In this document: one piece after another, positions 1-64,000 of the stretch
Position numbering within the stretch: position 1 is the first letter of the stretch
Layout: the number at the start of each line of letters is the position of its first letter
Source: Gammaproteobacteria bacterium
GTDB taxonomy: Bacteria > Pseudomonadota > Gammaproteobacteria > SZUA-152
Reading direction: 5' to 3'
Length of the DNA: 64,000 nucleotides
Assembly: GCA_021647705.1 (NCBI GenBank)
Contig: JAKIUF010000001.1
Span: 124,001 to 188,000, forward strand
Program-made: the position numbers and the translations under genes
The notes under the pieces: generated by a model
The model's database searches: none
What the model was told of the DNA's origin: nothing
Seen by the model: only the letters and a program-made list of their open reading frames with translations

Positions 1-701
1 TCGTTAATCTCGCCAATGAATTCGACACCAGACTGCTTCAATAATGGTTGAATGGTTTTCGCGAAATAATGTTTATCCACCAGATCGACCTTGGCGGCAA
101 TTTTTAATTTGCGTCCCGTCTGTCGGGCAATGTTGATGGCTTCATCGATGCCTTTTTCCGGGGAGGCACGCCCCAGAAAGGCCAGGTAATCCTCCGCTTT
201 GGCGCGATATTGGTAGAGGTCGAGAGGCAGGCCGTTGTAGACCGTGCCCTGCCAGTTGGCATAGGGCAGGGGTTCGCGTTGCGAGTCAGAAATGGAGACC
301 ACGGGAATTTCATGAAATTCACGATTCAGCCCTTCCAGTTCCGCGATGTCCAGGCGGCCATGCTGGGTGGTGATGTGCGGTGTTGTTAATCGGCGTCCCA
401 GGGGGAAATGTTGATAACCGGTATGAAAGTGAATGATGTCAAAGTCAGCTGCCCGCCGGTAAAGCTCTTCAAACATGACCAGGTGGTGTGCCGGTGACTC
501 CTGGCAGGCATCGAGCCGCAAGGCGTGTTTGCAGGGAGCGATGAGTCGTGCCGAGGTTACCGAGTCTCCGCTGGCAAACAGAGTGACATCATGGCCCTGA
601 GCCACCAGTTCTTCTGTCAAATAGGAAACGATGCGTTCAATACCGCCGTACTGCCGGGGAGGTACGCTTTCGATAAGAGGGGAAACCTGGGCTATTTTCA
701 T
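1..701 (-). CDS. Family 4 glycosyltransferase, N-terminal 233 residues (3' end outside window)
   Basis: The minus strand reads without a stop from an ATG at 701 to the window edge. The start MKIAQVSPLIESVPP followed by YGGIERIVSYLTEEL is the usual GT4 opening (glycine-rich acceptor-side loop, then the first helix). Around residues 185-205 the segment YLAFLGRASPEKGID is the start of the nucleotide-sugar-binding GT-B domain. The start codon has a good AAGGA ribosome site about 10 bases upstream. Donor and acceptor sugars cannot be told. It lies downstream of bioA on the same strand with about 230 bases between them. The catalytic C-terminal half is not visible. Confidence 0.85.
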   Translation of the reverse strand, partial: MKIAQVSPLIESVPPRQYGGIERIVSYLTEELVAQGHDVTLFASGDSVTSARLIAPCKHALRLDACQESPAHHLVMFEELYRRAADFDIIHFHTGYQHFPLGRRLTTPHITTQHGRLDIAELEGLNREFHEIPVVSISDSQREPLPYANWQGTVYNGLPLDLYQYRAKAEDYLAFLGRASPEKGIDEAINIARQTGRKLKIAAKVDLVDKHYFAKTIQPLLKQSGVEFIGEIN

Positions 702-930
702 CGTGTGCTTTTCCTTGTCAGCGGGACTGCCCGGTTACGCGCGACGACTTTACGTTCCCGGACAGGCTTCTATAGGGGAGGCTATGCAAATTTCTTCAGC
801 CAATGGTTTATTCGTTGGCTAATTGTAGTTCGTTTTCCTGGATTTCAAGGCAGGTTCCCGGATTTTGTGGTTTTTTTGGAGAAATTCTGCAAAAAAAGAA
901 ATAAGTGGAAGAGGGTGTTGTGGGACCGAC

Positions 931-2220
931 TCAGAGGTTTGCGACGATACCGGTGACAGCCTGGGTGAGGGTGGAGAGATCCTCCTCCTCAATAATGAAG
1001 GGTGGCATCAGGTAAATCAGTTTGCCAAAGGGACGTACCCAGACACCGGCATCCACGAAACGTGGTTGCAGGGTTTTCATTTCAACGGGATGGTGCAGTT
1101 CCACCACACCAATGGCACCCAGTACACGAACATCCGCCACCGGATCAAGCGAACGACAGGAGGCGAGCCCGTCCTCCAGGCCGCGTGCGATACGTTGCAC
1201 GTTTTGTTGCCAGGGTGAGTCGAGCAGTATTTGCAGGCTGGCCAGACCCGCGGCGCAAGCCAGAGGGTTGGCCATGAACGTGGGGCCGTGCATAAACAGC
1301 CCCGGTTCACCTGCACTAATGGTTTCAGCAATATCATTTGTGGCGAGAGTAGCAGCCAGGGTGAGGTAACCGCCGGTGAGCGACTTGCCGAGACAAAGAA
1401 TATCGGGGGCCGTATCGGCGTATTCGCAGGCAAACAGTTTACCGGTACGGCCAAAGCCGGTGGCGATTTCATCGAAGATCAATAACACGCCGTATTCATC
1501 ACAAAGTGCGCGTGCCTTTTTCAGATAATCGGCGGAATAAAACCGCATGCCGCCAGTGCCCTGTACGATGGGCTCTAAAATAAGTGCAGCGATGTGCTGG
1601 TGTTCAGTTTCCAGTGTTTGCATCAGCGAGGCGATGTGCGCATCTGTGCAGGGCTCGCCAAACCGGCACTCTGGCGCATCCACAAAAAACTGTTGGGTGA
1701 GTACGTCGGAGAATAGTGTATGCATGCCCGTAACCGGGTCACATACCGACATGGCAGCGAAAGTATCGCCATGGTAACCGTGTCGAAGAGTGACAAAACG
1801 TTGTTTGCCCGGTTGGCCTTTGGCGTGCCAATACTGGATTGCCATCTTCATTGCCACTTCCACAGCCACGGAACCGGAGTCGGCAAAAAATACGGTTTGC
1901 AGCGGTTCTGGTGTTAGCGCCACCAATTGCTGCGCCAGCTCAATGGCAGGAGGATGAGTGAGACCGCCGAACATCACATGGGCCATATTTTCCATCTGCA
2001 CCTGCAATGCACGATTCATCACCGGGTGGTTGTAGCCGTGGATAGCACACCACCACGACGACATGCCGTCGATTAACTCTCGGCCATCGGCCAGGGTCAG
2101 CCGCACTCCTGTAGCTGATACCACAGGATAAACGGGGTGTTCGCTGCCCATGGCACTGTAGGGATGCCAGACATGGGCGCGATCCAGCGAGATCAGTTTT
2201 TGGCCAGAGAGATTATGCAC
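931..2220 (-). CDS. bioA: Adenosylmethionine-8-amino-7-oxononanoate aminotransferase
   Basis: PLP-dependent class III aminotransferase of biotin synthesis: it uses S-adenosylmethionine as amino donor to make 7,8-diaminopelargonate. Typical segments are [12 protein letters not shown] at the N-terminus, [45 protein letters not shown] and the lysine-bearing LGKSLTGG, then [14 protein letters not shown] and [13 protein letters not shown]. The frame is open to an ATG at 2343, but that extension runs through a palindromic repeat (2304-2423) and is not BioA-like. I chose GTG at 2220, giving 429 residues, the usual family length. No other biotin gene is adjacent, so bioA stands alone here. Confidence 0.93.
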
Positions 2221-2303
2221 GCACGCAGGGTACTGATTTTTTGCATGGAAAGACAATAGGGTATCTCTGACGCATGTTGGTTGTGTCTGAATAATGAAAA
2301 CCC

Positions 2304-2423
2304 AACGCAAAGGCGCGAAGATGCAGAGAACGCAGGGATCCACAGCATTTGAGACTTTCTTAATATCTTTTACTCGTTATCCTCCAACTCTTTGCGCTCT
2401 CTGCGTCTTCGCGCCTTTGCGTT
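2304..2423. repeat. GCAAAG/GCAGAG palindromic repeat, copy 1
   Basis: Left arm AACGCAAAGGCGCGAAGATG and right arm ending CGCGCCTTTGCGTT are inverted copies around a non-conserved centre of about 50 bases. The same arms recur at about 20555, 21311, 28478, 49668 and 55761. The copy fills most of the 320-base gap between bioA and the next gene and creates the false N-terminal extension of bioA. The outer flank AAAACCCAACGCAAAGG is shared with the copies at 20.7 kb and 55.76 kb. Confidence 0.85.
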
Positions 2424-2540
2424 AGATTTTATGACGCTGTGATTGTGATTCCTGGTCGAGTGTTCAACGGCGGATTCCAGGATATTAAGGGTAAATTTCT
2501 CAAAATGTTTGCCGATATTGCTTTTGCTTGATCAAATGAC

Positions 2541-3722
2541 ATGGAAAAAGAAGCCGATTTTTTGGCGATATACAAAGGCAACGTCACAAGAATGGTGCAA
2601 ACAACGGACAAGCAGGAGCGAAAGCCGATAAAAATTGCTTTGCTCGGAATGGATGAACGATCTGTCACCAGGATGGCAACTATCTTCAAGGTGGTGTTCA
2701 AAGAACGCTGCGAAGTTGCATCGGGGGAACAGGCCGATCTCGCCATTGTTGATCTGGATGGTAAAACAGAGGCATGGGTATTGTTTCGTCAGCAATTCCC
2801 AAAATTGTCTGCCATTGTCCTCTCTGAATCGCCATCCAGCGCTGAAGGCGCTGTTTATATCAGCAAACCTGCCAAGTTAAGTTTGTTGTGGGAATCTATT
2901 TTACGACTGGTGATTGGTTTGCCATCGCCAGCCGAATTTGCAGCAAGATATGAGCGGGCATCCACTGAGCTGGAAAGTGATACCGTTGCGAGCAGTGTCA
3001 GTAATATTGCGCAAAGCACGACACCAAAACCCACGCAGTCCACGGATGCACAGGTGGACACAGCAAACAGTTTTAATCCGGATGATTATTTATTAGGACA
3101 CTTGCTTACCAGCTTGAAAGAATGTGCCGGGCGTGAATGCAGTATCAGTATGCAGCACGGGAAGGATCAACAACTGGTGATTTTTCCGCATAGCGATCAA
3201 GTATTGTGTCGTTTAGACAATGCTCAACTTGAGCAATTGAGCGCCGCCAGGAACAATAAAAAATTTACGCTTGAAATTAACCATGATGCGGGGAGCAGTG
3301 AAGCCGCCGCATATGAAGTCGATGGGGTGCAATTCATCTCCATTGATTACCTGCTTTGGGATTTAACTCAGCGTACTGCTCGTGGTCGAGTGCCAGTGGG
3401 TACCGATTTGTCCAGGCTGTTTTATTTACGCTGTTGGCCGAATTTTCCCCGTTTGCCACCGATACCACATGGCATGCGCATCGCCTCTTTGTGGGTGGGT
3501 GAGCCGCGTACCCTGGATGATATTGCCATGAGTCTGGACATCGAAAAGGCCGAGGTATACTCATTTTACAGTGCTGCTGTTGCTACAGGCCTTGCCGGGC
3601 CAGCAAAACGCCAAGTGGATGGATTGATTGAACCGCGTAGTGTCACTGGTAGCGCCACTAAAAGGAATGTTGCGAAGCGCGATATACGCGATGCTATTTT
3701 GCGTCATATCGATAATAGCTGA
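2541..3722 (+). CDS. Receiver-like regulator with C-terminal helical (winged-helix-like) region
   Basis: 393 residues. Residues about 28-135 resemble a response-regulator receiver (KIALLGMDERSVTRM, then LAIVDLDG in the position of the phospho-acceptor strand, then YISKP like the conserved K-P loop). Residues about 150-190 are a Ser/Thr/Gln-rich linker. The C-terminal part (about 200-370) ends in FYLRCWPNFPRLPPIPHG followed by a helix-turn-helix-like stretch with TLDDIAMSLDIEKAEVYSFY. I infer a signalling adaptor rather than a classical DNA-binding regulator. Removing the IS4-bounded insertion would place it just before the Roadblock genes at 11.07 and 11.68 kb, so they may form one module. 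The start is uncertain: ATG 2541 has no clear ribosome site and ATG 2592 is possible. Confidence 0.6.
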   Translation: MEKEADFLAIYKGNVTRMVQTTDKQERKPIKIALLGMDERSVTRMATIFKVVFKERCEVASGEQADLAIVDLDGKTEAWVLFRQQFPKLSAIVLSESPSSAEGAVYISKPAKLSLLWESILRLVIGLPSPAEFAARYERASTELESDTVASSVSNIAQSTTPKPTQSTDAQVDTANSFNPDDYLLGHLLTSLKECAGRECSISMQHGKDQQLVIFPHSDQVLCRLDNAQLEQLSAARNNKKFTLEINHDAGSSEAAAYEVDGVQFISIDYLLWDLTQRTARGRVPVGTDLSRLFYLRCWPNFPRLPPIPHGMRIASLWVGEPRTLDDIAMSLDIEKAEVYSFYSAAVATGLAGPAKRQVDGLIEPRSVTGSATKRNVAKRDIRDAILRHIDNS

Positions 3723-3781
3723 TTAGCCGTTTATTCAGAGCAAGTTGTAGAGATGAATGTGTTTGAATATATATCTGATGC

Positions 3782-5105
3782 CACTAGTGTCCCAACGTTA
3801 CCCAATCAGACAAGTATAACTAACTGTATTCACAACAAAAACCACCAAATCATGAAGGGCACCGACTTGAACCCTATGAGAAGCTCTAAAATCTGTGGAT
3901 TTTCCAAGATTTTGGAGGTCACTCATGTATATGGGCAAACTTGTTTTCGCGCAGCTAATGGCACACCTTCCAATGAAAACTTTTCGCTGCTGCGTTCAGC
4001 GATACGCCGGAAATCACAAGGTCAAATCCTTCCGTTGTCTCGACCAATTCCTCTGCATGGCTTTCGCGCAATTGACTTACAGAGAGAGCCTCAGAGAGAC
4101 AGAAATCTGTCTTCGGTCACAAAGCGAGAAGCTCTACCACATGGGTATACGTGGTGGGATCTCTCGCAACACGCTCTCCAATGCCAACAAGGTACGAGAT
4201 TGGAAAATCTACGCCGACTTCGCTCAAGCGCTGATCAAGATCGCCAGGCCTCTTTATGCAGAGGAGGACTTGGGACTCGAACTCGACAACACCGTTTACG
4301 CGCTCGATGCCTCCACCATCGATCTCTGTCTATCCGTTTTTCCATGGGCGCTGTTTCTCAGCGGTCAAACTCCACACCTTGCTCGATCTGCGTGGCAATA
4401 TTCCCACCTTCATCCCTATATCGGATGGCAAGCTTCACGACGTCAACGTGCTCGATATTCTGATACCAGAGCCGGGTGCCTTCTACATCATGGATCGGGG
4501 CTACCTGGATTTTAGAAGGCTTTACAGTATGGCTCAGGCCGGCGCATTTTTTGTCATCCGAGCCAAGCGCAATACCGTATACAAACGTCGCTACTCCCAT
4601 CCTGTCACCTCCGCAGCGGGAGCCAGTGGTGTGAAATGCGACCAGACCATCGTGCTGACAGGTGTCAATGCAAAGGACGATTAGCCTCAACCGTTACGAC
4701 GGGTCAAATACCACGACAGCACCACCGGTAAAACCTTCAACTTTCTCACCAACAACTTTGCCATACCGGCTCAGACAGTCGCCAACCTATATCGACACCG
4801 CTGGCAGGTAGCGCTATTTTTCAAGTGGATCAAACAGCACCTGAGAATCAAATCTTTTTTCGGAACCACCGAGAATGCGATGAAGAGTCAAACCTGGATT
4901 GCGATCTCGGTTTACGTGCTCGTGGCCATCACCAAAAAGCGACTCAGGCTCGAAACAGAACTCTACACAATTCTACAGATTTTAAGCCTGACCCTTTTCG
5001 AGAAAACATCATTAGATCAGTTGTTTATGAAACCCGATTGCAAATAGACCGGGACAAAATGGATAACCAATTGAATTTGTTCGATTTAACGTTGGGACGC
5101 TAGTG
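3782..5105 (+). mobile_element. IS4-family insertion sequence, full length but decayed
   Basis: About 1324 bases with terminal inverted repeats CACTAGTGTCCCAACGTTA (left) and the complement of CACTAGCGTCCCAACGTTA (right), 18 of 19 matching. It holds a single transposase frame that is interrupted. Its right-hand 212 bases are repeated almost exactly at 10746-10958. No direct repeat flanks this copy on its own; its left flank pairs with the flank of the distant right fragment. Confidence 0.85.
3925..5047 (+). pseudogene. IS4-family transposase, broken
   Basis: The reading starts MYMGKLVFAQLMAHLP and shows the first catalytic Asp region (ALDASTIDLCLS). It then shifts frame near 4345-4365, continues with AVKLHTLLDLRGN and FYIMDRGYLDFRRL, meets an in-frame TAG at 4682-4684 where a Tyr codon is expected, and goes on to the C-terminal signature. 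In that signature (YRHRWQVALFFKWIK) the position that carries the catalytic Glu in the IS4 Y-2-R-3-E-6-K motif is Ala (GCG for GAG). There are therefore three separate inactivating changes. Confidence 0.85.
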
Positions 5106-5130
5106 GAATTATGTGTATAGTCTTTTGTTT

Positions 5131-5280
5131 TAGTTTTTGGCCTTTTTGACGTTATTTGAGAAAGGCTCGCTGTGTAATGATTTAAGGATAATAATATGCC
5201 CCAATTAAACTTGGTCCGCCGATTGGTCGCGTTCCCGCTGGCACTGCTTGTATTGGTTTTGCAAGGTTGTGGCGGTGGAA
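5131..5280 (+). repeat. Leader repeat A: upstream region and signal-peptide segment of first lipoprotein
   Basis: The upstream stretch TTTTTGGCCTTTTTGACG, the ATTTGAGAAAGG stretch, the ribosome site, the first codons (MPQLNL) and the lipobox segment ending TTGCAAGGTTGTGGCGGTGG are repeated at 8023-8180 before the second lipoprotein. The signal-peptide middle is less conserved. Confidence 0.8.
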
Positions 5281-7997
5281 GCATAAATGAGCCAACTACT
5301 ACGAATGCCTCTGGAGTTGATTGTAGTAGCGGCATATATACATATGCGAGATTAAATAATGGTGTCACCGGCGATGAACTGTATAAGATTAATGGTGTTG
5401 GTGAATGCACACGCGTGGTCAAGGATTTTTCAAAAATTGCCGGAAGCAGCATTTATGATGATCGTTATTTATGGGGGCTGGGTAACGGAACTGTCATTTA
5501 CCGTGCTGATGACGGGATTCATGGCCATGAGCTGTGGAGTAGTAATGGTGGCCCTGCTTCCTTGATCCGGGATATGGCAGTAGATGGAGACTTAAGAATT
5601 AAATCCTCTGCTATCGCACGAGGCGAACAGGGGCAGCAGGGTTATGCGCTGGTGGATAACAGCCTGCTTTATTTTGTTGTTGATGATCGACAGACAAACC
5701 TAGAGCATCTTTGGGTATCAGATGGTAGTGATGCTGGTACAGTCAAGCTCCACACAGCCGACGATATTCGCAATGTGATCGCTTATGATGGACGAGTATA
5801 TTTTGCGACTAAAACCAGTGATGTATCAACCATATGGTCAACAGGAGGTACGCCAGTAGATACATCTGAATTCCTGTCCGACAGTATGACAATGCCGACT
5901 GTTGCCAATGGCCAGCTGTACTTCATGCGCGATACCAGTTTATACCGAACAAATGGTACGAGCGATGGAACCTTTCTCGTTGGCACAATCACAAGTACGT
6001 TTCGCCCTCGCATGGTGGCTGTGAATAACATGCTCGTGATTTCAGCGAATACAGTGAATGGCAAAGAGCTGTTTGCTTCTGATGGAACTGCCGCGCCTGT
6101 ATCTATTGGCATTGTAGGCACTGCGACAGATAGATCTGTCTATTTCTTTAAAGGTAATGTTGTAGGAAACAGAATTTTCATAAGTGTAATAAATAGTACC
6201 GGTGATGCTAGTTCGATCTGGGTTACCGGTGGAACTGCTGAGTCAACAGTGAGCTTGAGTGGGATCAATCTCGAAATTGGTAGAGGAGCTGGGTTGTATA
6301 CAGAAGCCAATAACCGTGTTTATTTTCGAAACCGGGATGGCGTTAATGGATTCGAATTGTGGTCATGGGATGGCGCTATTCTGAACATGATTGACCTGGA
6401 TCCGGATAGCTTCAGTTATCCCGATGACTTGATTGCATTCAACGGTAACCTGTACTTCACTGCTTTTGATAGTACATCGGGAAGGCAACTCTGGATGCAT
6501 GATGGTACCGATGCGATTAAAGTCAGCGATAACTTAACTTCTTTTAACCATGCCTCAATTGGTCCTTTGGTTGTTTATAAAAATGAAATCTATTTTATGG
6601 GTGAAGATGATAAGGGTCGTGAATTATGGAAGTCTAATGGTGAGGTTGGAAATGTCCAGAGGATTACGGACCTGAATCCTTTGGGGCCATCCCTGTATCA
6701 ATATCAGGATATTATGATTTATGACAATCTTTTGTATTTCATTGCCTCAGATGGGGTTCATGGTAGTGAGGTGTGGCGATCAGATGGCACAGTAGGCAAT
6801 ACTGAAATGGTTGCTGATGTTAGCCAGGTCAATGTCGGCAGTGGGCGGCCGTCGCTATTTTCACACGCTGGTGTGGATTACTTTATTGTTAATGATCGTG
6901 TTAGTACTGGCCTGTGGCGAATTGATCAATCGGATGCCACACTGATTAAGCGTATTCCGGGCTTAGGCCGGGTGGGCAATATGACTAGTTTAGGGGGCTA
7001 TGTATATTTTGATATTGAAGGGTCTGATGAACAGGACGGTATCTGGCGAACGGATGGTAGCGAGCTGAATACAACGCGCATTCTCGATTTCAATACGATG
7101 AACCCTGTGGGCAGGTCAAATGTAACTGGCATGGTAAATTATCTGGGTGATATTTATTTTCTTGCCAATAGGGCTGGTTTCGGTTTTGGATTATGGAAAT
7201 TAAATATTGGGGTGGGCACTGCAGAAGAGGTTCATGTTATTCATTCTGATGTTGTTACCAGTAACTCAGGTTTTGGGCTTCAGGTGCATTTGAATAAAAT
7301 GTTCTTTAGCGCAGATGATGGTGTTAATGGGATGGAAGCCTGGGTAAGTGATGGTACCACCACGGAATTGTTATTTGATGCCAATCTAGCTGGTGGTAGC
7401 GGGCCAGGAATTCTATTCGAGCTAAAAAGCAAGATCTATTTCACTGCATGGAATGGGTCGGCTAGAGAGCTGTGGGTGAGCGATGGTCTGGTTGCTAATA
7501 CGACATTGGTAGTAACAGATTTTGATCCCAGAGGGGCAGAGATTATCGACGATACGGCTTATTTTTTTGGTAAAGATAAGCTATCAGGTGAGAGCGGCCT
7601 CTATGCATTTAGCGGTACGACATTTAGTTTGATGGTCAATCTTATATCTACACCATCTGGCTATAATATTACCCAGTACCAGAATAAGATCTATTTTTTA
7701 TCAGAAGACCTGGATAATCCTGCTACTCACTCCGCATTATGGGTGACTGATGGGAGTGTGATCGGCACAAGAGTCGTGAAATCTGTACCGTTTGATTTAG
7801 GTGGAAGTGAGAGTGATGGCGGCGAAGCCGAAGATCTGGTGACTGCAGGAGGCCTCATGTACTTCGTCAATTATGACAATGTTAACGGCGAAGAGTTGTG
7901 GGTAAGTGATGGCACTGGTACTGGAACAAGTTTGCTTGCAGACCTTAACCCAGGTATTGCCGATGGAGCTGCTTCAAACCCGCTGGCTATGCATTAA
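5196..7997 (+). CDS. Large lipoprotein made of ELWxSDGT-type repeats
   Basis: 933 residues. The N-terminus MPQLNLVRRLVAFPLALLVLVLQGCGGG is a lipoprotein signal with lipobox LQGC, so lipid-anchored surface or outer-membrane location is likely. The rest is built of repeats of about 45-50 residues around ELWVSDGT, ELWKSNGE, EVWRSDGT and LYFIASDG, alternating a beta-strand YFxxxD motif with GxELW, as in predicted beta-propeller repeat proteins. Function is unknown; a binding or adhesion role is inference. ATG 5196 follows AAGGA and matches the start of the paralogous leader at 8089. The next gene begins about 90 bases downstream. The gene is cargo of the IS4-bounded insertion and is somewhat AT-richer to the eye than the chromosomal genes. 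Confidence 0.8.
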   Translation: MPQLNLVRRLVAFPLALLVLVLQGCGGGSINEPTTTNASGVDCSSGIYTYARLNNGVTGDELYKINGVGECTRVVKDFSKIAGSSIYDDRYLWGLGNGTVIYRADDGIHGHELWSSNGGPASLIRDMAVDGDLRIKSSAIARGEQGQQGYALVDNSLLYFVVDDRQTNLEHLWVSDGSDAGTVKLHTADDIRNVIAYDGRVYFATKTSDVSTIWSTGGTPVDTSEFLSDSMTMPTVANGQLYFMRDTSLYRTNGTSDGTFLVGTITSTFRPRMVAVNNMLVISANTVNGKELFASDGTAAPVSIGIVGTATDRSVYFFKGNVVGNRIFISVINSTGDASSIWVTGGTAESTVSLSGINLEIGRGAGLYTEANNRVYFRNRDGVNGFELWSWDGAILNMIDLDPDSFSYPDDLIAFNGNLYFTAFDSTSGRQLWMHDGTDAIKVSDNLTSFNHASIGPLVVYKNEIYFMGEDDKGRELWKSNGEVGNVQRITDLNPLGPSLYQYQDIMIYDNLLYFIASDGVHGSEVWRSDGTVGNTEMVADVSQVNVGSGRPSLFSHAGVDYFIVNDRVSTGLWRIDQSDATLIKRIPGLGRVGNMTSLGGYVYFDIEGSDEQDGIWRTDGSELNTTRILDFNTMNPVGRSNVTGMVNYLGDIYFLANRAGFGFGLWKLNIGVGTAEEVHVIHSDVVTSNSGFGLQVHLNKMFFSADDGVNGMEAWVSDGTTTELLFDANLAGGSGPGILFELKSKIYFTAWNGSARELWVSDGLVANTTLVVTDFDPRGAEIIDDTAYFFGKDKLSGESGLYAFSGTTFSLMVNLISTPSGYNITQYQNKIYFLSEDLDNPATHSALWVTDGSVIGTRVVKSVPFDLGGSESDGGEAEDLVTAGGLMYFVNYDNVNGEELWVSDGTGTGTSLLADLNPGIADGAASNPLAMH

Positions 7998-8022
7998 GTG
8001 GTTGTGTGTAGAGCTCTTCATT

Positions 8023-8180
8023 CTAATTTTTGGCCTTTTTTGAAGTTATTTGAGAAAGGTCAGTTGTGTAATGATGAAGGATAATAATATGCCCCAATTA
8101 AACTTGGCTTCACGACTGGCGATGTTCCTGCTGATTATGCTGGTACTGATTGTATTGGTTTTGCAAGGTTGTGGCGGTGG
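8023..8180 (+). repeat. Leader repeat B: upstream region and signal-peptide segment of second lipoprotein
   Basis: Second copy of the leader described at 5131-5280: TTTTTGGCC, the ATTTGAGAAAGG stretch, AAGGATAATAATATGCCCCA and the lipobox segment are near-identical. Similarity stops soon after the Gly run of the mature N-terminus. Duplication therefore covers expression and export signals but not the mature body. Confidence 0.8.
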
Positions 8181-10221
8181 CGGTGGTGAAGGTTCATCAA
8201 CCGGTTATACGGTTAGTGTTACAGTTACTGGCTTAAACGGAGCAGGCTTAGCCTTACAGAATAATAACTCTGATGATCTTGCTGTTAATGAAAATGGCAA
8301 TTTCACCTTTAGCACAAAAAATCCTGATCAAAGCACTTATAACATTACGGTCAATACTCAACCGAAATATCAGACTTGCATCGTTAATAACGCTAGCGGA
8401 ACAATTTCATTGGGAAATATTACTAATGTAGAAGTTGTATGTAGGTCTAACGCGAGCCTTAATCTTATTGGTGAGTTAATTGGTGGTATTCCTTCAGACA
8501 TTGTTATACAGGGTGATTTCGCTTACCTGGCTGCTCAAGCTGGACTCTATATCGTAAATATATCTGATCCTACTAATCCAACATTTGTTTCAACATATGA
8601 CACCCCCGACAATGCAGTAGATGTAAGTATTGCTGGTGACTATGCATTTGTAGCAAATCGGTTTGGTCATATACAAATTATTAACATTAGCAACCCTGCA
8701 TTCCCGACTGAAGCCAGCTCTTTTGATGTGCCGGGCAATAGTGCATCCGCATTAACGGTTAATGGGGATTATTTATACATAACAGCCTCGTATACAGGTG
8801 GTATACAAATAGTTGATATCAGCAACCCAGCTTCGCCCAGCACTGTAGGGGCATATATAGTGACAAATGACTCACCTCGAGGTGTAAGTATAAATGGTAA
8901 CTACGCGTATGTTACCTATGGGGTGGACGGCTTACGTATTATTGACATTAGCAATCCTGCATTGCCTGTTTTGACAGGCTCAATCGATACTCCGGGTCAG
9001 GCTGTTAGTGCTACGGTAAGTGGCAGCTATGCTTATGTGGCGGATAGTGGAGGTGGCCTACGCATTATCGATATCAGTGACCCGGTCTTACCAGTAGAGG
9101 TAGGTTTTTTTGATACGGCTGACCAGGTTGCAGGTGTAGTGGTTATAGGAAGCAGCGTCTATATAGCAGATAGGCGTGGTGGCATGCGAATTATCAATGT
9201 GAGTACGCCCTCTACACCAACCGAGATTGGTGCATATGATACGCCTGGCAATGGTTCTGGAATAGCAATTAGCGGTACATATGCTTATATAGCCGATGGC
9301 TTTGCCGGATTGCGGGTCATTGATATCAGTACAGCTGCCGTACCTACTGAAGTTGGTTTTTATAATGTACCTGCGACTGCCAGTGGCATTGATTCAAATG
9401 GTCATTATTCATATGTTGCCGATGGTTTTGGTGGGCTTCGAATTTTGGATATCAGTGCTCCTGCGGCACCCGTTGAAGTGGGTTTTTATATAACCTCAAA
9501 TTTCGCACGTAAAGTGACCGTTAATGGTAGTTATGCTTATGTGAGCATGCAGGGCGGCAAGTTTAGCATCATTGATATTAGCGACCCCGCGTCCCCTACA
9601 GAGATTGGTTTTAATGATTTACTTGGCACGCCCTATGGAACTGCAATAAGTGGGAGTTATGCTTATGTTGCAGATCGTAGTCGGGGTTTGGTTATTCTTG
9701 ACATAAGTAATCCTGCATTACCAATAATCGTGAGTGTTTATGATACACCGGGGCAGTTGAGGGATGTAGCTGTCGCTGGGAATTACGCTTATGCTGCAGA
9801 CCTTAATTATGGATTACGAATTTTTGATGTCACTGAACGTACTTCACCGGTAGAAGTCGGTTTTTATGAAACCCCAGGTAGCCCATCTGGTGTGGCTGTC
9901 GTTGGAAATACAGTCTATGTGGCCAATTCGCAAGCTGGATTACGGGTTATAGATATTACTAGTCCAGACTTGCCTACAGAACTTGGTTTTTACGATACGC
10001 CAGGAAATGTTTCTAGTGTGCAAATCAGCGGGAATTACGCATACATTGCTGATCATCGTAGTGGTGTGCGCGTGATTGATATTAGCTCCCCGACATCATT
10101 GCAGGAAGTTGCGGCTTTTGACACGACAGGAGAAGTATTTCAGGTGGTCTTCAGCAATGGTTACATAATTGTTGCGGACAGTGGTTCGGGCATAGGGGTG
10201 CTTGAGCTTGTTAATCCTTAG
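8089..10221 (+). CDS. Lipoprotein with LVIVD-type beta-propeller repeats
   Basis: 710 residues from ATG 8089. The longer frame begins at 8050, but 8089 keeps the MPQLNL start shared with the upstream paralogous leader and has AAGGA before it. Signal peptide and lipobox (LQGC) are followed by a Gly run and a small N-terminal domain (residues about 35-125). About 13 repeats of roughly 42 residues follow, with the pattern GNYAYVAD, GLRIIDISNPA, PTEVGFYDTPG. This matches the LVIVD repeat family, expected to fold as beta-propellers. Lipid-anchored and extracytoplasmic location is inferred; the ligand is unknown. Apart from the leader it does not resemble its neighbour at 5196. Confidence 0.82.
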   Translation: MPQLNLASRLAMFLLIMLVLIVLVLQGCGGGGGEGSSTGYTVSVTVTGLNGAGLALQNNNSDDLAVNENGNFTFSTKNPDQSTYNITVNTQPKYQTCIVNNASGTISLGNITNVEVVCRSNASLNLIGELIGGIPSDIVIQGDFAYLAAQAGLYIVNISDPTNPTFVSTYDTPDNAVDVSIAGDYAFVANRFGHIQIINISNPAFPTEASSFDVPGNSASALTVNGDYLYITASYTGGIQIVDISNPASPSTVGAYIVTNDSPRGVSINGNYAYVTYGVDGLRIIDISNPALPVLTGSIDTPGQAVSATVSGSYAYVADSGGGLRIIDISDPVLPVEVGFFDTADQVAGVVVIGSSVYIADRRGGMRIINVSTPSTPTEIGAYDTPGNGSGIAISGTYAYIADGFAGLRVIDISTAAVPTEVGFYNVPATASGIDSNGHYSYVADGFGGLRILDISAPAAPVEVGFYITSNFARKVTVNGSYAYVSMQGGKFSIIDISDPASPTEIGFNDLLGTPYGTAISGSYAYVADRSRGLVILDISNPALPIIVSVYDTPGQLRDVAVAGNYAYAADLNYGLRIFDVTERTSPVEVGFYETPGSPSGVAVVGNTVYVANSQAGLRVIDITSPDLPTELGFYDTPGNVSSVQISGNYAYIADHRSGVRVIDISSPTSLQEVAAFDTTGEVFQVVFSNGYIIVADSGSGIGVLELVNP

Positions 10222-10334
10222 TTATAAAGCTTGGTTCTTCGTGGCGGCTAATGCGGTCGGAGGTTCATGAGAATGATTCTTATGATCTGAAGTAGTAATC
10301 TCACTGTTTACTTGTCCAGGAAAAGGAGTTTCCG

Positions 10335-10745
10335 ATGCCAAGAAAGCCAAGGATGTATTTGTTTGGTGTGCCAAGCACACATTGTGCAGCGTGGTGTTCA
10401 CCTCTTAATGGCACCTAGTGATGAATGTGGTATATCCCGAGTGATGCAGCGCGTGGGTAACCGTTATGTGCAATACGTCAACAAGCGGTATGGACGTACA
10501 GGTATTTTTATGGAAAGGACGACATAAGGTGAGTTTGATTGATGCTGAAGGCTATCTGCCCGCCTGTTACCGATATGTTGAACTGAATCCTGTGCATGCT
10601 GGAATGGTGACTAGTTCAGTCGATTATCGTTGGTCAAGCTATAGACATAACGCGGAGGGCGAGTCATCAGTCATCGTGACAGTGCATGGTTTTTTCTTGG
10701 CGATCTCACCGAATGTTGCTGAGCGACGACATCACAGTTCGAAAT
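10335..10745 (+). pseudogene. REP-associated tyrosine transposase (RAYT) remnant
   Basis: ATG 10335 follows AAAAGGAG. The reading starts PRKPRMYL, shifts frame, then gives HIVQRG fused directly to VHLLMAP, so about 50 central residues, including the region of the catalytic His pair, are missing. It resumes with GISRVMQRVGNRYVQYVN, RTGIFM, a second frame change, then SLIDAEGYLPACYRYVELNP and DYRWSSYRHNA. These are typical of TnpA_REP/RAYT proteins. The 3' end is cut by the IS4 right-end fragment at 10746. It cannot be functional. Confidence 0.8.
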
Positions 10746-10958
10746 CTGGATTGCGATCTCGGTTTACGTGCTCGTGGCCATCACCAAAAAAGCGACTCAG
10801 GCTCGAAACAGAACTCTACACAATTCTACAGATTTTAAGCCTGACCCTTTTCGAGAAAACACTATTAGATCAGTTGCTTATGAAACCCGATTGCAAATAG
10901 ACCGGGACAAAATGGATAACCAATTGAATTTGTTCGATTTAACGTTGGGACGCTAGTG
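10746..10958 (+). mobile_element. IS4 right-end fragment (213 bases)
   Basis: Almost identical to 4894-5105 of the full IS4 copy: one extra A in a poly-A run and a few substitutions. It encodes only the transposase C-terminus and keeps a complete right terminal repeat. Immediately outside lies ATCTGATGC, the direct repeat that pairs with 3773-3781. Confidence 0.88.
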
Positions 10959-11069
10959 ATCTGATGCTATTTTCTGAAGAATGTATTTGGGCTGCCGCTA
11001 ATATCAACACAGAGAGAAATATATTAACAGCGTAAGTGACAGTGCGTGCGATTAAGGAGGGCCGGGAGC

Positions 11070-11453
11070 ATGACAAATCTTCAAAAAGAAAATATTGATA
11101 AGATCATTCGTCCCATACTTAGGACGTTAAATGGAAAATCACCGGAGATGGAAGCATCGGCGGTGATGTCTCGTGATGGCATAAGCATTGCCTCGGTATT
11201 GGGTGATGGTATTGACCCGGATCGACTGGGTGCCATGTGCGCGGCATTATTGGGTTTGGCTGACCGGACGGCAAATGAGCTAGCGCGCGGTGAATTGAAA
11301 CTGGTCTTGCTGCATGGCAGCAAAGGTGTGTTGCTGTTGGTGCATGTTGGCACCACACATGTGTTGGCATTGTCGGCCAAGCCTGGTATCAATCTCGGTA
11401 TGGTTTTGATGGAAGCCAAAAAAACCGCAGCGATGTTGGCAACAACAATGTAA
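11070..11453 (+). CDS. Roadblock/LC7-domain protein (MglB-like), first copy
   Basis: 127 residues. The fold pattern is that of Roadblock/LC7 regulators of small Ras-like GTPases: N-terminal helix (NIDKIIRPILRTL), EASAVMSRDGISIAS beta-hairpin, long helix LGAMCAALLGLADRTANEL, then KLVLLHGSKGVLLLVHVG and a C-terminal helix. ATG 11070 is chosen over GTG 11046 because AAGGAGG lies 8 bases before it. A second Roadblock gene follows 230 bases downstream. No MglA-type GTPase is visible in the window, so the partner must be elsewhere. The locus lies directly after the IS4-bounded insertion. Confidence 0.8.
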   Translation: MTNLQKENIDKIIRPILRTLNGKSPEMEASAVMSRDGISIASVLGDGIDPDRLGAMCAALLGLADRTANELARGELKLVLLHGSKGVLLLVHVGTTHVLALSAKPGINLGMVLMEAKKTAAMLATTM

Positions 11454-11496
11454 AACCCTTTCTGGTACAATCGCCATTCTTAGGTTGTTGTGAATT

Positions 11497-11519
11497 ATTC
11501 GTGCAATTCTTGCACGAAT
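11497..11519 (+). terminator. Perfect 10-bp hairpin between the Roadblock genes
   Basis: ATTCGTGCAA, loop TTC, TTGCACGAAT. It is followed by a short T-containing run (GAGTTTTAT) rather than a strong U-tract, so it may be a weak or partial terminator, or an mRNA-processing or stability element between the two genes. Confidence 0.5.
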
Positions 11520-11679
11520 AGAGTTTTATCAATATTATTGAACCTGCCTGGATGTTCGTTCAGGCTTATACCCTTACAACTCCCTGTTTAAGAATGGCCT
11601 TGTTATGCCGATGTTATTGCGGAAAGACGTGGGAGTAAATAAATGGTTACTAACAAACGCAAGAGCTGAGGGAGCCTCC

Positions 11680-13192
<1,513 letters not shown>

Positions 13193-13226
13193 TTATCACC
13201 AACAGTCTGGCTATTTATCATTATCT

Positions 13227-13300
13227 GTAGGGTGGGCACGTTGTTTGTGCCCACGCGGTGATTCCACATCCGCGTGGGCAAAAAAACATGCCCACCCTAC
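13227..13300. repeat. GTAGGGTGG-ended palindromic repeat
   Basis: 74 bases. GTAGGGTGGGCACGTTGTTT... and its inverted copy ...CATGCCCACCCTAC form arms of about 32 bases with a short loop (TGATTCCACAT). The ends match those of the palindrome at 40293-40398. It overlaps the last codon and stop of the arsC-like gene, so the hairpin also lies at the end of that transcript. Confidence 0.85.
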
Positions 13301-13650
13301 GGGTTCAGGTTGAATACAGCTTCGTAATCAGCAGGTTTAAAACCCACATGAATACTTTTGTTATGTGCTAACACAGGACGTTTAATCAGGGTCGGCTGCG
13401 CTAACATTAGTTGGATGGCATTAGCTTCGTTGATGGCTTCTTTATCTTCATCAGGTAATTGTCGCCAGGTAGTGCCACGCCGGTTGAGCAACGTCTCCCA
13501 GCCAACGGACTTTATCCAGGCAGACAGGTCTTTTTTATCCAGACCATCACTGCGCACATCGTGAAACGTGTAATCGACCGCATGTGCTTCCAGCCACTTG
13601 CGGGCCTTGCGCACGGTATCGCAGTTTTTAATACCGTAGATTGTTGTCAT
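13297..13650 (-). CDS. ArsC/Spx-family (YffB-like) thioredoxin-fold protein
   Basis: 117 residues with the ArsC-family start YGIKNCDTVRKARKWLE, in which the single Cys of NCDT is the redox residue, and the later KRPVLAH cis-Pro loop (Arg-Pro). This is the YffB/ArsC-like group commonly found beside dapE in gammaproteobacteria; arsenate reduction should not be assumed. It sits between dapE and dapD on the same strand. The stop codon lies inside the palindromic repeat. Confidence 0.88.
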   Translation of the reverse strand: MTTIYGIKNCDTVRKARKWLEAHAVDYTFHDVRSDGLDKKDLSAWIKSVGWETLLNRRGTTWRQLPDEDKEAINEANAIQLMLAQPTLIKRPVLAHNKSIHVGFKPADYEAVFNLNP

Positions 13651-13679
13651 GTGTTTCAGGATACCTTTAACTGTCTCGA

Positions 13680-14501
13680 TTAAATGCCACGCAGCAGCTC
13701 GTTAATGCCTACCTTGCCACGGGTTTTATCATCCACTTTTTTCACAATGACTGCGCAATACAATGAATAGCTGCCGTCTTTGGAAGGCAGGTTGCCGGAG
13801 ACCACTACAGAACCAGCAGGAATACGACCATAGGTAACTTCACCGGTTTCACGATCATAAATTTTGGTGCTTTGGCCGATGTACACACCCATGGAAATAA
13901 CCGAACCTTCTTCGACGATGACACCTTCCACCACTTCCGAGCGCGCACCGATGAAGCAGTTGTCTTCGATGATCGTGGGAGAAGCCTGCAAGGGCTCCAG
14001 TACACCACCAATACCTACGCCGCCAGAGAGATGTACGTTTTTGCCAATTTGTGCGCAGGAGCCCACTGTCGCCCAGGTATCCACCATGGTACCGCTGTCC
14101 ACGTAAGCGCCGATATTTACGTACGAAGGCATTAATATTACGCCCGGTGCAATGTAAGAACCTGTACGCACAGAGGCGGGAGGTACCACGCGCACACCGG
14201 ATTCACGAAAATCGCGCGCATTGTAGCTGCCATACTTCGATTGCACTTTGTCAAAATAATTGGCAAAGCCGCCTTTCATGAACTCGTTATCTTCAATGCG
14301 GAATGACAATAGCACGGCTTTTTTCAGCCATTCATTGGTGACCCAGTCACCATCGACTTTTTCAGCAACACGCAGTTCACCGCTATCCAGCAAACGGATG
14401 GCTTCGGTAACATATTCCTTGACGTGGGTGTCTACATTGCGCGGAGTAATATCAGCACGTTTTTCAAAGGCGTCTTCGATGACTTTTTTCAGGTCGGTCA
14501 T
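13680..14501 (-). CDS. dapD: 2,3,4,5-tetrahydropyridine-2,6-dicarboxylate N-succinyltransferase
   Basis: 273 residues, the normal length. It succinylates tetrahydrodipicolinate from succinyl-CoA in the succinylase route to diaminopimelate. The N-terminal helical domain ([13 protein letters not shown]) is followed by the left-handed beta-helix with [44 protein letters not shown] and [12 protein letters not shown]. The stop is 30 bases upstream of the arsC-like start, so co-transcription is likely. Confidence 0.97.
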
Positions 14502-14530
14502 GTTTGTTGCTCCAGATTAAACAGATAAAT

Positions 14531-15775
14531 TTATGAATGTTTCAGTGTTTCTACATAACTGCGAATACGTTGCGCAGCCTCAATACATTCTTCCAGTGGT
14601 GCCACCAGTGCCATGCGTATCCGGTGGGTGCCGGGGTTGACCGTTTTTCCATTTGTGTCGAGCGTGTCGCGTGACAGATAGCGCCCTGGCACCACTGTGA
14701 TGTTTTGCAAGGCAAACAGGTCGCGGGCAAAGCTTTCGTCATCGACTCCGGTGATGTCGGGTGTTTTTGCCCATAAATAAAAGCCCGCATCAGGACGTTG
14801 TACGTCCAGCACGGGTGAGAGTATTTCCAGCACCGCCGCAAATTTTTCCCGGTAACGTGTACGATTGTCTGCGACGTGTTGTTCATCATCCCAGGCCTTG
14901 ATGCTGGCGGCTTGTGTAGGGATGGACATGGTGCAGCCATGATAAGTGCGATAGAGCAGAAATTTTGCCATCACTTCCGCATCACCCGCCACAAATCCGG
15001 AGCGTAGCCCCGGCAGGTTGGAACGCTTCGACAGACTGTGAAAGACCACGCAGCGTTTAAAATCATCACGGCCCATTTTTGCGGCGACTTCCAGCAGGCC
15101 GACGGGAGGCTCGGCTTCGTCAAAATAAATTTCCGAATAACATTCATCGGAGGCGATGATGAAATCATATTCGTCGGCCAGGGCAATGAGTTGGCGCAGA
15201 GCGGTTTCACTGATGACTGCACCGGTAGGATTGTCCGGGGAGCACAGGTAAATCAGCTGGCAGCGCTGCCAGGTTTCAACGGGTACCGTATCGAAATCGG
15301 GCACGAAGCCGGTATCTTCCGACGTGTTCAGAAACCACGGCTCCGCACCTGCCAAAATGGTTGCCCCTTCATAAATCTGGTAAAACGGATTGGGCATGAC
15401 CACCACAGCACCCTTGCCATGATCCGGGCTACGATTTATCACCACCTGAGCAAAAGCAAACAACGCTTCGCGAGTGCCGTTGACGGGCAGGATATGTCGC
15501 TCGGGATCGAGCAGGTTCGGGGCAATATCGAAACGCTGTGATAGCCAGCGGGCAACGGCTTCACGCAACGCCAGCGTGCCTTTGGTGAGCGGATAATTTT
15601 CCAGCCCTCGCAATTGCGCGGTCATTTCCGTCAGCACAAAATCCGGCGCAGCATGTTTCGGTTCACCGATGGACAGCATGATGGGTGATTTATGTGCAGG
15701 CGGGACGATACCGTCGTTCAACGCCCGCAGCTTTTCGAACGGGTACGGATGTAGCCGATGGAGGTCTGGATTCAT
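14531..15775 (-). CDS. dapC: Succinyldiaminopimelate transaminase
   Basis: 414 residues, PLP fold-type I aminotransferase. It starts MNPDLHRLHPYPFEKLRAL, typical of the proteobacterial DapC group, with SPDNPTGAVIS, ASDECYSEIYFDE and the PLP-lysine segment SLSKRSNLPGLRSGF. It converts N-succinyl-2-amino-6-ketopimelate to N-succinyl-diaminopimelate. It precedes dapD by 29 bases, so order of transcription is dapC-dapD-arsC-like-dapE. Confidence 0.95.
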   Translation of the reverse strand: MNPDLHRLHPYPFEKLRALNDGIVPPAHKSPIMLSIGEPKHAAPDFVLTEMTAQLRGLENYPLTKGTLALREAVARWLSQRFDIAPNLLDPERHILPVNGTREALFAFAQVVINRSPDHGKGAVVVMPNPFYQIYEGATILAGAEPWFLNTSEDTGFVPDFDTVPVETWQRCQLIYLCSPDNPTGAVISETALRQLIALADEYDFIIASDECYSEIYFDEAEPPVGLLEVAAKMGRDDFKRCVVFHSLSKRSNLPGLRSGFVAGDAEVMAKFLLYRTYHGCTMSIPTQAASIKAWDDEQHVADNRTRYREKFAAVLEILSPVLDVQRPDAGFYLWAKTPDITGVDDESFARDLFALQNITVVPGRYLSRDTLDTNGKTVNPGTHRIRMALVAPLEECIEAAQRIRSYVETLKHS

Positions 15776-15891
15776 GTTCGCTTTATTAATTCAAGGCCAG
15801 GAAAAACAAGCCGTGTAGTATACCGGAGAACGAGAGTGGGTACACCGCGACAAATCAAAGGGAATATGCATGAAAAACGATAACAGGACTC

Positions 15892-16812
15892 ATGGCTTTG
15901 GGGGCTAACGCATTGAAAGTCGGCACAATGGGGCCGGTGTTATTATTGCTGTGGGCTGCCACTTTTTGGGGCGTGGTGTGGTATCCGCTGCGCCTGCTGG
16001 AAGCAGCAGGTCTCAGCGGACTGTGGACGACCTGGGTGATTTTCACCGTGGCAGCGTTGCCGGGGTTATGGCTGGCATGGCCGCACCGTCACGTGCTGTG
16101 GGAACAACCCGGCCTGTTGTTGCTCATTGCGCTGGCCAATGGCTGGCTGAATACGGCGTTTGTGCTCGCCATATTGGACGGCAATGTGGTGCGTGTATTG
16201 CTGTTGTTTTACCTGTCGCCACTGTGGAGCACCTTGCTGGCATGGTGGTGGTTGGGAGAGCGGCCTTCGCGTTTTGGTCTCGCCACATTAGTGGTGGCCA
16301 TGTTTGGCGCGTTACTGATGCTGTGGAACCCACAGATGGGATTTCCCTGGCCGCAGGATCAGGCTGACTGGCTGGCCATCAGTGCGGGTATCGGTTTTTC
16401 GTTTTCCAATGTAGCGGTGCGGCGATTAAAACATATGCCCACCACTATCAAAGCTGCGGTGACCTGGTGGGGCGTAGTGGTCGTGGCCGGAGTCTGGTTA
16501 TTGCTCACACAGGCACCACTGCCAGCGATTTCCAACAGTGCCTGGATCGGCGCAGTGGCCTTGGGTGGTCTTGGTATTCTCGGTGCTTCACTGGCGCTGA
16601 TTTACGGCGTGGAAAAAATGCCGGTACATCGCTCAGCGGTGATTTTATTGTTTGAACTGGTGGCAGGTGCGGTGTCGTCACAATTGTTGACCAATGAAAT
16701 TGTGACAACCATAGAATGGTTCGGCGGGGCGTTGATTGTTCTTGCGGCCTACCTGTCAGTGCAGGGAGGTGGCGATGGGAGCCAGCAAGCAATAATGAAG
16801 GAAAAAAAATAA
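15892..16812 (+). CDS. EamA/DMT-superfamily transporter
   Basis: 306 residues with about ten predicted membrane helices in two EamA halves (for example LLLLWAATFWGVVWYPL, LLIALANGWLNTAFVLAIL, VLLLFYLSPLWSTLLAWWW, WWGVVVVAGVWLLL). The YLSPLWSTLLA segment followed by LGERP is typical of this family. Substrate is not predictable. ATG 15892 has AGGA before it. It is divergent from dapC, and its stop overlaps the start of the next gene (TAATG), so the two are co-translated. Confidence 0.88.
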   Translation: MALGANALKVGTMGPVLLLLWAATFWGVVWYPLRLLEAAGLSGLWTTWVIFTVAALPGLWLAWPHRHVLWEQPGLLLLIALANGWLNTAFVLAILDGNVVRVLLLFYLSPLWSTLLAWWWLGERPSRFGLATLVVAMFGALLMLWNPQMGFPWPQDQADWLAISAGIGFSFSNVAVRRLKHMPTTIKAAVTWWGVVVVAGVWLLLTQAPLPAISNSAWIGAVALGGLGILGASLALIYGVEKMPVHRSAVILLFELVAGAVSSQLLTNEIVTTIEWFGGALIVLAAYLSVQGGGDGSQQAIMKEKK

Positions 16813-17183
16813 TGTATGCCATTTTACATGTGAGCTTTATTGTTGCCGACACAAAACACGCACTGCGGTTTTATTGTGATGTGCTGGGTCTGGCAATAAA
16901 TCATCAACGCCCGGATCTGGGGTACCCTGGTGCGTGGCTGGACTGTGGTGGTGATCAACAAATCCATTTGCTTGAATTGCCAAATCCTGACCCGGTTACC
17001 GGTCGCCCGGAACACGGTGGCAGGGATCGCCATGCAGCCTTTGCTGTAGAAAAGCTGGATGTATTGAGTGCGTCACTGGAAGCAGCCGGTATTAAATTTA
17101 CCCGTAGTCAATCCGGGCGACAGGCTTTATTTTGTCGTGACCCGGATGGCAATGCCCTGGAGTTTGTTGAGGTGACTGCGTAA
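16812..17183 (+). CDS. Glyoxalase/VOC-superfamily protein
   Basis: 123 residues from the overlapping TAATG. VOC fold: HVSFIVADTKHALRFYCDVLG, then HLLELPNPDP, HAAFAVEKLD and FCRDPDGNALEFVE, with metal-ligand-type His and Glu at the expected strands. Many members act as glyoxalases or dioxygenases, but the substrate cannot be assigned. Coupled to the upstream transporter by a shared stop/start. Confidence 0.85.
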   Translation: MYAILHVSFIVADTKHALRFYCDVLGLAINHQRPDLGYPGAWLDCGGDQQIHLLELPNPDPVTGRPEHGGRDRHAAFAVEKLDVLSASLEAAGIKFTRSQSGRQALFCRDPDGNALEFVEVTA

Positions 17184-17208
17184 CGAACGTGTGCGGACGT
17201 TTTTGCGG

Positions 17209-17232
17209 CACTATTTATAGCACTATTTATAG
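17209..17232. repeat. 12-bp direct duplication CACTATTTATAG
   Basis: Two perfect adjacent copies, followed by the related CGCATGTTATAGCG. It lies in the 180-base gap after the VOC gene. No function is evident. Confidence 0.6.
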
Positions 17233-17362
17233 CGCATGTTATAGCGCACGGGACACAGGTTAGTTGGATAATAAACACTGATGCAAAAAAACAAGAGTTA
17301 ACCCCAATGACAATTTTAAAAGTAATGTTAAATGTAGAAGTGAAAAAACAGAGCGACCTGTT

Positions 17363-17779
17363 TTGAAAAACGATTTTCATAATGAATGGGTGATTCTTCA
17401 CGGAGATATCGAAAAGTACGAGAGATTTTCACTGGTGATAAAGCTTGTCAGTGTGCTGACCAGTGTGTTCTCCATGGCTTTTATTGCCAATGGCTGGATT
17501 GCCGTCGTGGTTATTCTTGTATTGTGGTTACAGGATGGTATTTGGAAAACATTTCAGAAACGTCTGGAAACAAGAGTTGTTGTCATTGAACAGAAATTAA
17601 AAAATAAATCTGATGAAAATAACACGGCTTTTCAGCTTTATTCTCAATGGGGGGATAAGCGCCAGGGAACTGTCGGTTTGGTAAAAGAATATTTGTTAAA
17701 TTCAATCAAGCCCACGGTGGCGTATCCTTATGCCGTTCTGGTTTTATTGGTATTCATTTACTATCAGTTAGCCGCATAA
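17363..17779 (+). CDS. Hypothetical membrane protein
   Basis: 138 residues, family not recognised. Two adjacent hydrophobic segments (about 26-40 VIKLVSVLTSVFSMAFI and 43-56 WIAVVVILVLWL), then a charged cytoplasmic-type helix (KTFQKRLETRVVVIEQKLKN), then a C-terminal membrane helix (YAVLVLLVFIYYQL). The start used is TTG 17363 with no convincing ribosome site, so the true N-terminus is open. It lies between the VOC gene and acnB without clear operon links. Confidence 0.55.
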   Translation: MKNDFHNEWVILHGDIEKYERFSLVIKLVSVLTSVFSMAFIANGWIAVVVILVLWLQDGIWKTFQKRLETRVVVIEQKLKNKSDENNTAFQLYSQWGDKRQGTVGLVKEYLLNSIKPTVAYPYAVLVLLVFIYYQLAA

Positions 17780-17879
17780 GCAGAAGCTGAGGGTTCTCGC
17801 AGCCCAATTGATTATTGCCGTCAAACCCCTCCTGTTTATAGATTTTTGCAGACGTTCGCGTAAAAGGCGCTGAATCGGC

Positions 17880-17885
17880 TATAAT
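17880..17885 (+). promoter_or_regulatory. Probable -10 element of the acnB promoter
   Basis: A perfect TATAAT lies 82 bases before the acnB start. The -35 region at the usual spacing (about CGCGTA) is a poor match, so an activator-assisted or extended promoter is possible. It is the best candidate in the 187-base gap. Confidence 0.45.
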
Positions 17886-17894
17886 CCGGCGCTT

Positions 17895-17915
17895 GGTGCC
17901 AGTGGTATTGGCACC
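17895..17915 (+). promoter_or_regulatory. Hairpin in the acnB 5' leader
   Basis: GGTGCCA, loop GTGGTAT, TGGCACC: a perfect 7-bp stem just after the likely transcription start. It could shape the mRNA leader or be a protein-binding dyad; nothing in the sequence decides between them. Confidence 0.35.
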
Positions 17916-17966
17916 GGTTTGCAGAAGTCCCCCACTGATTTCATTCCGTTTTTTAGAGAGAACCTT

Positions 17967-20531
17967 ATGTTAGATGCTTATCAAAACCATGTCGCCAAAC
18001 GTGCCGAAGACGGCCTGCCGCCACTGCCCCTGAATGCTGAACAAGTGGTTGTGTTGGTGGAATTATTGAAGGCACCGCCTGCGGCGGAGGATGAGACGTT
18101 TCTGTTGGATCTGCTGGTTAACCGTGTGCCACCGGGGGTGGATCAGGCAGCCTACGTGAAGGCGGGTTTTCTTGCCGCTCTGGCCAAGGGGGAGGTGAAC
18201 TCACCGCTGATTGACGCGACGCGCGCCACGGAACTGCTGGGCACCATGCTGGGTGGTTATAACATCGAAACACTGGTGGCATTGCTGGATAATGACACGC
18301 TGGCTCCGGTTGCTGTTGAGGCTCTTTCGCATACATTGTTGGTATTTGATGCCTATCATGACGTGGTCAGTAAGGCAGAAGCTGGGAATGTCTACGCAAA
18401 ACAGGTGGTGGACGCCTGGGCCAATGCCGACTGGTTTACCCGTCGTACACCACTGGCCGAGGCCATTACCGTCACTGTGTTCAAGGTGCCGGGTGAAACC
18501 AATACCGACGATCTTTCCCCGGCTTCCGAGGCCTGGAGTCGCCCTGATATTCCACTGCATGCCAAGACCATGCTTGTTGCCAAAATGCCCGATGCCTTGC
18601 AAAAAATCGAAGCACTTAAACAAAAAGGCCATCCGCTGGCTTATGTGGGTGACGTAGTGGGTACGGGCTCATCGCGCAAGTCGGCCATCAACTCCGTGTT
18701 GTGGCATATGGGTAACGATATTCCTTTTGTGCCCAATAAACGCCAGGGTGGTGTGGTATTGGGCGGCAACATTGCGCCGATCTTTTTTAATACCGCAGAA
18801 GACTCCGGTTGCCTGCCGATCCAGTGTGACGTGAGCCAATTGGAAATGGGGGATGTGATTACCCTTCATCCGCTTGCCGGAAAGATAACTAACGAAGCTG
18901 GAGAGACTGTCAGCACATTTAAGCTTACGCCTACCACCATGCCGGACGAAATACGCGCGGGTGGCCGTATCCCACTGATTATTGGCCGTTCCCTTACCGA
19001 CAAAACCCGTGAAGGTCTCGGACTGGCTGCGTCTGACGTATTCCTGCGTCCGGTGCCGCCTGCCGATACCGGCAAGGGTTACACGCTTGCCCAAAAAATG
19101 GTGGGCAAGGCCTGCGGTGTGGACGGTGTGCGCCCGGGTACCTACTGTGAACCGCGCATGACCACCGTGGGATCACAGGACACCACCGGTGCCATGACCC
19201 GCGATGAACTCAAGGAACTGGCCTGTCTCGGTTTTTCCGCCGATCTGGTTATGCAGAGTTTTTGCCATACGGCTGCGTACCCGAAGCCGGTGGACATTTC
19301 CTTGCAACACGAACTGCCGGAATTTATTCAGACCCGGGGTGGCGTATCGTTGCGCCCCGGTGATGGCGTGATTCACTCATGGTTAAATCGCATGGTGCTG
19401 CCGGATACCGTTGGCACCGGAGGTGATTCTCACACACGTTTCCCCATGGGCATCAGTTTTCCCGCAGGTTCTGGTTTAGTCGCCTTTGGTGCTGCATTGG
19501 GTGTGATGCCGCTGGACATGCCCGAGTCGGTACTGGTGCGCTTCAAAGGCGAAATGCAACCGGGTGTCACCCTGCGTGATCTGGTGAATGCCATTCCTTA
19601 TGTGGCCATTCAAAAAGGTTTACTCACTGTAGAAAAGGCAGGTAAGAAAAATATTTTCTCCGGTCGGGTGTTGGAAATAGAAGGGTTGCCGGATCTCAAA
19701 GTCGAGCAGGCTTTTGAATTGTCTGATGCCTCGGCTGAACGCTCTGCCAATGGCTGCACGGTGCGGCTGAATAAAGAACCTATCCAGGAATATCTTGAAT
19801 CCAACATCACACTGCTTAAGTGGATGATCGCCGATGGTTATGAAGATGAACGTACTTTGCAGCGCCGTATTGATGCCATGCAGGCCTGGCTGGATGATCC
19901 GCAACTGCTGGAACCGGATACGGACGCAGAATATGCGGAAGTGATCGAAATTGATCTTAATGACATAAAAGAACCCATCGTTGCCTGTCCCAATGACCCG
20001 GATGATGTGAAACTGTTGTCGGATGTCGCGGGCGAAAAAATTGATGAAGTGTTTATCGGTTCCTGCATGACCAACATCGGACATTATCGAGCAGCGGGTA
20101 AAGTGCTGGAGCAGAGCGGGGCAGTACCCACACGTCTGTGGATTGCACCACCGACAAAAATGGACGAGCACCAGCTTACCGAAGAAGGTTATTACGCCAT
20201 CTTTGGCCGCGTTGGCGCGCGCACCGAAGTACCGGGTTGTTCCCTGTGCATGGGTAATCAGGCGCGTGTAGCGGACAACGCCACCGTGTTTTCCACCTCA
20301 ACGCGCAACTTCCCCAACCGCCTGGGCAAAGACGCCAATGTTTATCTGGGCTCGGCAGAGTTGGCGGCGGTAACTGCATCGATGGCCAAACTGCCAACGG
20401 TGGAAGAATACATGCAGGCCGTGAAACACCTGGAGCCCATGGCAGATGATATTTATCGTTACCTTAACTTCCATCAGATGCAGGAATACAAATCTGTTGC
20501 GGATGAAGTGATGCCGGTAGTTCTGGCGTAA
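17967..20531 (+). CDS. acnB: Aconitate hydratase B
   Basis: 854 residues from ATG 17967 (AGAGAGAACCTT before it); the frame is open to 17919 but [22 protein letters not shown] is the standard AcnB N-terminus. It isomerises citrate and isocitrate in the TCA cycle. Order is AcnB-type: N-terminal HEAT-like domain, swivel domain ([14 protein letters not shown]), then domains with [37 protein letters not shown], and the cluster cysteines in [10 protein letters not shown] and [12 protein letters not shown]. Full length with no visible defect. A GCAAAG repeat with 9-bp expansions begins 24 bases after the stop. Confidence 0.97.
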
Positions 20532-20554
20532 TGCTGGCAATGGTAACGGTGTTG

Positions 20555-20739
20555 TAAACGCAAAGCTCGCAAAGCTCGCAAAGCTCGCAAAGCTCGCAAA
20601 GCTCGCAAAGCTCGCAAAGCTCGCGAAGATGCAAAGAGCGCAAAGAGCGCAAAGAGCGCAAAGAGCGCAAAGGCTTGGAGAATAACCGACAGAAATCTTT
20701 GCGTTCTCTGCACCTTTGCGTCTTTGCGTTGGGTTTTAT
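20555..20739. repeat. GCAAAG palindromic repeat, copy 2, with 9-bp tandem expansion
   Basis: Seven perfect CGCAAAGCT units (20559-20621), one CGCGAAGAT, four GCAAAGAGC units (20631-20666) and a GCAAAGGCT, then a unique centre and the right arm CTTTGCGTTCTCTGCACC...TTTGCGTT. The right arm is of ordinary length, so the left arm alone has expanded. It lies between acnB and a convergent VOC gene. Confidence 0.9.
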
Positions 20740-20796
20740 AAGTGGGCAGGCTGAGGTGCTTTGAGCAGTACCTCAAAGTAGCACCTCAAATCACAA

Positions 20797-21192
20797 TCAT
20801 TCTTTCCAGTAAGTTGCCTCTATCTTGTGTCCGTCCAGGTCGCGAACAAAACACCCATAATAAGCTTCACCATAATCGGGTCGTGGCCCGGGAGGGCCAT
20901 CATCTGTACCTCCGGCGGCCAGCGCGGCCTCGTGAAAGGCATGCACTGCCTCTTTTGAATGGGCAACAAAACCAATATGAAACCCGTTGCCCATCGTTGC
21001 TGGTTTTCCATCAATGGGAGTCTGCACCCAAAACTCGGGATATTCCCGACCATAAGCAACAGCACCAGGATGTTGCATGACTTGTTTGCAGCCCAGTGAC
21101 GGCAGCACTTTATCGTAGAAAGCAACGGCACGCTCAAAATCATTGGTGCCAATCGAAAGGTGGGAAATAATACTTGGGTTTTCATTTTCCAT
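20797..21192 (-). CDS. Glyoxalase/VOC-superfamily protein
   Basis: 131 residues. VOC fold with SHLSIGTNDFERAVAFYDKVL, FWVQTPIDGKPATMGNG, HIGFVAHSKEAVHAFHEAAL and CFVRDLDGHKIEATYW. This PGPRPDYGEAYYGCFVRD arrangement is common in uncharacterised proteobacterial VOC proteins. It is not closely similar to the VOC proteins at 16.8 or 49.8 kb. Convergent with acnB across the expanded repeat. Substrate unknown. Confidence 0.85.
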   Translation of the reverse strand: MENENPSIISHLSIGTNDFERAVAFYDKVLPSLGCKQVMQHPGAVAYGREYPEFWVQTPIDGKPATMGNGFHIGFVAHSKEAVHAFHEAALAAGGTDDGPPGPRPDYGEAYYGCFVRDLDGHKIEATYWKE

Positions 21193-21256
21193 AACAGGCT
21201 CCCTGATACGTTGGTGTGTTTCCAGTCAGAGATTCTAACCTGTTATCGTGAGTGAT

Positions 21257-21408
21257 TTAAATGTGTTTTAAGCACTTAAAGCACGCTGCTTTTAAAATCA
21301 TCGAGTATTTAACGCAGAGGTCGCAGAGACACAGAGGACGCAGAGAAAAACACTAAACACTCTGTGCCCTCTCTGTGTCTCTGCGATCTCTGTGTTTATA
21401 ACACGCCA
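21257..21408. repeat. GCAGAG palindromic repeat, copy 3
   Basis: Core 21311-21397: AACGCAGAGGTCGCAGAGAC and the inverted CTGTGTCTCTGCGATCTCTG around AAAACACTAAACAC. The left flank (TTTTAAGCACTTAAAGC...TTTAAAATCATCGAGTATTT) and right flank (TATAACACGCCA) match flanks of copies 4 and 5, so the mobile or copied unit is longer than the palindrome. Confidence 0.85.
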
Positions 21409-21710
21409 CTGAGCAATGCCACGACAACCTGATTTACATTTAAGTAGGTGAGTATCAAGACGAATACATTGCTGCGATTCATCAGGGGCAGGGAGGAGAC
21501 TACGAGCCTATGAAGCTCGTTTTTCTGAAGTTTTGAAGGTTTCGGAGGCCAGACATTATTCGTTTATAAACTGGCCCTGTATCCGCCTTAATTATAGGTG
21601 AATTAGTTTTGGCTGAAATCATGACCGACTTTAGTCATTTTCGGGCGGACACTACAATAAGGATTTGGGAATTGCTTTTGACTTGCTTAATTGTATAGAC
21701 TGCGCCGAGT
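21409..21710. other. Gene-poor leader before the efflux locus
   Basis: About 300 bases with no convincing reading frame. I see no clear dyad or MerR/CzcR-type operator. TTGACT at about 21679 has no well-spaced -10 partner. Confidence 0.4.
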
Positions 21711-22142
21711 ATGAATTCTTTTCGCCAGATAAACAGACGGACATTGTTATTGTGGAGCTTATTGCTCTCTCTGGCGCTGCTGTGTGCGCAGGGAGCGATA
21801 TTGCACGTCCACAATCTGCATCATGGACATGGTGATTTTTACACGGATCACCATACTCATGCCATCGATGAAGCAAGTGATCACGACCATTTGAGTAAAG
21901 CTCATTTCACTCACGACACATCCCACGATCATCATGATGGTGTGATGTCTGAGGTCGATATTACTCCTGATAGGTTATCGAAAAGCGCCAATAACAGTGT
22001 TTTTTCGATAGCGTTATTTGCTCTCTTTTTTACCTTGATGGCATTTGTCTCTTCACGACAGCTCGTTCAGCGCAGTCGAGAGAATAAACTTGTCCCTCAT
22101 CGGTTTTATGTCCTTTCTCCGCCTTTACGAGCACCCCCCTAA
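21711..22142 (+). CDS. His-rich membrane-anchored protein (CzcI-like position)
   Basis: 143 residues. An N-terminal signal or membrane segment (TLLLWSLLLSLALLCAQGAI) leads into a His/Asp-rich stretch at about residues 32-78 (HVHNLHHGHGDF, HHTHAID, HDHLSK, HDTSHDHHDG). A second hydrophobic segment (IALFALFFTLMAFV) follows near residue 105. The many histidines suggest periplasmic binding of divalent metal. It precedes a CzcCBA-type operon on the same strand, a position often held by small His-rich regulators or metal-binding proteins; the name is positional inference only. Confidence 0.65.
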   Translation: MNSFRQINRRTLLLWSLLLSLALLCAQGAILHVHNLHHGHGDFYTDHHTHAIDEASDHDHLSKAHFTHDTSHDHHDGVMSEVDITPDRLSKSANNSVFSIALFALFFTLMAFVSSRQLVQRSRENKLVPHRFYVLSPPLRAPP

Positions 22143-22404
22143 ACTTTTTGAGAATTTCTTTTCCCGTAGCTTATGCGTCATGCTTTCTACGCGGGCTTGT
22201 TTTGCCTTGCTTTTTTCTGGCCAACAAGCCATCGAATGATTTCTCTCAGAAGAATTCTCTCTATTGGTTTTTCAATATCGCTCCTTTTTGAATAGGAATG
22301 TTGGACGATACACCGCATCGTTTACATGAAACCGAAAACCAACCCGTTTTTTTAAAATACGTTGTTGCGCCGGTACGGTAGTCAGCGTACACAAGGAGTT
22401 TGTC

Positions 22405-23712
22405 ATGTGGGTATCTGTTTTTAGGCCAGGACGAATAGCATTGCAGTCGGCTGCATTTTGTTTGGCAATACTAAGTACAACCGCTGCTACCTTTGTCGGT
22501 GCAACCCCCGATTCAACGGCTAACAAGCGCACGATCAGTTTGCACGAAGCCGTTATTAAAACCATTGAACACAACCCGAACCTGCGAGCCTTTGATTATC
22601 AATTGAAAGCACAGCAAGGTCGAGTGCAGCAGGCGGGATTGGCCCCCAGCCCTCAATTGAGCTTCCAACTGGAAGATGTTTTAGGCACAGGCAATAACAA
22701 AGGCGTGGATAGCGCACAGGCGACCCTTAGTATTGGCTGGGTGCTTGAGCGCGGAGTCCGCCAGAGTTACGTGGATGCCGCGAATGAGAGTTTCTCTTTA
22801 ATCAAAGTTGAAGCGGAGTTAAAACAGCTCGATGCAGCGGCTGAAACCGCACGTCTTTATCTCGTTAGTTTGGCCTATCAAGCACGAGAGGTGAATGCAG
22901 ACAAAACCATTCAGCTTGCGGAAGAGACGATTAAATCAGTATCCAAACGCGTAAAAGCAGGCAAAACACCGGAAGCAGAACGCTCCAGGGCACAAGCTGA
23001 ACTGGCGCGTAGAAAACTGGAGCGCGAGGAGATTGAACATGAGTTGCTCTCCGCGAATCGTCGCTTGGCTGCTCAATGGGGCGAGACGACGTTGACGTTT
23101 TCACGGGTTGCCGGTGACATCACTCATCTTCCCCAAGTGATCTCATTTGCAACACTCAAATCTCAATTACCACAAAATCCTGAGTTCGCCCGACTATTGT
23201 CAGATCAATTGTTAAAAAAGGCGGAGTTACGGCTCGCACTGGCTCAAGACAAACCCAGCTGGCGTGTCAATGCGGGGATTCGTCATATGAATAACAGTAA
23301 TGATCAAGCCCTTGTTGCAGGCATTAGCATCCCTTTTGGTGAACGCACACGTAATCCCGGTCGTATTGCAGAGGCCCGTGCCAATCTGGCTAAAACAAGC
23401 AGTGAAGAACATGCTGCTCGCATTCGTATCGAAACCGCGCTCTTCGTGATGCATGAAAAGTTGCAACACAGTTTGCATATCATCGAGACGGTACGTGGCG
23501 AGATTATCCCGCCTCTTGAGCAGGCACTCACCGAGACCCGCCGAGCTTATAACCTTGGACGTTACAGCTATCTGGAACTGCGTAGCGTCCAGGCAGAATT
23601 GCTGGACGCACACAATGCGTTGATTGAAGCCAGCATTGATGCTCATCGCAACATCATTGAAATTGAACGATTGACGGGTGTGCGCATTGCACAACCGAAG
23701 ACAAAATTATGA
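22405..23712 (+). CDS. czcC: Outer-membrane efflux protein of a heavy-metal RND system (CzcC-like)
   Basis: 435 residues. TolC/outer-membrane-factor architecture: a signal segment (about residues 10-35), then SLHEAVIKTIEHNPNLRAFDYQLKAQQGRVQQAG and long coiled-coil helices, with a second half that repeats the pattern (NPGRIAEARANLAKTSSEEHAAR, YNLGRYSYLELRSVQAELLDA). It would form the trimeric exit duct. The stop overlaps the next start (ATGA), so translation is coupled to the adaptor. Confidence 0.88.
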   Translation: MWVSVFRPGRIALQSAAFCLAILSTTAATFVGATPDSTANKRTISLHEAVIKTIEHNPNLRAFDYQLKAQQGRVQQAGLAPSPQLSFQLEDVLGTGNNKGVDSAQATLSIGWVLERGVRQSYVDAANESFSLIKVEAELKQLDAAAETARLYLVSLAYQAREVNADKTIQLAEETIKSVSKRVKAGKTPEAERSRAQAELARRKLEREEIEHELLSANRRLAAQWGETTLTFSRVAGDITHLPQVISFATLKSQLPQNPEFARLLSDQLLKKAELRLALAQDKPSWRVNAGIRHMNNSNDQALVAGISIPFGERTRNPGRIAEARANLAKTSSEEHAARIRIETALFVMHEKLQHSLHIIETVRGEIIPPLEQALTETRRAYNLGRYSYLELRSVQAELLDAHNALIEASIDAHRNIIEIERLTGVRIAQPKTKL

Positions 23713-24986
23713 GGTTCCAAATGAACAACACCATTAAGATATTATCAGGCCAAATTTGGCTATCGTTGCTATTAGTTACATTCTTAAGCGCTTGTGATGG
23801 TACGAATTCAGAACAAACCCTGTCATCAAAGGATGCCCACGGTGAAAGCAGCGAAGCAGAACCAGAAAAAGGCCCGCATCAAGGGCGATTATTAAAAGAA
23901 GGCGACTTCACTCTTGAGTTGGCTATTTTCGAGACCGGCGTGCCCCCTGAGTTTCGCGCCTGGGCAACAAAAAATGATAAGGCACTTAGCCCTGATGAGG
24001 TGGATCTCAACATTAAGTTAACCCGCCTGGGTGGCAAGATTGATGATATTAATTTTACACAACAAGGTGATGCGTTACGTGGCGATACGGTTATTTACGA
24101 ACCTCACTCTTTTGTTGTCACGATTAATGCCACGCATAACGGTGCAACACACACCTGGGAATATGACAACTTTGAAGGTCGCACCAAGATTGAAACCGCA
24201 GTCGCTGAAGCGTTGGACATCGAAACGACGGTTGCCGGTTCTGTCGTTATGCAGAAGACCATCAGCGTGTATGGCCAGATTACAGCAAACAGTGAGCGAC
24301 TGAGCAAAATCAATGCCCGTTTTGATGGCACGATTAAGTCCGTCTTGGCCTCGCAGGGGGAGCAGGTTCGCAAAGGCCAGAAATTGGCCACGATTGAAAG
24401 CAACGAAAGTTTGCAACTCTTTACTATTACGTCACCGATCAATGGTGTGATTAGCCAACGAGATGCCAATGTCGGTGAACAGACAAATGGTCGTCAACTC
24501 TTCACCATCATGGATACCCGCTCGGTGTGGGCAGAGCTGTCAGTTTTCCCCGCCGATCTGGCGCAAGTGAAAATGGGCGCACGGGTCACCATCACCGATA
24601 CCACCAGCGGTCATACAGTTAAAGGTAAAGTCTCTCAAATTAATCCACTGGCAGAAGTCGATCAATCCGTCAAAGTGCGTGTGGTGCTGGATAACAAAAA
24701 GGGCCAGCTGCGCCCGGGCCGTCACATCAGTGGCACTATAACCGTGGGAAAACATACCGCAGCGTTAGCCGTAAAACGATCAGGCTTACAAGCCTTTAGA
24801 GATTTCACGGTGGTGTACGCACAAATAGGTGAAGAGTACGAAGTGCGCATGCTTGAGTTAGGTCTGCAAGCCGGTGAATGGGCTGAGGTGCTGAGCGGTT
24901 TGGAACCCGGCACTCGTTATGTGAGTGAAAACAGCTATGTCATCAAAGCCGACATTGAAAAGTCCGGCGCAGCGCATGACCACTAA
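23709..24986 (+). CDS. czcB: Periplasmic adaptor of a heavy-metal RND system (CzcB-like lipoprotein)
   Basis: 425 residues. The N-terminus has a lipoprotein signal with lipobox LSAC near residue 29. A CzcB-type N-terminal extension (GPHQGRLLKEGDFTLELAIFE) is followed by the barrel-sandwich/lipoyl region (GEQVRKGQKLATIESNE, FTITSPINGVISQRDANVGE), beta-barrel and membrane-proximal domains. It links the inner-membrane pump to the outer-membrane duct. Start ATG 23709 overlaps the czcC stop; ATG 23721 is an alternative. Confidence 0.9.
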   Translation: MRFQMNNTIKILSGQIWLSLLLVTFLSACDGTNSEQTLSSKDAHGESSEAEPEKGPHQGRLLKEGDFTLELAIFETGVPPEFRAWATKNDKALSPDEVDLNIKLTRLGGKIDDINFTQQGDALRGDTVIYEPHSFVVTINATHNGATHTWEYDNFEGRTKIETAVAEALDIETTVAGSVVMQKTISVYGQITANSERLSKINARFDGTIKSVLASQGEQVRKGQKLATIESNESLQLFTITSPINGVISQRDANVGEQTNGRQLFTIMDTRSVWAELSVFPADLAQVKMGARVTITDTTSGHTVKGKVSQINPLAEVDQSVKVRVVLDNKKGQLRPGRHISGTITVGKHTAALAVKRSGLQAFRDFTVVYAQIGEEYEVRMLELGLQAGEWAEVLSGLEPGTRYVSENSYVIKADIEKSGAAHDH

Positions 24987-25010
24987 CTCGACTAAAGGAG
25001 GCAACATATT

Positions 25011-28000
25011 ATGTTAGAAGCAATTATTAAATTTGCCCTCGAACGTCGAGGGTTGGTGATGGCGCTTGTGCTGATGGTGATGGGACTGGGTGTTTGGAAG
25101 TTCACTCAACTGCCCATTGATGCGGTACCCGACATTACCAATGTTCAAGTGGTCATCAATACGGAAGCACCGGGTTACACCCCGTTGGAAGCAGAACAAC
25201 GGGTGAGTTTCCCGGTCGAGACCGCCATGACGGGCTTGCCTAAACTTTCTTATACCCGCTCCGTCTCACGTTATGGCTTGTCGCAAGTGACGGTGGTGTT
25301 TGAAGAAGGTACGGATATCTATTTTGCCCGACAGTTGGTCGGTGAACGCCTCAGTACAGCAAAGGGCGATTTACCGCCTTCGTTAGAGCCGACCCTTGGC
25401 CCGATTGCTACCGGACTGGGTGAAATTTTTATGTTCACCGTCGATGCCGAACCGGGTGCCACAAACAGTGATGGCAGCCTGATTACTCCGATGGATCTGC
25501 GTTCAACTCACGACTGGATTATTCGCCCGCAGTTAATGCGCGTTGCCGGTGTGGCGGAGATCAATCCCATTGGTGGTTTCAAAAAAGAAATATTGGTCGC
25601 CCCAGAGCCCGCTAAATTATTGGCTTATCAAATGGGCTATGACGAGATTGTTAAGGCGATACAAAATAACAATAACAATCGTGGCGTTGGTTTCATCGAA
25701 CACAACGGTGCACAGTGGTTGATGCGCGTACCCGGTCAGGCCAGCACGTTGAGCGATCTGGGCAATATTGTGATTCGCCAGCATCAAGGCATTCCGGTGC
25801 GAATTAAAGATGTTGCCAGCGTAAGCTTAGGTAAAGAGCTACGCTCGGGGGCTGCGACCCAAAATGGCCGCGAAGTGGTGATGAGCACGGTGTTTATGTT
25901 GATTGGTGAAAACAGCCGTACCGTTGCCAATGATATTGCCATTAAGTTAGAAGAGATTAAAAGCACTCTACCGGATGGAATCACTGTCACGGCGGTATAC
26001 AACCGAACCACGCTGGTGGATAAAACGTTAGAGACAGTACAAAAAAACCTATTGGAAGGTGCATTGCTGGTTATCGTAGTGCTGTTTCTGTTTTTAGGTA
26101 ATGTGCGTGCTGCGATATTAACCGCTGCGGTTATTCCCATTGCCATGTTAATGACGATCACCGGCATGGTGCAGACAAAAACCAGTGCTAATCTGATGAG
26201 TTTGGGCGCACTGGATTTTGGGTTGATCATCGATGGTGCGGTGATCATTGTCGAAAACTGTATACGCCGTTTAAGCCAAAATTATCGTAAAGAGGGTTTG
26301 CCACTCAGCGAACGCCTGACCATCGTCTTCGAGGCAACCCGCGAGGTTATTCGCCCAGCGCTGTTTGGTGTTTTCATTATCACTGCCGTCTATATTCCAA
26401 TCTTTGCACTCAGTGGTGTAGAAGGGAAAATGTTTCACCCGATGGCGATCACTGTCATCATCGCTTTAGTCAGCGCGATGATTCTCTCCATCACTTTTAT
26501 TCCAGCCGGTGTTGCGCTGTTGTTTAAAAAGCCGATCAAAGAGAAAAAAAGCAAGGTCGTTCAGGCAACAACCTTTCTTTACAAACCGGTTTTGATACTC
26601 TCCCTGAAATTTCGATGGGTGGTTGTTACGCTGGCAATCGCCCTGGTTGTTGGTTCCACCTTTTTGATCCCCAAACTCGGTTCCGAGTTCGTGCCTAACC
26701 TTGATGAAGGTGATATTGCCATGCATGCTTTACGCATTCCCGGCACCTCGCTCACGGAGGCCATCCATTTACAAAAAATTCTGGAAGCAGAGATAAAAAC
26801 ACTGCCAGAGGTTGAAAGAATATTTTCCAAAATTGGCACTGCCGAAGTGGCGACCGACGCGGTACCACCGAGTGTGGCAGATAATTTTATTATCCTTAAA
26901 CCCCGCGATGAGTGGCCAGACCCCAGCAAAACAAAGGCGCAATTTGTTGCTGAACTAGAAACCTTGGTAACACCCATCCCCGGTAATCGTTATGAGTTTT
27001 TGCAGCCGATACAAATGCGTTTTAACGAACTGATATCGGGTGTGCGCGCCGAAGTGGCGATCAAAGTCTTTGGCGATGATTTTGATCAACTTATCGCGCT
27101 AGGCAACCAGATAGAGGAGGTCATCGGTAATGTGCCGGGTGCTGCTGATGTGTCTGTCGAGCAGACCACGGGCCTGCCAGTGATGACGATTGAACCTAAG
27201 CGTGAAGCCATGGCACGTTATGGTTTAAGCATCGTTCAGTTACAAGATCTGCTCGCCACGGCGCTCGGGGGAAGTGTCGCCAACCAGCTGTATGAGGGCG
27301 ATAGGCGTTCTGACATTGTGGTTCGACTGCCCGAGCATCTGCGCACCGATGTCGATGGTCTGTCCGGTCTTCCCATCATGCTTGCCGGTGGCAACTATAT
27401 CCCTTTGAAAGAGGTGGCCGAGCTGAAGCTGGTCATGGGGTATAGTCAGGTCTATCGGGAAAATGGCAAACGTCGTGTTGTTGTCGCAGCCAATGTTCGC
27501 GGACGCGATCTCGGCTCCTTTGTGCAGGATGTGCAACGGGCCATTAAAGATAAGGTCGAAGTACCTGCGGGATATTGGGTGGAATATGGCGGAACTTATC
27601 AAAAGCTTCAATCAGCCACGCAACGCCTTTCCATCGTCGTGCCCATCACACTGCTATTAGTGATTGGCCTGCTGGTTATGGCATTGGGTTCGATCAAAGA
27701 TGCGGCCATTATTTTTTCGGGCGTGCCTTTGGCGCTTACCGGTGGCATTGCCGCCTTATTATTGCGAGATATTCCATTCTCAATCTCAGCCGCCGTGGGC
27801 TTTATTGCACTTTCAGGTATTGCGGTGCTGAATGGTTTGGTCATGGTCTCATTTATTCGAGACCTGCGACTTCATGGGCAAATGCTTCACGAGGCCATTA
27901 TTGAAGGAGCATTAACTCGCCTGCGTCCTGTTTTAATGACTGCCCTGGTGGCCGCGCTTGGCTTTATTCCCATGGCACTGAATACCGGCATTGGTTCAGA

Positions 28001-28148
28001 GGTGCAACGTCCTCTTGCCACGGTGGTTATCGGTGGAATTATCTCATCGACGTTATTGACCCTGGTGGTACTGCCTGCACTGTATCGATTGGTACATGGT
28101 CGCACGATAGTTCAAAAACAGATGGGTGCAGTTCCTTTGAAACGATGA
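25011..28148 (+). CDS. czcA: Heavy-metal efflux RND pump (CzcA/HME family)
   Basis: 1045 residues, normal for HME-RND. Twelve membrane helices and two large periplasmic loops, with typical stretches PDITNVQVVINTEAPGYTPLEAEQRVSFP and GLGEIFMFTV. The helix-4 signature reads DFGLIIDGAVIIVEN. In the family classification this DFG-x3-DGA-x3-VEN type goes with divalent Zn/Co/Cd/Ni exporters, not with the Cu/Ag (CusA) group. ATG 25011 has a strong AAAGGAGG. It is the last gene of the operon, and a MITE-like element begins 3 bases after its stop. Confidence 0.93.
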   Translation: MLEAIIKFALERRGLVMALVLMVMGLGVWKFTQLPIDAVPDITNVQVVINTEAPGYTPLEAEQRVSFPVETAMTGLPKLSYTRSVSRYGLSQVTVVFEEGTDIYFARQLVGERLSTAKGDLPPSLEPTLGPIATGLGEIFMFTVDAEPGATNSDGSLITPMDLRSTHDWIIRPQLMRVAGVAEINPIGGFKKEILVAPEPAKLLAYQMGYDEIVKAIQNNNNNRGVGFIEHNGAQWLMRVPGQASTLSDLGNIVIRQHQGIPVRIKDVASVSLGKELRSGAATQNGREVVMSTVFMLIGENSRTVANDIAIKLEEIKSTLPDGITVTAVYNRTTLVDKTLETVQKNLLEGALLVIVVLFLFLGNVRAAILTAAVIPIAMLMTITGMVQTKTSANLMSLGALDFGLIIDGAVIIVENCIRRLSQNYRKEGLPLSERLTIVFEATREVIRPALFGVFIITAVYIPIFALSGVEGKMFHPMAITVIIALVSAMILSITFIPAGVALLFKKPIKEKKSKVVQATTFLYKPVLILSLKFRWVVVTLAIALVVGSTFLIPKLGSEFVPNLDEGDIAMHALRIPGTSLTEAIHLQKILEAEIKTLPEVERIFSKIGTAEVATDAVPPSVADNFIILKPRDEWPDPSKTKAQFVAELETLVTPIPGNRYEFLQPIQMRFNELISGVRAEVAIKVFGDDFDQLIALGNQIEEVIGNVPGAADVSVEQTTGLPVMTIEPKREAMARYGLSIVQLQDLLATALGGSVANQLYEGDRRSDIVVRLPEHLRTDVDGLSGLPIMLAGGNYIPLKEVAELKLVMGYSQVYRENGKRRVVVAANVRGRDLGSFVQDVQRAIKDKVEVPAGYWVEYGGTYQKLQSATQRLSIVVPITLLLVIGLLVMALGSIKDAAIIFSGVPLALTGGIAALLLRDIPFSISAAVGFIALSGIAVLNGLVMVSFIRDLRLHGQMLHEAIIEGALTRLRPVLMTALVAALGFIPMALNTGIGSEVQRPLATVVIGGIISSTLLTLVVLPALYRLVHGRTIVQKQMGAVPLKR

Positions 28149-28150
28149 TG

Positions 28151-28337
28151 ACTTAGGGACGCGCATGTAATAACTTCTCGGTTTAGCGCCCGGATTTAGT
28201 GCGTATTCGTTCGTTCTGATTGAACAAAAGTGCAGGAATAGTCGTTCTATTTCGAGCTTTTGTGATTGAAGAACGGGCGAATACGGGCTGAAGCCGGGCT
28301 GCAAAACCGGAAGTTATTGCATGCGCGTTCCTTAAGT
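28151..28337. repeat. 187-bp MITE-like long inverted repeat
   Basis: The left end ACTTAGGGACGCGCATGTAA is complementary to the right end TTGCATGCGCGTTCCTTAAGT, and the match continues imperfectly for about 90 bases per arm (TAACTTCTCGGTTT, CGTATTCGTTCGTTCT, AACAAAAGTGC). The centre is GGAATAGTCGTTCTATTT, nearly the same as the centre of the element at 59411-59572. It holds no protein. It may act as a terminator for the efflux operon. Confidence 0.8.
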
Positions 28338-28433
28338 AAACTCAATGAGTTGCAGAGGTTGCCCGCTTTTTACCAAGTGTTGACGTCAACATATCATTTT
28401 TACAGACCGATTAAACGGTCATGTAAAGGTCAA

Positions 28434-28570
28434 TCAAGCGCTGGAAATACGTTATTTTTAACAATCACTGGGCATTTAACACAGAGGTCGCAGAGACACA
28501 GAGGCGTAGCGTTTTTCGTGTTTTTCTCTGCGACCTTTGCGTCTCTGTGGGCTCTGTGTTCATAACACGT
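28434..28570. repeat. GCAGAG palindromic repeat, copy 4
   Basis: Core 28478-28560: AACACAGAGGTCGCAGAGAC and the inverted TCTGCGACCTTTGCG...CTGTGTT. The left flank TCAAGCGCTGGAAATACG...AATCACTGGGCATTT is the complement of the flank seen in copies 5 and 6. The right flank is CATAACACGTCA as in copy 3. Confidence 0.85.
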
Positions 28571-28645
28571 CATTTATTAGTACTGGAGTAATTAAAACCA
28601 CGAGTAAGAGCCTGATTGTGGGAATCTAACATCGATAAATCCTTT

Positions 28646-29296
28646 TCAACAATCGACAGGTTGTTTGAATGTGTAATTCTGTAAGAATCGTTTCACCGCA
28701 TTTTTTGGTGTCGCGGAGAGCTTCTGCATCAGTGAAAACGGGACATGCTCAATCCGGTGTTCATCCCTAAGGTGATCAGCCATCTTAAGCCATAGCCGCG
28801 CTGTCATCTGTGCATCGGCTAAAGCACGGTGAAACGTGCCATCATTGGGAATATTGGCATACTCCACCAGAGTGCCAAGCTTGTGGTTCTCCGCCTGCTG
28901 ATAAATTCGTCTTGCCACCAACATGGAACAGGCAAACTCCCCACGACACTTGCGCTTAACTCTTTCCAGTTCGGCATAAAGAAAACGCTTATCAAAAGAG
29001 GCGTTATGCGCCACTAAAGCCGCACCACCGGCAAAGTCAGCAAACGCCGTCATCACTTCGCCGCAGGGCGGAGCGTTCTTCAGCATGGCATTGGTGATAC
29101 CGGTGTAATCCTCAATAAAAGCACTGATACGCCTGCCCGGATTCATCAAACCCTGAAACTGGTCAACCACCGCACCCTGCTCAATCTTCACCGCGCCAAT
29201 CTCAATAGCACGATCACCGTAATCGGGGGAGAGGCCAGTGGTCTCGAAGTCGAGAACGATGACGCTATTGGCGCACTTGAGGAGAGTGGGCGACAT
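28646..29296 (-). CDS. DEDDh 3'-5' exonuclease (DnaQ/epsilon-like)
   Basis: 216 residues. Exonuclease motifs are intact: VLDFETTG (ExoI, Asp and Glu), HNASFDKRFLYAELE (ExoII Asp) and FHRALADAQMTARL (ExoIII His...Asp). This is a stand-alone DNA/RNA proofreading-type exonuclease rather than the polymerase III subunit. Its ATG is 6 bases after the stop of a RhuM C-terminal remnant, suggesting an original RhuM-exonuclease operon. A shortened piece of its 3' end plus downstream flank recurs at 32127-32209. It lies at the edge of the defence island. Confidence 0.85.
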   Translation of the reverse strand: MSPTLLKCANSVIVLDFETTGLSPDYGDRAIEIGAVKIEQGAVVDQFQGLMNPGRRISAFIEDYTGITNAMLKNAPPCGEVMTAFADFAGGAALVAHNASFDKRFLYAELERVKRKCRGEFACSMLVARRIYQQAENHKLGTLVEYANIPNDGTFHRALADAQMTARLWLKMADHLRDEHRIEHVPFSLMQKLSATPKNAVKRFLQNYTFKQPVDC

Positions 29297-29302
29297 ATCA
29301 AT

Positions 29303-29514
29303 TCATACCTTTCCGGCTAGCATGTGCATTACCAGCCGTATCAGTATCTCTTTCTGTTTTGGATCGGACTCGGCGATAAGCAGAGTCAGTGCCGCCAAGC
29401 CAGTATCGTTGATGATCGCATGACCGGCCGCATCCAGCAGGCGGCCATTGCGATGCAGGAAATCGACAAACAAAAACGCGCCACCGCGTTTATTGCCATC
29501 GGTGCCGGGTAAGA
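29303..29514 (-). pseudogene. RhuM-family C-terminal (Fic/DOC-like) remnant
   Basis: The frame reads TDGNKRGGAFLFVDFLHRNG...ALTLLIAESDPKQKEILIRLVMHML. This is the end of a RhuM-type protein, whose C-terminal Fic/DOC-like domain carries the loop H-x-F-x-D-G-N-K-R. Only the DGNKR part remains; the catalytic His, the rest of the domain and the N-terminal half are absent. The N-terminal half of a RhuM gene occurs in the same orientation at 32.2-32.7 kb. Confidence 0.75.
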
Positions 29515-29600
29515 TTTTTTCTTTTTGAATACCTCTGGTTCAAGATAATGCAGCCGACCATGTAATATAATGTGTACATCCGAATACTGCGAGGTAGACC

Positions 29601-29849
29601 ATGAGCCAATCCACCACCATGACCATCCGGCTAGAACCCGAGCTCAAGTCCCGTCTGGATAGGCTGGCGGCGGACACTCAGCGCAGCAAATCATTTCTAG
29701 CTTCTGAGGCTGTCCGTGAGTTTATTGAACTCAACGAGTGGCAGATTCAGGAGATCAACGCTGCTCTCAAAGAAGCTGACGAGGGGGATTTCGCCAGTCC
29801 GGAGGAAAAAGCGACTGCATTCAACAAGTGGGGTGTCGATGCGGATTAA
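29601..29849 (+). CDS. RHH/CopG-type antitoxin (ParD/RelB-like)
   Basis: 82 residues. The ribbon-helix-helix start TTMTIRLEPELKSRLDRLAADTQRSKSFLASEAVREFI is typical of DNA-binding antitoxins, and the acidic C-terminal tail (ADEGDFASPEEKATAFNKWG) is the usual toxin-wrapping part. It has a GAGGT-type ribosome site. The 11-base overlap with the following ParE-like frame is classical. A direct autoregulatory role at its own promoter (about 29550-29600) is inferred. It appears intact although its toxin is broken. Confidence 0.85.
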   Translation: MSQSTTMTIRLEPELKSRLDRLAADTQRSKSFLASEAVREFIELNEWQIQEINAALKEADEGDFASPEEKATAFNKWGVDAD

Positions 29850-30109
29850 ATGGCTGCGTAAGGCATTAAAAAACCTGGATGATCAGGGACCGCCAGGCCG
29901 CCCAACGTGTAGTGCAACGGATTGTTCAAGCCATTTTTTTATTGAGCGATAGCCCGTCGCTTGGTCACCCAGGGCGATTACCAGGCACTCATGAACTGGT
30001 AATTCCCAAAACCCATTATATTGTTCCTTACCGCGTTCGTCCTCGTTTGCAACGCATCGAGATTCTTCGCGTCTTTCATGCCTCACGTCAACCACCTGAA
30101 CGCTGGTAG
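29839..30109 (+). pseudogene. ParE/RelE-family toxin, frameshifted
   Basis: The frame starting at ATG 29839 gives MRIKWLRKALKNLDD. The frame then changes near 29876-29885, and another frame continues as RQAAQRVVQRIVQAIFLLSDSPSLGHPGRLPGT...YIVPYRVRPRLQRIEILRVFHASRQ, the ParE C-terminal half. About nine residues around the junction are missing compared with the usual family spacing. The product cannot be made as one chain, so the toxin is presumably inactive. Confidence 0.8.
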
Positions 30110-30223
30110 TCATTTTTTAGCTAAGAATACCTCTTTCCTCGTGGTTTCTTAGAGAAGTGGCCAAAAAAATTGAGGCAGTAGCATAAGTGAAATTCCTGAG
30201 GTATTTTTAACACCCCAACACGC

Positions 30224-31135
30224 TTATCCCAACAATAACGTATGCAATTTATCCAGCGCTTCACGTCTCTTTTGGCCTCCCATTTTATCCAAATTCTGTA
30301 GCTTCCATTGGATGGCAGGAAGATTTACCGCCTGAGGGAAAACAAAACACGACCAATCCGCATTTCCCCGCTTAACAGACAACAAAAATTCCTTATCACT
30401 GTTGCTCAAGCAAGCATGCAGCGCCTTCACCAGATCTGAACGAGCATTCAATAACACCGGTAAACTTACCACCTCATTCACCATGTCTTCAAATTCCGCA
30501 TGGTAAAGATCCGTTATATCTATCTCATTGGGGGCCAGTAACTCCACCATCGGGCGGTTATGGGCCATCAAATAGATCAGAAATGCACTTTTCAGATCTT
30601 CCGTAATGCCTTCGCTTTCCAACAATAACTTTACGTCAAACAGATCGCGAGGGTGCTGCCGATCCAAAGCGGCACAGATTTTCCCTGCATACAGCTCTTC
30701 AAAGGAGAGCACTTGCATTTCGGCATAACCAAATCGCCGCTGCACGCTAGCACTCAACGCCTGCACCACAGGCGGGAACAAACTGCCACGCAACACTGGC
30801 GTGACCTCCATCTTCACCGTGATATTGCCACGTTGCACCACCAGCCGTTGACGAAATGTGGTACCGCGCAATACTCGGTCAGTCACTCGCGAACCAGGCA
30901 GCAGATGCTCAATATCTTCACCAATGCTGGCCAGCGCCGCATCAATCGCCTTCAGGCTGGTGTTTCTATCCTCAACCGGGAGATAAACCAGGTCAATATC
31001 CACTGACAAGCGTGGCATATCGCGCACAAACAGATTGATCGCCGTACCGCCCTTGAGCACGAAACATGGCTGCTTTGCCACCAAAGGCAGCAACTGCACC
31101 AGCAGTTGTACCTGATCAGAAAAATTCGTCGTCAT
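30224..31135 (-). CDS. abiEii: AbiEii-family nucleotidyltransferase toxin
   Basis: 303 residues from ATG 31135; the frame is open to 31189, but MTTNFSDQVQLLVQLLPLVA is the family start. The nucleotidyltransferase core is visible: CFVLKGGTAINLFVRDMPRLSVDIDLVY (GG...DxD motif), then VKMEVTPV and FEELYAGKICAALDRQHPRDLFDVKLLL. Type IV toxin-antitoxin and phage abortive-infection systems use this enzyme, which modifies RNA with nucleotides. The start lies 20 bases inside the antitoxin gene, so translation is coupled. It appears complete. Confidence 0.9.
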   Translation of the reverse strand: MTTNFSDQVQLLVQLLPLVAKQPCFVLKGGTAINLFVRDMPRLSVDIDLVYLPVEDRNTSLKAIDAALASIGEDIEHLLPGSRVTDRVLRGTTFRQRLVVQRGNITVKMEVTPVLRGSLFPPVVQALSASVQRRFGYAEMQVLSFEELYAGKICAALDRQHPRDLFDVKLLLESEGITEDLKSAFLIYLMAHNRPMVELLAPNEIDITDLYHAEFEDMVNEVVSLPVLLNARSDLVKALHACLSNSDKEFLLSVKRGNADWSCFVFPQAVNLPAIQWKLQNLDKMGGQKRREALDKLHTLLLG

Positions 31136-31901
31136 GCTTATCCATCTCTCTGGGTACGGTGATTTGATAACGCTTATCCAACACACCACCCGATACGATC
31201 ATTCGCTTGCCACTGCCCAGATCAACCCCATCAACCTTCAGCGCATTAAACCAGGCGTGATGATGACGCTGGGCAAACCACAAAAATAGCCGCTTGGCTT
31301 TCACTTGGCCACAACTCGACAATAGCGACTGCAACAACACCGGACGCAGATTGATGGCGGAGTCGAACAGTTTATCCAACTGACTGAAATCGGCCTTGTT
31401 ACGCACCTCTGCCGCCAGCTCCAACAATGCCAATTCCGGCGTGGCATAAGGGATGGGCCAATCCCAGTGGCCAAAAGGCTGATTCAGCAATGCGAATTCA
31501 GGCAATACTTCAAACAGTTTTAGCCTGTGTTGTGTAAAGGTGAAATTCCCCTCCACCTTATCCAGCTTGGACAACCAGCTCGGCAGAGCTGTGAGAGAGT
31601 AAAGCTGTATGGCATTTTTATCACTCAAGGCCAGATAGTGACTCAACCCCTGCTGCTGCAAAGCGCTGAGGCCACCCACATGCAGGTCATGCCCCAACTC
31701 CCGCAAGGAGTAGAGCAGGTGCTGCCACTTCAAAGGCGGCCCGGGCCGTCGGTAGGCCCCTCGCGCCACCGCCTGTAAAACTCCATTACGGACAAAAGCA
31801 TCCACCCGATACCTGGGAAAACCTTTTTCCAGCAGCCAGGCGCGGTCTACCACCTGCCCTTCTGGCAGGTGGCTAACAAGATCAGAAGGGGGAGAGCTCA
31901 T
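31116..31901 (-). CDS. abiEi: AbiEi-family antitoxin and autorepressor
   Basis: 261 residues. N-terminal winged-helix domain (EGQVVDRAWLLEKGFPRYRVDAFVRNGVLQAVARGAYRR), central AbiEi antitoxin domain and a C-terminal DUF-type domain ending DLGSGKRMIVSGG. In the family it silences AbiEii without stable contact and represses the operon by binding inverted repeats. Two matching 19-bp dyads lie upstream of its start (31928-31946 and 31987-32005). First gene of the abiEi-abiEii operon. Confidence 0.9.
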   Translation of the reverse strand: MSSPPSDLVSHLPEGQVVDRAWLLEKGFPRYRVDAFVRNGVLQAVARGAYRRPGPPLKWQHLLYSLRELGHDLHVGGLSALQQQGLSHYLALSDKNAIQLYSLTALPSWLSKLDKVEGNFTFTQHRLKLFEVLPEFALLNQPFGHWDWPIPYATPELALLELAAEVRNKADFSQLDKLFDSAINLRPVLLQSLLSSCGQVKAKRLFLWFAQRHHHAWFNALKVDGVDLGSGKRMIVSGGVLDKRYQITVPREMDKHDDEFF

Positions 31902-31927
31902 GATAAAGGTTTATCTCTGCTAGATTT

Positions 31928-31946
31928 TGCATATCCATGGTATGCA
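31928..31946. promoter_or_regulatory. AbiEi operator IR1
   Basis: TGCATA, seven bases TCCATGG, TATGCA: a perfect 6-bp dyad whose near edge is 27 bases upstream of the abiEi start. The same half-sites with the same seven-base spacing recur at 31987-32005. Confidence 0.7.
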
Positions 31947-31986
31947 TTATGGCCGCTTAGCAAACTGCAATCAAGTTTATGTTTTT

Positions 31987-32005
31987 TGCATACTAAGTAT
32001 ATGCA
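31987..32005. promoter_or_regulatory. AbiEi operator IR2
   Basis: TGCATA, seven bases CTAAGTA, TATGCA, extended by flanking T and A runs (TTTTGCATA / TATGCAAAA). Its centre is 59 bases from that of IR1. Two equal inverted repeats upstream match the known AbiEi autoregulation design. Confidence 0.7.
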
Positions 32006-32126
32006 AAATTGGATACTCTTAAACTACGTCGCTATCCCTACCAAGAGATTCCTGCAAGCGTAGCTAAATAACCACTCCTTCGAGAATACTTGAGGCTGAA
32101 GATTGCTTTTTCACGGTTACGGGAGG

Positions 32127-32209
32127 AATTAAAACCACGAGTAAGAGGCTGATTGGGTGAAACGTGCCATCATTGGGGATATTGGCAACTCCACCAGGGT
32201 GCCAAGCTT
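32127..32209 (-). pseudogene. Shortened copy of the exonuclease 3' end and flank
   Basis: AATTAAAACCACGAGTAAGAG.CTGATTG matches the flank downstream of the exonuclease (about 28590-28618). Then GTGAAACGTGCCATCATTGG...GTGCCAAGCTT matches its codons for about residues 138-158 (28828-28883), with some 210 bases deleted between. It is fused in frame to the truncated RhuM gene and supplies its last residues. Confidence 0.8.
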
Positions 32210-32707
32210 AAAGGTCTGGGTATAGCGACTGACAATATTCACCAAATCGCTGCCTGCCTCGGCCGTCATCACCGAGGACCTGGCCGCCTTTTGGATCAGG
32301 GCAATGGCCTGTTGCAACGCCTCTGCGTTTTTATCGAAGCGTTGTTGATTGATGGCGTAGCCCTGTACCAGATACTCTTTTAGACGCTGAGTAGCCCAAA
32401 TACGGAATTGAGTTCCTTTTTTGGAATTGACCCGATAACCGACCGAGATGATGGCATCGAGATTGTAATAATCTACCTGATAGATTTTTCCGTCAGCGGC
32501 AGTTGTTGCATTTTTTGCAACCACTGAATCACGCCCAAGCTCTTTATCCTTAAAAATATTTCTCAGATGGCGGGAAATCACCGATTTATCACGATCAAAT
32601 AAATCAGCCATCTGCTGCAGGCTAAGCCACAAGGTCTCCTGTGCGCCATCCAACCTGACCTCGATGGTGTGGTTACCGGATTCGTAAATCAGAATTTCGC
32701 CGTTCAT
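32129..32707 (-). CDS. RhuM-family protein, C-terminally truncated
   Basis: 192 residues from ATG 32707 (frame open to 32752). The N-terminal part is RhuM-like: GEILIYESGNHTIEVRLDGAQETLWLSLQQMADLFDRDKSVISRHLRNIF with KDKELGRDSVVAKN, then NLDAIISVGYRVNSKKGTQFRIWATQRLKEYL. After SRYTQTF the reading runs into KLGTLVE, which comes from the exonuclease gene, so the Fic-like C-terminal domain is missing. RhuM proteins occur in defence and virulence islands; their biochemical role is poorly known. Whether this short form acts is doubtful. Confidence 0.7.
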   Translation of the reverse strand: MNGEILIYESGNHTIEVRLDGAQETLWLSLQQMADLFDRDKSVISRHLRNIFKDKELGRDSVVAKNATTAADGKIYQVDYYNLDAIISVGYRVNSKKGTQFRIWATQRLKEYLVQGYAINQQRFDKNAEALQQAIALIQKAARSSVMTAEAGSDLVNIVSRYTQTFKLGTLVELPISPMMARFTQSASYSWF

Positions 32708-32804
32708 TGCTCTTCTTTTGTCATCTTTGCTCTGGTTGCCTTGTTGAAACATGGGAACGAGAAAATCCTATTGCGGGATGCCTGGTATCGGCCAATAGCG
32801 GACA

Positions 32805-33293
32805 CTAAAAATCTTTTCGCAACGCGCGCCTAGATGCCTGATCAACCAAACCAAATAGTCTATCGATCTTATCTTTCTTACTAGATGGCTGATGGCCTAC
32901 TACCTTAACTAACTCGCATTTTTGTATAGAGGTTATTCGGTAAAACTCCTGGTACAGCTCATAATTATTCAGCCGCTTATTTTTACTAGAGAAATAATTG
33001 CTTTGTTCAAGACGGGCACGCCTCCCCGGCAAACCAATTATATTTTGGGAATCTGTATAAACCGTCAAAGTAATTTCACTTCCGTTAGCCAAAGCAATCG
33101 TTTCACTCAGTGACCACAACAAAGTTTGTAATTCCAATTTAGTCGAACTGGTTTGTTCAAAACGTTTCACTTTCACCGTATCTTTAAGCGAGTCAATAGA
33201 CGCGTTCAGGTCAGATATCAGAAGGTAAGCGCCATACCCCACCTTTAACTTAGTATCAACACTACCATCAGTAAAAACCAGCAAGTTAGGCAT
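32805..33293 (-). CDS. RNase H-fold nuclease-like protein
   Basis: 162 residues. RNase HI pattern: LLVFTDGSVD (first catalytic Asp), TKLELQTLLWSLSETIAL (Glu on the helix), LTVYTDSQNIIGLPGRR (second Asp) and FGLVDQASRRAL (last Asp), so the DEDD set is plausible. It is not a typical housekeeping rnhA product: the central part is diverged and longer. It follows a cold-shock-like gene by 60 bases on the same strand, and both sit between two RhuM copies. Role in defence is inference. Confidence 0.7.
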   Translation of the reverse strand: MPNLLVFTDGSVDTKLKVGYGAYLLISDLNASIDSLKDTVKVKRFEQTSSTKLELQTLLWSLSETIALANGSEITLTVYTDSQNIIGLPGRRARLEQSNYFSSKNKRLNNYELYQEFYRITSIQKCELVKVVGHQPSSKKDKIDRLFGLVDQASRRALRKDF

Positions 33294-33353
33294 CTTTTAA
33301 ATCCATTCAAAACTGAAATTCATTTTGGGTCGAGTGCCGAAATTTATTTCAAT

Positions 33354-33617
33354 TTATGTCATGACCCCAGGTCGAAACGGCTTTATGTTTCGTTTGCCAC
33401 CATGTGGCCCGCTTGATTTATTTTGATGCATAATCTTGACCTTTTTAGCGATTAATCCTCGCTTATCTGGGTGACATTCAAATTCAACGGTTACGCCAAC
33501 TTTGAGAAATTGACACTTAACAAGGTCGGCCTTACGTACCATTATGTCTGGGCCATCTCCGTTGTCGAGAAACCCAGAGTCCTTATCGCGGAACCACTTT
33601 TTGACTACAGTTTGCAA
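33354..33617 (-). CDS. Cold-shock-domain-like nucleic-acid-binding protein
   Basis: 87 residues. It resembles a CSD/S1-like barrel: VKKWFRDKDSGFLDNGDGPDIMVRKADL, GVTVEFECHPDKRGLIAKKVKI, followed by a basic tail. The RNP1-type K/W-F-x-x-x-x-G-F pattern is recognisable though not identical to CspA. It immediately precedes the RNase H-like gene, suggesting an RNA or RNA:DNA-directed pair. Confidence 0.65.
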   Translation of the reverse strand: MQTVVKKWFRDKDSGFLDNGDGPDIMVRKADLVKCQFLKVGVTVEFECHPDKRGLIAKKVKIMHQNKSSGPHGGKRNIKPFRPGVMT

Positions 33618-33654
33618 TACTCTACTCCTAATTTAGCATTCATCACATTTATTC

Positions 33655-33951
33655 CAATCTACTATTCCGGTAATCGACCAAGACGATGGTATCGAGGTTC
33701 TAATGGTCAATCTTACGCTCCACCGAGCGTTTACCCTCTTGTTGAACTATCCGGAATTTCCGGACAGTTGCCCCCTGAATAAGCTCCTGTTCTTTATAAA
33801 TATTTTTAAGATGCTCATTCACCGTACGCACATCTTTGCCAAACAGCGCCGCCATCTGTTTTTGGGTTAGCTACAAGGTATCCTGTGCGCCATCCAACCT
33901 GACCTCGATGGTTTGGTTGCCAGATTAGTAAATCAGAATTTCACCGTTCAT
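33655..33951 (-). pseudogene. RhuM-family N-terminal remnant with in-frame stops
   Basis: Read on the minus strand from ATG 33951: MNGEILIY, stop, SGNQTIEVRLDGAQDTL, stop, LTQKQMAALFGKDVRTVNEHLKNIYK, then KIDH, stop, NLDTIVLVDYR. It is clearly homologous to the RhuM gene at 32.7 kb but not a recent copy over its body. Its first codons and about 100 bases of upstream flank are nearly identical to 32708-32811. No functional product is possible. Confidence 0.8.
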
Positions 33952-34090
33952 TGCTCTTCTTTTGTCATCTTTGCTCTGGTTGCCTCGTTGAAACATGGGA
34001 ACGAAATCCTATTGTGGGGCGCTTGGTATCAGCCGTTAAGCGGACATTTAACCTGGGGAACCTATTTGTTACCCAATTGCATGATTTTTC

Positions 34091-37000
34091 TTAACGTGGC
34101 TGTCCGGTTTGTTGATGTGGCTTTGACACATCCAAAACGAACACATCAATAAACCCTGTAAGTTCTTGCGGTAGGCTTGCTTCGATGCTGCTTTTTAGTT
34201 CCTGAGCGCTTCCGATACTGTGTCTTTTACGACCTGCAACCTTTTCGTCTCCACCAAACCATATTACGAGGTAAATACCCTGTTGCTCTGCGTCTGAGTG
34301 AATGGAGTAGCGTTCATGCAGTTGAGTGGAAGCGGCTGTGTATAGATCGCCATGCCACTGCCCTTTAACCTCTGTGACAAGCAATCGTCTTTTGCCACCA
34401 ATCATTTTGGTCACCGTGAAATCACTCCGCTTTGCATCCTTTAGCTGATGCTCTAGTGTCACTGAGCAGCCTTGCTGCTTAAGCATCAAGTCGAGGCGTT
34501 CAGCAATAATCTCCGTAGACCGTACTTCGCCCAGCCGCTCACCTTTCTCATAAAAGTGATCTGCGGAGTTGAACTCTCCACCATCTATGGCTTTCTGAAA
34601 GGCTTGGAGTTCTTGGATCACGAGTTGACGCAGGCCTTCCACAGTAACCACTGCGTCGCTGTCTAGCCGGTCTACGATTTCCCGCGGTGTCGGCGGCTCG
34701 AAATCCCTCAATGCTTTCTTCCTGACTTGACCCGCATGTATGCTCTTCATGTTCATGTTCATGTGCAAGTCAGCGAAACGCGGATTGGCAAGAAGTCGAC
34801 CGAGGACAGGAATAGCATCATCGGGATCATCTGAGTTGATTGACCAAAGCACCTCGGTCAAGAAGCGGTATGCGGTCTCTTCTTTGGGGCTTTCCGACCC
34901 CCAATGGTTCGGCAGGTCTACCTTAGGCCATTGGTCAATGAAGGCATCCAGAATAGCTTCAACCTTACTTGATTTGAACTTGGGCCAATAGGGCTGGTCG
35001 CGATAGCTCATTCGCCCAGACCGCTCGTTAAGTATAAGCGCTGTGTCTTTATCGGCTTTGAGCCAGTCCCAGTATGTTTCAGGTGTATCGTCCAGAAAGT
35101 ACCACGCACGCACGAACCAGAATGTACGCTTTTGTTCGATGTCTTCACTGCCAGACGGGTTGGGCCAGTTGGACATGAACTCTTCGCAACGCAAAGCAAT
35201 GGCTTCTTTCAAATCATCCCGGTTGCCGTACTGAGCAGCAATCTCAAAAAGTGTATCTAGTGGGCTAAAAGCCAACCCACTAAAACGTTTAAGCCATTCA
35301 ATTGATAGCGCAGCGCGCAAATGGCTGAAGACCTCTTCGCTGCGCAGTAACCAAAGCTCAGGATGATTACACCCCGACTGTGCCAGTTGCGGCTCAAGGT
35401 ACTGCCGGAGAAAATTCTCGGCACTCGCGTCATCAGGGAAAATGAGGCGGTCAACTTCCGTCTTCAGCGCATCACGCTCTTCTTTTGAGACTGAGCCGTA
35501 GTTCATGTGAATGTTAGTTCGCAGCGCTTTCAGAAGCCTAATATCAACGTCTTCCAGGTTGCCTTTAGCACGCAAAATTTCCAAGCAAGCAGCATAAAGG
35601 ATTGCCTCCGAGTGCTGATGCTTCGAAACACACTGTAGCTCAGCGAGTTTAATCAGATCGGGGACGTTCGGAGCTATGAAGTTGAGGCCGTTTCTTAGCG
35701 CGTTCCGAACCAGCGTCTCATCGCCAAACTCGTGCACAATTTTGTCCGGGTCATTAAGTACAAGTTTCGCGAAGCGAACCAAACAATCCCAATGACGACC
35801 ACCTTCGACTAGCTCACGGTTGTCTTGGACATATTTGATGTTCGCTGCACGGATTTCATCTTGGTGCCTACGGCGACGCCCCATCCTTCGGGCAGACTTG
35901 AATCGTCGCATTCCGTGCTTTCGCTCAAATTGTTCTGTAGTTCTGTTGGACTTAGCCCACTCTCGCATGAATGAGGGTTTTTCCAGCGCTTGTTCACGCA
36001 TATGACGCCGCAAGTCATCTGAGCCTTGCTTTTCCTTATTTCGATAGTACTGATGCCCAGTCATGAAACTCGCCCACAAATCTGGGTTATCAGTCTCAAA
36101 TGCCAGATCGACTACAAATTTGTCGTCATCTATACGAAAATTAAGGCCAGAGTGAGAGTACATTCTGAATTTATGTATCTTAGTCTCGAAAATCTCGTCA
36201 CGGTCGGTCAGTTTCTCGAACACATGAGCGATAATGCCTTGTCGCAGGCTGTTGTCTTCTTGAAGCACTTTTACCGCCTTGCTTTGGTCAGTGCCTTTGC
36301 GCTCATGGAAATTCAAGTTTTCGACCCATTGCCAAATCCGTATTGGATTAAAGGGAGGTGTTGTCAATTCGAAGTAACGGTCCAACATTGATCCTACGAT
36401 TTTGCTTATACCGTTTCGGCAGTTACATTCATAAGACTTCTTGCCGCATGTGCAGGCTATGTCTTTGGTTAGTTCATCCAAGAGCCATTCGATAGTCGCC
36501 AAGTCCAGCCCGTCGATAAATAGCTTTACGAAGTAGCGGTCACTTATTGCGTGCTCTGGGTGGTCTGGGTAAAGGTTTGTACAGACCCGAAAAAAGTCTG
36601 CAAGATAAGTCCGCTGGAATGTTTCCAAGCCTAGTGACTTGATCGTCTCAGCCGCAATACTCAGAGAAATATTACTGGCTTCAGAAATAAGAACGTCGAT
36701 GTCAGAACAAAGATCATCGTCGGCGATATCAAGCAAACAGCTATTCGCCAACCAACGAGTGTTTTCGCTTTCTTCCGGCATTAAAGCGAGTTGGCGTAAC
36801 TCATCCCTAAACTGTTCGATTGCTGGTGATCCCATCAAGAGTTCAAGGATCAGATCACGCAAGTGCCCGTCATTTCCAGTCGCAAGAAGAGGTTTGATCT
36901 CTTCCAAAACATCTTGGGTGAAAAACCCTGCAACACTGAACCTGCGCCAGGAGTCCCCTCTGCGAAAGTAAGGGTTTTGTGTTTCAATTTCTTTTAGCCG

Positions 37001-38134
37001 GTTTACAAGCAGGCGTTTTGACGAATGCTCAAGCTGGGAAGGATCGCCGTTAGCTAATACTGCGTAAGGGTCAAGTTCAATTAAGGCTTCCTCGATAGGT
37101 TTGTTGCCTAATGCTGCCATCCAGCCCAGCAGACCCCGCAGTTCATCTCGCACTGTAGAGTTTGGGGCGATAATAGGTATGCACTTGGCTAGCGTCAGAG
37201 GGTCCGCTGGGTCTGCAATCCGCTTGGTGAGATAGTCCGCTGCGCAGTATTCAGCGACAATCTTGTGCACCCAGCGATGCTGGTCAGTACTGTCGCCCGG
37301 TTTGAATAGCCGAGTTGCCAGGATACCGTCAGCCGCAGTTTCGCCGTCAAATAGTGACGCCAGTAATGGATACATCCGATTTTCGGTGACTTCGCTTGTG
37401 CAGACTCCTTCAGCACCAGACAACAAGAGCTTGGTGAAAACTTCCGACGATATGTTAACTTTTTGAGTGGACGAAAGTGTCGGATTGCTCTTGGTTATAT
37501 TGGGGTTTGCTTCCTTCGCCAGACGTTCGACTGCCTGTGCGAAGATTGATCGTTTATCGGTGAAATGTCTTTCGCTCTCGATATAGGCGTCAGCAAACAG
37601 TTTCAGAAATTGAGGATTTGGAAGAAGTATTTCTAAATCAAATCGAGCAACCTCGGCCTGGAACGCTGTGAAGTCCTCTCCCTGCACATGATGATCGAAG
37701 ATCTCCCGCTGTTCCGCTTCATCAAACTCAGATAACCTAACTACCAGAGGTGGGTGTTCGAAAAATTCGTTGAATGTGTTTGTAGTAGCGTTGTCCCACT
37801 CGCTGGATCGGCTCGACAAATAAACGTGAGTTGGGTTGACCGATACAGCTTGGCTAAGAAGTCCATAAATGCTGGTGGCATCCACTTTTGCCAACTCATC
37901 GAATGCATCAATCACCAGCGGAATATTTTTAGCGTTTGTTCCTACATGTCTGAATTTGCTCGCTGTAACAGCTGTTGTGCCCAACTGTTGAGCAAGACTC
38001 CCCATAAGCTCAGTTTTCCCGCCGCCGGGTTCGGCCAAGACAACGACGTAATTCGAAGCGGCGAGTAAGCCTGTTTCAGTGTATGTCTTATCATCACTTG
38101 AGAGGCTACGTGGAAGATAGAAAGTTGAATTCAT
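34091..38134 (-). CDS. NACHT/STAND-type NTPase with C-terminal PD-(D/E)xK-like nuclease domain
   Basis: 1347 residues. Walker A is AEPGGGKTEL at about 34-43. Walker B is IPLVIDAFDEL at 71-81, unusually close to Walker A. An arginine-finger-like VYLSSRS lies at 104-110. RWVHKIVAEYCAADYL (about 287-302) corresponds to the NACHT-type winged-helix end. A long helical-repeat region follows, with a Cys cluster at 561, 563, 570 and 572 (CTC...CNC) that may bind zinc. Near the C-terminus Asp1238 (RSDFTV), Glu1255/Lys1257 (TEVKGQ) and Gln1271 form a PD-(D/E)xK-like set. I infer an anti-phage sensor-effector in which the helical region senses and the C-terminus cuts. It is the last gene after a truncated DUF1016 gene. 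The family is not one I can name. Confidence 0.75.
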   Translation of the reverse strand: MNSTFYLPRSLSSDDKTYTETGLLAASNYVVVLAEPGGGKTELMGSLAQQLGTTAVTASKFRHVGTNAKNIPLVIDAFDELAKVDATSIYGLLSQAVSVNPTHVYLSSRSSEWDNATTNTFNEFFEHPPLVVRLSEFDEAEQREIFDHHVQGEDFTAFQAEVARFDLEILLPNPQFLKLFADAYIESERHFTDKRSIFAQAVERLAKEANPNITKSNPTLSSTQKVNISSEVFTKLLLSGAEGVCTSEVTENRMYPLLASLFDGETAADGILATRLFKPGDSTDQHRWVHKIVAEYCAADYLTKRIADPADPLTLAKCIPIIAPNSTVRDELRGLLGWMAALGNKPIEEALIELDPYAVLANGDPSQLEHSSKRLLVNRLKEIETQNPYFRRGDSWRRFSVAGFFTQDVLEEIKPLLATGNDGHLRDLILELLMGSPAIEQFRDELRQLALMPEESENTRWLANSCLLDIADDDLCSDIDVLISEASNISLSIAAETIKSLGLETFQRTYLADFFRVCTNLYPDHPEHAISDRYFVKLFIDGLDLATIEWLLDELTKDIACTCGKKSYECNCRNGISKIVGSMLDRYFELTTPPFNPIRIWQWVENLNFHERKGTDQSKAVKVLQEDNSLRQGIIAHVFEKLTDRDEIFETKIHKFRMYSHSGLNFRIDDDKFVVDLAFETDNPDLWASFMTGHQYYRNKEKQGSDDLRRHMREQALEKPSFMREWAKSNRTTEQFERKHGMRRFKSARRMGRRRRHQDEIRAANIKYVQDNRELVEGGRHWDCLVRFAKLVLNDPDKIVHEFGDETLVRNALRNGLNFIAPNVPDLIKLAELQCVSKHQHSEAILYAACLEILRAKGNLEDVDIRLLKALRTNIHMNYGSVSKEERDALKTEVDRLIFPDDASAENFLRQYLEPQLAQSGCNHPELWLLRSEEVFSHLRAALSIEWLKRFSGLAFSPLDTLFEIAAQYGNRDDLKEAIALRCEEFMSNWPNPSGSEDIEQKRTFWFVRAWYFLDDTPETYWDWLKADKDTALILNERSGRMSYRDQPYWPKFKSSKVEAILDAFIDQWPKVDLPNHWGSESPKEETAYRFLTEVLWSINSDDPDDAIPVLGRLLANPRFADLHMNMNMKSIHAGQVRKKALRDFEPPTPREIVDRLDSDAVVTVEGLRQLVIQELQAFQKAIDGGEFNSADHFYEKGERLGEVRSTEIIAERLDLMLKQQGCSVTLEHQLKDAKRSDFTVTKMIGGKRRLLVTEVKGQWHGDLYTAASTQLHERYSIHSDAEQQGIYLVIWFGGDEKVAGRKRHSIGSAQELKSSIEASLPQELTGFIDVFVLDVSKPHQQTGQPR

Positions 38135-38173
38135 ATGCGCAAATTTTTTTATAAAAGTGAGATGGACTTGTTT

Positions 38174-38929
38174 TTAGCGGTATGAACCAGAACACATAAA
38201 CATACCCAACTGAATCAGCACCCGTCTACTGATGTAGGCAAAACCGGCACCAAGCTCTAAAAGAAAGTTGGTAATGTGCTCAATGAGTCCAAGTTCCAGC
38301 TCCCGTTCATTATGTTCTTTGGTTAGGTCGAGGAAATCAAATACGTAGGGGTCTTTGAGTGTTTGATGAGCAAGATCAGATTGCGGTGTCGGGAGTGCGA
38401 CTGAGAAGTTCGATATAACTTTACCTTCTCGCTGCCAAAGGTCACTTTCGATTTGATGTGTCAGCACACTGCGGCTCCAGCCTTGCTCGACGGTGCTGTG
38501 GACGTAATAAAGCGCCTCTTCATGACGTTTGCATTTGGCAATAATGGCCAAATTGTGCCCCCATGGTATCTGGGTAATTTGCGCAACAGGCTGTTTCGCA
38601 ATTTGGCCGGGATAAGTTTGCGCGATAGCATTGTATTCAGACCAAAATAGGTACCACTGGCGGATCAGCTCCAGATTTTTTTTGGAAAACCCTTTCATGT
38701 CAGGAAATTCCGCCATAAGGTCATGACTTAGCTGTTTTAGAAATCCATCTCCCCATGCGGCACTCTGCTGTTTTTCGACAATATCGCCGCCAAGCTCCCA
38801 ATAGAAATTCAGTAGGCTCTGATTGATAACAACAGCGGCCTTGAGCTGGGATTGATGGACTTTGGCTTTGAGTTCAGCCAACCAGTGTTTGTAGCCTGAT
38901 GAATAGGTAAGATTGGTTTTATTTTTCAT
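38174..38929 (-). CDS. DUF1016 (YhcG-like) protein, C-terminally truncated
   Basis: 251 residues. The N-terminal DUF1016 domain is clear: LKAAVVINQSLLNFYWELGGDIVEKQ, FLKQLSHDLMAEFPDMKGFSKKNLELIRQWY, QIPWGHNLAIIAKCK, then YVFDFLDLTKEHNERELELGLIEHITNFLLELGAGFAY. Family members then continue into a PD-(D/E)xK nuclease domain of about 100 residues, which here is replaced by SRRVLIQLGMFMCSGSYR and a stop. The nuclease active site is therefore absent. It starts 3 bases after the stop of a small gene and ends 39 bases before the STAND gene. Confidence 0.75.
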   Translation of the reverse strand: MKNKTNLTYSSGYKHWLAELKAKVHQSQLKAAVVINQSLLNFYWELGGDIVEKQQSAAWGDGFLKQLSHDLMAEFPDMKGFSKKNLELIRQWYLFWSEYNAIAQTYPGQIAKQPVAQITQIPWGHNLAIIAKCKRHEEALYYVHSTVEQGWSRSVLTHQIESDLWQREGKVISNFSVALPTPQSDLAHQTLKDPYVFDFLDLTKEHNERELELGLIEHITNFLLELGAGFAYISRRVLIQLGMFMCSGSYR

Positions 38930-38932
38930 GGA

Positions 38933-39097
38933 CTAAGCCGCTGTAATACATCCCTTAAGCCTCTCTTTTATCTCTTCCGTTAGCCGCAAAGTCTCAGTCA
39001 AACTCACCATAATAGCCACCCTTTCATCCTCGGACTCTCTTTCATTAGCAACACCATTGGCCAATGCTCGCAACTCCTGCATTGAAATCTCATCCAC
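38933..39097 (-). CDS. Small protein of a two-member local family (PVDEIS...ERLKG), copy 2
   Basis: The frame encodes VDEISMQELRALANGVANE, then TLRLTEEIKERLKGCITAA. It is homologous to the small gene at 40501-40716 (PVDEISIQELKVLAG...KADVKERLVGS). I do not recognise a known family. The start is uncertain: GTG 39097 keeps the conserved part, ATG 39082 is internal, and the frame stays open upstream into the HTH-ImmA gene. It lies between that gene and the DUF1016 gene with tight spacing. About 54 residues. Confidence 0.5.
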   Translation of the reverse strand: MDEISMQELRALANGVANERESEDERVAIMVSLTETLRLTEEIKERLKGCITAA

Positions 39098-39126
39098 CGG
39101 GCAATGGCCCTGTATCGCATTCGCCT

Positions 39127-40251
39127 TTATATGTCCGCAGCATCCTTTATACGAAAACTCATCTTCAGATCATTCATCCACGAGGGTTTAATCAATCCGT
39201 CGTGTTGCAAACGCCCAACAACGATACCGGGGTGAATACCTAGTTCATTTGCGAATCGTTTAACCCCACTCTTACTGCGCAGGGCAGCAAGCTCATATTT
39301 ATACTGCGGCTGTATTAAGTAATCACCCGCCCAGGTGTTAGCCTCATGCTCATGTTGATCTGTCGTTTGAGCGGAGTCTGGATCATCGAGATAAACAGAT
39401 TTTTTTTCATCCTTGTTATTCGCATGTAGGAGAATATGTGCCGCTTCATGAAAAAAGGTGAACCAAAATTTGTCATTCGTCTTTCCATAGAGAGAAAGCT
39501 GAATAAGCGGCCGGGTTGGACTGAGCCAACGGGCGACACCACTGACGTGAGCACGCGGAATAGCGGGCACAATAACGAAAGCAACGCCCGACTCATTTAA
39601 AAGCTGGTGAAGCTTGGGTTCAAACTGTTGTGGTGTCTCTCTGGTAAATTGGCAAATAATTTTAAGCGCCAGCTCGAATTTGGCGCGATTATATTTTGGG
39701 CCGTCTGGCGCTCCTGCCTGGCGTTCCCCCATGCGCAACCAGGCGGAGATGGCTCCTATATCACTCTGTTCTTCACGGCTACGGCGAAAACTATACTGCA
39801 TGCCCCCATAGTGATTGCGCCACTCATCCGGTGATGCAACACCAAAGAAACGTAGACAAGCGCCCACTAAAGAGGGCTTGGCTTTAGCATCAATACGGTA
39901 TTTTGTAATCGCCCCAGCAGCCATCAGTTCTTTGAGCGGAAGTTCATCAAGCCAGCCGATCCAATTAGCATGGGTTTGGGCCGCCGCCAAACGGGCACAA
40001 TGTTCACGATACTTGGCTTCACGGCTCAACCAAAAACCAACCGAACTACCGAGAACTCGCTCCAGTTTCAAGGCAGCATCCTCAGAGAGCGGCACCTTGC
40101 CATTGACAAGCTGATTGACGTGTTTGGGGCTATATCCCAACCGCACAGCCAACTCAGCCTGAGTCCAGCCGCGCTCTTCGATGAGATCGAGAATGGTGTC
40201 GCCAGGGGGGGAGACCCAGTCTGGCACGAACGGAGCACTCAACTCAGCCAT
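39127..40251 (-). CDS. HigA-type HTH antitoxin fused to an ImmA/IrrE metallopeptidase domain
   Basis: 374 residues. An N-terminal XRE/HigA helix-turn-helix (about 18-75: ILDLIEERGWTQAELAVRLGYSPKHVNQLVNGK) is followed by a middle linker region. A C-terminal ImmA/IrrE zinc-peptidase domain holds FHEAAHILLH (HExxH, about 268-277) and the third-ligand region DQHEHEANTWAGDYL. Such fusions act as stress-responsive regulators or antitoxins. No HigB-like toxin is seen next to it; the flanking genes are the two small PVDEIS paralogues. Confidence 0.85.
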   Translation of the reverse strand: MAELSAPFVPDWVSPPGDTILDLIEERGWTQAELAVRLGYSPKHVNQLVNGKVPLSEDAALKLERVLGSSVGFWLSREAKYREHCARLAAAQTHANWIGWLDELPLKELMAAGAITKYRIDAKAKPSLVGACLRFFGVASPDEWRNHYGGMQYSFRRSREEQSDIGAISAWLRMGERQAGAPDGPKYNRAKFELALKIICQFTRETPQQFEPKLHQLLNESGVAFVIVPAIPRAHVSGVARWLSPTRPLIQLSLYGKTNDKFWFTFFHEAAHILLHANNKDEKKSVYLDDPDSAQTTDQHEHEANTWAGDYLIQPQYKYELAALRSKSGVKRFANELGIHPGIVVGRLQHDGLIKPSWMNDLKMSFRIKDAADI

Positions 40252-40292
40252 GGTATTCCCCTATATATTCAATACTTACAATAGTAAGCCGG

Positions 40293-40398
40293 GTAGGGTG
40301 GAACAAGCGCAGCGGTTCCACCAAACGGGAGGTGAGTCGTTGTTGCATGTTGTTCCTTATAGCCTGTTGGTGGAACCGCTGCGCTTGTTCCACCCTAC
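40293..40398. repeat. GTAGGGTGG-ended palindromic repeat
   Basis: Perfect 31-base arms (GTAGGGTGGAACAAGCGCAG... and its complement ending ...TTGTTCCACCCTAC) around a 44-base centre. The same ends are found at 13227-13300, though the inner arm differs. It lies upstream of the HTH-ImmA gene and may include or displace its promoter. Confidence 0.88.
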
Positions 40399-40436
40399 GA
40401 TTTAACGCTGTGTTGAATAGCGAAACCTTGACGTCA

Positions 40437-40454
40437 CCCTGTTCCAGAACAGGG
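40437..40454. other. Short perfect hairpin CCCTGTTC-CA-GAACAGGG
   Basis: 8-bp arms, 2-base loop, located between the palindromic repeat and the small gene that ends at 40501. No U-tract on either side makes a clear terminator; it may be a binding dyad. Confidence 0.35.
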
Positions 40455-40500
40455 CTTAGCCTGACGGCTATGCACCTAGCCCCCCTATACTCAGCTCGTC

Positions 40501-40716
40501 TTAAGACGATCCGACTAGCCTCTCTTTCACATCAGCCTTTAGCCGTTTGATTCCGATAAGCTTCGCCATGGCAGCACCTTTTTCTTCCTGTGATCCAGTG
40601 TCGAGTTCCCATTCGCCCGCCAAAACCTTTAACTCCTGAATCGAGATTTCATCCACTGGACGACTGCTATTTTCTGAGTAGCGAAACATCGACCATTCAC
40701 TACACTGACCATTCAC
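40501..40716 (-). CDS. Small protein of a two-member local family (PVDEIS...ERLVG), copy 1
   Basis: 71 residues as drawn, but similarity to the paralogue at 38933 begins at RPVDEISIQELKVLAGEWELD (residue about 19), so the first residues may be non-coding. It ends KADVKERLVGSS. Predicted as mostly helical and charged; no known family recognised. It lies upstream of the HTH-ImmA gene on the same strand, separated by a palindromic repeat. The palindrome CGTCTTAAGACG spans its stop. Confidence 0.5.
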   Translation of the reverse strand: MNGQCSEWSMFRYSENSSRPVDEISIQELKVLAGEWELDTGSQEEKGAAMAKLIGIKRLKADVKERLVGSS

Positions 40717-40897
40717 TGGTATTACTGCCCTCAGGCCAGAAAATCCAATCCTATCAAACTTTACCTATTAGGTACATTTATATCTTTTGGCTAATGAGCA
40801 GAGAAATGTGCGCTGAGCACCTAGAGGGGGCGTTAACAATTAAGTTCATTGTCGATGATAATTCACCAATAATTTGAATTTAAAAGGTGAAGACACG

Positions 40898-41032
40898 ATG
40901 AGTCGAACGATATTAAGAGATGATCAGTGGACGAGAATAGAGCTATTACTCTCCGGCAAAGCCGGTGACTGTGGTGTTACAGGTAAGGGTTTGTTCTTGA
41001 TGTCGATGTTGATTTCAGAGGAAAAATTGTAG
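40898..41032 (+). pseudogene. IS5-family transposase, N-terminal fragment
   Basis: MSRTILRDDQWTRIELLLSG followed by AGDCGVTGKG is the characteristic N-terminus of IS5-group (IS1031/IS427-like) transposases, ATG preceded by AAAGGTGAAG. After GVTGKG the sequence departs from the family and stops at 41030. No DDE catalytic region remains. It marks the boundary between the defence island and the sugar cluster. Confidence 0.75.
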
Positions 41033-41078
41033 TGCCGTCAAATGAGGAGTTAAAGCATTGACGGGTTAATGTCGGACA

Positions 41079-42155
41079 TTATTCATTGATAAACTGGTCC
41101 CCGTAATCTTCACCTGCTTTTTTAAATTCCTGCATATGACCAATATCAATCCAGTATTCATGGATCGGGAAGCTGCTGACAGATTTTTTGTTTTCCAATA
41201 AAGCGTTAATTAAACTGGGCATATCATAAAAACAATCGGCAGGAATCTCGTCCAGGGTATGCGGTTCCAGCATATAAATACCGGCATTCACACTGAAACG
41301 GTGGATTGGTTTTTCCACCATGTCGAGCACTTTGTGGCCGTCAAGATTGATAACGCCATAAGGAATCTGGTGGGTGTATTCACGGGTACACAAGGTGGCA
41401 CTGCCCGACTGTTTTTGATGAAAACGTAATAAACGCACGAAATCAACTTTGGTCAACAGGTCACTGTTCATCACAAAAAAAGGCGTTTCGGGTTTTTTGG
41501 GCAACAGGCTTAATGCACCGGCTGTGCCCATGCGTTTGTGTTCTTCAATATATTCAATGTCAACGTTCCAGCGACTGCCGTCTCCGAAGTATTCCTTGAT
41601 CATCTCACCTTTGTAGTTAATGCAAAGATAAATATTGTGAAAACCATGGTCCGCGAAGTTTTCAATGATGGTTTCCAGAATCGGTTTTGATCCCACTTCC
41701 AATAGCGGTTTTGGTTGTGAGTGCGTCAGTGGGTGCAAGCGTGTGCCCAGTCCGCCTGCCATTAATACCACGGGATTGTCACGTACGGGTTCTTTGGGAG
41801 GTTCAAAGCGGGCAAGTCCCACCATGCAGCCGTTGGCATCCAGTAATGGCAGGTGTCGCAGGGTATACCGCTGCATGGTGCGTTGCCACAGGGATTCGTC
41901 TTCATCCAGCAGGCCGGTGGTGGGGTTGTCATTCATGAACACACTGATGGGGGTGTCGAGTCCGTCACCACGCAGCAGTGCGCGGCGGATATCGCCATCG
42001 GTTACGGTACCTGCAAGGTGGCAGCCATCATCAACCACCAGGGCAATTTGCATGTTGCCATCGGATATGGTCATCAACACATCTTTCATGTTGGCGTTGG
42101 AGTGGATGGCGGTTTTTTTCCAGTCGTAGATGTGAGTTGCGTGGCTTTTCATCAT
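41079..42155 (-). CDS. CBS-domain sugar nucleotidyltransferase (LegX/PtmE-like)
   Basis: 358 residues. Two CBS motifs occupy about residues 12-120 (NMKDVLMTISDGNMQIALVVDD, VTDGDIRRALLRG). The nucleotidyltransferase domain follows from about 128: VVLMAGGLGTRLHPLTHSQPKPLLEVGSKPILE, FFVMNSDLLTKVDF and SVNAGIYML. In legionaminic-acid loci such proteins activate GlcN-1-phosphate (GDP-sugar formation); that substrate is inferred from context. Last gene of the minus-strand operon. Confidence 0.82.
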   Translation of the reverse strand: MMKSHATHIYDWKKTAIHSNANMKDVLMTISDGNMQIALVVDDGCHLAGTVTDGDIRRALLRGDGLDTPISVFMNDNPTTGLLDEDESLWQRTMQRYTLRHLPLLDANGCMVGLARFEPPKEPVRDNPVVLMAGGLGTRLHPLTHSQPKPLLEVGSKPILETIIENFADHGFHNIYLCINYKGEMIKEYFGDGSRWNVDIEYIEEHKRMGTAGALSLLPKKPETPFFVMNSDLLTKVDFVRLLRFHQKQSGSATLCTREYTHQIPYGVINLDGHKVLDMVEKPIHRFSVNAGIYMLEPHTLDEIPADCFYDMPSLINALLENKKSVSSFPIHEYWIDIGHMQEFKKAGEDYGDQFINE

Positions 42156-42191
42156 GTCAGCGGCCTGTTGTCAAAATCTACTTTCTGTTGG

Positions 42192-42839
42192 TCACCGTGC
42201 GTGCGGTCTGTTTTTGGCCGGTACGCCGACCGCCAGGTTACCGGCGGGAACATCGGCGATAACCACAGCTCCTGATGCAATAATTGCGCCATGGCCAATG
42301 GTGACGCCCTGGTTGATGACGGCACCGGCACCGACATGTACTGACTGGCCGATGTGACAGCTTCCGCAAAGCACTGCACCACTGGCGATATGCGTGTGAT
42401 CGCCGATGGTGCAGTGGTGCTCCACCAGTGCCCGGCTGTTGATCAGTACATTGTCACCCAGTTGTGTTCCGGTATTGACGATGGCACCGGCAAGGATTTG
42501 CAGTCCCTGGCCATAAGAGACCGAAGGGCTGAGGCAGACGGTGGGGTGAATGATGTCAGTAAAGCGGTAGTGTTTTGCGGTAAAGCGGTTGAACAGTGTT
42601 GTCCGCTGTTTGGTGTCGCCCGTTGAGCCGAGGCCGTTAATCAGACTGACTTCATCCGGGTGGTGAGATGAGAATATCACCGGATCATTACCCAGGAAAT
42701 CCAGTCCGGCTAATACGGTATTATCATCCGAAGGCTGTATGTCGGTGAACCCCAGCAGGGTGTGTTGCAGGCTGTTGATGATTTCCGTTAACACGGCAGC
42801 ATGCCCGCCACCACCGACAAGAATCAGTGGTTTATTCAC
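42192..42839 (-). CDS. neuD: NeuD/PglD-family sugar acyltransferase
   Basis: 215 residues. The N-terminal Rossmann-like segment PLILVGGGGHAAVLTEIINS is followed by a left-handed beta-helix with hexapeptide repeats (LQILAGAIVNTGTQLGDN, HCTIGDHTHIASGAV, GQSVHVGAGAVINQG). Such enzymes O- or N-acetylate sialic or related sugars or their precursors. It starts inside the last codons of the synthase gene (4-base overlap), so translation is coupled. Confidence 0.85.
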   Translation of the reverse strand: MNKPLILVGGGGHAAVLTEIINSLQHTLLGFTDIQPSDDNTVLAGLDFLGNDPVIFSSHHPDEVSLINGLGSTGDTKQRTTLFNRFTAKHYRFTDIIHPTVCLSPSVSYGQGLQILAGAIVNTGTQLGDNVLINSRALVEHHCTIGDHTHIASGAVLCGSCHIGQSVHVGAGAVINQGVTIGHGAIIASGAVVIADVPAGNLAVGVPAKNRPHAR

Positions 42840-43924
42840 TGAATCACCTCATCAGCGTCATAATTTTGTCGCGCTGCTTGTCCCAAAATCTCCCAGTAGT
42901 CCATGGGCGAGCGTCCGCTGCCAGGACGTTTGATGGTGACATTGTCCGCAGTGAAATGTTCTCCGCGACTGATTGCCTGTGCGGCAATCAGGCTTTTTCG
43001 GGCGGCGACCATGTTGGTTTGTTCCGCTGGGCCGGGTACTTTGTCGGTTGAACCCAGGGCCAGTGACAGGTCACGAATACCATCGATCATTGTTTTCAGT
43101 TCTCCGGGCTCCAGTGAGGCAAGGTGATCGGGGCCCGGTAACTGACGGTCTAGTGTGAAGTGTTTTTCAATGATGTGTGCGCCGCGTGCCACGGCGGCGA
43201 GTGAAACATGAATACCCAGTGTATGGTCGGAATATCCCACCGGCAGGCCGAAAGTTTCGGCCAGGGTGTCCATGGCGCGCAGGTTGACCTGGTCCGGCGG
43301 GCAGGGATATTCGGTGGTGCAATGTAACAGCGCAACGTGTTTTTTCAGCAGCGCCTGTCCTTGTTGATTGCGAAAGGCATCATTAAAGGCAGGGCGTGAT
43401 GGAGGCGTTTCGTCTTGCAAAAAACCGAAAGCGAGCACACCCAGGGCTTCACGAATCTCGGCCAATGTGGCCATGCCGGTGGAGAGAATGAGTGATCGTC
43501 CGGCTTTGCTGATTTGTAATAGCAGCGGGCCATTGGTGAGTTCACCCGAGCCCAGTTTGAGTCGGGGCAGGGCCATGTCGTCGATCAGGAAACGGGCGCT
43601 GTCCGGGTCAAACGGTGCGGACAGGAAGGCAATGTTTTGTTCTTTGCAGCGGGCAAGCAGGGCATGGTGATGGTCGAACGACAGAGCCAGACGTTTCAGC
43701 ATGGCAAGCTGGGACCCCGGTGCATCGCGGGAGCCGCCTTCATTGCGGACTTGATAATCGGCCTGTGCGGCGTGGCGGCTGGCCAGTGCTTCGGGGTTGA
43801 AGGTTTGGAATTTGACCGCGTCCGCACCGGCTTCAGCAGCGGCATCCACCATGGCCAGGGCGCGATTCAGATCACCGTTATGGTTCACACCGGCTTCGGC
43901 AATCACATAAACAGCATCACTCAT
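42836..43924 (-). CDS. neuB: Nonulosonic acid synthase (NeuB/LegI family)
   Basis: 362 residues. It condenses phosphoenolpyruvate with a six-carbon amino sugar to make a nine-carbon acid. N-terminal TIM barrel: VYVIAEAGVNHNGDLNRALAMVDAAAEAGADAVKFQTF, FLSAPFDPDSARFL, LKLGSGELTN, LLHCTTEYPC, GYSDHTLGIHVSLAAVARGAHIIEKHFT. The C-terminal SAF antifreeze-like domain has SLIAAQAISRGEHFTADNVTIKRPG. Motifs cannot by themselves decide between neuraminic and legionaminic acid. Overlaps the cytidylyltransferase gene by 4 bases. Confidence 0.93.
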   Translation of the reverse strand: MSDAVYVIAEAGVNHNGDLNRALAMVDAAAEAGADAVKFQTFNPEALASRHAAQADYQVRNEGGSRDAPGSQLAMLKRLALSFDHHHALLARCKEQNIAFLSAPFDPDSARFLIDDMALPRLKLGSGELTNGPLLLQISKAGRSLILSTGMATLAEIREALGVLAFGFLQDETPPSRPAFNDAFRNQQGQALLKKHVALLHCTTEYPCPPDQVNLRAMDTLAETFGLPVGYSDHTLGIHVSLAAVARGAHIIEKHFTLDRQLPGPDHLASLEPGELKTMIDGIRDLSLALGSTDKVPGPAEQTNMVAARKSLIAAQAISRGEHFTADNVTIKRPGSGRSPMDYWEILGQAARQNYDADEVIQ

Positions 43925-44637
43925 GATTCTTTATTTTCTCCCGGGCCGAAGTGTTTAAAAAACAGTTGGGCTATCTCAAGGTCTATTCTGGTGTCGATGT
44001 CCACTGAACGTTCTTTCGGCATGAGGTAGGCATAACTGTTGTCGTCCATATCGAGATTGCCACTTTCAATCAGTCGTGTGCAGTTGTAGATGTAGACAGC
44101 ACCGTTTAATTGATAACTTTTGGGTAAATCCTGAGAACGTGTATCGCGAATGCCCGGCCGGTAGAAGTGGGCCATGGACAGATTATCCGGCAGAGTATTG
44201 CTCCATTCCGGCGGGTGATCAGTCTCACAAACACTGATGACCGCATCGGCCTGTTTTTCCAGTAACTGTTCGATGGCACCATCAATGTCCTGCGCAATGC
44301 GCAAGGGCGAAGTGGGTTGAAGTATCACCACGTAATCGTAATGTTCTCCTTTTTCTCCCAGAGTTTTCAGCGTGTACAAAACCGAGTCCAGGCTGGTGGC
44401 GGTATCACCGGCCAGTTCCGGGGGGCGCAGAAAAGGCACCTCGGCACCGTATTGCTGGCCGATGTCAGCGATCTCCTGATCATCGGTACATAACACCACA
44501 CGATCCAGACGCTGTGCCGCTTTTGCTGCTTCAACCGTCCAGGCCAGTAGAGGCTTGCCTGCCAGTGGCAGAATATTTTTGCGCGGTAATCGTTTGCTGC
44601 CACCGCGGGCGAGAATTAATCCGAGAAAACCGGGCAT
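43921..44637 (-). CDS. neuA: CMP-nonulosonic acid cytidylyltransferase (NeuA/LegF family)
   Basis: 238 residues. Nucleotide-binding start GLILARGGSKRLPRKNILPLAGKPLLAWTVEAA, then RVVLCTDDQEIADIGQQYGAEVPFLRPPELA, VILQPTSPLR and the metal-site region near VDIDTRIDLEIAQLF. It activates the nine-carbon acid with CTP for transfer to a surface glycan or flagellin. First gene of the minus-strand operon, divergent from the FAD enzyme gene at 44722 across an 84-base gap. Confidence 0.92.
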   Translation of the reverse strand: MPGFLGLILARGGSKRLPRKNILPLAGKPLLAWTVEAAKAAQRLDRVVLCTDDQEIADIGQQYGAEVPFLRPPELAGDTATSLDSVLYTLKTLGEKGEHYDYVVILQPTSPLRIAQDIDGAIEQLLEKQADAVISVCETDHPPEWSNTLPDNLSMAHFYRPGIRDTRSQDLPKSYQLNGAVYIYNCTRLIESGNLDMDDNSYAYLMPKERSVDIDTRIDLEIAQLFFKHFGPGENKES

Positions 44638-44721
44638 AGGTTATAACCTGCTTGGCATGAAATCTGCTGTTGATTTCGAGAGTCATTAACGTTGGTGGTT
44701 ATCTTACCCGGAGACACAGGC

Positions 44722-46059
44722 ATGACAACAGCAATTGTAGTCGGTGGCGGTATTGGAGGGATCGTCAGTGCGCTGCTGTTAAAACGAAATTACGATAATG
44801 TGTTGCTGGTGGAGAGGGCAGCGGTGCCCGGCGGGCTGTTACGCACCTCGCATACCCGGGATGGTTTGTCCTTTGATTTCGGCACTCATTTTGTTGCGAC
44901 TACAGGGCTGGATGATCTCGATGAATTGCTGTTCGATTTTGTGAATGCTGAAGACTGGCATGAGTTCGATTACCTGAAGGCGGGTCATTATCATGGAGGT
45001 TTACTGAACGGTAACAGCACCTTTATTGATGCACGCAGCCTTCCGCGACAGACCTATCTGGAAGGGCTGGAGCAGATGCTGCTCGCCACACCTTCGGACG
45101 AAACGCCGGTCAATCTTGAACAGCAACTGGATGACACTTATGGGGTGATCTTTCGTACACAGTTATTCACTCCGGTATTACAAAAACTGTTTGGTGTTGC
45201 ACCGCAACAGTTGGCCCCTGATGCACATTTGTTATTTGGTTTGCAGCGCTTACTCATATTGTCTGCGGACGCCAGCCGTGAATTGAAAAATCTTCCTCGC
45301 TATGACCAGTGCATTGCCTTCCATCAATTGGATGAAGGCGTAAACCAGGCCAGCGTATTTTATCCGCGTCATGGTGGCATTGGTCGCTGGATCGACGGTT
45401 TAACAGAAAAACTCAGAGCAGCCGGTGTAGAGATGCTTACCGGGCATTTTGTGCAAGGTGTTAATCACCAGAATGGCCAGATTGACAGCATAACCCTGAA
45501 CGATGGCAGGCATCTGGATTGTGATCAACTGGTGTGGACAGTACCGCCTTTTTTACTGGCAAAAGCCGCAGACCTGGATGTGCCTATGCATGCACCACAG
45601 TTACGTCATACCCGTTTGTTTCATTTTATCTTCGACAGACCTTTCACTACGGATTTACATTACCTTTATGTGCATGACCCGGCCATGAGTGCCTTTCGTG
45701 TGACCCTGTATTCCAATGTTGCCGGTCAGGATCATGACCCGGAACATGGATACCACTGCACGGTTGAGGTGTTATCTGATGGAAAAGAAGAAGCATCTTT
45801 GTTAAACGAGCGCATTCATAATGAACTGATCGCCATGGAGCTGGTGTCCGAAGATGCAGTTTGTCGATATATCAACAACGAAGCTTTAGCCGCCGGGTTT
45901 CCAGTATTAAGCCAAGAATTTGTTGCAGCCGGAAAGCAGCAGGCTAATTGTCTGACCCGGCAATTGAATAATCTCCACTTGCTGGGAAAATCCAGTGGCA
46001 GCGCTTTTTTTATGAATGATGTGTTGCGGGAAGTGTACGATGCTCTTAACGTGGCGTGA
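44722..46059 (+). CDS. FAD/NAD(P)-binding oxidoreductase of the amine-oxidase/HemY superfamily
   Basis: 445 residues from ATG 44722 (frame open to 44692). The FAD Rossmann motif is AIVVGGGIGGIVSALLLKR...VLLVERAAVPGGLL, then FDFGTHFVAT; the middle contains GGIGRWIDGLTEKLRAAGVEM and a C-terminal HLLGKSSGSAFFMNDVL typical of the second FAD segment. Members include UDP-galactopyranose mutase-like and desaturase-like enzymes; the reaction here is unknown. First gene of the plus-strand sugar operon; its stop overlaps the next ATG (TGATG). Confidence 0.75.
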   Translation: MTTAIVVGGGIGGIVSALLLKRNYDNVLLVERAAVPGGLLRTSHTRDGLSFDFGTHFVATTGLDDLDELLFDFVNAEDWHEFDYLKAGHYHGGLLNGNSTFIDARSLPRQTYLEGLEQMLLATPSDETPVNLEQQLDDTYGVIFRTQLFTPVLQKLFGVAPQQLAPDAHLLFGLQRLLILSADASRELKNLPRYDQCIAFHQLDEGVNQASVFYPRHGGIGRWIDGLTEKLRAAGVEMLTGHFVQGVNHQNGQIDSITLNDGRHLDCDQLVWTVPPFLLAKAADLDVPMHAPQLRHTRLFHFIFDRPFTTDLHYLYVHDPAMSAFRVTLYSNVAGQDHDPEHGYHCTVEVLSDGKEEASLLNERIHNELIAMELVSEDAVCRYINNEALAAGFPVLSQEFVAAGKQQANCLTRQLNNLHLLGKSSGSAFFMNDVLREVYDALNVA

Positions 46060-47105
46060 TGAGTGACAATGTGCAAATGAAGGTGAGCCACAGTTTTCCC
46101 GGTTATAGCGAAGGTGTAGTGGAAGCCGCAACCTGCGCCTTGCAGGATGGATGTTTTTCCGGCGACCAGCTCAAAGTTGAGGTGGAGGCACGTTTGGCAT
46201 CCTTCACACACGCCGGTTATGCGCAGGTAACGGGCAGTGGTTTTGCCGCTTTGCAGGCAGCCCTGGTGGCGGCTGGTGTACGTGCAGCCGAAAAGGTCAT
46301 TGTTCCTGTGGTCACTTGCCCGGGTGTTTATCACGCGGTTCGCTCATTGGGAGCAGAGCCGATGCTGATGGACGTTGGCACAGAACTGCCCTTGCTGGAT
46401 GCTGATCGGTTCACAGCAGATATGGCAGGAGCCCGTTTTGTTATCGCGCCGCATATGTTCGGGTTATCCGTTGATCTGTTTCCTCTGCATGAACGTGACC
46501 TGATTATCATCGAAGACTGTGCGCAACGTCAGCGCCCGGAACGTGATCCACTGGCTGTTGCTTCTGTGTATTCCTTTTCGCCCACCAAATTGCAGACCAT
46601 GGGTTATGGCGGCGGTGTGGTAACAGATAACGCAACAGTGCATAACAGGATTCAGTGTTTTTTATCACCGGATGAAGCAGAGCAGGGCGGGGCTGTTGAT
46701 GACCTGCCATTCCGTATTCATGCGCCCGTTGCTGATTTCCAATGTGCCATGCTGTTGGCACAACTGGATCGTTATCAGGACACCATCGCACGTCGGCAGG
46801 TATGGGTTGAAGAATATGACAAGCAGCTTGGTGATTTGCAGCGGCTGCAAACCGAAGTGCCGTTCCGTTACCTGTTGCGTCTGCCCGAAGGACGGTCTGC
46901 ACCCGAACTGGCACAAGCGTTACAGCAGTGCGGAGTATCCGCCTGGCCACTGGGCTCGCAACTGTTGCACCACACTTTAAAACTGCCGGGCGATTACCCG
47001 AATGCCGAACGCTGGCAGCAACAACTGCTTTCCCTGCCATTGCACGAAGGTCTGGACCAAACCAGCGTCAACCATGTTTGCCATCAACTGCTGGCGTTGC
47101 TGTGA
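46059..47105 (+). CDS. DegT/DnrJ/EryC1-family PLP sugar aminotransferase
   Basis: 348 residues from ATG 46059 (TGATG overlap). It shows SGFAALQAALVAAGV, the phosphate-binding VVTCPGVYHAVRSLGAEPM, IEDCAQRQRPE and the catalytic-lysine segment SFSPTKLQTMGYGGGVV. The family installs amino groups on keto-sugars and is analogous to LegC, but it is short and diverged and no 4,6-dehydratase partner is visible here. The next gene overlaps its stop. Confidence 0.82.
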   Translation: MSDNVQMKVSHSFPGYSEGVVEAATCALQDGCFSGDQLKVEVEARLASFTHAGYAQVTGSGFAALQAALVAAGVRAAEKVIVPVVTCPGVYHAVRSLGAEPMLMDVGTELPLLDADRFTADMAGARFVIAPHMFGLSVDLFPLHERDLIIIEDCAQRQRPERDPLAVASVYSFSPTKLQTMGYGGGVVTDNATVHNRIQCFLSPDEAEQGGAVDDLPFRIHAPVADFQCAMLLAQLDRYQDTIARRQVWVEEYDKQLGDLQRLQTEVPFRYLLRLPEGRSAPELAQALQQCGVSAWPLGSQLLHHTLKLPGDYPNAERWQQQLLSLPLHEGLDQTSVNHVCHQLLALL

Positions 47106-47779
47106 TGAAGGTTGCATTACATCAAAGCCAGTATCTGCCCTGGCCTCCTTATTTCAAGAAAATGATGGCGGTGGACTGCTTTGTATTGATGGACAATGTG
47201 CAGTTCCAGAAAAACGGTATGCAAAACCGTAATCAGGTACGCAACAAACAGGGAGCCTTCTGGTTGACCATACCGGTGTCGGGGAAACTGGAAGATCACA
47301 TTGCGGATAAACGTATCGCCGATGCAGGCTGGACACGCAAACATTGGCAATCTTTGCAAACGACCTATGGGCGGGCACCCTACTGGGGTCAGCACAAAAA
47401 GGCACTGGAGGCACTGTATCAGGGTAGCTATACCACGTTAGGGGAAGTCAACGAGGTCTTTATCCGATTTTTTTTAAGTGTGCTGAAAATTGATATACCG
47501 GTAGTGAGTTTATCCTCCCTGAATGTTAATGGCAGCAAGTCCAGTCTGGTGTTGAATGCCTGCAAAGCGCTGAATGCAAATTGTTACGTCAGCGGTCATG
47601 GTGCTTCCGGTTATCTGGATACTGACGCATTTGCAGAGGCGGGTATCGCTATTGAATTTATGAAATCAATGCCACCAGTCTACACTCAGGGGAAAATGGA
47701 GTTTATTCCAGGGCTGTCGATGATCGATATGCTCATGCACCAGAACCCGGCGCAAATCCGGGCTTGTTTGGAGAACTGA
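47105..47779 (+). CDS. WbqC-family protein
   Basis: 224 residues from the overlapping TGATG. It opens KVALHQSQYLPWPPYFKKMMAVDCFVLMDNVQFQKNG and has RNQVRNKQGAFWLTIPV, SLNVNGSKSSLVLNACKALNANCYVSGHGASGYLD, then FEFKSM-like and MIDMLMHQNP segments. WbqC-like proteins recur in O-antigen and surface-sugar clusters, where their reaction is uncharacterised. It begins at the stop of the aminotransferase, within a tight operon. Confidence 0.85.
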   Translation: MKVALHQSQYLPWPPYFKKMMAVDCFVLMDNVQFQKNGMQNRNQVRNKQGAFWLTIPVSGKLEDHIADKRIADAGWTRKHWQSLQTTYGRAPYWGQHKKALEALYQGSYTTLGEVNEVFIRFFLSVLKIDIPVVSLSSLNVNGSKSSLVLNACKALNANCYVSGHGASGYLDTDAFAEAGIAIEFMKSMPPVYTQGKMEFIPGLSMIDMLMHQNPAQIRACLEN

Positions 47780-47781
47780 TT

Positions 47782-48432
47782 GTGAGTCACAGATTTGATG
47801 TCACGCAAAACATATGGGAAGACCTGTACAAAGGTGGCCATAAACTGAGTTATCCAAACGATGTGTTTGTGCGTATTACTCACCGACTTCTGGACAGCAG
47901 CATTCATCCTCGTGTACTTGATTATGGTTGCGGCTCAGGTGAGAACCTGCTCCATCTTGCACGGCGTGAGTTTCAAATGACAGGTGCAGACATCAGTGAC
48001 AGCGCATTGGAAACCACTCGCCTGCGGTTACAGGAAGCTGACCTGAATGCGGAGCTTTCGTTAATTAACGGCGCGACATTACCTTTTGAAGATGCCAGCT
48101 TCGATGTGATTGTGGCCTGGCAGGTACTAACTTACAACGACTGGAACAGTCTGCCGGTCATCCTTGCTGAACTGGACCGGGTGCTGTGTCCGGGGGGAAT
48201 TTTCATTGCGACCATGAGTGCCCCCGGTGATTTTATGGAACAGAATGGTAAACCTTTGCATAACGGCCTGTATGAATTGCAAAGTCGCGGGCAGGAGGGG
48301 GCACTCATCATGATTGTCCAGGAAGCACAGCTCCCCGATTGTTTTCCTGGCAAGGCAATAAAGACCGGCTGGTTTGCCCATGAGTTCGACGGCATTCCCT
48401 CTCACCACTGGATTATCAGTTATGAAAAATGA
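47782..48432 (+). CDS. Class I SAM-dependent methyltransferase
   Basis: 216 residues from GTG 47782 with GGAGA seven bases before it (frame open to TTG 47764). SAM motif I is VLDYGCGSGENLLHLARR; motif II region GADISDSALETTRLRL; then LPFEDASFDVIVAWQVLTY and LAELDRVLCPGGIFIATM. In this operon it may methylate the nonulosonic acid or its precursor (inference from position). It overlaps the next gene by 11 bases. Confidence 0.85.
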   Translation: MSHRFDVTQNIWEDLYKGGHKLSYPNDVFVRITHRLLDSSIHPRVLDYGCGSGENLLHLARREFQMTGADISDSALETTRLRLQEADLNAELSLINGATLPFEDASFDVIVAWQVLTYNDWNSLPVILAELDRVLCPGGIFIATMSAPGDFMEQNGKPLHNGLYELQSRGQEGALIMIVQEAQLPDCFPGKAIKTGWFAHEFDGIPSHHWIISYEK

Positions 48433-49615
48433 TGGTCTGTTAGCAGCCTGCAATGGTCGGATTAAAATATTCGCGCTCACGGGTATCCGCTCCGAATACG
48501 ACTTGTTGTACCCGCTGCTTGACGCATTACAAACGGATGATGCTTTTGATGTCGGTGTGATTGTCGCAGGCGCGCACCCGACACCGTTACATGATTATTC
48601 TATTCGGCACATTCGTGATGATGGCTTTCGTATTGTCGATGTTATCGAAAACCTGCTTTTCTCCGACTCCTGTGCCAGCAAAGCCAAATCAGCCGGTCTG
48701 CTTTTGCAAGGGCTGTCACAAACCCTGGCACGGGAAACACCTGACTTGTTAGTGGTGCTGGGTGATCGCGAAGAATCCGTGACAGGTGCGCTGGCAGGCA
48801 GTTACATGTCCATTCCGGTAGTACACCTGGCGGGAGGAGATCACACTCACCCGGCCGGTGGCAATGTGGACGAAGAAGTACGCCACGCCACCAGCAAACT
48901 CAGCCATATACATCTCACCATGGCCGAAGAACACAGCGAACGGGTGAAACGGCTGGGTGAAGAATCCTGGCGGGTGCATACCGTCGGCAGCGGAGGCATA
49001 GACCGATTACGCAACAACCCGGGCATCAGCCGGGAACAACTCGCCGAGGTGGTGGGTGACGATGTACTGGGTGACTATCTGCTGGTGATTCATCACCCGG
49101 TCAGCTCTGCCATTGAACAGGCCAGTGATGAAATGCATCTGGTGCTGGAACAGTGTCTGGCCACGGGTTTACCGGTATTTGTTGGCGCACCCAACAGCGA
49201 CCCGGGATCGCAGTCGATTCGTGAAATGATCAACCGCTTTGCGAGTCATTCCCGACTGCATACCTACTGTAACCTGCCACGGGATGCCTTTACTGCTATT
49301 CTTCGTTATGCCCGCTGTCTGGTCGGTAACTCATCACTGGGTTTACACGAAGCAGGGTATCTTGGTTTGCCAACAGTGAATGTGGGTGAACGACAGAAAG
49401 GTCGTCTGTCGGGTGACAATGTACAGTTTGTCGCAGCAGAGTCGGCAGCCGTTCAGGCAGCGCTTGAGCGCGCGCTTAATGATAAAGATTACCGTCGGCA
49501 AATTGATTGTGACCGTTCACCCTATGGCGATGGACACATGACAGAGCGTACGGTGCAGATACTCAAGGATTTACCAGGCCGACAGCAACTACTGGCAAAG
49601 AAATTAATTTTTTAA
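48422..49615 (+). CDS. neuC: UDP-GlcNAc 2-epimerase, hydrolysing (NeuC/LegG family)
   Basis: 397 residues from ATG 48422, inside the end of the methyltransferase gene. GT-B-like fold with KIFALTGIRSEYDLLYPLL, VGVIVAGAHP, LLVVLGDREESVTGALA, VHLAGGDHTHPAGGNVDEEVRHATSKLSHIHL and the later LVGNSSLGLHEAGYLGLPTVNVGERQKGR. It makes the hexosamine (ManNAc-like) that NeuB condenses. Whether the donor is UDP or GDP cannot be told; the LegX-like gene would favour GDP. Last gene of the plus operon, followed by a repeat copy. Confidence 0.9.
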   Translation: MKNDGLLAACNGRIKIFALTGIRSEYDLLYPLLDALQTDDAFDVGVIVAGAHPTPLHDYSIRHIRDDGFRIVDVIENLLFSDSCASKAKSAGLLLQGLSQTLARETPDLLVVLGDREESVTGALAGSYMSIPVVHLAGGDHTHPAGGNVDEEVRHATSKLSHIHLTMAEEHSERVKRLGEESWRVHTVGSGGIDRLRNNPGISREQLAEVVGDDVLGDYLLVIHHPVSSAIEQASDEMHLVLEQCLATGLPVFVGAPNSDPGSQSIREMINRFASHSRLHTYCNLPRDAFTAILRYARCLVGNSSLGLHEAGYLGLPTVNVGERQKGRLSGDNVQFVAAESAAVQAALERALNDKDYRRQIDCDRSPYGDGHMTERTVQILKDLPGRQQLLAKKLIF

Positions 49616-49654
49616 CGGGTGTTGCGCACTTGAATATTGCCGTGGTGCTGACAA

Positions 49655-49795
49655 GTGGTGTGTTATAAACGTAGAGGTCGCAAAGACGCAGAGGCCGCAA
49701 AGTTTTTAATGTTTTTCTCTGCGTCCTTTGCGCCTCTGCGACCTCTGCGTTAAATACTCAGTGATTCTTAAAACAGATATTTTTAGCGCTTAATT
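49655..49795. repeat. GCAGAG palindromic repeat, copy 5 (reverse orientation)
   Basis: Core about 49668-49752: AACGTAGAGGTCGCAAAGAC and the inverted GCGTCCTTTGCGCCTCTGCG. The right flank AAATACTCAGTGATTCTTAAAACAGATATTTTTAGCGCTT is nearly identical to that of copy 6 and is the complement of the left flank of copy 4. The left flank GTGTTATAAAC matches the complement of copies 3 and 4. Confidence 0.87.
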
Positions 49796-49832
49796 CCTTT
49801 AACCGCAATTAGTGCATTTTAGGGTTTGTGCG

Positions 49833-50186
49833 CTATACCGCAGACCAAACGGCAAATTCGTTACCATTGGGGTCAGCAAAATGAAAACGCCGACCGCCAG
49901 GAAAGGAAAAAACCGGTTTGATCACAGTGCCACCCGCAGTCGTCACCTTTGATAAGGTTTGCTCCAGATTGTCGCTGTAAAAAACCATAAGGGCACTGCC
50001 ATTATCGGTTGATACGGTCAGGTTGGATTTGAAGAACCCGCCGTCCATACCCGCGTCAAAAAAGGCAACATATTCGGGGCCGTAATCTTCAAAGCGCCAA
50101 CCAAATACTGAATTGAAAAAGGCTTTGGTGGCTTCGATATCTTTGGCGGGGAATTCCAGATAGTTAATTTTTTCATGTTTGTTCAT
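49833..50186 (-). CDS. Glyoxalase/VOC-superfamily protein
   Basis: 117 residues. VOC-fold pattern: INYLEFPAKDIEATKAFFNSVFGWRFEDYGPEYVAFFDAG, LMVFYSDNLEQTLSKVTTAGGTVIKPVFSFPGGRRFHFADPNGNEFAVW. This short GWRFxxYGPEY group is widespread and uncharacterised. A single-gene unit, separated from hflD by 22 bases on the same strand. Confidence 0.87.
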   Translation of the reverse strand: MNKHEKINYLEFPAKDIEATKAFFNSVFGWRFEDYGPEYVAFFDAGMDGGFFKSNLTVSTDNGSALMVFYSDNLEQTLSKVTTAGGTVIKPVFSFPGGRRFHFADPNGNEFAVWSAV

Positions 50187-50208
50187 TGTGCCTTCCCTTT
50201 AATGTTTT

Positions 50209-50889
50209 TTATTCCGTAATCAGCGGTTCTTTCAGTAGTCGTCTCGCTTCGTCAACAATAGTGCGTCGCTGGAAGAGTAATTGCCAGCGTGTGCCACCGC
50301 ACTGCCGCCATAACACTGTTGCGCGGATTGCCGCGAGCAGCAGTGTACGAATACGGTTGGCATTGTTCGGGTTGGATATATAAATGTGCTCACCCTGTAC
50401 CATGATGCGTGGTTTCAGGTGGCTGATGGTTTGGGCATAGGTGTCTGCCAAGTTTGCGATAACATTGTCATGCAGTAGTGAAAAATGTTCCATTTGTTTG
50501 CGGGCGTGCTCAATGCCATCAGCGATTTTTGCCAGCATGTCGGCATCACGTTTCAGCCGTTTTTCCAGTACCATTACACCCGCAGCATATTTGGTGACAT
50601 GAAGGTCTTTGTTCTGGCTACTCTGTGTGTTCGTATCGTTCGCGTCATTAGTGTCGTTCGTGTCGCGGCCGCCGAGTTGTTCAATCAGTTTGCGCAGGCC
50701 CATATGCAGTTTTTCCGTACCGTCAAAAACATCGACGGGTTTATCAATGTCGGTGCGAAATATGCTGAGGATACAGGTTTCCACGTCCTGTTCATCGGCA
50801 TTGCCTGTATTGGCAATATTTTGTACGAGTTGTGTTGCTTGAAAAATGCCCGCGAGGGCAATGGTTCTGTCGGTAATGGTGTAAGTCAT
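50209..50889 (-). CDS. hflD: High-frequency lysogenization protein HflD homologue
   Basis: 226 residues from ATG 50889 (frame open to 50943). HflD-like features: TITDRTIALAGIFQATQLVQNIA, ETCILSIFRTD, KLIEQLGG, AAGVMVLEKRL, HFSLLHDNVIANLADTYAQTISHLKPRIMVQGEHIYI and the final RRTIVDEARRLL. HflD is a peripheral membrane protein and is encoded with mnmA in many gammaproteobacteria, as here (31-base gap). An insertion rich in Asn, Asp and Thr (DTNDTNDANDTN, about residues 76-87) is not a family feature. Confidence 0.88.
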   Translation of the reverse strand: MTYTITDRTIALAGIFQATQLVQNIANTGNADEQDVETCILSIFRTDIDKPVDVFDGTEKLHMGLRKLIEQLGGRDTNDTNDANDTNTQSSQNKDLHVTKYAAGVMVLEKRLKRDADMLAKIADGIEHARKQMEHFSLLHDNVIANLADTYAQTISHLKPRIMVQGEHIYISNPNNANRIRTLLLAAIRATVLWRQCGGTRWQLLFQRRTIVDEARRLLKEPLITE

Positions 50890-50920
50890 TTTATTTATAT
50901 GAGTTATTGATTGGTTTAAT

Positions 50921-52048
50921 TTACTGAATAGGGCCGCCACCAAGGCATTCTTCGCCCTGATAAAATACTACGGATTGTCCAGGCGTAATGGCACGTTGTG
51001 GCTGGTCGAAAATAACGGTGCATTGGTCGTCGTGCAACTGTGTGATTGTGCAGGGCTGATCAGTCTGCCGGTAACGGGTTTTTGCCGTACAGCGAAAAGG
51101 GATGTCTTTAGGCGTGTCTGCTATCCAGTTTAATTGGTCTGCGCTGAGTTGCTTACGGAACAGTAGTGGGTGATCGTGTCCCTGGGCGACGACTAAAATA
51201 TTGTTTTCCAGGTTTTTATTCACTACATACCAAGGTTCGCCACTGGCATCTTTTGCACCGCCGATGCCCAGCCCTTGTCGTTGTCCCAGGGTGTAATACA
51301 TCAGCCCGTCGTGTCTGCCGATGCAGGTGCCGTCAGGTGTTTGCATTTCACCCGGTTGAGTGGGCAAATAGCGACTCAGAAATTCCTTGAATTTTCGTTC
51401 GCCAATAAAACAAATACCGGTACTGTCTTTTTTTTCATGATTGGCAAAGCCTGCCTGTGCTGCCAGCCGACGAACTTCTGGTTTGCTTAGCTCACCTAGT
51501 GGAAACAGAGTTTTTTCCAGTTGTTGCTGGTTCAGTGCATGCAGGAAGTAGCTTTGGTCTTTGTTGGTGTCTTTGGCTTTGAGCAAACGAAAGTAGCCAT
51601 CACAATAATGTACCCGCGCATAATGCCCGGTGGCGATATGGCTTGCTCCCAGATCCAGTGCCTGCTCCAGAAAGGTTTTGAATTTGATTTCTTTATTGCA
51701 CAACACGTCCGGGTTAGGGGTACGGCCGCGCCGGTATTCGTCCAGGAAATCGGTAAAGACATTGTCCCAGTATTCACTGGCAAAATTGCGCGTGAGCAGT
51801 GGAATGTTCAACGTGTCGCAGACCTGCTGAGCATCTTTGAGATCTACCGCTGCACTGCAATATTCGGTAGTGTCATCCTCTTCCCAGTTCTTCATGAACA
51901 GGCCTTGCACATCATGGCCTTGTTGTTTTAGCAGGTGTGCCGTTACCGAAGAATCCACGCCGCCGGAAATGCCGACTACAATGCGTTGTTGTAGCGCCTG
52001 TGTCGTGGCGGGAATATGCAGAGTATTGTCGGGAGAGGCTGAGGTCAT
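50921..52048 (-). CDS. mnmA: tRNA-specific 2-thiouridylase
   Basis: 375 residues from ATG 52048 (frame open to 52099). It thiolates U34 of tRNAs for Lys, Glu and Gln. PP-loop ATPase motif [20 protein letters not shown]; catalytic Cys pair in [12 protein letters not shown] and [13 protein letters not shown]; then [15 protein letters not shown] and the C-terminal barrel ending [17 protein letters not shown]. Upstream of hflD on the same strand. Confidence 0.96.
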
Positions 52049-52080
52049 GATAGGAGTTTGTTTGTCGGATACGGGAAAGA

Positions 52081-52638
52081 CTAACGGATTGTACGCCAAT
52101 CTGCGGGTATTTTCGCCTCATGCCACTGGCCGGGAGCCAGGTCGTTCAGTGACCACGGACCAATTTGTGAGCGAATCAGACGCAGGGTGGGGTGACCGAT
52201 GGCGGCGGTCATTCGTCGTACTTGTCGATTGCGGCCTTCACAAATGCTGAGTTCGATCCAGGTGGTGGGAATATTGGCCCGTTGGCGAATCGGGGGATTA
52301 CGTGGCCAGATGGGCGGTTCGGGGATGATGCGTGCTTTGGCGGGGGCGGTTTTGCCGTCTTTGAGGCGTACACCTTTTTGTAGGTGGGTCAGCGCCGCAG
52401 GCTCGGGTTCTCCCTCAACCTGGGCCCAATAGGTTTTGTAGAGTTTGTGACGTGGGTGGCTGATACGGTGCTGTAATGCGCCATCATCAGTGAGTAACAG
52501 CAGGCCTTCACTGTCACGATCCAGCCTGCCGGCCGGGTAGACGGCCTTGATATCGACAAAATCTGCCAGGGTTTGGCGGTTGTCGCTGGCGGAAAATTGA
52601 CAGAGAACCTGAAAGGGCTTATTGAGTAGTAGTAACAT
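52081..52638 (-). CDS. rluE: 23S rRNA pseudouridine synthase E
   Basis: 185 residues. RsuA/RluE-type synthase: [15 protein letters not shown], the catalytic-Asp motif [31 protein letters not shown] and [28 protein letters not shown]. No S4 domain, as expected for RluE (U2457 modification in E. coli; assigned by similarity). It precedes mnmA with about 30 bases between them and is divergent from the GGDEF/EAL gene. Confidence 0.92.
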
Positions 52639-52729
52639 GTGGTTGACATTTGACCAGATATATAAAACAGTGATACGCAGTGTGCGTGGACAGTGCTAAT
52701 TTACGGGATGGTGTGGGATTCGGGCAAGT

Positions 52730-55684
52730 ATGAAAACAACATCAAATTCACGGCAGGATGCACCAGAAAGGGGCAAACCGGCGGCTAGCATTCGCAGGCG
52801 CTTTGTCATTACTGCGCTGGTGTTGGCGGCATTGGCATTGCCCGCTGCTTTTTATACTCAGAATCAGGTGCGGCAGGCATCTCAAGACAGCTCCCTCTTG
52901 GTACAAGAGCACCGGGATTTGGGCTGGGTACTGAATTCATTCAAAGATGCTTTGCAGGTTGCGGAAAGCACAATCTACCAATATCCCTTGCTGCTGGATG
53001 AAAGCACTTACCGCAAGGTGGTCGTGCGCGTTGCGGAAGTCAGGTTTCAGTCAAAAAATATCAATGATCATTATGTTGTTCAGCGTTATAGCCGTTTTGG
53101 GGACTTTGCGGAAAATCTGGATTTTGTGCTTAACCGTCTTGAAAAAGAAACCACACAGCTATTAAAAACGGCCTCAAATGTTGAAACACGCCTTCCCGCT
53201 GCGTCAATTCTGCTTGATGAGCTTCTGCCGGAAAATATAAAATTCATTCAGGCGATTGAGCTTGCAATATCCGGGATCAACGAGTCTCCCTGGCCTGCCG
53301 ACCCACAGGAAGCGATGCGTGTGCAGGAGGTATTGCGTGTACTGGAAGAGTTGCGCTACACCTGGTCTCAACAAATCAGTTCAGTACGTATATTTATTGC
53401 TAATCGTTCGGGGGTTTTTGAGCAATCCGAAAACAATATGCAGCAAAGCCAGAGTGATTGGGAAGTCTATGCGCAACGGGTTGATGATTTGCTGGCGCAG
53501 CTAAAAGAATACGACGAAGTGGGTAAGTTGGGTTTTCAGGAATCGCTATCATTGCCAATGTTGTTGGAGGCCAAAAAAGCCTATGACCGTGATTTTGTCA
53601 GGGCAGAGGAAATTTATGCATCCCAAAACTGGCGAGCCGATTTGCCGATTTTGCGTGACGAAATACGGCCAACACTTGATCAGGCTTGGGGCATTATCGA
53701 GCTGATGCAGGAAGAGCTGGATGACTTTGCACAGAAAAATGTGATGAAGTCATTAGATACAGCAGACAGCCTGTCAAATATCATCTGGATTTTTGCCGGA
53801 TTTATGGGATTGCTGTTGTTTTTGGCCTATCTGGCATTTGAAATGCGTATCCGACGCCCGTTGCTGGAAGTTTCCAAAGCGCTGGATGCTGCGGGTCGTG
53901 GCGAAAACTATCTACCGGTGCTGCATTCACCTACCGAGGAAACCCGGTTACTGGTGGCGGCCTTTAATCGCATGCAGGGGCAGGTGACTTCACGTCAGGT
54001 TCGTTTACAGTCGGTATTGGATAATGCAGCAGAAGGTATTATCACTATCGATGAATACGGCATTGTTGAGACGTTTAATAATGCGGCGCAAAAGTTGTTT
54101 GGCTGTGACGTTGCGCAGGCGATTGGCCAACCCGTTGTTGAACTGGTGCGTTTTCCGAAAGGCGGTGTCTATACTGATTTTCTGGAATTAGTGAAGTCAC
54201 CGGTATTGAAAGATGATGTGCAGGAAACAACGGTAACAGCGCTCCGTGCAGATAACACAAGTTTTCCCATGGCCATCAAATGCAGCAGAATGGAAGTTGA
54301 AGGACGCCTGTTGTATACCGCTATTGTGGAAGATATCGGTGACCGCATTGCCATGATGGCACACCTGCGTGAAATGGCAGAGCATGATTCGCTGACCGGT
54401 TTGTACAATCGCCAATACTTCCTTACTGAGCTGGACCGGGTGGTGGAAAATATCCGCCGTGGCAGTCGGCGTGATTTTGCACTGCTGTATATCGACCTCG
54501 ATAATTTTAAATTTGTGAATGACACCCTGGGCCATCTTGCCGGTGATAACGTACTGGTGGAGGTCACGCACATGCTGGACCAGCGTAATCGTAAAAGTGA
54601 TTTGCTGGCGCGTATCGGTGGCGATGAATTTGCGATTTTATTGTATGACGTGAAAAAAGAGCAGGTGATGCAGGCGGCCGAAGCACACCGTAAACTGTTG
54701 GATGATTATGTTTTTAAATATGACGGTGCTGTGGTGCAAATAGGCTGTTCCATTGGCGTAACATTGTTTGGCCATCATCCCATCAGCAAAGAAGACTTGC
54801 TGGTACAAGCCGATGTGGCGTGTCATCTGGCCAAGCGTTCCGGTCGAAATCGTGTACATATTTACCGTTCCATTGATCAGGAAAATATGACAAGCATGAC
54901 CGAGGACATGGGCTGGGCCGGAAAAATCAAAAGAGCCATCGAAGAGGATTTATTTTGTCTGGCCTGTCAGCCCATCATGGAACTGAAGAGCAGTCAGGTG
55001 TTCCGTCAGGAAGTGCTGCTGCGCATGCGTGATGATACCGGTGGATTGATTTTACCGGCCGGGTTTATTGCCTCTGCTGAGCGTTTTGGTTTGATGCGGG
55101 CCGTTGACAGCTGGGTGGTCAATCATGCGCTTGAATCGCTGGGGAAACAATTGCAGGAAAATCCTCATCTGCATTTTTCCATTAATCTTTCTGCCGAATC
55201 CATTGGCGATTATTCCATGATGGAAACCATTACCACAGCATTGTTGGCCAACAATGTACCCCCCACCGCCGTGACCTTTGAAATTACTGAAACCATTGCC
55301 ATTGCGAATCTGGAGTCAGCCGTAGAATTCCTTTCCCGCCTGCGTAAGCTAGGTTGTCAAACCGCCCTGGATGATTTTGGTGTGGGTTATTCCTCATTTG
55401 CCTATCTTAAGGATTTGCCCGTGGATTTTGTGAAAATCGACGGTTCTTTTGTGCGTGATGTGTATCGGGATAAGCTGCAATTGGCCATGGTGCGCTCCAT
55501 GAATGATATCGCCCATGCCATGGGCAAATACACTATTGCTGAATTTGTGGATAACCACGATGCTATGCGTGTATTGAAAGACATGGGTGTGGATTATATA
55601 CAGGGCTATTATGTGGGTGGACCACGTTTGTTGGGTGATGCACCATTATTTCAAACGGAATCCAATGTGATTCGGCTGGTGTGA
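52730..55684 (+). CDS. Membrane GGDEF/EAL cyclic-di-GMP protein with HAMP and PAS domains
   Basis: 984 residues. Membrane helix at about 25-42 (FVITALVLAALALPAAFY), a periplasmic helical sensor domain to about 345, second helix about 350-368 (IWIFAGFMGLLLFLAYLAF), HAMP, PAS (LQSVLDNAAEGIITIDEYG), GGDEF with intact RIGGDEFAIL (near 630), and EAL with QEVLLRMRD (near 759). In that motif Ala of EAL is replaced by Val. Other EAL residues (NLSAES, FEITET, LDDFGVGYSS, DFVKIDGSFV) are present, so hydrolysis of c-di-GMP is possible. Located just before flagellar genes, consistent with motility control. Confidence 0.9.
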   Translation: MKTTSNSRQDAPERGKPAASIRRRFVITALVLAALALPAAFYTQNQVRQASQDSSLLVQEHRDLGWVLNSFKDALQVAESTIYQYPLLLDESTYRKVVVRVAEVRFQSKNINDHYVVQRYSRFGDFAENLDFVLNRLEKETTQLLKTASNVETRLPAASILLDELLPENIKFIQAIELAISGINESPWPADPQEAMRVQEVLRVLEELRYTWSQQISSVRIFIANRSGVFEQSENNMQQSQSDWEVYAQRVDDLLAQLKEYDEVGKLGFQESLSLPMLLEAKKAYDRDFVRAEEIYASQNWRADLPILRDEIRPTLDQAWGIIELMQEELDDFAQKNVMKSLDTADSLSNIIWIFAGFMGLLLFLAYLAFEMRIRRPLLEVSKALDAAGRGENYLPVLHSPTEETRLLVAAFNRMQGQVTSRQVRLQSVLDNAAEGIITIDEYGIVETFNNAAQKLFGCDVAQAIGQPVVELVRFPKGGVYTDFLELVKSPVLKDDVQETTVTALRADNTSFPMAIKCSRMEVEGRLLYTAIVEDIGDRIAMMAHLREMAEHDSLTGLYNRQYFLTELDRVVENIRRGSRRDFALLYIDLDNFKFVNDTLGHLAGDNVLVEVTHMLDQRNRKSDLLARIGGDEFAILLYDVKKEQVMQAAEAHRKLLDDYVFKYDGAVVQIGCSIGVTLFGHHPISKEDLLVQADVACHLAKRSGRNRVHIYRSIDQENMTSMTEDMGWAGKIKRAIEEDLFCLACQPIMELKSSQVFRQEVLLRMRDDTGGLILPAGFIASAERFGLMRAVDSWVVNHALESLGKQLQENPHLHFSINLSAESIGDYSMMETITTALLANNVPPTAVTFEITETIAIANLESAVEFLSRLRKLGCQTALDDFGVGYSSFAYLKDLPVDFVKIDGSFVRDVYRDKLQLAMVRSMNDIAHAMGKYTIAEFVDNHDAMRVLKDMGVDYIQGYYVGGPRLLGDAPLFQTESNVIRLV

Positions 55685-55749
55685 TTCTGCACGGATGCGG
55701 CTGGCATCAATTTTGCCTGTGTTTTCCTGGAAGTCTCTAGTGTTTGAGT

Positions 55750-55875
55750 AATAAAAATCCAACGCAAAGGCGCGGAGACGCAGAGAGCGCAAAGAATGAG
55801 AGGATAACGGGTCAAGGTATTCCTCTGCGTTAAATGCCCGGTGATTCTTAAAACAGATATTTTTAGCACTTGATT
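55750..55875. repeat. GCAAAG palindromic repeat, copy 6
   Basis: Left arm AACGCAAAGGCGCGGAGACG (with the AAAAATCCAACGC flank of copies 1 and 2), a short right arm CCTCTGCGTT, then the flank AAATGCCCGGTGATTCTTAAAACAGATATTTTTAGCAC shared with copy 5. It joins one end of the copy 1/2 type with one end of the copy 5 type, as if recombined. Confidence 0.82.
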
Positions 55876-55888
55876 CACATTTTGCCTC

Positions 55889-55946
55889 AGGTTTTTTTTC
55901 GAAAAACCTGAAAAACCTGAAAAACCTGAAAAACCTGAAAAACCTG
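55889..55946. repeat. Hairpin plus five 9-bp AAAAACCTG tandem repeats before fliJ
   Basis: CAGGTTTTTTTTCGAAAAACCTG is a near-perfect hairpin (T-rich left arm). Its right arm leads into five perfect AAAAACCTG units at 55902-55946, and fliJ starts 32 bases further on. Any of the units could pair with the left arm, giving alternative RNA hairpins. Confidence 0.8.
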
Positions 55947-55978
55947 AAAAGCAGGAAGCAAGTCGAAGTGATAATACA

Positions 55979-56425
55979 ATGAAGCGTTCCCAACGGCTTG
56001 AACCCGTGGTCAGGGTGGCTGAAAATCGTGAACAACAGGCTGCCCGCTCATTGGGAGATTCACAATTGGCATTAAACCAGGCACAGCAGCGCCTGGACGA
56101 GCTGGAAAATTATCGAAAAGAATATATTCAGCGTTTTCATACCAATGGTGCAACGGGTATGAGTGCCGTGCAAATGGGGGATTACCGACTATTTTTAAGC
56201 AACCTTTCACGCGCCATTGAGCAACAGATCGGTTTAGTGAAACAGGCTGTCGCCACAGTGGAACAACAGCGCCAGCAGTGGTTTGCTCGTCGCGGTAAAG
56301 TAAAAATGCTCGGTAATGTGGTTTCCCGTTTTCAAACTGAAGAGCAACGTGTTGCTGACCGAAAAGAACAACTGGAACAAGACGAGCGTGCCCAGCGCAT
56401 GCCTACATCCTCTCCCCGGTCATAA
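55979..56425 (+). CDS. fliJ: Flagellar export chaperone FliJ
   Basis: 148 residues, all helical coiled coil: KRSQRLEPVVRVAENREQQAARSLGDSQLALNQAQQRLDELENYRKEYIQRFH, MSAVQMGDYRLFLSNLSRAIEQQI and KQAVATVEQQRQQWFARRGKVKMLGNVVSRF. It is the stalk protein of the flagellar export ATPase. Its usual neighbours fliH and fliI are not upstream here; the GGDEF/EAL gene and repeats stand in that place. fliK follows after 125 bases. Confidence 0.88.
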   Translation: MKRSQRLEPVVRVAENREQQAARSLGDSQLALNQAQQRLDELENYRKEYIQRFHTNGATGMSAVQMGDYRLFLSNLSRAIEQQIGLVKQAVATVEQQRQQWFARRGKVKMLGNVVSRFQTEEQRVADRKEQLEQDERAQRMPTSSPRS

Positions 56426-56470
56426 GCTTCTTTCTATCTTTCCTCCGCATCATCGTATTGCTTGAGTGTT

Positions 56471-56486
56471 TGGCATAGTCTGTGCT
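56471..56486 (+). promoter_or_regulatory. Candidate sigma-54 promoter of fliK
   Basis: TGGCAT, five bases AGTCT, GTGCT. The GG and GC pairs have the required 12-base offset and match the -24/-12 consensus TGGCAC-N5-TTGCT at most positions. It lies 65 bases before the fliK start. Confidence 0.5.
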
Positions 56487-56550
56487 GGTGCTCTGGTAGG
56501 CAGTTTAACGAATAGACTAAAAAACCGACAGGATAGCAACAGAAAAAACA

Positions 56551-57999
56551 ATGGCTGAATTAGCGCTATTAGTGAATTCCACAGATGCCGCACTGCTGAA
56601 CGGGAGTGTGGCAGCGCCTGTTGCTGCCAATGGTGCAATGTCAGGGGGGTTTGCCAGTGTTCTGGGCAAACGTTTGATGCAAGGTGAAAGTGCTGTTGCA
56701 AAAGAATCACCATCGCAAATGAACGAAATGCGTAGCGTGCCGGTCACTGAAACCGGTGAAGCCCAGCCAGCAAACGGCCAATCTTTGCCGTCTGCCGTAC
56801 CGCAAAACACAGCACATAAACCGGAAGCAGCGGAAACAAGTAACCCGGTATTGGATGCCTCGTTGTTATCCGCGATTGCGCAGGGTTCTCCTGCGGTTAA
56901 CGGACAGGCCGGTAACACGCCGCTTGCCGCTACAATAAACCCGATTCTTGATTCTGTGCGGGCAGGGCGTGAAGGTATATCGCAATCCACATTGTCGCAA
57001 CGTGCCCTAACCCGGCAGGTAACTGAAAATAGTACGTTGTCCACAGCATTGAATACGACGCTGAATTCATCTGCTACGACACTCAGCCAACAAAATGTTC
57101 CATCTGCATTAACCAATGTGCGCCAGGATCCGCAGCAAGCGAGTGCCATGCCGGCTCTTCCTTCCATGTTGGGCAAACCCATTTCCACGACAGCGCAGCA
57201 GGCTTTGGTACGTGCCAGTCTAAATGCGGGTAAAGCGCACTATCTGCGAGCAGATATGTTGCCGGCCACCGGTTCGAGCGCAGTTAATACACCGTACAAC
57301 AGTGGTTTATCCAGCGCACTTAATGGCGGTAACAACCCGGTCGGCAGTACAATGCGTGTGGATATATTTGCTGCTGCAATGGGGGCAGCAACACAAGCAG
57401 GAGCGAATACTGAGCTTCGGCTGCCGATAACCTCCGCAAACGCGACGGCACCGGTTTCGTTGATTGCCACAGGTGATCTGCCGGATGATACAAACAACTT
57501 GTTGACAGGTATGCCACGCTTACCCGGCGCAACGCTGACCGGAGCTTTGCCTGCTTTAACAGTGTCCACTCCTGTGGGGCAGCCTGCCTGGGCCAGTGAG
57601 CTAGGGCAGCGAGTGACCTGGCTGGCCAACAGTGAATTGCGTGAAGCCCAGCTACAATTAAAGCCACGCAGCCTGGGTGTCGTAGACGTGCGGATTGTGT
57701 ATGGCCCTGATCAACAGTTAAGTGTCAGTTTCAGTGCTGCGAATCCTGTTGCGCGTGAGGCATTGGATGCCTCCCTCCCCCGACTGCGTGAAATGTTTGA
57801 GCAACAGGGCTTACATCTTGCTGATGCCAATATTTCACACGAATCGCCTGCGGAACGGGAACAACGGAACAGGATGAATAATGAGTCGTTAACAGCGGTT
57901 GATGGTCATGCAGAGGATGAGGTGTTAACGGATACTGTCGGTTTTCATTCATCCTCCTCACGCTGGTTAAATGAAGGTATGCTGGATGCTTATGCATAA
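56551..57999 (+). CDS. fliK: Flagellar hook-length control protein FliK
   Basis: 482 residues. A long low-complexity N-terminal part rich in Ala, Ser, Asn, Thr and Gln acts as the molecular ruler in the family. The C-terminal Flg_hook domain is recognisable: ASELGQRVTWLANSELREAQLQLKPRSLGVVDVRIVYGPDQQLSVSFSAANPVAREALDASLPRLREMFEQQGLHLADANIS. FliK is exported and switches secretion from hook to filament proteins. The sigma-54-like site at 56471 suggests middle-class flagellar control. Confidence 0.92.
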   Translation: MAELALLVNSTDAALLNGSVAAPVAANGAMSGGFASVLGKRLMQGESAVAKESPSQMNEMRSVPVTETGEAQPANGQSLPSAVPQNTAHKPEAAETSNPVLDASLLSAIAQGSPAVNGQAGNTPLAATINPILDSVRAGREGISQSTLSQRALTRQVTENSTLSTALNTTLNSSATTLSQQNVPSALTNVRQDPQQASAMPALPSMLGKPISTTAQQALVRASLNAGKAHYLRADMLPATGSSAVNTPYNSGLSSALNGGNNPVGSTMRVDIFAAAMGAATQAGANTELRLPITSANATAPVSLIATGDLPDDTNNLLTGMPRLPGATLTGALPALTVSTPVGQPAWASELGQRVTWLANSELREAQLQLKPRSLGVVDVRIVYGPDQQLSVSFSAANPVAREALDASLPRLREMFEQQGLHLADANISHESPAEREQRNRMNNESLTAVDGHAEDEVLTDTVGFHSSSSRWLNEGMLDAYA

Positions 58000-58309
58000 T
58001 ATTTTCTGGTGAGGTTTTTGGATTTGCGGGATTAATCCAGTATCAGATATTTGTAAATATATTGTTTTTTTCGACATAAAGGCTCATTTATACGACATGG
58101 TCTGCGCTCACCCGTCTTTCCGTGTTTTAAAAAAAATCCCGATAAGTGAACATTATGTCGCACTTTTCAGTACAGTTTGTTTTCTGTTAGGCTACAATAA
58201 CCGGTGGGTTGAGGCTGACCGGATGGTTAATTTAAACTATGCTGCTTGATATTGTTGGCAGGGAAGGTTGCTTTCAGGTAATGGCCTGAAATAGCAAGGA
58301 GATCAAAGA
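58000..58309. other. Intergenic region between fliK and the STAS gene
   Basis: 310 bases with no reading frame I trust. TTGGCA...TTGCT at 58255-58272 looks like a sigma-54 site but is one base too long. A good ribosome site (CAAGGAG) precedes the next gene. CAGGTAATGGCCTG near 58275 is a small dyad. Confidence 0.4.
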
Positions 58310-58612
58310 ATGGGGTTTAATGCAGTTTTATCCGATGATGGGCGTGAGTTAATCATATCTATTGATGGTCGGTTTGATTTTAATATGCATTCGGATTTTC
58401 GTAGTGCCTATCGCGAATTACCAGCTACCACACGTTTTATCATTGACCTTGGAAAAGCAACCTTCATGGACAGTTCCGCCATGGGTATGCTGCTGCTGTT
58501 GCGTGAACATGCTGGTGAAAAGGCCGCGAATATCTGCTTGAAAAATTGCAATACAGACATCAGAAAAATTCTCGCAATTTCAAACCTGGATAAAATGTTT
58601 GTGGTTGAATAA
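58310..58612 (+). CDS. STAS-domain anti-sigma-factor antagonist-like protein
   Basis: 100 residues: a complete single STAS domain. GRELIISIDGRFDFNMHSDFRSAYREL, TRFIIDLGKATFMDSSAMGMLLLLREHAG, with the phospho-acceptor-type Ser in DSSAMGML. SpoIIAA-like antagonists respond to a serine kinase/phosphatase. Stand-alone STAS genes occur in flagellar clusters of several gammaproteobacteria, where they may link motility or biofilm to a partner-switch; no kinase is visible here. Confidence 0.88.
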   Translation: MGFNAVLSDDGRELIISIDGRFDFNMHSDFRSAYRELPATTRFIIDLGKATFMDSSAMGMLLLLREHAGEKAANICLKNCNTDIRKILAISNLDKMFVVE

Positions 58613-58694
58613 CTAAAGCTTTCGTTGTAAAACACTCGGGTAAACGGGCGTAGCCTGCGTTTAAGTCGCTAGGCAAGATACACGTTTTCAAATA

Positions 58695-59084
58695 TTAATC
58701 GCAGGCCATCATTTTCTGATCGATAGTTATTTCCCATGGGCCATCTTTTACCACTATTTTTTCCAAAGTATCTCGTTCCACTACGATTTTACACCCCTTA
58801 TCATTTGTTAAAATTATCCTTTTCAAGTCTTTGTCTAAAATTTCTTTCTCGAAGAAACCGATTTCATACATCCATGCATTATTTGCTCCGGGTTGTAGTG
58901 TAAAATCCATGTTGTATGAAGGATGAGGTTTGTATTCAAACTGGCCGCGAAACTGTATTGTTTCAGTAGTATTGTTCGTTATGCCGACCACATGAATTGA
59001 ACTACAAGAGGGTGTAGTTAAAAAAATAATTGGAAGGAATGTTAACCTGATAAGAAATGAAGCCCTTGATGTTATTTTGTCCAT
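58695..59084 (-). CDS. Small lipoprotein overlapping the toxin fragment; possible immunity protein
   Basis: 129 residues. An N-terminal hydrophobic stretch (FLIRLTFLPIIFLTTPSC) ends in a lipobox-like TPSC. The mature part is beta-rich with many aromatic residues (IQFRGQFEYKPHPSY, DGPWEITIDQKMMACD). Family not recognised. It overlaps the toxin-like gene by 13 bases on the same strand, and extracytoplasmic immunity proteins often have this position. That role is inference. Confidence 0.5.
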   Translation of the reverse strand: MDKITSRASFLIRLTFLPIIFLTTPSCSSIHVVGITNNTTETIQFRGQFEYKPHPSYNMDFTLQPGANNAWMYEIGFFEKEILDKDLKRIILTNDKGCKIVVERDTLEKIVVKDGPWEITIDQKMMACD

Positions 59085-59416
59085 TTTATCTGTGCTCCCC
59101 AGATAAGCCTTTTAACATCGATATCCATCGCTGCGGAATCGACCATTCTTCTAAATAAATCAGCACTCCTTTTCGTTGGGTCATAATATTTCATTAAATC
59201 TATCGGGCCTTTTTCAGGATATCCAGGCGTAGAATATTTTACAGATTGAGTAATAGGATTCGTCGAGCCTTTGTGACCCCATGATAACGAAAGCCCGCCC
59301 GCATACATTAATACTGAGTGACCAAATTCATGGGCGGCAACCAACATAAAATCTGCATCGGCTCTTTCTTTATTTCCAAAACGCCCTTTGTTATAAATAA
59401 AACTTGCATCTATACC
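59072..59416 (-). pseudogene. Orphan zinc-metallopeptidase toxin-like C-terminus (5' truncated)
   Basis: The reading ASFIYNKGRFGNKERADADFMLVAAHEFGHSVLMYAGGLSLSWGHKG...YPEKGPIDLMKYYDPTKRSADLFRRMVDSAAMDIDVKRLIWG contains the zincin motif HEFGH. It resembles the peptidase toxin domains found at the C-terminal end of Rhs and other polymorphic toxins. The 5' side is cut at the MITE-like element (59411). A new ATG at 59347 is available, but it would omit part of the domain. Confidence 0.55.
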
Positions 59417-59572
59417 CGTAGCGTTTGGAATTTAGGTTTAAGTGTGCGTCATATTTTCTCCATGGCAAGGCGAAATGACGCGGAATAGTTGTTCTATTGC
59501 AAGGAATTTCAACGCAGCCATGGGGTAAATAGGGCGTGCAATTAGACCTAAATATCAATCGCTACGGGTATA
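59411..59572. repeat. 162-bp MITE-like long inverted repeat
   Basis: Ends TATACCCGTAGCG and CGCTACGGGTATA are exact complements. Inner matches include TTAGGTTTAA/TTAGACCTAA and CTCCATGGC/GCCATGGGG. The centre GGAATAGTTGTTCTATTG is almost that of the element at 28151-28337. It truncates the toxin-like gene. A TA or TATA target is possible since TATA stands at both ends. Confidence 0.8.
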
Positions 59573-59851
59573 ATATGCACCATTATTACTTTTTCATTCA
59601 ATAATATGGTTGCTTTAGCCCATGCAGCTTTATGTGCTCTTGTGTGTACTTTGATATGTCGGCGGTGAGCCTGATTCCAGGCTTTCCGAAAATTTTTAAC
59701 GGGTTTGTCAATGTCTTTATGCAGTGCTTCATGGAACTGCTCAAGAGTTAACGTTTTTTATTTTTGGTCATGTTTATGCCCATTGTTTTGATAAAACTTC
59801 TTATATAACGACTCGTTACGAGAAGCTAAAACGAAGTTATCAAACAATGCT
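59573..59851 (-). other. Possible gene remnant upstream of the MITE
   Basis: On the minus strand a frame reads LTLEQFHEALHKDIDKPVK, NFRKAWNQAHRRHIKVHTRAHKAAWAKA and runs into the MITE. It is Lys/His-rich and has no start in frame. It could be the remnant of another toxin cassette or of the protein that the MITE split. I cannot name it. Confidence 0.3.
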
Positions 59852-60910
59852 TTATTTTGGAGCTTCGTTGGTATGCCTTTCCTGATTCGGGCTTACCTGC
59901 TCCAATTCCCCCGTCAGACTGTGCAAGAAGGCGCTGATGTCACGCACGTCTTTTGCTGAAAGATTTTTGTTGAACTGAACCTTACCCATCACCCGGATGG
60001 CTTCTTCCAATGAGGCTACCGAACCGTTGTGAAAGTAGGGTGCAGTCAGGGCGATACCACGTAGTGGTGGCACACGCCACATGAAACGTCCGTCCGGGTT
60101 ACCTGTGAATTCAAACCGCCCTAGGTCTTTGACCAACCCATATCGCTGTTCATAATCGGAGCCCAGGTTGTTGGGGAACAGTTCATAAAATCCATCTCCC
60201 ATTTTCAGTGCTGGCCCTGGCGCTGGTCCGGCAAAGTTGGCACCAAAATGACAGGCAAGACAACCGGCGTCATTAAAGGCTTGAATGCCTCGTTGTGCGC
60301 TGGCAGATAATGCTGATTTGTCACCGGCAATATAGCGATCAAAGGGGCTGTTGCGTGCCAGCAGGCTGCGTTCAAAACTGCTGATTGCCCGAGCAATGTT
60401 CACGCCACTGATGCCATTGAATGTATTTTTATCATCAGGAAAGGCGTTGCGAAAGGCGCGCTGGTAGCTCGCGGACTGATTCAGGTGATCGACCAAAGCC
60501 CCGATGTGCGGCCAGCGGCTAATTACCGGGTCACGTAAATGATCCAGTGTCTGTGCTTCCAGGCTAATGGCACGGCCATCCCAGTACAGCACGGTTTGAA
60601 AACCGATATTCCAGAGGCTGGGAGCAGAGCGCTGGCTGGTTTTACCGTCCTGCCCGAGCGACAGCGCCCGGTTGTCATCACCCCCTTCCTTCAGGTTATG
60701 GCAACTGTTGCAGGAAATTTTGCTATCCGCCCCCAATAATCGCGTATCAAAAAACAGGCGCTTGCCCAAGGCAATTTTTTGGCTGCTTTGTGGGTTGTCA
60801 GCGGGGATGGGTGGTTGCTCTGGCAGGGGCTGTAAATAGTCAAATGCCAGTGCTGGCAGTGAACACACAAGCAGCAAGCTGCCGAAAAAGGGGGCTTTAA
60901 AAAATATCAT
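59852..60910 (-). CDS. Di-haem cytochrome c peroxidase (MauG/CcpA family)
   Basis: 352 residues from ATG 60910 (frame open to 60940). A signal peptide (FFGSLLLVCSLPALA) leads into a periplasmic protein with two haem-c sites, CNSCH and CLACH. Other family features: LGKRLFFDTRLL, APSLWNIGFQTVLYWDGRA, FNDAGCLACHFGANF, WRVPPLRGIALTAPYFHNGSVASLEEAI. It reduces hydrogen peroxide with electrons from small c-type cytochromes, or carries out a MauG-type oxidation. It is part of the stretch that separates the STAS gene from fliL. Confidence 0.9.
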   Translation of the reverse strand: MIFFKAPFFGSLLLVCSLPALAFDYLQPLPEQPPIPADNPQSSQKIALGKRLFFDTRLLGADSKISCNSCHNLKEGGDDNRALSLGQDGKTSQRSAPSLWNIGFQTVLYWDGRAISLEAQTLDHLRDPVISRWPHIGALVDHLNQSASYQRAFRNAFPDDKNTFNGISGVNIARAISSFERSLLARNSPFDRYIAGDKSALSASAQRGIQAFNDAGCLACHFGANFAGPAPGPALKMGDGFYELFPNNLGSDYEQRYGLVKDLGRFEFTGNPDGRFMWRVPPLRGIALTAPYFHNGSVASLEEAIRVMGKVQFNKNLSAKDVRDISAFLHSLTGELEQVSPNQERHTNEAPK

Positions 60911-61111
60911 AAGCTTAAAAATCCATGCGGTGACGATCAAGGTTTATTGAGGGCATGCATTTTACCCGAGCGTCAGTAGGTGTCCAGCATGCTGGCCGTA
61001 CCGTCGTAATTCTGGCTGACATGGTGATGGTGAATAGTCAAATTCCTGACGATCGATTTCGTGATATTTTTAACTTACTGATTTAAAAGGAATATATATA
61101 TTTGACGCTGC

Positions 61112-61127
61112 TGGCACAGCATTTGCT
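61112..61127 (+). promoter_or_regulatory. Sigma-54 promoter of the fliLMNOP operon
   Basis: TGGCAC, five bases AGCAT, TTGCT: an exact match to the sigma-54 -24/-12 consensus with correct spacing. Expected start of transcription is about 61139, some 45 bases before fliL. No competing sigma-70 site is obvious. Confidence 0.85.
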
Positions 61128-61184
61128 TTAGCTGGTCGTAGGTGTCGATTGCGCACGACAGACAGACGAGAGAAAGGAAATCCC

Positions 61185-61763
61185 ATGGCAGATGATAAAG
61201 ACAAAGATAAAAATGATGATGATGATGGTAAGTCTAAAGGCTCCCTGGTAACAAAAATCCTTTTGTTTGGGGTTTTACCATTAATGACGGTGATCATTTT
61301 GGTGGTGGGCACACTGTTTTTTGCGGGAGTGCTTTCAGGCGGGGGTGATCATGCTGCGGATACTACTGCCGAAGATGGAACAGGTGATGGTGAAGACGGT
61401 GGCCATGAAGATGGCGATCATGCAGATGGAGACGGGGAAACCTTGCCTGCGATCTATTTGCCGATAGATCCTGCCTTTGTGGTGAATTTTGCCAGTCAGG
61501 GTAAAGCACGTTTTCTGCAAGTGACGGTGGAAGTTATGAGTCGTGATCCTCTTATGTCTGATCAAATCACATTACACATGCCAGTCATTCGTAATAATTT
61601 GATGTTGCTTTTTAGCAGCCAGTCTTATGACGGCGTGAGTACGCTGGAAGGAAAAGAGGCATTGCGTGAAGAAGCGTTGGAAGTGGTGCAACAGATTCTC
61701 GAAGAAGAAACCGGTGATCCTGGCATAGAGGCCGTTTATTTCACCAGTTTTGTAATGCAGTAA
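61185..61763 (+). CDS. fliL: Flagellar basal-body protein FliL
   Basis: 192 residues from ATG 61185, preceded by AGAAAGGAAA (frame open to 61149). A short acidic/Lys-rich cytoplasmic start (DDKDKDKNDDDDGKSKG) is followed by one membrane helix (ILLFGVLPLMTVIILVVGTLFFAGVL), an Asp/Glu/His-rich linker (GDGEDGGHEDGDHADGDGE) and the periplasmic domain (YLPIDPAFVVNFASQGKARFLQVTVEVM...). FliL supports the stator-rotor interface. First gene of the sigma-54 operon. Confidence 0.93.
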   Translation: MADDKDKDKNDDDDGKSKGSLVTKILLFGVLPLMTVIILVVGTLFFAGVLSGGGDHAADTTAEDGTGDGEDGGHEDGDHADGDGETLPAIYLPIDPAFVVNFASQGKARFLQVTVEVMSRDPLMSDQITLHMPVIRNNLMLLFSSQSYDGVSTLEGKEALREEALEVVQQILEEETGDPGIEAVYFTSFVMQ

Positions 61764-61831
61764 TTTTTAGCATATCGATAACACATTGCAATTTCGGTAA
61801 CTGATTTCGATAACAAACACGGTACTCAAAA

Positions 61832-62848
61832 ATGGCAGTTAATGATCTCTTATCGCAAGACGAAATCGATGCTTTGTTACATGGCGTTTCCAGCAACGAT
61901 ATTGAAACGGATGATGAAGAATTTGCCGATGGTGAGGCTCGCAACTATGACTTCACTACACAGGACCGCATTGTGCGTGGGCGCATGCCGACGCTTGAAA
62001 TGGTTAATGAGCGTTATGCCCGTTTATTCCGTATCAGTATTTTTAACATGTTGCGACGTAGTGCGGAAATATCGGTAGGCGGTGTGCAAATGCTGAAATT
62101 TTCAGAATATATACACAGCCTGTTTGTTCCCACCAGTTTGAATATGGTGCGTATTAAACCATTACGTGGGACTGCCTTGTTTGTGTTAGATCCCAGATTG
62201 GTTTTTATGATTGTTGATAACTATTTTGGTGGCGATGGCCGGTATCACGCAAAAATTGAGGGGCGTGAATTTACACCCACCGAACTGAGAGTGGTTGAAA
62301 TGATTCTTGAGCAGGTGTTTATTGATCTCAAGGAAGCTTGGGCTCCGGTAATGCAACTGGATTTTGTCAAACAAAACTCGGAAGTCAATCCGCAGTTCGC
62401 TAACATTGTCAGTCCCAGTGAAGTGGTGGTGGTCAATACTTTTCACGTTGAAATAGAAGGGGGTGGTGGTGATTTTCACATTACTTTGCCCTATTCCATG
62501 TTAGAACCGATTCGTGAATTACTGGATGCGGGCGTGCAAAGTGATCGTGATGATACTGATGACCGTTGGGCCGAATCATTACGTGAAGAGGTAAAAACAT
62601 CCATGGTAACGCTTTCTTGTACGTTGGCGGAAACAGAAATCAGCTTGCGGGATATTATGGACATGAAACCGGGTGATGTGATTCCTATGGATGTTCCTGA
62701 TCTGGTGACCATGAATGCTGAGGGTGTGCCGGTGTTTCGTGGTAAATACGGCGTTTCGCGCGGCAGTATGGCGGTAAAAATTGTGGAACAAGTGACTTTC
62801 CCGACGAAAGAAACCCATCAAATGATGCAAGAGGTGACCCATGACTGA
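61832..62848 (+). CDS. fliM: Flagellar motor switch protein FliM
   Basis: 338 residues. The N-terminal CheY-binding peptide is DLLSQDEIDALLHGV. The central CheC-like domain contains MPTLEMVNERYARLFRISIFNML and LFVLDPRLVFMIVDNYFGGDGR, and the C-terminal SpoA domain has LSCTLAETEISLRDIMDMKPGDVIPMDVPD. It couples chemotaxis to rotor direction. It overlaps fliN by 8 bases. Confidence 0.96.
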   Translation: MAVNDLLSQDEIDALLHGVSSNDIETDDEEFADGEARNYDFTTQDRIVRGRMPTLEMVNERYARLFRISIFNMLRRSAEISVGGVQMLKFSEYIHSLFVPTSLNMVRIKPLRGTALFVLDPRLVFMIVDNYFGGDGRYHAKIEGREFTPTELRVVEMILEQVFIDLKEAWAPVMQLDFVKQNSEVNPQFANIVSPSEVVVVNTFHVEIEGGGGDFHITLPYSMLEPIRELLDAGVQSDRDDTDDRWAESLREEVKTSMVTLSCTLAETEISLRDIMDMKPGDVIPMDVPDLVTMNAEGVPVFRGKYGVSRGSMAVKIVEQVTFPTKETHQMMQEVTHD

Positions 62849-63332
62849 TACGACGGGTACAGAGACGGGTGGTGACACTGGTGATGACTGGGCTGCCGCA
62901 ATGAATGAACAGAGTGAAGCGGAAGCGACTACGACTGAAGAATCAACGGGGGGGGGCGATGCAGATTGGGGTGCTGCCATGGAAGAACAAGCAACGCAGG
63001 AGGCTGCTGCGGGGGTTGAACAAGCTCCTATGCAAAACCTGGAAGCCGAGGAGGGCGGCATTTGTATGGGGGATGCCAGTCTTGATGTCATTCTTGATAT
63101 TCCGGTCAATATTTCCATGGAAATAGGCGCTTCAAAAATCAGTATTCGCAATCTGCTGAAATTGAACCAGGGCTCTGTGGTTGAGTTGGACAGGCTGGCG
63201 GGGGAACCGCTGGATGTGCTGGTGAATGGTACGCTGATTGCGCATGGCGAAGTGGTGGTGGTGAATGAAAAATACGGTATTCGTTTGACGGACGTGATTA
63301 GTGCAGCCGAACGCATTCAGAAGCTTAAATAA
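62841..63332 (+). CDS. fliN: Flagellar motor switch protein FliN
   Basis: 163 residues. An acidic low-complexity N-terminal extension of about 70 residues (TTGTETGGDTGDDWAAAMNEQ, EEQATQEAAAGVEQ) precedes a standard SpoA domain: LDVILDIPVNISMEIGASKISIRNLLKLNQGSVVELDRLAGEPLDVLVNGTLIAHGEVVVVNEKYGIRLTDVIS. The duplicated W-x-A-A-M patterns in the extension (DDWAAAMNEQ, DWGAAMEEQ) are notable. C-ring component. Confidence 0.95.
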   Translation: MTDTTGTETGGDTGDDWAAAMNEQSEAEATTTEESTGGGDADWGAAMEEQATQEAAAGVEQAPMQNLEAEEGGICMGDASLDVILDIPVNISMEIGASKISIRNLLKLNQGSVVELDRLAGEPLDVLVNGTLIAHGEVVVVNEKYGIRLTDVISAAERIQKLK

Positions 63333-63339
63333 GGTGAAT

Positions 63340-63858
63340 GTGTTGATAAACAGATTTTCCAAAGTTATTGCAACAGTCATTGTATTACTGGCAGGCATAC
63401 TCCTATTTTCTACGGATGTGCTCGCAGTAGAGCATTCTACTGGCAATGATACTGTTGTAATTCCTGAAATTGAAAAAGCCCTGCCCGGTAGTGGTTTATC
63501 AGATTCCAATATGGCCGGTAATCTTGCTCAGACGACGTTGGGTTTATTGGTGGTGCTTTTGGTGATTGGTGCAGCGGCATGGGCATTTAAACGTTTTGGG
63601 AATGTGCATGTTGGCGCACAGGGCCGCATGAAAATTATTGGTGGCATTTCATTGGGTACGCGGGAACGCGCGGTATTGTTGCAAGTGGGCGATCAGCAGT
63701 TGCTTATTGGTGTTTCTCCGGGGCGAGTGCAAACCCTGCATGTATTGGATAAACCCGTATTGGTTGAGGAAAAGCCAGGAAATGCAACGAGTTTTTCTTC
63801 ACGTCTGCAATCCGCCATTCTTAATCGTAAGGGTGATGTCGCTGAGGGAGAAAAATAA
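63340..63858 (+). CDS. fliO: Flagellar biosynthesis protein FliO
   Basis: 172 residues from GTG 63340, five bases after AAGG (frame open to GTG 63301 inside fliN). Signal-like first helix (VIATVIVLLAGILLFSTDVLA), second membrane helix (TTLGLLVVLLVIGAAAWAFKRFG), then the FliO cytoplasmic domain MKIIGGISLGTRERAVLLQVGDQQLLIGVSPGRVQTLHVLD. Assists assembly of the FliP export gate. Confidence 0.88.
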   Translation: MLINRFSKVIATVIVLLAGILLFSTDVLAVEHSTGNDTVVIPEIEKALPGSGLSDSNMAGNLAQTTLGLLVVLLVIGAAAWAFKRFGNVHVGAQGRMKIIGGISLGTRERAVLLQVGDQQLLIGVSPGRVQTLHVLDKPVLVEEKPGNATSFSSRLQSAILNRKGDVAEGEK

Positions 63859-63860
63859 TA

Positions 63861-64000
63861 ATGTCTACTTTTTTTCCTAATATTTTTTCCAATTCTTTTT
63901 TCAACAAAAAATCACAGACTGTGTGTTGGTTGCTACTGGTTGCCGGATTTTTGTTTCCGCTTGTTGCCCAGTCTGCTGATCCGGGTCTCTCGGTATTGTC
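63861..64000 (+). CDS. fliP: Flagellar biosynthesis protein FliP, N-terminal part (continues beyond window)
   Basis: The frame opens MSTFFPNIFSNSFFNKK, then a signal peptide (WLLLVAGFLFPLVAQSA) and DPGLSVLS at the edge. Order after fliO and the cleavable signal sequence followed by ADPG are as in FliP. Only 46 codons are visible, so the assignment depends on position and the signal segment. Confidence 0.75.
   Translation, partial: MSTFFPNIFSNSFFNKKSQTVCWLLLVAGFLFPLVAQSADPGLSVL

Follow-up and report, generated by a model that had tools for sequence, protein, structure and literature searches.

A probable remnant of an IS4-family composite transposon carrying two putative lipoproteins in a gammaproteobacterial genome

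In the mobile insertion cassettes related to IS231, IS4-type ends surround passenger genes and the transposase is absent. The Tn6330 (ISApl1-mcr-1) derivatives have a full upstream IS and keep 42 or 90 bp from the end of the downstream one (PMC5821093). The duplications made by ISApl1 are 2 bp long and hard to tell from serendipity; at least three were accepted in that paper after comparison with empty sites, and the competence of the stub-ended forms was left to experiment (PMC5821093). The IS4 subgroup IS4Sa is characterised in Table 1 of a survey of the family by ends of the form CA------T, a length of 1150-1750 bp and duplications of 8-10 bp (PMC2266710).

Here we describe a block of comparable design, found in a gammaproteobacterial genome within a 64 kb window (the whole stretch of DNA that was analysed, to which all positions without a contig name refer). 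We put at roughly 80% the probability that this block is what is left of a composite transposon of the IS4 family, IS4Sa-like and inserted as a single piece. Two copies of one IS bracket the cargo, the right copy being reduced to 217 bp, and their outer ends are intact; a duplication surrounds the whole unit, and relatives have an empty site that is one base shorter. A functional transposase is lacking, which bars the description as an active transposon but not as a transposon remnant. The features are collected in Table 1.

Table 1. Features of the IS4-ended unit and its borders, in window coordinates
Feature	Position	Strand	Evidence
Left 9-bp target duplication, ATCTGATGC	3773..3781	+	Identical to 10959-10967
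Full-length IS4-family copy, 1324 bp, dead transposase	3782..5105	+	Profile matches to DUF4372 and DDE_Tnp_1; transpos_IS4_1 below cutoff on fragments
First copy of shared leader: upstream, ribosome-binding region, start and signal-like peptide of lipoprotein 1	5106..5278	+	Aligns to 7997-8180
ELWxxDGT-repeat putative lipoprotein 1, 933 aa, intact frame	5196..7997	+	TIGR04534 331 bits; PF16472 49.6 bits
Second copy of shared leader	7998..8180	+	Alignment to first copy
LVIVD-repeat, choice-of-anchor B putative lipoprotein 2, 710 aa, intact frame	8089..10221	+	PF08309 441.7 bits; TIGR04312 129.5 bits
Decayed RAYT (REP-associated tyrosine transposase) remnant, frame breaks and stops	10336..10741	+	Weak models only
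3' stub of second IS copy, intact right end, same orientation as left copy	10742..10958	+	98% to 4890-5105
Right 9-bp target duplication, ATCTGATGC	10959..10967	+	

Ends of the unit and the empty site

The IS4-ended unit extends from 3782 to 10958 and measures 7177 bp. Its left outer end (3782-3800, CACTAGTGTCCCAACGTTA) stands directly after the left repeat, its right outer end (10940-10958, TAACGTTGGGACGCTAGTG) is followed at once by ATCTGATGC, and the two ends are 95% complementary over 19 nt. The initial annotation had proposed a perfect 9-bp target duplication around the block, and this proved correct, the 9-mer lying directly outside both intact outer ends. On the plus strand of the window it occurs at these two places only, and the minus strand holds no copy. 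No repeat brackets the left IS copy alone, which is followed by GAATTATGT, or the right stub alone, which is preceded by other sequence.

Six related copies of the IS, taken as pairs from three other genomes (G144, G378 and G298), all have perfect repeats of 9 bp, not 8 or 10, so that 9 bp is the habit of this IS group. Two further single copies were also found, one in G037 with 8 of 9 positions matching and one in G019 with no repeat. The targets of the six copies are unrelated sequences. A preference for a particular target, or two independent insertions into a favoured sequence, was considered as the cause of the 9-mers here and rejected, as the relatives' targets differ.

Three congeners (G007, G004 and G003) align through the insertion site in MAFFT and do not have the unit. 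At the site G007 reads GAATATAT-TCTGATGCTATTTTC where the joined flanks of the window read GAATATATATCTGATGCTATTTTC, and G004 and G003 both read TCTGATGG. The single copy in these congeners is thus TCTGATGC or TCTGATGG, 8 bases in which the A of the 9-mer is missing, and that of G004 and G003 is like the window's repeat at 7 of the 8. Since both repeats in the window carry the A, the simplest account is that it was in the target already, and the extra base probably stood there before the insertion. The empty site proposed earlier as a check, with one copy of the repeat, therefore exists in three aligned congeners, where the literal 9-mer is one base short, and a fourth can be read across the site by eye. 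The fourth congener, G008, is uninterrupted and without the unit, although it is diverged and has a longer gap, with the neighbouring genes about 0.4 kb apart. These genomes come from a search of 11 other genomes of the genus with the right flank of the unit; seven of them gave some match and four none, and the matches in G001 and G005 were weak or partial. In G002, unrelated DNA lies to the left of the site-matching point on contig C108 and continues to the contig end; this is uninformative about the empty site and may reflect a different insertion or a rearrangement. A tblastn search found neither lipoprotein near the site in G007, G008, G004 or G003.

The insertion target was a short gap between a gene for a 393-aa protein, for which no Pfam match was found, and a roadblock/LC7 gene. 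The unit now stands between the 393-aa gene and two roadblock/LC7 genes, its close neighbours in G007 (window 3722-11070), and the insertion may have cut a transcript common to these genes. The window flanks are 92.3% and 93.5% identical to those of G007. The two IS 3' parts differ by about 2%, compared with the 6.5-7.7% that separates the flanks from G007; for this reason the IS pair seems to be younger than the split from G007, and the insertion seems to have come after it.

The IS copies and the manner of insertion

The transposase of the left copy has decayed at three places when set against the open frames of three relatives. The frame changes near 4356-4366, TAG stands in frame at 4682-4684, and at 4811-4813 the YREK motif, Y(2)R(3)E(6)K in the IS4 family, has Ala instead of Glu (YRHRWQVALFFKWIK here, YRYRWQVELFFKWIK in the relatives); the motif is complete in all three aligned relatives. 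The frameshift, stop and catalytic substitution noticed earlier were thereby all confirmed. With the curated IS4 transposase model NF033592 the two fragments of the broken frame score 52 and 80.4 bits against a cutoff of 115. We read the loss of the YREK Glu as decay of an IS4 member, not as exclusion from the family. The right-hand stub had been given as 213 bases; its intact right end was verified, but it measures 217 nt, with four substitutions and one 1-base indel relative to 4890-5105. No other full IS copy and no intact transposase was found in this genome, which is 96% complete, and its IS pieces besides the full copy are the stub in Table 1 and, on contig C32, a further 3' stub (80%). 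A plasmid search with the IS as query returned 33 records, the best with 67.8% identity over 80% of the IS.

There is good support for a single insertion at this site by an IS4 transposase, and the simplest reading, to which we give good credence, is that the cargo arrived in the same event. The transposase, from the then-intact left copy or supplied in trans, would have brought the full copy's left end together with the second copy's right end and inserted the whole stretch by cut-and-paste between the 393-aa gene and the roadblock/LC7 gene, with duplication of 9 bp. Decay of the transposase and reduction of the second IS to its last 217 bases would have followed later, or partly preceded the insertion, and the outcome would be a unit immobile on its own in which both lipoprotein genes are intact. 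Because the transposase has decayed and the second IS is reduced, the unit should no longer move by itself. We infer its movement as a unit from this one insertion, no second copy having been found in its own genome or in the 11 other genomes of the genus. Across 369 genomes of the class, its own included, 16 others match the unit over about 30 to 180 bases only; at most two candidates were scored per genome in this search, which makes absence weak evidence.

The initial annotation held that the block had moved as one unit although its right IS is a stub. The single insertion stands, but what the duplication dates is the insertion; the truncation may have come afterwards, by deletion in a right IS that was still whole when the block arrived. 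The opposite order, in which the right arm was already a stub and the stub's own right end was used, is a tentative variant of the same reading. The right end of the stub is intact, and there are Tn6330 derivatives with stubs of 42-90 bp and repeats, at least three of which were judged legitimate against empty sites (PMC5821093), but the adjoining RAYT remnant gives no date for the truncation.

It is also conceivable, although unlikely, that a solo IS inserted first with its 9-bp repeat and that a circle or replicon carrying the lipoproteins and a 3' piece of the IS then recombined with it homologously. Such a history would leave an identical final sequence, and we judge the 217-bp common 3' segment to be long enough for it. 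It requires, however, two events and a suitable circle, and no solo IS occupies the site in the three alignable relatives, and we consider it less likely than insertion of a composite element. That the flanking 9-mers are a coincidence, in a vertically inherited region with two unrelated IS relics, deserves hardly any credence, as the empty site is indeed not letter-perfect but the chance of a given 9-mer abutting both unit ends would be about 4e-6 (4^-9), three relatives run uninterrupted across the site, no cargo was found in the other genomes of the genus and the repeat equals in length the 9 bp of the IS group.

The cargo, its leader and related segments

Both cargo proteins begin with a signal-like segment that ends, by eye, in LQGC, which we take to be a lipobox and hence a mark of putative lipoproteins. 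The matches to TIGR04534 and TIGR04312 compare with model cutoffs of 65 and 100 bits, respectively. Lipoprotein 2 contains 13 LVIVD stretches (PF08309) and also a beta-propeller Pfam match (PF09826, 45.4 bits, cutoff 22.4). The single-sequence structure models of the two proteins (mean pLDDT 42.2 and 31.6) are too poor for use; of the outer-surface propeller proteins first described, two repeat proteins remain, with a putative propeller fold and a putative outer-surface location. A sequence search of the PDB gave two weak matches for lipoprotein 2 and no match for lipoprotein 1. LVIVD repeats feature in published work on tandem repeats in proteins of the cell surface (PMC2447325), and among open-access papers none on ELWxxDGT was found. 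The RAYT remnant scores 23.9 bits with NF047646 (cutoff 80) and 13.5 bits with Y1_Tnp (cutoff 23).

The intact frames of the cargo hint at maintenance by selection. If the frameshift and the stop in the transposase both arose after the insertion, and if lesions struck the cargo at an equal rate, the probability of finding none in 1643 codons would be about 2e-4. At the DNA level the 11 other genomes of the genus hold no match to the cargo but two RAYT pieces in G011. Protein matches to lipoprotein 1 occur in 7 of 96 relatives' genomes (its own included) and in 26 of the 369 class genomes; the best-scoring show 30-43% identity over parts, with short pieces up to 56%, and no donor was found in either set. 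Lipoprotein 2 has protein matches in 38 of the 96 genomes, with 23-52% identity over parts among the matches listed.

The two lipoprotein genes share their 5' DNA. The stretch 5102-5278, just past the IS end, aligns with 7997-8180, just past the stop of lipoprotein 1, and the bodies behind these two leaders belong to different repeat families. The same leader is present in a genome of another family (G222, contig C50) at 81% over 96 bases (E 1.6e-18), with a weaker second copy; there the leaders sit on two lipoprotein-like genes whose bodies are alike mutually and unlike either protein of the window. Judged from these alignments, the reuse of a leader on unrelated bodies would be the most unusual point of the region and a more unusual lead than the transposon itself. 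It might even be that the lipoproteins are part of a pool of surface proteins exchanged horizontally, in which a common DNA leader (ribosome-binding region and signal peptide) precedes unrelated bodies, and that IS4- and RAYT/REP-linked units spread these genes between families. This is a speculative and rather improbable proposal, but if it were true the transposon would be one carrier within a surface-protein exchange system.

The further IS 3' stub of this genome (G000) on contig C32 was considered as a twin of the unit and rejected; by eye it looks like the relic of an IS within a fragment of a repeat-protein gene, next to a RAYT end. The surrounding segment (C32, 26577-29576) is 97.8% identical over about 3 kb to part of contig C190 of G201, a genome of a different family, and contains the IS4 3' stub, a repeat protein of 653/655 aa and RAYT pieces. 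One border of the match coincides with the end of a REP-like hairpin (fold -21.1 kcal/mol), whereas in the other direction the match continues until the G201 contig stops. When 20 kb of the window is compared with G201, the three longest matches have 65-77% identity, and the rest of the G201 contig has no match in the genus but 43 bases in G011. A transfer of the segment between families is likely; alternatively, the identity may stem from a stray contig among those assembled for G201. Elsewhere in the window, the roughly 190 bases at 28148-28340 form a near-perfect, MITE-like hairpin (fold -119.5 kcal/mol) with about 30 matches listed in each of G007 and G201. A second hairpin family (CACAGAG-type) lies at 21255-21432, 28456-28560 and 49654-49793, and several more copies occur in G007 and G201.

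Relationship to described elements

Unlike the IS231-related mobile insertion cassettes, the unit described here contains the relic of a transposase along with two pieces of an IS. Its terminal bases at 3782 (CACTAGTGT) agree with the end pattern CA------T of IS4Sa, and its IS length of 1324 bp and duplication of 9 bp fall within the ranges of that subgroup. The likeness extends to the YREK motif in the three aligned relatives, the difference being that its Glu is gone from the left copy here (compared with the subgroup as tabulated in PMC2266710). The IS copy thus appears to fit IS4Sa by its ends, length and duplication.

A search of open-access papers found no composite transposon with both a surface protein cargo and a target site duplication. 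The element had been called unusual of its kind, and this applies to the cargo but not to the architecture, which is already described for the Tn6330/ISApl1 derivatives; the novelty lies in the unusual cargo. As an IS-borne gain of large repeat proteins, it concerns a lineage of Gammaproteobacteria represented here by metagenome assemblies. With the Tn6330 derivatives the unit shares a full upstream IS, a cargo, a short downstream stub with an intact right end and target duplications (PMC5821093). Those derivatives, however, belong to the IS30 family and have 2-bp duplications and a resistance cargo (PMC5821093), whereas here there is an IS4-family member with 9 bp, lipoproteins and a dead transposase. 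With a 9-bp duplication and an empty site, the stub-ended composite insertion is easier to recognise here than in the ISApl1 examples, whose duplications have 2 bp.
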